Source: Boletus sp. NGJ
Lineage: Eukaryota; Basidiomycota; Agaricomycetes; Boletales; Boletaceae
Assembly (NCBI GenBank): GCA_019096195.1
Contig: JAGTXK010000198.1
Span: forward strand, 1 to 25,325
Reading direction: 5' to 3'
DNA length: 25,325 nucleotides
Positions 1 to 25,325 of this stretch are shown here, in pieces. Made by a program: the position numbers and the translations under genes. A model generated the notes under the pieces. The model saw only the letters and a list, made by a program, of their open reading frames with translations, had not been told where the DNA came from and did not search any database. The stretch's first letter is position 1. Every line of letters begins with the position of its first letter.

Positions 1-107
1 GGAGTTATTGGGGAATAATGTGTTTAGTGAAAAATGACCAAACATGCGGACAGTTTTTTAAGCCACTATATATGGGCCCTCTCTTCCAATCCAGCCTGGG
101 CCATTCT

Positions 108-270
108 TTACTACCTCCTGTTCACCATCTGTGTCGCTCATGTCAACCAGACGTGAGTGCGCATATACCATTTTGGACACTTACTATCTCAATTACCTTC
201 TATGTTACTACCTCCTGTTCACCATCTGTGTTGCTCGTTTCAACCAGATGTGAGTACACACATACCATTT
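108..270. repeat. Pair of direct repeats, ~65-bp unit, 97-bp spacing
   Basis: The unit starting TTACTACCTCCTGTTCACC occurs at 108-172 and again at 205-270. The second unit differs mainly by transitions, for example ACGTGAGTGCGCA against ATGTGAGTACACA. These are C-to-T and G-to-A changes at CpG, the same decay pattern seen further right in the window. Confidence 0.7.
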
Positions 271-493
271 TTTTGTGCAGTGTTCTGTGTTTTCTCGCTC
301 TTTGCTCATGCTTTCCATATTATCTGTGACATTTTGAAAGGACGATGACTGCTTTGTAGTAGCTTATCACATGCTTTTTAATGAATTTTGCTTCCTTTCT
401 GTGGTTCGAAATATGAAAAGCACAGTAGAAAGAATGATAAAAGCCAAGGAAGGATGATAAGCAGCATGAATGCTTAGATAAAAGCAGAGGGAT

Positions 494-541
494 CTGCTTT
501 CTGTGCTTTTCGAGTGGGTTCAGCAAAAGCACAGAAAGCAG
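494..541. repeat. Perfect 17-bp hairpin
   Basis: CTGCTTTCTGTGCTTTT (494-510) is followed after a 14-nt loop by its exact reverse complement AAAAGCACAGAAAGCAG (525-541). Shorter AAAAGCAC words lie nearby on both strands (about 370, 415 and 555). This could be a relic of a small foldback element or a structured transcript. Function is unknown. Confidence 0.7.
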
Positions 542-591
542 CGAAAAGTGTGTAAAAAGCACATGAAAAGAATCTTGTCATTTTACTGATG

Positions 592-1498
592 TGGGAAATG
601 TGTCTGGGAGCCCCAGGTGTCTGAGCTCAAGCATTTGGGCCGGCATGCGTGGGTTGTGGCAAAGAACTGTCATGGATACTGTGGTGGTATAGTGTGGTGG
701 TTTGACATGGTAGTTCCTGGACGTGAAAACCAAAGCCTTCGAGGTATGGACAGGACAACGACGAGACGGATGCCAATGTTAGGCTAAAAGATTACATCTT
801 GAAGGTGGTGTTGGGTTACTCGTCGCGGTACAATGTGCTGATGAAGTCAGTTTAGTGCTTCCCAGAGGGAGGGTGGGATAAGTACCCAGTGTGATAACCA
901 AAGGTGAAGAAGTAATATAGAAAAAAAAAACTGGGAATCCAGGATTTGCTGTAGATTCAGGATACTCAGTGCATAGTGCCTGGGTAAAAAAAAGTTCGAA
1001 TTCATGTGATCATGTATACATTCACTCTACGGACATTCGTTCCGTCAGAATATCTGATGGTAGGGGCACTCCCATCAGCCGTCATGTGTAAGTTTCTCAA
1101 TCACCCAAGTGAACTGGGGGAACACAGAATACAGTGCTTTCATCTGGCCTTGGATGAAAGTAGAATATATTAGACGATTTCATGCACTTGATCACATTGA
1201 CATGCATACCAGAATTGCTTCGAACACTTCAGGATATCACTTAAGAACAAGTTCTGGCAATCACATGGGTTTCATACAGATGTCTGAGATGTCTGCCCAT
1301 GGTGCGCCAGGGAACATGTCATTGAGCGTCTGAGAGTGTTGCTAGTGCCAACGAGGTAGCATGTGAGTGAGACTATTCGAGCATGCAAGAATGTGCCATA
1401 TTTTCTGCGTGGTATATTGTGAATTGGTCTAATGCAGATTATACACTCGTTGTGAACCAAGTCCCACACGCTAGACGTGACGGGCATTCGCAGACTGC
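592..1498 (+). repeat. Copy A: 5' flank of the WD40 segmental repeat (decayed)
   Basis: This segment aligns along its whole length with 19156-20136 (copy C) and continues after the transposon at 10414. Nearly all substitutions are C-to-T or G-to-A in this copy, mostly at positions that are CpG in copy C, for example CGAGCGTTTGGG against CAAGCATTTGGG and CACGCATACC against CATGCATACC. Copy A also lacks about 70 bp that copy C has after the A-run near 19500. The small open frames that are clean in copy C are shortened or lost here. Confidence 0.85.
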
Positions 1499-1506
1499 GT
1501 TTGGAA
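1499..1506. repeat. Left target-site duplication GTTTGGAA
   Basis: The 8 bases GTTTGGAA directly precede the transposon terminus CACCTGGG. The same 8 bases follow the right terminus at 10414-10421. The uninterrupted site GCGTTTGGAAAGGAAGG is preserved in copy C (20137-20144) and, with small changes beyond it, in copy B near 15956. Zisupton/KDZ elements are known for 8-bp duplications. Confidence 0.95.
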
Positions 1507-2267
1507 CACCTGGGATTCCCGAATTGGAAGCCTAATTAGCCAGTCCAAATAGATTTCATAATACATAATTAGGCTTTCTGCCTCACTTTTCCTAGCACCA
1601 GCCATAAATCCTGCCCCAAATACTGGCCAACTTTGCCATAGGAGAAGGAGACCTTTAGGGTAGGCATGGCTAGCACGTGAGCCGGACCTTTAGGGAAGTT
1701 GTTCCCACACGGCATAGCTAGTTGTGCCACACAATCCAATCAATAGCTTCCCACGCCCCTACCTTCCTTGTTGTCATCGTTGTCACCGTTGTCCCGCTGT
1801 CGTCTTCCCCCGACGTCTCCATCGTTCCTGTCGTTTCCACCATCATTCTCTCTGTCATCTCTGTGGTCCCTGCTGTTGTCCTCTTCCGTCCTCTCCCTCG
1901 TTCTCCCCCATCGTCTCTGTCATTCCTGCGGTCATCTCCTCGTCCTCCCTCTCGTTTTCGCTGTTGTTCTCTTGTTCTCCTCATTGTCCCTGTGGTCGCC
2001 CTCTCCTGTCCTCCCTCTCGTTTCCACCATTGTCCTCTCCTGTCCTCTCCCTCATTTCTGCTGTTGTTCTCTGGTCCTCTTTGTGTCCCTGCGGCCATCC
2101 TCACCTGTCCTCTCCCTCGTTTCTGCTGTTGTTCTCTTGTCCTCTTTGTGTCCCTGCTGTCATCCTTGCCCGTCCTCTCTGTTGTCCTCGTCACCTTACT
2201 CACTGCCCTTCTCGGTCTTTTCTCACCATTGTTGCATGGATCTCACCAACCGTATCATTCACTTTGC
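1507..2267. repeat. Left terminal inverted repeat of the KDZ element (~761 bp)
   Basis: It is the reverse complement of 9715-10413, from the outer CACCTGGG to the shared inner word CATTCACTTTGC. The outer ~230 bp are ordinary mixed sequence. From about 1760 to 2200 the top strand is strongly C/T-rich and made of degenerate repeats of a unit like TCCTCTCCCTCGTTTC with TGCTGTTGTTCTC. This arm is about 60 bp longer than the right arm because of extra repeat units around 2050-2150. The long open frames across it are by-products of the repeat. Confidence 0.9.
1760..2200. repeat. Subterminal C/T-rich minisatellite in the left TIR
   Basis: Degenerate units of roughly 35-60 bp combine TCCTCTCCCTCGTTTC and CTGTTGTTCTC motifs, almost without A on the top strand. 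The same array appears as its G/A-rich complement at about 9780-10150. Repeated subterminal motifs are typical binding arrays for DNA transposases, so this is a candidate transposase-binding region (inference). Confidence 0.7.
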
Positions 2268-2281
2268 AGCATTGGTTATCC

Positions 2282-5200
2282 ATGTCCCGCCATACACAAA
2301 GGTTTCCGGGATTGTCAAAATCAATTAAGGTCCATAGATTCAGAGGACATGCCCACCATACCATCACTCTGTGGGCAGGAAAACAGGCTGATCGTCTTCG
2401 CACCATCAGTGAGCAACGCGCTGCAGATCTTCAAGGTATGTTTTCCCTTACGAACTATATACTCCGTTCTATGTACTAATGTATTATGGTAGTGCTGCCT
2501 CCAGAGGACCAGGACAATGCAGACCAGATGTTTGAAGATTTGGGCATGGATATTCAATACGATGTGCACATCCCCAACACAAGCTTTGACTCTGAACCCA
2601 ATGATGGCAATGATAGTGATGCTGATGACGAGTTCTCCCAACTTACTGAGCAGGTGGCTGGATGGTTCGCTTTCATTCTCTCTTCTTTTCCTCTCTTCTG
2701 ACAAATGTTTCAGGTGTGCACCAGATAGCCGAGACCGTCGGGATCGCATCGAGACCCAAACCAATCAATGGAGTGTCCAGGTACCCTGCCTCATTGAGGC
2801 TTACATGCACTTCTGTTCACGTGATTCTGGTGACAGCTTCCCAACTGATGAACTTCGTAATGTACAAAATGCACCGGCAGTGCATCCTGCTGGCACCATT
2901 AGTGAAATTGAACTTGTCGATATCTTCAGTGAGTGCCACAGCCTCTGATTCAATAGACATTCTTTGACAAATGTATAGGCCAATGAAAGGCGACACTTCT
3001 GGCTCATCCACACCATCTCTTCCCCAACGAGAGTCTGATTTCTCATGGATATCTGGGCTGTTCACCTATCTTCCCCACTCTCACTGTTTCTATTCGCACC
3101 CTTGCAGTTTTTCGCCAATCACATCGTTCCTGCCTGTGTTTCAGCATTCAGGCACAATGCAAAACTCTCTGTCATCTTCATAATGTACGTTAGGATGAAT
3201 ATGCCATAACTGAATTTATATTGATGCGTGACAGGTGCCATACCATCCCTATCTCTGCTTCCAGCTCTCCGTCGCCTATGACATATACCTGGAGATTGTC
3301 CATCAAGTTGAGGACCGCATTCGTAAGGCCCTCAACCATGATTCTCAAGAGTGGAGACTTCAAAATGAGTGTCCAGCATGCTTTTACCGACTCGAAGATG
3401 AGCCAAAAATGACATTTGACTGGCTCATTTCAATTGATGGCAACAATAGTTTGAAGCGATGGGACAGCACTGTGTATGGCACAATTCCTTGGGAAGATTC
3501 TCGAGTGGTGAGATCAAGCTATTGGTTAAGTAACGCAGATGTCAATCAATTTCAATATGAGGTCAAGGTGAAAAATGTTTGTTGATTTACAACAATACAT
3601 GTGCTGTCTGCTGACATAACATTTAGACTGTGCCACCTGATGCCATTGCTACCAGCCTGCGCAATGATGATGATTGGGAGGAGGTAGCAATGCCTGAGCA
3701 TCCCAATGTCTTCAACTGTGTTGATCAGTGGTGCAATGCCAAAGCTGACATGCAGAAGAAGACTATGTCAGTTTTCAAGGAATCTGGAATATTCATCGCA
3801 ACATGCCGGCATCGTTTTATTCTCTTGGCCTGTGATATGATTAAGAGTGATGAGCAGTAAGTATGAATCTATTCACAGGAGTTTGCCAATCTAATATTAA
3901 AGTAGGGTGAAATATCCCTTGACAATAATCAATCATCTTCTTTCAGTGTACAGTAAGAATGGTGGCTGTGCTTACGACATTGGTTGCGCGTTCGCAAAAA
4001 CTGCCAATAGCAGTACCATCAGATCAAAGATACATGAACTTCGCTTGCGATTCATGACTGGTGCCTTTCATGGACATGCGCACAACTGCATTTGTCAATT
4101 GGACTGGCATCCTATGTACATTGAAGGAACAGGAAATACAGAGGGGGAAGGCTGTGAGCATGTGTTCTCGGCATCCAACGAACTAGCCCAAGGCACACGA
4201 CATGCGACCTGGTTCCACCACCACCAAGCAATCAAGCAACATTTCGCCTTCTAGAACGAAGACAAATACGAAGCGCTCAGTATGGCCTTTTCCCACTTAT
4301 CTCAACTCATCTAATCTTTGCCTAGCACGTTTCATTCATAATCATTACCGAGAAGCAACACAATCCATTCGCACGCTAAGCACAGAACTTTCCATCCTTA
4401 AGGCTTTGCTTCATCTCACTGACTATGATTTTCCATGTTTTTTGGCTGAAGAATGCCTTTATCTTATCTCCCTGAAAGAACCTCTGCTGCAAGAACAGAC
4501 CCGCATTCACTATGCACAAGTACTTGACGAACTTGAAGAGCGAAGGTATGTATCTATTTGTTTATTCTTGTCATATTATGTATGACTGTCATTATTACGG
4601 TTAGAGTGGAATGGAACATGGCACACGAAGCAGCTAACACAGCCCTGACAGTCGTTATTGAGGGTGATCACCACACCATCACTGCTGTAATCCACCAGGC
4701 TCATGTTCATGTGGACCTTGCCTATGTGAAATTGCAAAATGCCGAAATACTTGCTGCACATCTCCAGGTGCAGCTTGGTCTCGAGTTGCCATGGGAGATC
4801 GGTGGTGCAGAATACAATTGCTATAAGGGTGAGGTGAAGCTTCGCAAGTACCATGAGGCATTGGGAGAGCTGGAGCGCTTGGTAGTCATGCGCCTTTTTG
4901 AGTTGGAGAAGGTGACGATGTCTGATACTGGTATGTCATTTTACCTGATTGTTCTGACAATACAAATATTTCATTACAGGCTACAAGCTGTGCCAGCAAA
5001 TTAGCAAGGCTCTTCATCAGAAATCGGATGTGATTCAAAAGGCAATCACACAGTACAACACTCAAGCTGCGGCTCTCACACCCCCCCGTCCCTCTGTTTC
5101 ATGGAAGGACATCACCAAATATACATTTCTAGGGGAATTTAATCTACTTTGACTTGCACAGGACGACATCCGAGAATGGGAGTGGGCCAGACCCACCGTA

Positions 5201-5767
5201 CGTGAAGCCACAGCTAAGTTCTTTAAACTTTGTCATGCACAAGAAGAAATTACTCGACTTCATACTGAGGTCTACCACTTGCAAACAGCCATACGTGATG
5301 AAGAAGATGAAATAGTGGCATATATTGTGAGGCTTCGTGAGTCTCAGCCACTCCTTGCCGGTGAACTTGAGCGCCTACACCAACTCCGTGCTATGATGAA
5401 CATGCTTCATCTTGATCGATTATGCTGCATCAAGAAGAAATATGGGTCAATAGGACATAATCAATTGGGGATCCACTTGAAAGAAACTCATTCGCCTGAT
5501 GAACAAATGGCCATAACTGATGTGAGCAGCAGGACCTCAACCCCTACTTCTACCATCCCTCAAAGTGAATCCAGTCATGGTGAGTTCTCCATTTCTGTCT
5601 ATTACTGTTTACGCTGATCAATTTGTTTTGCAGAATTATCATCAGTCTTCAATGACATGTATGGACTTTACATCAATGATCCCAGAGACGATGACCTTGT
5701 GGACCGCAAGGATGATGAAGCGGAAATCCATTCCATGGTAGATTTTTTAAATGATATCACTGATTGA
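2282..5767 (+). pseudogene. KDZ transposase with CxC1-like cysteine cluster (interrupted)
   Basis: Proposed exons are 2282-2435, 2493-2653, 2714-2928, 2979-3184, 3235-3567, 3627-3856, 3906-4279, 4326-4545, 4605-4930, 4980-5579 and 5634-5767, about 984 codons, which is normal for KDZ transposases. The start ATG is 15 nt inside the TIR edge. The N-terminal part holds a basic segment, an acidic linker and a CxC1-like cysteine cluster ending CPACFYRLEDEP. The catalytic core follows: SIDGNNSLKRW (Asp, codon 3436-3438), CAYDIGCAF (Asp, 3976-3978) and EGEGCEHVFSASN (Glu, 4156-4158), with FHGHAHNCICQLDW between the last two. The C-terminal third is helical, with likely coiled coil. In-frame stops lie at 2984-2986 (TGA), 4252-4254 (TAG) and 5150-5152 (TGA). 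The exon 2/3 junction is off by one base in my model, so that boundary is uncertain or frameshifted. Expected role: cut-and-paste transposition at the element's TIRs in the nucleus. Confidence 0.9.
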
Positions 5768-6148
5768 CGATGTGCATACATGTAATACTGTTATACTCAA
5801 TAATCTATGACTATTTTTTCTGGCATGATTGGACTGATCTGAGAGTAGTGGTGTGAATGTATATCTTGGTTGGGATTTTTGAATGGTGTGGCAATAACGC
5901 ACGGGTCATGTGTGAGTGACTCAATCAACACTACTTACCATCAACTACCTCACACCAATGTGTCTCAGCAATCATCATCATTGCAAAATGTTTGTGTTCC
6001 TAGGAATGCTCAATATCAAGACTCCCGAGCCATGCTTGAAGGGATATCCATACTAGTATGTGCATTCGGTGAGTCCTATGCATCTTTCTGATGTGGCTAC
6101 GGTGTTAATAAAACCCTTAGTGACATATGTAAGTTACTTAGACTGCTC
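5768..6148. other. Spacer between the two transposon genes
   Basis: This is about 380 bp, AT-richer than the exons. It contains a coding-like stretch around 5870-6090, rich in Ser, Gln and Asn and ending near GTGAGT, that could be a 5' exon of the downstream gene. No splice chain joining it to the ATG at 6149 is convincing. It should also hold the terminator of the transposase gene and the promoter of the second gene, but neither is recognisable by eye. Confidence 0.4.
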
Positions 6149-9100
6149 ATGCAACAGAGTACCACATCCTTCCATGCCATGACCACTCCCTCTCAAAGCA
6201 ATGCATCCACAGATGGTAAAACCACGCTCAAAAACCAAACCCTATTCACACTGGCAGCGATCAATGCCATGTACTTGTCGTCGTTTGCTCAAGGGTTTAC
6301 CAGTAGGCAGCATCAGGCAGCAATCCAAGCACTCCTTCAACATTGTGCAAGTGAAGATGGTATGCATTCTCATGTGAAAACAGGAGACAGGCTTCATCCA
6401 GAATACATAATGTTCAATCCTGCCGAGGAATCTGATCCCAAAGGTCATTGTAGCAGGACGGAGTTAGCCGAGGCCTCACTCACAGATGTTTTTGATGCGG
6501 TAATGTTCATGTTTACTAGCCTACACACTTCACTACTTAAATTCCCTGCTAGATAACTATGCAGGACCATTTGGATGGAGGAATGTCCCTTCTCATCAGG
6601 TGCCCAGGCTTTGACGCACCAGCCGATATAACCCCGGAGAAAATTACTGTTGACCTCTATGTCACCCCGCACGAGCTCATTCAAGACGAGCATGTTGACA
6701 GTGACACAGCCATGTTGGTTCAGGCTTTCTGCCAAGAATTCATGATCCCTTACCTGCAGCGCTTTTCCGAGCATTGTAAAATTGAGTTGATCACTGCTCC
6801 AAAGCCACATAGTAAGTCTGCATGAGCTCATTCACACTTGCGTCACTAACATTTATACAGAACTCACAGCTTCTATCAGTCTCAATGGGCCAAGTCACCT
6901 CCCTCGATATTCAAGTCCACTCATCGCGCGCATTCAGTGCATAGTGCTCAGTACCAATGCAAAGCCCACATCAAATGATACCCAACATATTTCGCCCTCT
7001 GCTGCCATCTGCGAATCTACGGTGATCACGGCTAACAATGTGTGACCACCCAACACACCTACCACCCTTCGTCAACGGCAACGTCGCCCTGTGGATGCTT
7101 TTGAACCTGTACCTGTGGAAACCTTGGCGGTGGAGCCAGTTCATCTTGTCATCCCTCCTGATCAGACTGCATTGCCCAGTCGCCCTCTCATAAGCCTTGG
7201 ACCGAACACTGATGCTGTACTCGATCACTTCAATCTTGGGGATGCAATACTCCCTCGCTTGCATATGCTTATCCAAACTGTGTGCAGCAGCTGTTGGGAG
7301 GCAGTCCTCAGATCTACACCATCAAACCTGATATATGAGGAAGCATTCAATTTGTCAGCAGCACTCATTGCAGACCTTACGCACACCCCTGGGTTTTCCA
7401 TAATGACAGTATGTCCATCCGTCTACATTCCTCTTACCCGAACAGGGACAAACCTGATTCATATTGTAGAAATCCAAGATCTCCATCTTCAATATGATGC
7501 TCAGGGTACTCGGTGCCATAGTCTTGGTTTGTTTGATTTGCATTCTAGTCTTTTTTTTTTTTCTGTAAATTTTCCATCCAGCCCTGGAGCCCCCTTTTCC
7601 CCTATGCTCACATATTGAACTGAATCTGTCTAGCGTCATTTGAATATACTGCTCTTGCCGTGTCTTTCGCCTGTTAAAAATCGCAGTGTGTGCAGGAACA
7701 CTTTGGTCATCCTCGCCCTCTCATAGTATTACCTGCCTCTCTCATTGACAGGAATGGCTCCCGCCGAGTCCAGCCTTTATGCCCTCCATGCAATCAACAC
7801 CCGAGAGTTCATCTCATGGCCGAGGCTTGTGCAACACTGAGAATAGACCAGCACCAGAAGGCCACCCACTTCCAGCACAACTTGCAGGAGACTTGGAAGG
7901 TGTTGGACAATGCCACCATGAATCTTGCATTGAAACACCACAAGAGTGTCTGCCGTGTGCAAAATGAACTCCATTTCGCTCATATGAAGTTTTGCTCACG
8001 ACAGACCAAAATTAATGCGTGGAATGCATTTTGCTGGAAGAAATGACGCAGCGTTCACTTGGTCGGTAGCACAGATGAAAATGGTATATTTTTTTTGCCG
8101 CAAAGCAACTATACTTAACAACAGTAACTTCAGCAGGCAAGACTACATTGCCTGACCTTGTAAAGGTGAATCGTGCCAAGTATCACAACCTCAGTGCCTC
8201 CAACAAGGAAAATATTGTCAAGAAATTTTCTGAATTCAGGATAATGAAAGCAGTTGGTGTTTGCACCTCAACCCGATCGAAAATCAATGATGTTACCCAG
8301 ACATTGAAGGCGGTGGAGTCAGAGGTGAGCACAGCACTATTTATTTATTGCAAAAATAACAATACATATTTCTAGCTTGATAATCTCCAGGCGTGTACAG
8401 GCGTGCAGACCCTACTCTATGCGACGCGAGGAACTACAGACCTTCCACTTCGTAGTGTCGCCTTTTCAACTCTTGGTGTCAAAGATTTCATGGGCTCAGT
8501 CATGGGCTTAGATACACAGGACTTCGTTGGGAAGATGGAGGGATTTGCCATACAGGGAATCAAAGGTTTGTTTCTGCCTATCATCTATATGCAGTATCAC
8601 AGTGTCATAAAACATTACAGGAGCAGCCGAGAACCACCAACAACGTGTGTCGAACATACACACTTTGATTTGTACAATCATAAACAAACAACTACGTAAG
8701 CATGGTTATAATTCAGGGACTACTAATTAGCTAACTTGCTGTAGAGGAGATTACACGAGACCCAAATGCCAAAATGCAGTGGGCATACTACTTTTGGAAC
8801 ATTGTTTCTTGTTACAAGGTTGCCATTGAAGGCTGGCCTGACTCAATTCCATTTGCAAACCTAAGTTCTATCTCTAGCTCATTGACTCAGCTTGAGATCT
8901 TGTTGCGAAAGTGGGAGATGGGAACTACACACTGGAAAGAATTGTCAGACTTGGAGTTTGGGCAACTTAGGCAAGCAAGGAATGAGGGGCTGGAACGTGG
9001 GGAGATCAGTGAAGCAATTCGTCGTACCTGCTCTGATAAAGGAAAGAAGCGCACTCAGGTTGTAAATGACTCCAAAGCTCAAAGTCGCAAGAAGCACAAA

Positions 9101-9540
9101 AGTGCCGAGATGGTCAGTGAAGAAGACGAGGAGGAAAACCAAGATTCCGGTAGGTGTCCCTGAATATCTTCTCAACATTGTGGCCCATCCTAAACATCGC
9201 TTGTGCAGCAGTTGCTACTACTACGCACGACAACAATGCCAAAATGGATGATGCCAGCACAGCTATTACCACAGAAGGTTCACCCGAGGGTGATATAGCT
9301 GCCACTGCCCCCGCACAAGGTTCACCCGAGGCTGACACAGCTACCACCACACAAGCTTCGTCCGACGTTAGTGTGGACAAGACTAATATAGCCACTGCCA
9401 CACAAGGATTACCTGAGATTGACACAGCTGCTGCCACACAGAGTCTGCCAGATGTTAGGGCTGATAGCCCCAACGATGACTTGATGGATTTGGCAAATGA
9501 GTTGCTTACATTTGACAGTTCCACTGTGTCCCTCTTCTAA
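6149..9540 (+). pseudogene. Second KDZ-element gene: conserved basidiomycete protein of unknown function (interrupted)
   Basis: Ten exons join in one continuous frame of 929 codons: 6149-6499, 6553-6811, 6861-7408, 7470-7520, 7696-8083, 8137-8324, 8376-8565, 8621-8695, 8745-9149 and 9209-9540. Exons 4 and 5 are the least certain. The middle holds a strongly conserved-looking block: KINAWNAFCWKK, SKINDVTQTLKAVE, LLYATRGTTDLPL, FMGSVMGLDTQDFVGKMEGF and IEGWPDSIPFANLSS. I recall similar blocks in many basidiomycete hypothetical proteins, often near KDZ transposases, but cannot name a function. After a basic segment (KGKKRTQ, SRKKHKS), a possible nuclear localisation signal, comes a Thr/Ala-rich repetitive tail built on DTATTTQ- and GSPE-like units. 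In-frame TGA stops lie at 7043-7045 and 8044-8046 with coding-like sequence continuing beyond each. It could be an accessory transposition factor or cargo. No TET/JBP or DDE motif is seen. Confidence 0.78.
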
Positions 9541-9714
9541 GTACAATATGAGTTATATAGATAGAGTGACACACTTCAATAGATCTGCAAACTGTTCAGC
9601 GCAAATAGTATCTGAAAATGGAATGAAACACACATGACAAAAGTGTGCTAATTGACCCAACACCCGGGTATGGTGACGAGGTTGATGTTCCAGACAAAGA
9701 GCATAGCATTGAGG

Positions 9715-10413
9715 GCAAAGTGAATGATATGGTTTAGTGAGATCCGCACAACAATGGTGAGGAAAGACCAAGAAGGGCAGTGAGTAAGGTGACGAGGACA
9801 ACAGAGAGGACAGGTGAGGACGACCGCAGGAACATGAAGAGGACCAGAGAACAACAGCGGAAACGAGGGAGAGGACAGGAGAGGACAACAGTGGAAACAA
9901 GAGGGAGGACAGGAGAGGGCGACCGCAGGGACAATGAAGAGAACAAGAGAACAACAGCGAAAACGAGAGGGAGGACGAGGAGATAACCGCAGAAATGATA
10001 GAGACGACAGGGGAGAACGAGGGAGAGGATGGAAGAGGACAACGGCAGGGACCACAGAGATGACAGAGAGAATGATGGTGGAAATGACAGGAACGATGGA
10101 GACGTCGGGGGAAGACGACAGCGGGACAACGGTGACAATGATGACAACAAGGAAGGTAGGGGCGTGGGAAGCTATTGATTGGATTGTGTGGCACAACTAG
10201 CTATGCCGTGTGGGAACAACTTCCCTAAAGGTCCGGCTCACGTGCTAGCCATGCCTACCCTAAAGGTCTCCTTCTCCTATGGCAAAGTTGGCCAGTATTT
10301 GGGGCAGGATTTATGGCTGGTGCTGGGAAAAGTGAGGCAGAAAGCCTAATTATGTATTACGAAATCTATTTGGACTGTGGCTAATTAGGCTTCCAATTCG
10401 GGAATCCCAGGTG
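9715..10413. repeat. Right terminal inverted repeat of the KDZ element (~699 bp)
   Basis: It is the reverse complement of 1507-2267, ending ...CGGGAATCCCAGGTG at 10413. The G/A-rich array (about 9780-10150) is the complement of the left C/T-rich array, with fewer repeat units. Scattered differences from the left arm are mostly transitions. The 174 bp between the second gene's stop and this arm (9541-9714) show no further gene. Confidence 0.9.
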
Positions 10414-10421
10414 GTTTGGAA
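10414..10421. repeat. Right target-site duplication GTTTGGAA
   Basis: It is identical to the left duplication at 1499-1506. Sequence from here on continues the copy C alignment (GTTTGGAAAGGAAGGTTTCACTG in copy C from 20137), proving that the flanking repeat was continuous before insertion. Confidence 0.95.
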
Positions 10422-10592
10422 AGGAAGGTTTCACTGCTTGCCTGCATCGGGATCCGAGTAAGAATAAGCGCCAAGGACACGAGGCAGGCAGACCATATTG
10501 AGAATAAGGAAACTGGTTATACAGCAACTTTGTGCAGCACGAGTAAACCGAAATACCTCGTTCCTTCACTCTTCAGTGTACCAATACTGAGG

Positions 10593-12639
10593 ATGTCGTC
10601 GACGAATACCGGTGGGTAGCGGTTCCGAGGAGTGATAGAGCAATGCTAACTATTCAGCAAGACCGAACAATAGTACTTGATACTGGCAGCTCTGGATTGG
10701 TATACGCAGTTGTGTTCCACCCCGACGGAAAGCATCTCTTGGGCGGGAATGGGAATGAGATTCAACGATGGCAACTTGCAGACGACCAAATGGTCGGAAG
10801 GCAAACGGGAATGCTGGTGTTCGCCATTTCTGTGTCAAAGGATCACAGGTGGATAGTCTGCGGGACTAACAACGGGGCAAGCGTGTGGGACGGAGATATG
10901 CATGGAGAAGGCCATCGAAGCGGAGGGTGAAAAGACGGTGTATGCGGTCGATGTCTCCCCAGATTCGACAAGGTTTGCCACAGGGACTGCCCAAGACGGA
11001 GCGAGCGTTTGGAGCATTAGGAGCGGGGAGCGACTCGTTCGCCCGCTCGAACATGACGCGGAAAGTCACTGGAATCCGTTTCTCCCCGAATGACGAGCTC
11101 GTCGCCACTGCCTGCCCAAGAAATTACATCCGCATTTTCGACAGCCGCACCGGGGACAAGCTCGTCACCATCAAAATTGACATACCTAATTGGGTGGGCA
11201 CTCCGCTTTCATGGTCAAGTGATGGTCAGCAAATTTTTGCGACATCCCGTGACAGCAGAATCAGGTCATTCGATCCGTCCACTGGGTCTCCGCTTGCTGA
11301 ATCGCAGATCCTCGATGACAACGACGATGGCATCCGCTCCATTGCTCTCGCTGCCAATGGCAAATTTATTGCTACCGCCGGACCACATTCAATCTCGTTC
11401 CTCGACATACTGACACTAACAAGGATTGGTCCTGTCATCAAGGACAGCAAACGGCCATTCTCAATTGCCATCTCGATGGACAGTAGCCATTTTGCGACTG
11501 GACAAGAGGACGGAAAAATTGCCATTCATGATCTCAGCAAGATTCTCCCGGACTTGTATGGTCCATCCAATGTAAGTGTTTGTACCTTTTTAGTCCCAGC
11601 ATCTTGGATAGGCCACATTCCGTTTCCCGCATCGACAATCTATGCAGGCATCTACTCCAAATGACGAGCAACCTTCGACATCGGCCCATGACGACAAGCC
11701 ACAAAACTCTAAATCCGTAGGATTTTCTCATCCCGTCACTAAAAGAGTTGTGCTGACGTCGTCACTGTACAATAGGAACAACCTACGACATCCAGTGAAC
11801 TCCATTCTGAAGGACACAATGAGGACGGCAATGATCTCATCGAGGTATCAGTTCTTTCGTTTCCCCCTCGAAGTGAGTTCTCACGATCACATAGGTTGAC
11901 GTGCCGCCGAGCACGCCTGCCCCCGAGTTTAATTATGACGAGGTGGGCGACCACTACATTCTTGTCTTGCTTCCCCATTGACACTACTGGAGTCATTGGC
12001 CTCCTCTTCCGATTCTAGTATGGACGAGGCACCGCCGCTGGGCCCATCCCATGCTATATCGATATCACAGTCAGATGCCCTACCCGTGCCCTCCACTTCA
12101 GAGACACGTCCAGAGGAAAATTTCGACACTGTCGAGTCATCTTCAGGGCCGTTCGATATTCAAAAGGTGGCGACAAAGATTGGGCAACAAGGGCCCGACT
12201 TCGCATAAGCCACCTCGGCATTCCGGAAAGTCGCCCGAGCCTGCCGGTCGTCGATCCCCTTCCCACTCCCCAGCGAGATCAAATGTCACAAATGAAGGGC
12301 CTTCGTGGATGGCTAAAGGTAAACGTAAGCGAGTGAGTGCTTTTCCTCGACAAGCGATCGAATGTTATGTGACGAGCATATCTTAGCGAGCGGTCGCAAA
12401 AAACCGTTAGAAGGCCAGGGGTTCGTTGTTCCTCGGATTTGTATGTAGACACTCATCCCACGTCACAGGATAAATCACGTACCAAGACTACTATTCCCAA
12501 ACCTCCGAACAGAGATGCATCTGACAGTGGAGGACAAGGTGCTGTGGATACAAAGGAAGCAGACCCAGTTCGTCTCTTTCTGGTGATGGTGGACCTCGTC
12601 ACGTCAGCTCACGTCCCATTAGACGCAACAAGCAGCTGA
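10593..12639 (+). pseudogene. WD40-repeat protein, copy A (frameshifted)
   Basis: Same gene structure as copy B: a 19-nt first exon at 10593-10611 (MSSTNT), then a large WD40 exon from 10662 to 11571, then small Ser/Pro-rich exons beginning at 11648. Repeat units such as VYAVVFHPDGKHLLGG, VSKDHRWIVCGT, GASVWDGDM, VDVSPDSTRFATG, GASVWSIRSGERL and IRFSPNDELVATA mark a beta-propeller. Compared with copies B and C it carries single-base insertions at about 10905-10912 (GGAGAAGGCC for GGAAAGGTC), 11061-11064 (GGAAAG for AGAAG), 12137-12142 (TCATCTTC for TCACTTC) and in an A-run at 12398-12403 (six A, not five). Each shifts the frame, and the last one brings an immediate TAG. The KDZ element sits just upstream and has replaced its normal 5' context. 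Confidence 0.85.
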
Positions 12640-13375
12640 TCCATCCCAACCCTCCGGAGCGGGGGTCCAACTAACGGTGCGTGTTACTTTCCGTTCACCT
12701 GCTTTGTGAGACTCACAACGTGTTTGCAATAGGAAGAATCGGGTTACTCTACCCTCAGGCTTTCGATCAGGCTTTCGATCAGGTTTCCCACGTGGTTGTT
12801 GTGTTCTCGCTCGGGTACACACGGTGGAATGGATTGATGCGGTGAATCAATGTACTACATGCAGATACCACGCTGGTCCATGATAATATGGACATTCAAC
12901 ATTCCTTTTGAAGATCAGTTTGAGTTCCGATAGGCCCGTCCATGATTGAGCTCCCTCGACGGTCACTAATCAACGTTTCTATAAACATGCGGAAGTTGGG
13001 GACCAGTATTCCTTCGTGGATCCAAGTACTACTTGCCGCGAGGGTGCAAGCCGAACCAAACGGACGGGCCACTGGCAAAAACGATGTTAGACATGCGCCA
13101 GGGTCATGATGCGAGTCGAGCAGGAACAGAAAACATGAAAGGAAAGAGCATGCGAGATAAATCGACGAGGATAAAATATAAAAGAGGGGGTGTAAAATAA
13201 TGCTGCAAGACATTAGAGGAAATAGTGATTATTACAAAAAGGGGACTGTCGTTGCGGCAAAGTGTACACATTACGAGCGCATCGTCGATCCATGAATATC
13301 ATGATGCAGAGACGAGGAAGCGTGGTCTGTGTAGGGTGGGGATAAGGATAAGACATTACTGACTATTCTTCCAGC
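12640..13375. other. 3' flank of copy A with a ~320-bp insertion
   Basis: Sequence to about 12968 (CTCGACGGTCACTAATC) and again from about 13288 (GATCCATGAATATCATGATGCAG) aligns with contiguous copy C sequence near 22800-22830. The intervening ~320 bp (about 12969-13287) are absent from copy C. The insert contains an AT-rich stretch with TATAAAAG-like words on the + strand and a 105-codon hydrophobic minus-strand open frame (13213-12896). I do not consider that frame a supported gene. No clear terminal repeats or target duplication flank the insert. Confidence 0.5.
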
Positions 13376-13561
13376 CCGACCGTGGTCCCGCTCGACTCCG
13401 CGCTCAACTTTTCACAGACGTTCCGGTCGACTGCTGTCGATGTCAACGGAGGCGTACCATCTACCCAAGGGCGATATCATTCCCCGTGTAGTTCGAACCA
13501 AGGGGAACAGCCCAGAGGTGTCACCATACGCACTCTGCGTGCGCCAGCATCCGACACCTGA
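13376..13561 (+). other. Coding-like fragment, unknown product
   Basis: An open stretch of 61 codons follows a plausible acceptor (TTCTTCCAG, 13374). It has balanced composition and begins PTVVPLDSALNFSQTFRSTA. Its first part aligns with copy C from about 22895, where the same acceptor-like TTCTTCCAG precedes CTCGACTCCGCGCTCAAC. It may be a 3' exon of a gene belonging to the repeat unit. No family is recognised. Confidence 0.3.
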
Positions 13562-13840
13562 TCAATAAGACCGAAGATCCATGCATCAACAGACACCAGA
13601 TACACTCTCCCCCCCAAATGTGAGTGTCGGTGTCGTCGAAGCGATGTCAGCGCATGGAACTGCAGGACGTCCAATGATGTTATACTTCGATTATATATAT
13701 ACGCGACGTACCCGTACACATGCCGTCGAGCCCACAGTATGCACAGGAAATCCCTGCATAGTAGCTATCTATCATAGTCGCGACGACTGATACTTCCCAA
13801 GTCAACTTGCCAGTAGCCCTCATCCGTCACTAGGGACAGA

Positions 13841-14008
13841 TACAAGCGTGTCGCTCTCAATGTCCGCACCACCGATGGTCAGTTCGCCTTCTCCATGGGT
13901 TGGTGGAGAGCTTGTTAAAAAGAGAGCGAGGATCCCGAGAAGTGCTTGACTTGGAAGAATTGTGCGATCCCCGCAGGGAAGAAGGTAGCTTGCGATGATT
14001 ACCCCTAA
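13841..14008 (+). other. Coding-like Cys/Trp-containing fragment with internal stop
   Basis: One frame reads YKRVALNVRTTDGQ and FAFSMGWWRAC, then a TAA at 13916-13918, then CLTWKNCAIPAGKKVAC, ending at TAA 14006-14008. Composition on both sides of the stop looks like one coding segment, so this is probably a decayed exon. I recognise no family. The downstream frame at 14131 may belong to the same gene. Confidence 0.3.
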
Positions 14009-14130
14009 GTAGAAGATAAACCCATCTTGCTAATTTGTGCAAGATACTCCCGTGTCGGATCACTTATCGTAAAGTGAAGAGGTTAGGATGACGATCCATA
14101 TCCAATAGGGGACATCTTACCTTTCAAGTT

Positions 14131-14607
14131 TTGAGATGTGACGTGCCGTTCGTGATTCGTGATGCCACCGAACCATCCGTCTGGTCCCTGATTGTCAAGA
14201 ACAATGGTTCCGCTGCTTGCACATTTTCATCGGCTTGTCTCGACAACGTGTCGTATGAATGGCAGGAACCCGTATTCCGCTCGTGTGCCGCTTTGAGCAA
14301 GGCGAATAACGAGGAAGCAGAAAACACACTCGTGAACGTAGTTGATGAGCTGTACAACTCTCTGGGTACCCAAGAACCGTTCGCTTACGTTCGACTGGAC
14401 GGGTCCTCAGGGAGCGCGAAAACGAGCCGTATTTTCTCCACGGTATGTATATCACAAGTTGGTCTAGTGCGGATTATACACTCGTTATGTATGAACCGAG
14501 TCCCACAGCCTGGACAGGGCGACAGTAGGCTTCAAGTGAAGGCATCGGCATCTGAAGTGCTGGTGAAGGAGTATCCTTCACGTGAGAGCCAGGAGGCGTC
14601 GTGCTAA
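14131..14607 (+). CDS. Hypothetical protein fragment, Cys-containing
   Basis: This 158-codon open frame starts MRCDVPFVIRDATEPSVW. The first ~105 residues have balanced, protein-like composition with several Cys (ACTFSSAC, FRSCAAL). From about codon 98 (14424) the DNA turns into a fragment of the repeat-unit 5' flank, so the C-terminal residues are probably not ancestral. The real gene may splice at the GT of GGTATGTATATC near 14442. No known domain is recognised. It could be a truncated host gene cut off by the copy B segment. Confidence 0.35.
   Translation: MRCDVPFVIRDATEPSVWSLIVKNNGSAACTFSSACLDNVSYEWQEPVFRSCAALSKANNEEAENTLVNVVDELYNSLGTQEPFAYVRLDGSSGSAKTSRIFSTVCISQVGLVRIIHSLCMNRVPQPGQGDSRLQVKASASEVLVKEYPSRESQEASC
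14424..14511 (+). repeat. Fragment of the repeat-unit 5' flank (copy B, upstream piece)
   Basis: GGTCTAGTGCGGATTATACA and the following CTCGTTATG...GAACCGAGTCCCAC match copy C near 20064-20105 and copy A near 1425-1468. In copy C this runs within about 25 bp into GACTGCGTTTGGAAAGG. In copy B the continuation (AGACTGCGTTTGGAAAGGATGG) appears only at about 15949, so about 1.4 kb separates the two halves. Confidence 0.75.
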
Positions 14608-15308
14608 GACCTCTGACAGGTGGCACCAATGCCAGAAGGCGAAGACGTCTGAGGTGGCGGAGAGGCCGAGACAGTGATCTTGGGGTGTTCCGCGTTGGGT
14701 GTCGTGGATGTTGACCTCGTGATTGCCGGCGTTATAGGTAAAGGAAATTCCGTGGGGTCAGGTTCTTCCTCCACTAGTTCTCCCATCTCTTCTTCGTTGT
14801 ATGCCCCCGACGGCACCATAGATTCATCAACATCACTGAATGCCTCAGAGTCTGATGGCACGTCGTACCAGAACGATTCTCCGTCATCTTGCAACTCGGC
14901 CCCGCCAGTTGCTCCTTCCTCAACAATTTTACCCTCTTCTTCAGCAGAGAAACGTTAACGTTTACAGTGGACGAACTCGTGGAAGACGATATCGATTCCA
15001 AGGATCGCTCTTGAATCAGAATCTTCTCTGTTTCTCTGGTTGGGTTCAGCCAGTACCTCGCTTACTGTAACCTCGACGATCCCTGGCGCTTTCTTTCCGA
15101 GTTTCGGGGTCACCAATGGTGCAGACGGTGGCTTGGATGGCTCTTTAGCAGGTGTAGAGGAAGGAGTGATCGAGAAAGGGTGTTTCGGCAGCATCTGGCC
15201 TGGTTTCGTAGGTGTACCTTCAGATGGTTCAGCTCCTACCAGCTTGTCCTCTCCAGTGGAACGGAGGAGTCCCCCTTTGGGCTGTGGATGGGACGGCCAC
15301 GTGGCCAC
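14604..15308 (-). pseudogene. Minus-strand Pro/Ser-rich gene fragment, one internal stop
   Basis: On the minus strand one frame is open for 235 codons from 15308 to 14604, except for a single TAA at 14957-14955. The upstream half is rich in Pro, Lys and Ser (TPTKPGQMLPKHPFS, KEPSKPPSAPLVTPK). The downstream half is acidic (VEEGATGGAELQDDG, SEAFSDVDESM, EEEMGELVEEEPDP) and ends in a Ser/Thr/Pro tail. The composition suggests a disordered C-terminal region. Either the TAA is a real nonsense change or it lies inside a small intron (a GTCTTCC...GAAG span of 49 nt is possible). No start ATG is evident at the 5' end, so exons further right probably belong to it. Function unknown. Confidence 0.5.
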
Positions 15309-15323
15309 TGATTCAGAGCATCA

Positions 15324-15948
15324 TCAGACCTTGGGCGATCCCGTCGTGAAAGTGCGTGCATTTACGGTCCAATGATTCGATAAAGTATGCGAGGGCGAGA
15401 CAGGAGATGATGAATCTGTTAGACACCGGTCGCGAGGAGAGGTCCCGTCATGCTTGAGATACCGATAGAGGCGAATATCTGTGTGGCGTAGTAGTTGTTC
15501 CCATCCAGTGTCGGAGAAAAGTGAGGAGGTATGACGCAACGAAGCGCGATTATCTTGTTCTCTTCCATCTTGCGGAATTGTGAGAAGTTTATGACGGCCA
15601 ACAAAGTCAGCGCGGATCTCCAGGGCGGTTGATTGCACTGCGGGAGAGGCAGGGTTAGTGCGCACAATATAAGCGAGAGATCTCCATAACGTTTCTTTTT
15701 TCGACCAGCCAACGAGGCGATTCTGGCTAGAAGAGCATGAAGATGAAGAAGAGGACGCCAGGAGTAATCTGAACGATGACAAGAAGGCACCACTGAGTCT
15801 GTCAAAAATGGCTACGCAGTTGACCTGATCAGATGGATGTGAGATGGCAGTAGACCAAGGCGCCTGGGCAGAGGCTGTCACTTTGGCTGGAGCCTGAGGT
15901 AGAAGGGAACTGAATCTCAGACCATAGGTACTGTACCGAAAACAGCTG
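15324..15948 (-). other. Minus-strand coding-like segment, unassigned
   Basis: A minus-strand frame is open from about 15948 to 15324 (and on to 16076, where it enters the copy B flank). It includes FDRLSGAFLSSFRLLLASSS and KKETLWRSLAY. Another frame nearby reads FIISCLALAYFIESLDRK just before the fragment at 15308. Alternating frames suggest several exons of the same minus-strand gene as 15308-14604, but I could not fix a splice chain. No family is recognised. Confidence 0.3.
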
Positions 15949-18476
15949 GCAGACTGCGTTTGGAAAGGATGGAAGGTTTTACCAATATTGACTGGTCGCA
16001 ACGGGATCCGTGTAAGAATAAGCGCCAACGACACGAGGCAGAGAGACCATATTGAGCAAACGTATTTATGTAGCAACTTTGCGCACGAGGAAACCGAAAT
16101 ACCTTGTCCTTCACTCTTCCAACCCTATAACTGTGTACCATTGGCGAGGATGTCATCGACGAATAACGGTGCGTAGCAGCTCCGAGGAGTGAGAGCAATG
16201 CTAACTATTCAGTCTATTCTGTAAGACCAAACATTAATACTTGATACCGGTAGCTCTGTGAGGTGGATATACGCAGTCGCGTTCCACCCCGACGGAAAGC
16301 ATCTTTTGGGCGGAAGTGATGATGGGATTCGACAATGGCGACTTGCAGACGGTCAAGAGGTCGGGAAGCGAATGGAACTGCAGTTGCGCGCCATTTTTGT
16401 GTCAAAGTGGGTAGTGTGCGGGACTTATCGGCAGGGGGCAAGTGTGTGGGACGGAGACATGCGTGAAAAGGTCATCCACGTAGAGGGCACAAACATTGTC
16501 TGGGCAATCGACATCTGCGCAGATTCGACCAGATTTGCCACAGGGACTGCCGAAGACGGAGCGAGCGTTTGGAGCATTAGGAGCGGGGAGCGACTCGTTG
16601 GCCCGCTCAAACATGATGCAGAAGTCACTGGAATCCGTTTCTCCCCGAATGGCGAGCTCATCGCCACTGCCTGCCCAAGAAATTACATCTGCGTTTTCGC
16701 CAGCCACACTGGGGACAAGCTCGTCACCATCAGAATTGGCATACCTAGCTTGGTGGCCACTCCGCTTTCATGGTCAAGTGATGGTCAACAAATTTTTAGC
16801 ACGTCCAGTGACAGCAGAATCAGGTCATTTGATCCATCCACTGGGTCTCTGCTTTCTGAATCACAAATTCTCCATGATGGCAAGGACGTCCGTTCTATCG
16901 TTCTAGCTGCGAACGGCAAATTCATCGTTGCCATCACACGGCATTCAATTTCGTTCCTCGACACACCAACACTGACACGGATTGGCCCTGTCATCGAGGA
17001 CAGGCAAGAGCCAACCTCAATTGCCATCTCACCGGGCAGCGGCCATCTTGCGGCTGGACGAGACGATGGAAAAATTGTCATTTATGATCTCAGCAAGATT
17101 CTTCCAGATTTGTGTGGTCCATTCAATGTAAGTATTTGATAGTCCCGGTATGTTGGATAGGTTCTTACATTGACAATCTATGTAGGTATCCACTCCCACA
17201 GTACAACCTAACGACCAACCTTCGACAGCGGGCGGCCACGACAATAACCCTAATTCTAAGCCTGTAGGATCTGTTATCTTGCCACTAAAACGGTTGCGCT
17301 GAAGCCGTCACTATGCACGTACAATAGGAACAACCTGCAAAATCAAGTCCACTCCAGTCCGAGGGACACAACAAAGACGGCGATGGTCTCATCGAGGTAT
17401 CAGTTCGTTCGTTTCCCTCGAAGCGAATTCTCACGATCACATAGGTTGACGTGCCGTCGAGCACACCTGCTCTTGAGTTCGATTACGACGAGGTGGGTGA
17501 TCACTACATTCTTCTCGTGCTTCCCCATATTGACATTGCTGGAGTCATTGGCCTCCTCTTCCGATTCTAGTAAAGACGAGGCACCGCCGCTTGACACATC
17601 CCATGTCGTACAGCAGTCAGATGCTATAGCCGTGCCCTCCATTTCAGAGACACCTCCAGAGGGAAACCTCGACGGGGTCGAGTCACCTCAGGGTCGTTCG
17701 ATATTCAAATGGTGGCGGCAGAGAAAGGGTATGAAGGGCACGGGTTCGCATCGGCCAGATCGACGTTCCGGAAAGTCGCGCGAGCCTGCCAGTCGTCGAT
17801 CCCCTTCCCACTCCCCAGCGAGACCAAATGTCACAAATGAAGGGCCTTCGTGGATGGCTGAAGGTAAACGTAAGCGAGTGAGTGCTTTTTCTCGACAAGC
17901 AATCGAATGTTATGTAACGAGCATATCTTAGCGAGCGGTCGCAAAAACCGTTAGAAGGCCAGGGGTTCGTTATTCCTCAGATTTGTATGTAGACACTCAT
18001 CCCACGTCACAGGATAAATCACGTACCAAGACTACTATTCCCAAACCTCCGAACAACGATGCATCTGGTAGTGGAGGACAAGGTACTGCGGATACATGGA
18101 AGGCGGACTCGGTTCGTCTCTTTCTGGTGATGGTGGACCTCGTCGCGTTAGCTCACGTCGTGTTAGACGCAACAAGCAGCCAACCCATCCCAACCCTCAA
18201 CCACGGGAGTCCGACTAACGGTGCGTATTACTTTCCGCTCACCTACATTGTGAAACTTACAATAGATTTGCATCAGGAAGAATCGGGTTACTCTACCCTT
18301 AGGTTTTCAATCAGGTTTCCCACATGGTTATTGTGTTCTCGCTCTGGTACACACGATGGAGCACATTGATCCAATACTACGCTGGACCATGATTATAAGG
18401 ACATTAACCATGTATTCCTTTGAGTTCATGTATCTCGCAGCATCAGTATAAGTTCCAACAAGCCTGTCCATGCCAA
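15949..18476 (+). repeat. Copy B of the WD40 segmental repeat
   Basis: It starts at AGACTGCGTTTGGAAAGGA, which includes an uninterrupted version of the KDZ target site, and runs through the WD40 gene to about 18476 (GTTCCAACAAGCCTGTCCATG). It aligns with copy A (10414 to about 12940) and copy C (20133 to about 22770). It is more diverged from A and C than their 3' halves are from each other. Confidence 0.8.
16150..18302 (+). CDS. WD40-repeat beta-propeller protein, copy B (intact model)
   Basis: Eight exons, 16150-16168, 16226-17127, 17186-17263, 17328-17396, 17445-17492, 17545-17877, 17932-18220 and 18277-18302, give 588 codons with the stop and no interruption. All introns are 48-64 nt with GT...AG ends. 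The 19-nt first exon encodes MSSTNN and is supported by the same layout in copies A and C. Residues ~15-305 form WD40 units (VAFHPDGKHLLGG, GASVWDGDM, STRFATGTAEDG, GASVWSIRSGERL, IRFSPNGELIATA, WSSDGQQIFST, IVLAANGKF, DGKIVIYDLSKIL). Residues ~306-480 are Ser/Pro-rich and probably disordered (SPSHSPARPNVTNEGPSW), with basic patches (KGKRKR-like). The last two exons are the least sure; an alternative frame around 18120-18220 also looks coding. WD40 propellers act as protein-interaction scaffolds; no partner or pathway is indicated here. Confidence 0.72.
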
Positions 18477-19155
18477 CTAGCCTCCCTTGTATTCGCGCCG
18501 AGTACCGCTAGCCAAGTTCTTTGGGTATACCTCGATCGAAGCCTGCAGAAGTCACCCGCCTACGACGAACGTCGTGCGACCACTCCTTGGTGGACAGCCC
18601 AGCCTATTTGGTACCAAGGTCACCTTCGCTGTTCGCATCCCGCATTCCATCGATTGCTCCTTCGTCCTAGCTTATCGTCCCCATTACCAAAGACACTGGT
18701 GCCGTGCCTGTCACCGTCACCGACGGCAGAGCAGGACATGCAAGCAGAGTGACTATTCCTTCTGAGTACCCTCGGTGAGGAACTTTAGAATGAGGGTCTT
18801 TCTCTTGTGACTGGAATCACTCATCTAATATTGGTATCGGTATAACTCAAACAGCTTGCGACAGCAGCAAAGGTCAGTGGAACTCGAGAAGACTTCCGGC
18901 GTAATCCATCGAAACAAAAAGGTCTCGGGGCCTCAGGTTGGGATGTGGATTTGCATGATCAGCATTTACTGTAATGAATAGGGAAGCTTGACTATAGCAT
19001 ACTAGCTGTGTGGAGTCGAATCGAAACATCGGTTGATTGGTCTCGCATTTATGACGAGTCTTCATGATCATCAGGAGAGTGGACAAGACGACCGGGAGGG
19101 AGGATTCGGTCAATGGTTTTGCCACTCCCGAAACAATTGAGGAGTGTCCATTCAA
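18303..19155. other. Spacer between copies B and C, no supported gene
   Basis: To about 18476 the sequence is the 3' flank of copy B. From 18487 to 18765 a 92-codon + strand open frame (KFFGYTSIEACRS, VTFAVRIPHSIDCS) has mixed composition, but two other frames are also open there, so I do not call a gene. From 18766 to 19060 I see nothing. A short open frame starts at 19064 and enters the copy C flank. Confidence 0.45.
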
Positions 19156-19614
19156 TGGGAAACGCGTCTGGGAGCCCCAGGTGTCTGAGCTCGAGCGTTT
19201 GGGCCGGCGTGCGTGGGTTGTGGCGAAGAGCTGTCGTGGATACTGTGGTGGTATAAGTGTGGTGGTTTGACGTGGTAGTTCCTGGACGTGGAAACAAAAG
19301 CCTTCGAGGTATGGACAGGACGACGACGAGACGGATGCCAATGTTAGGCTAAAAGGTTGCAACTTGAAGGGGGTGTTGGGTTACTCGTCGTGGTACGATG
19401 TGCTGATGAAGTCGGTTTAGTGCTTCCGCAGAGGGAGGGCGGGATAAGTATCCCTGCAAATCCGGTGCGACAACCAAAGGTGAAGAAGTACTGTAGAAAA
19501 AAAAACTTACCCCTTATTACACCTGACGCGGAATGGAGATGGACAAAGGCGACCGACGCGGCGATGGCTCGGGAATCCGGGATTCGCTGTAGATTCGGGA
19601 TACTCGGTGCGTAG
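19064..19614 (+). CDS. Possible small gene in the repeat-unit 5' flank (copy C version)
   Basis: An open stretch from 19064 reads MIIRRVDKTTGRED and VWEPQVSELERLGRRAWVVA, ending at a TGA near 19268. A second stretch in another frame (19357-19614) reads VLPQREGGISIPANPVRQP, KVKKYCRKKNLPLITPDAEW and SGIRCRFGILGA. Composition suggests real exons joined by an intron around 19271-19356, but the exact sites are not clear. In copy A the same DNA carries C-to-T changes and a ~70-bp deletion removing much of the second exon. Function unknown. Confidence 0.35.
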
Positions 19615-20136
19615 TGCCTGGGTAAAAAAAAGTTCGAATTCATGTGATCATGTATACATTCACTCTACGGGCATTCGTTCCGTCAGAATACCTGACGGTA
19701 GGGGCACTCCCATCGGCCGTCGTGTGTAAGTTTCTCGACCACCCAAGTGAACCGGGGGGACACGGAATACAGCGCTTTCATCTGGCCTTGGATGAAAGTA
19801 GAATACATTAGACGATTTCATGCACTTGATCACATTGACACGCATACCAGGATCGCTTCGAACACTTCAGGATATCACTTGAGAACAAGTTCTGGCAATC
19901 ACATGGGTTTCATACGGATGTCTGAGACGTCCGCCCGTGGTGCGCCAGGGAACATGTCGTTGAGCGTCCGAGGGCGTTGCGAGCGCCAACGAGGTAGCAT
20001 GTGAGCGAGACTATTCGAGCATGCGAGAATGTGCCGTATTTTCTGCGCGGTATATCGCGAGTTGGTCTAGTGCAGATTATACACTCGTTGTGAACCGAGT
20101 CCCACACGCTAGACGTGACGGGCATTCGCAGACTGC
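19156..20136 (+). repeat. Copy C: 5' flank of the WD40 segmental repeat (well preserved)
   Basis: It aligns with copy A 592-1498 and serves as the less-decayed reference: where the two differ, this copy usually has C or G (often CpG) and copy A has T or A. It runs without interruption into the target site at 20137. Confidence 0.85.
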
Positions 20137-20144
20137 GTTTGGAA
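20137..20144. other. Empty KDZ target site
   Basis: GTTTGGAA occurs once here in the context CTGCGTTTGGAAAGGAAGG. In copy A the left part is followed by the transposon and the 8 bases are repeated on its far side. This is the pre-integration state of the same site. Confidence 0.93.
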
Positions 20145-20316
20145 AGGAAGGTTTCACTGCTTGCCTGCATCGGGATCCGAGTAAGAATAAGCGCCAAGGA
20201 CACGAGGCAGGCAGACCATATCGAGAACAAGGAGACGTGGTTATACAGCAACTTTGCGCAGCACGAGTAAACCGAAATACCTCGTTCCTTCACTCTTCAG
20301 TGTACCATTGCTGAGG

Positions 20317-22434
20317 ATGTCGTCGACGAATACCGGTGCGTAGCGGCTCCGAGGAGCGATGGAGCAATGCTAACTATTCAGCAAGACCGAACACTCGTCC
20401 TGGACACCGGCGGCTCTGGATGGGTGTGCGCAGTCGTGTTTCACCCCGACGGAAAGCATCTCTTGGGCGGGAAGTGAGGAATGGGATTCGACGATGGCGA
20501 CTTGCAGACGGTCAAGAGGTCGGAAGGCAAACGGGATATGCGGTGGTGCGCGCCATTTCTGTGTCGAAGGATCACAGGTGGGTAGTCTGCGGGACTAACA
20601 ACGGGGCAAGCGTGTGGGACGGAGAGATGCATGGAAAGGTCATCGAAGCGGTGGCGTGACACAAGACGGTGTATGCGGTCGACGTCTCCCCAGATTCGAC
20701 AAGGTTTGCCACCGGGACTGCCGAAGACGGAGCGAGCGTTTGGAGCGTTAGCGAGCGGGGAGCGACTCGTCTGGCCCGCTCGAAACACGACGACGGATGT
20801 CAATGGGAATCCTTTTCTCCCCGACTGGCGAGCTCGTCGCCACTGCCTGTTCCCGAGACAGTCCATCCGCATTTTCGACAGCCGCACCGGGGACAAGCAT
20901 CGTCACCATCGAAATTGACATATCCGAGTTGGGTGGGCACTCCGCTTGCATGGTCAAGCGATGGTCAGCAGATTTTTGCGACATCCCGTGACAGCAGAAT
21001 CAGGTCATTCAAGATCCGTCCACTGGGTCTCCTGCTTGCTGAATCACAAATTCTCCATCACGGCACTGAGGACGTCCGCTCTATTGCTCTAGCCGCCAAC
21101 GGCAAATTCATCGCTGCCGTCGGACACAGCATTCAATCTCGTTCCTCGATGCATCCTGACTCTAACAAGGATTGGTCCTGTCATCAAGGACAGCAAACGG
21201 CCATCCTCAATTGCCATCTCGACCGGACAGTAGCCATCTTGCGGCTGGACAACCGGACGGTAAGAATTGCCATTCGTGATCTCGGCAAGATTCTCCCGGA
21301 CTTGTATGGTCCATTGAATGTAAGTATTTGTGCCTTTATAGTCCTAGCATGTTGGATAGGCCCCATTCTGTTTCCCACATCGACAATCTATGCAGGTATC
21401 TACTCCAAATGACGAGCAACCTTCGACATCGGCCCATGACGACAAGCCACAAAACTCTAAATCCGTAGGATTTTCTCATCCCGTCACTAAAAGAGTTGTG
21501 CTGACGTCGTCACTGTACAATAGGAACAACCTACGACATCCAGTGAACTCCATTCTGAAGGACACAATGAGGACGGCAATGATCTCATCGAGGTATCAGT
21601 TCTTTCGTTTCCCCCTCGAAGTGAGTTCTCACGATCACATAGGTTGACGTGCCGCCGAGCACGCCTGCTCCCGAGTTTAATTATGACGAGGTGGGCGACC
21701 ACTACATTCTTGTCTTGCTTCCCCATTGACACTACTGGAGTCATTGGCCTCCTCTTTCCGATTCTAGTAAAGACGAGGCACCGCCGCTTGGCACATTGGC
21801 CTCCTCTTCCGATTCTTTGGATGAGGCACCGCAGCTGGGCCCATCCCATGCTATATCTATATCACAGTCAGATGCCCTACCCGTGCCCTCCACTTCAGAG
21901 ACACGTCCAGAGGAAAATTTCGACACTGTCGAGTCACTTCAGGGCCGTTCGATATTCAAAAGGTGGCGACAAAGATTGGGCAACAAGGGCCCGACTTCGC
22001 ATAAGCCACCTCGGCATTCCGGAAAGTCGCCCGAGCCTGCCGGTCGTCGATCCCCTTCCCACTCCCCAGCGAGATCAAATGTCACAAATGAAGGGCCTTC
22101 GTGGATGGCTAAAGGTAAACGTAAGCGAGTGAGTGCTTTTCCTCGACAAGCGATCGAATGTTATGTGACGAGCATATCTTAGCGAGCGGTCGCAAAAACC
22201 GTTAGAAGGCCAGGGGTTCGTTATTCCTCGGATTTGTATGTAGACACTCATCCCACGTCACAGGATAAATCACGTACCAAGACTACTATTCCCAAACCTC
22301 CGAACAGAGATGCATCTGACAGTGGAGGACAAGGTGCTGTGGATACAAAGGAAGCAGACCCAGTTCGTCTCTTTCTGGTGATGGTGGACCTCGTCACGTC
22401 AGCTCACGTCCCATTAGACGCAACAAGCAGCTGA
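20317..22434 (+). pseudogene. WD40-repeat protein, copy C (multiple indels)
   Basis: First exon 20317-20335 (MSSTNT), second exon starting at 20386. Relative to copies A and B the WD40 exon (to about 21319) has many one- or two-base insertions: near 20472 (GGGAAGTGAGGAATGGG, giving TGA), at the GTGGCGTGACACAAG segment near 20652, and near 20749, 20785-20800, 20897, 21008, 21030, 21222 and 21250. The frame therefore jumps repeatedly. By contrast the 3' exons from about 21396 are almost identical to copy A from 11648 and lack copy A's frameshifts at 12137 and 12398, so that half could still encode the Ser/Pro-rich tail. The frame through exon 7 ends at TGA 22432-22434, where copy B reads CAA; copy A shares the TGA. 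A 53-bp tandem duplication interrupts the region at 21742-21847. Confidence 0.82.
21742..21847 (+). repeat. 53-bp tandem duplication inside copy C
   Basis: ATTGGCCTCCTCTTTCCGATT at 21742 and ATTGGCCTCCTCTTCCGATT at 21795 begin two consecutive versions of the same exon segment. The first continues AGTAAAGACGAGGCACCGCC as in copy B. The second continues with GATGAGGCACCGCAGCTGGGCCC, closest to copy A. Confidence 0.75.
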
Positions 22435-22846
22435 TCCATCCCAACCCTCCGGAGCGGGGGTCCAACTAACGGTGCGTGTTACTTTCCGTTCACCCGCTTT
22501 GTGAGACTCACAACGGGTTCTGCAATCAGGAAGAATCGGGCTACTCCACCCTCAGGCTTTCGCTCAGGTGTTCGTTCAGGTTTCCGACGCGGTTGTTGTG
22601 TTTTTCGCTCAGGTACACACGATGGAACGCCGTGATTCGGATGTAATGCGTGTACACGGTGTAGACACTACGTCGGGCCACGATTATATAGATCTTGACC
22701 ATGCATTCCTTTGAGTTCGTGTATCTCGTAGCATCAGCACTTATGAGTTCCAATAAAGCCCGACCATGATTGAATATTGAGCTCCGTAGGGTATTGACTC
22801 GACGGTCACCGATCCACGAAAATCAGGATGCAGACGACGAGGAGAC

Positions 22847-23194
22847 GTGATTCTGCTTAGGGTCGAGGTAAGACATTACCCGCGATTCTTCCAGCTCGAC
22901 TCCGCGCTCAACTGTTCTCGGACATCCTCGTCGCCTGCCTTGACAAAGTCAATGGAGGGCATGAGCATCCCCACGTTGGGACCACCATACACGCTCCCCC
23001 CTCCACACGGACCGCCATACACAGAACCACCGCTCCCAAACCCGACACTCGAGCTGCGCTCCACCCCCATTATTCACCCGCCATGTGCATCGCATGCTGC
23101 ACTTGTTTCGTCGATAAGGAGAGTCCGTTTTGATGTGAGGTATGCAGGATTATTGCTGAACTTGCGGGTGGAACGATCGGGGTCATGCCACTGA
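22847..23194 (+). CDS. Hypothetical Pro-rich open frame, left palindrome arm
   Basis: A 115-codon open frame, from an ATG at 22847, with a Pro/Gly/Tyr-rich centre (GPPYTLPPPHGPPYTEPP). A splice-like GTAAGACATT...TTCTTCCAG span (about 22868-22893) lies near its 5' end, so the true exon may begin at CTCGACTCCGCG, homologous to the copy A fragment at 13376. An identical product is encoded on the other arm. Function unknown; it may be a 3' exon of the repeat-unit gene or chance. Confidence 0.3.
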   Translation: MILLRVEVRHYPRFFQLDSALNCSRTSSSPALTKSMEGMSIPTLGPPYTLPPPHGPPYTEPPLPNPTLELRSTPIIHPPCASHAALVSSIRRVRFDVRYAGLLLNLRVERSGSCH

Positions 23195-24596
23195 CCATTG
23201 GGGGGGCTGCTGCGTGCTGGTTTCAGGTTGCGCCCCATTGCACGGACACCAATTCTCCATCGTCACATTGATCACTGATCTGGGTTGCGACACCTACGCC
23301 GGCCCAATGTCACCTAGCGTAATGTAATGACCTGTGCTAAAAGGTATAAAATAAGTAAGGTGTATAAACGAGTGAAACCCGAATGGACATACAATCAGTA
23401 AGTTTTTTACACCGCTTATGAAAACGAGCCGTAAGTGCAATCGACGACCTGCTATAAATGGAAGTGTTTACTGTAATGAAAAGGGTATGAAAGTGCTTGT
23501 ACTGACATTTGCCACACTCATGTCAACCCTTGCACAAACGGTGTTGTCGAGTGCTGCAAATGTCGCAGGCGATTGAAAACCCCATATTATCTTCATCTAC
23601 CGATGGCAGTCCAGGTCCACCCAGGCGGTAGTCATCGCGCCCCCGCGCCCAGCTGTTTCACGCCACTATACGTAGGCGTGAAGCGCACTAGCGACACCAA
23701 CACGCAATGCCAAAGCCACTGTTTTTCCTGAGTAAAGAATTTTTGTGAGAGCTATGGATTCCCCCATGAGAGATCAAACGCACCCTAAGATTGCAGATAA
23801 GCGGTTTTCCAAAATTGGTTTCCTGCCTTACCATTTGCAACCTCTAGCAATGTGGACTGTACGAAGCCCTTTGTGCATGCTCAAGGCACGGTCCATGGAC
23901 CGTGCCTTGTGCATGCACAATGGGCTTCGTACAGTCCACATTGCTAGAGGTTGCAAATGGTAAGGCAGGAAACCAATTTTGGAAAACCGCTTATCTGCAA
24001 TCTTAGGGTGCGTTTGATCTCTCATGGGGGAATCCATAGCTCTCACAAAAATTCTTTACTCAGGAAAAACAGTGGCTTTGGCATTGCGTGTTGGTGTCGC
24101 TAGTGCGCTTCACGCCTACGTATAGTGGCGTGAAACAGCTGGGCGCGGGGGCGCGATGACTACCGCCTGGGTGGACCTGGACTGCCATCGGTAGATGAAG
24201 ATAATATGGGGTTTTCAATCGCCTGCGACATTTGCAGCACTCGACAACACCGTTTGTGCAAGGGTTGACATGAGTGTGGCAAATGTCAGTACAAGCACTT
24301 TCATACCCTTTTCATTACAGTAAACACTTCCATTTATAGCAGGTCGTCGATTGCACTTACGGCTCGTTTTCATAAGCGGTGTAAAAAACTTACTGATTGT
24401 ATGTCCATTCGGGTTTCACTCGTTTATACACCTTACTTATTTTATACCTTTTAGCACAGCTCATTACATTACGCTAGGTGACATTGGGCCGGCGTAGGTG
24501 TCGCAACCCAGATCAGTGATCAATGTGACGATGGAGAATTGGTGTCCGTGCAATGGGGCGCAACCTGAAACCAGCACGCAGCAGCCCCCCCAATGG
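23195..24596. other. Inner part of the palindrome, no supported gene
   Basis: The inner arms (23195-23895 and its mirror) contain no convincing gene. An open frame of 72 codons crosses the centre on each strand (23745-23963 + and 24046-23828 -) and encodes nearly the same peptide, simply because of the symmetry. A short internal inverted repeat (CACGCCACTATACGTAGGCGTG, with the ACGCC/GGCGT pairs, near 23660) lies in each arm. Confidence 0.6.
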
Positions 24597-24944
24597 TCAG
24601 TGGCATGACCCCGATCGTTCCACCCGCAAGTTCAGCAATAATCCTGCATACCTCACATCAAAACGGACTCTCCTTATCGACGAAACAAGTGCAGCATGCG
24701 ATGCACATGGCGGGTGAATAATGGGGGTGGAGCGCAGCTCGAGTGTCGGGTTTGGGAGCGGTGGTTCTGTGTATGGCGGTCCGTGTGGAGGGGGGAGCGT
24801 GTATGGTGGTCCCAACGTGGGGATGCTCATGCCCTCCATTGACTTTGTCAAGGCAGGCGACGAGGATGTCCGAGAACAGTTGAGCGCGGAGTCGAGCTGG
24901 AAGAATCGCGGGTAATGTCTTACCTCGACCCTAAGCAGAATCAC
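24597..24944 (-). CDS. Hypothetical Pro-rich open frame, right palindrome arm
   Basis: Mirror of the frame at 22847-23194, identical in translation. It belongs to the inverted copy D flank. The same doubts about splicing and reality apply. Confidence 0.3.
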   Translation of the reverse strand: MILLRVEVRHYPRFFQLDSALNCSRTSSSPALTKSMEGMSIPTLGPPYTLPPPHGPPYTEPPLPNPTLELRSTPIIHPPCASHAALVSSIRRVRFDVRYAGLLLNLRVERSGSCH

Positions 24945-25228
24945 GTCTCCTCGTCGTCTGCATCCTGATTTTCGTGGATCGGTGACCGTCGAGTCAATAC
25001 CCTACGGAGCTCAATATTCAATCATGGTCGGGCTTTATTGGAACTCATAAGTGCTGATGCTACGAGATACACGAACTCAAAGGAATGCATGGTCAAGATC
25101 TATATAATCGTGGCCCGACGTAGTGTCTACACCGTGTACACGCATTACATCCGAATCACGGCGTTCCATCGTGTGTACCTGAGCGAAAAACACAACAACC
25201 GCGTCGGAAACCTGAACGAACACCTGAG

Positions 25229-25325
25229 GGCGACGGTGGAGTAGCCCAATTCTTCTTGATGCTGATCCCTTCTAAGTCTCACAATGTGGGTGAATGGAAA
25301 GTAACACGCACCGTTAGTTCCCCGC
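25229..25325 (-). repeat. Copy D: inverted, diverged WD40-unit 3' end (cut by window)
   Basis: Read on the minus strand this begins at the window end with AACTAACGGTGCGTGTTACT and continues toward the palindrome, matching the exon 7/intron 7/exon 8 region of copies A, B and C (22465-22562 in C) with many differences. It shows that a fourth copy in opposite orientation lies beyond the window. Confidence 0.75.

Follow-up and report, generated by a model that had tools for sequence, protein, structure and literature searches.

A near-perfect palindrome at the end of a Boletus contig is probably an assembly fold-back combined with a copy switch

The last ~2.7 kb of contig C15 in the genome assembly of Boletus sp. 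NGJ form a near-perfect palindrome (positions 22563-25228). Comparison with the other copies of the locus suggests that it is probably an artefact of assembly, formed where a short contig ends within a gene cluster that is duplicated, and is not carried by the living genome. The window, i.e. the whole stretch of DNA analysed here, is the entire contig (25,325 of 25,325 bp), and the palindrome stops 97 bp before its end. The analysis covered the assembled sequence of the contig in comparison with the whole assembly (32,776,125 bases in 141 contigs). The features observed directly, on which the reading as an artefact builds, are the position at the contig end, an interior of the type found in C15 (C15-type), an exterior of the type found in a second contig, C81 (C81-type), a block that is identical in both arms and in C81, and a hairpin-forming centre. 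In 91 of its 97 bp, the diverged flank of the right arm is this stretch in its C81 version, which, together with the contig-end position, points more simply to an assembly error.

Overall structure of the palindrome

The palindrome consists of two arms of 1,333 nt each, with 0 nt of spacer and a single turning point at 23895/23896 (Table 1). Exactly three pairs are mismatched, 23331/24460 (C-C), 23870/23921 (T-T) and 23881/23910 (T-T), so that the left and right arms are 99.8% identical. Chance cannot account for an inverted match of such length. The preliminary description, which reported a spacerless 2.67-kb palindrome with about three mismatched pairs, is confirmed to the base. It had also placed mismatches near the centre, where two of the three pairs indeed lie (within 26 nt; P ~0.001 for random placement, in a post hoc test). 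Finally, it noted homologous, diverged flanks outside both arms. These are real: the last 97 bp of the contig resemble 22464-22562 imperfectly, and the right and left outer flanks are 89% identical over 170 bp, part of the arm included.

The left arm has one long start-to-stop open reading frame (22847-23194, 115 aa), which recurs in the right arm by symmetry. It has no Pfam match at E 0.1; in the window as a whole, no Rfam match was found at gathering thresholds and no tRNA by a bacterial-code scan. A functional element in the arms was considered and rejected on these results.

Table 1. Coordinates of the palindrome, its flanks and the adjoining genes in contig C15.
Feature	Position	Strand	Remarks
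WD40-repeat gene copies 1 and 2	~10414-12944 and ~15949-18472		
WD40-repeat gene copy 3	20128..22768	+	Tandem family; runs into the left arm
Left arm outer flank, C15-type version	22464..22562	+	Same stretch as the right flank
Identity block, 330 bp	22563..22892	+	Same in left arm, right arm and C81:76068-76397; the change of the right copy from C15-type to C81-type lies within it
Left arm (C15's own copy)	22563..23895	+	98% to C81:76068-77390 across arm positions 1-1306
Central 54-bp quasi-palindrome, two T-T mismatched pairs	23869..23922	.	Not in C81:1-160000; no second copy reported in the assembly
Right arm	23896..25228	-	Left arm in reverse complement, with 3 mismatched positions; C15-type differences from C81 in its inner part
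Right arm outer flank to contig end	25229..25325	-	25229-25319 100% identical (reverse complement) to C81:75977-76067

The gene cluster and its other copies

An array of three tandem WD40-repeat gene copies runs into the left arm of the palindrome and displays patchy exchange between its copies. Positions 12399-12698 in copy 1 and 22194-22493 in copy 3 differ at one position in 300, and neighbouring stretches differ more. This near-match is a sign of exchange within the array, which may in turn explain the divergent left flank of the palindrome. Copy 1 carries an inserted DNA transposon of 8.9 kb (1507-10413). The termini of this element are mirror images of each other (30 of 30 nt compared), and it has long inverted repeats of 574 nt (1541-2114 and 9804-10377, 96%) and a flanking 8-bp target-site duplication; an empty site is present on C81 at ~73676-73683. 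A match to a KDZ transposase (PF18758, E 3e-40) lies at 3901-4251 (one of ten pieces searched). Duplications of 8 bp are among the features reported for Zisupton elements (PMC12730594). The WD40 gene family, the KDZ transposon and the genome size would by themselves suggest a fungus, probably a basidiomycete. The left end of the contig (1-76) begins within a dispersed repeat that has at least 23 further occurrences in the assembly, with identities of 88-97%.

Long stretches of C15 have close matches elsewhere in the assembly. C15 14869-23868 is collinear with C81:68407-77390, in a contig of 1.74 Mb, at 98.2% identity; 11445-19081 matches C81:56350-48660 in the reverse orientation at 98.9%; and 13373-21212 matches C42:52810-45001 at 98.5%, in a match that runs to the end of the part of C42 compared. 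At ~14.4-17.9 kb, 500-bp windows of C15 are 99.8-100% identical to both C81 and C42. Judged by these alignments, C15 would be a second version of the C81 stretch, either allelic or a recent segmental copy.

C81 itself contains inverted copies of a 4,213-bp sequence (48660-52872 and 68407-72619) that are 100% identical. The same repeat matches C15 at 498-500 of 500 positions in each full window and C42:47105-52810 at 99.6%. The identity of the two C81 copies reflects either a very recent duplication or conversion, or the pooling of reads in assembly. Such a repeat, combined with windows that are 99.8-100% identical in C15, C81 and C42, makes the locus hard to assemble.

The arm unit of the palindrome is not dispersed. 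Among the 24 matches listed in a search of the genome against itself, the only other near-complete copy is that of C81, in ordinary orientation, and no second inverted arrangement of the unit was found. Beyond the fold point, the C81 sequence itself (77299-80000 and 81001-83500) gave no second near-full copy in the searches, although the lack of a match does not prove rarity. Both observations count in favour of an artefact.

A different inverted structure occupies C81:56451-68352. This near-palindrome of ~12 kb consists of a dispersed repeat present twice in head-to-head orientation; the two copies are ~96% alike, and a short spacer separates them near 62401. A search with a 2.4-kb piece from one of the arms gave long matches on C103, C3, C109, C74, C59, C112 and C36, as well as a 73-bp match on C101. 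The idea that this structure supports the occurrence of genuine fold-backs in the genome was considered and rejected; being a pair of dispersed-repeat copies, it says nothing about C15. It does provide a model for reading the C15 palindrome as two transposon copies lying head-to-head, since its own arms are dispersed repeats (on the one piece of one arm that was searched). Against this, near-complete copies of the C15 arm unit are confined to C15 (two copies) and C81 among the 24 matches listed, the C15 arms are 99.8% alike, and their centre matched no other place in the assembly. An origin of the C15 palindrome from such a transposon pair is disfavoured by copy number and highly improbable.

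The right arm is a mosaic of two versions of the locus

A three-way alignment was made of the left copy (22464-23895), the right copy in reverse complement (23896-25319) and C81 75977-77394, the last 6 bp of the contig being left out. The right copy agrees with C81 against the left copy at 25 columns. All but one of these lie outside the arm (22488-22562), where the right copy has the C81 state at 24 of 24 differing columns. The remaining column, 23331, is inside the arm, and there the left-arm base is absent from both C81 and the right arm. Conversely, the left and right copies agree against C81 at 55 columns, all within the arm. C15-type states common to both arms account for 31 of them (22893-23814; 17 are gap columns, 2 at 23478 and 15 at 23803), and 23331 is the sole exception to this sharing. 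The 24 further columns at 23869-23895 cannot be counted: with the C81 slice ending at 77394, they were bound to come out as gaps. Two columns (23870 and 23881) differ in all three copies, and there is no aligned column in which the left copy and C81 agree against the right copy.

Further out, 421 bp of the right copy (24899-25319) are an exact match to C81:75977-76397. The interior shared with the left arm and the exact C81 exterior make the right arm a mosaic, C15-type inside and C81-type outside. There is no unique sequence between the right arm and the contig end: C81 is matched exactly by 91 of the 97 bp, whereas the final 6 bp (25320-25325) match it with a gap, lacking 4 bp that are present in both C81 and the left flank. 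This is the sole place where the left copy and C81 agree against the right copy, and it may be an error at the contig tip or a real difference. As a test for separate copies, the outer flanks offer a left flank that belongs to the WD40 array and a right flank of only 97 bp. The inner part is C15-type in both arms, and the outer flank of the right arm is C81-type, so that any fold-back reading needs a switch of version.

The preliminary description had argued against a plain read fold-back and for an inverted pair of repeat units homogenised by conversion. It was right in that a plain single-read fold-back does not account for the mosaic and that recombining repeat units surround the palindrome. 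Its main argument was the diverged flank, which is weakened now that this flank is exact C81 sequence (C81:75977-76067) in 91 of 97 bp. The assembly error that it had named as the alternative is favoured by the C81-identical flank, the switch inside the identical block and the contig-end position.

A real event in the gene cluster could nevertheless produce the mosaic if a C81-like copy of the 76.0-77.4-kb segment were inverted relative to the C15 copy and its inner 1.0-1.3 kb had been homogenised by gene conversion from the left arm. A conversion tract would leave just such a C81-type outer part joined to C15-type sequence further in, and the arms are indeed alike against C81 where the flanks are not, but an assembly copy switch predicts the identical pattern. 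The cluster does exchange sequence between copies, as in the near-match between WD40 copies 1 and 3, and C81 carries its own identical inverted copies of 4,213 bp. The one mid-arm mismatch, the two central ones and the 4-bp tip difference could be later mutations. Palindromes of the Y-chromosome type are inverted repeats kept alike by gene conversion, and the C15 palindrome is like them in its highly similar arms and more diverged flanks. It departs from them in that its arms showed no recognisable known gene pair (one open reading frame searched) and in the shortness of its right outer flank. Furthermore, the one place where the structure was found lies 97 bp from the tip of a 25-kb contig, the listed matches in the genome hold no second inverted arrangement, and the C81-like flank ends with the contig, with no unique outer flank seen. 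According to a review, the risk to genome stability rises with longer and more similar arms and with a short or absent spacer (PMC7999016), a risk to which a spacerless pair of such arms would be exposed. Taken together, inverted duplication followed by conversion is quite unlikely.

The centre of the palindrome

C81, which departs from C15 at 77390, has nothing that corresponds to the 27 nt at the inner end of each arm. A 100-bp query for the centre matched only itself in the assembly; the central 26-mer, with up to 3 mismatches allowed, was found in no other place of the assembly, and neither was an unfolded version of the central site. The idea of an adapter or linker at the centre was rejected, as the 26-mer occurs nowhere else in the assembly at that tolerance. 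It is not known to resemble an adapter.

A 66-nt segment (23863-23928) folds as one hairpin with a 4-nt loop and two T-T mismatches (-36.2 kcal/mol, z -12.0), and none of 200 shuffled sequences is as stable. Since the hairpin is a part of the palindrome, how strongly it folds adds nothing independent to the evidence. Its inner stem would be a pre-existing imperfect palindrome, and everything beyond it a retraced copy.

Such a centre invites a reading in which the fold took place in the fungus. At an end left by a break or a nick, the quasi-palindrome at 23869-23922 would have snapped back, its 3' end would have been extended by copying the arm, and repair would then have switched template to the C81 version. 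The clustering of mismatches at the centre is as expected if an imperfect inner stem pre-existed and the rest was copied, and the central strand does fold into a hairpin, the loop of which has 4 nt. Fold-back inversions in yeast are reported to arise via small-loop hairpins (median loops of 4 and 3 nt) in mre11 and sae2 mutants (PMC7467729). The C15 palindrome is like these inversions, and like human inverted duplications (PMC3907307), in being an inverted duplication centred on a sequence that can form a short-loop hairpin. The human duplications studied in that report, however, keep a single-copy spacer at the turn, whereas C15 has no spacer and no outer junction is seen. Features of the yeast, human and review accounts, as far as these go, neither prove nor exclude a real event in C15. 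The same hairpin would also promote a fold in the test tube or in the assembler, and thus does not separate in vivo from in vitro. Moreover, this course of events leaves the contig-end position and the missing outer unique sequence unexplained. A recent hairpin-primed fold-back in vivo is very improbable.

Fold-backs at other contig ends

The six ends of three small contigs (C4, C9 and C18, 4 kb each) were checked for near-identical fold-backs, and none was found (0 of 6, a small sample). This survey covers ends only, and a fold-back centred in the middle of C4, C9 or C18 would escape it.

One of these ends contains an inverted repeat of another kind. The last 4 kb of C4 (8634-12633) hold an imperfect inverted repeat with arms of ~1 kb and a spacer of ~0.7 kb, ending ~0.1 kb from the contig end. 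Its arms are ~84% identical in BLAST pieces; when aligned, they match at 905 of 1,237 columns, with 248 gap columns and 84 mismatches. The many substitutions and minisatellite-like length changes give it the look of an old inverted repeat rather than of a fold-back.

Discussion

The reading preferred here is an assembly fold-back followed by a copy switch. A natural quasi-palindrome of ~54 bp would sit where C15 leaves the sequence of C81. There the assembly would have turned back onto the opposite strand, either through a chimeric read of the fold-back kind or by overlapping with itself, and the same sequence would have been retraced for ~1.0-1.3 kb. It would then have switched to the C81 version inside the 330-bp identical block and stopped within ~0.1-0.4 kb. 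We infer that the central quasi-palindrome predates the fold, that the palindromic molecule is absent from the cell, and that the fold step was a read chimera or a graph error.

Fold-back chimeric long reads and the assembly duplications that result from them resemble the C15 palindrome in being spacerless inverted copies, here at a contig end. In the data of one study, fold-back reads make up ~0.55-0.6% of ONT genomic reads, and PacBio HiFi data contain virtually none (three PacBio samples in all; PMC12870357), which would count against an artefact if the present assembly were built from HiFi reads. Inverted duplications have also been described in an assembly of amplified DNA, where the authors blame amplification (PMC6218980). 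C15 differs from the cases in both reports in that its second arm switches version outward, and a consensus or graph step must be added.

This added step counts against an artefact, given that a single fold-back molecule would show one version throughout. So do the arm difference at 23331/24460 and the 4-bp gap at the tip; all of these could arise in a real, ageing palindrome. Furthermore, none of the six other small-contig ends checked holds a near-identical fold-back, and the fault need not be a general one of the assembly. An in vivo origin is possible, but it costs more, as it calls for a fold-back or inverted duplication, a conversion tract and a contig break just there. Overall, it is unlikely that the spacerless 2.67-kb palindrome is real in the fungus, whether at the end of C15 or run through, and whether it came from a hairpin-primed fold-back or from an inverted duplication within a WD40-gene cluster that recombines fast, and was then rewritten in part through exchange with the other copy.

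If the palindrome is an artefact, the practical lesson is that where a contig ends in a near-perfect palindrome and the outer flank is exactly the sequence of another contig, a fold-back plus a copy switch is to be considered first. If it is real, a long near-perfect palindrome would have been captured in a eukaryotic genome shortly after it arose. Its origin could still be read from a central hairpin and copied arms, and as a long natural palindrome with no spacer it would be useful for understanding the birth and tolerance of such structures.
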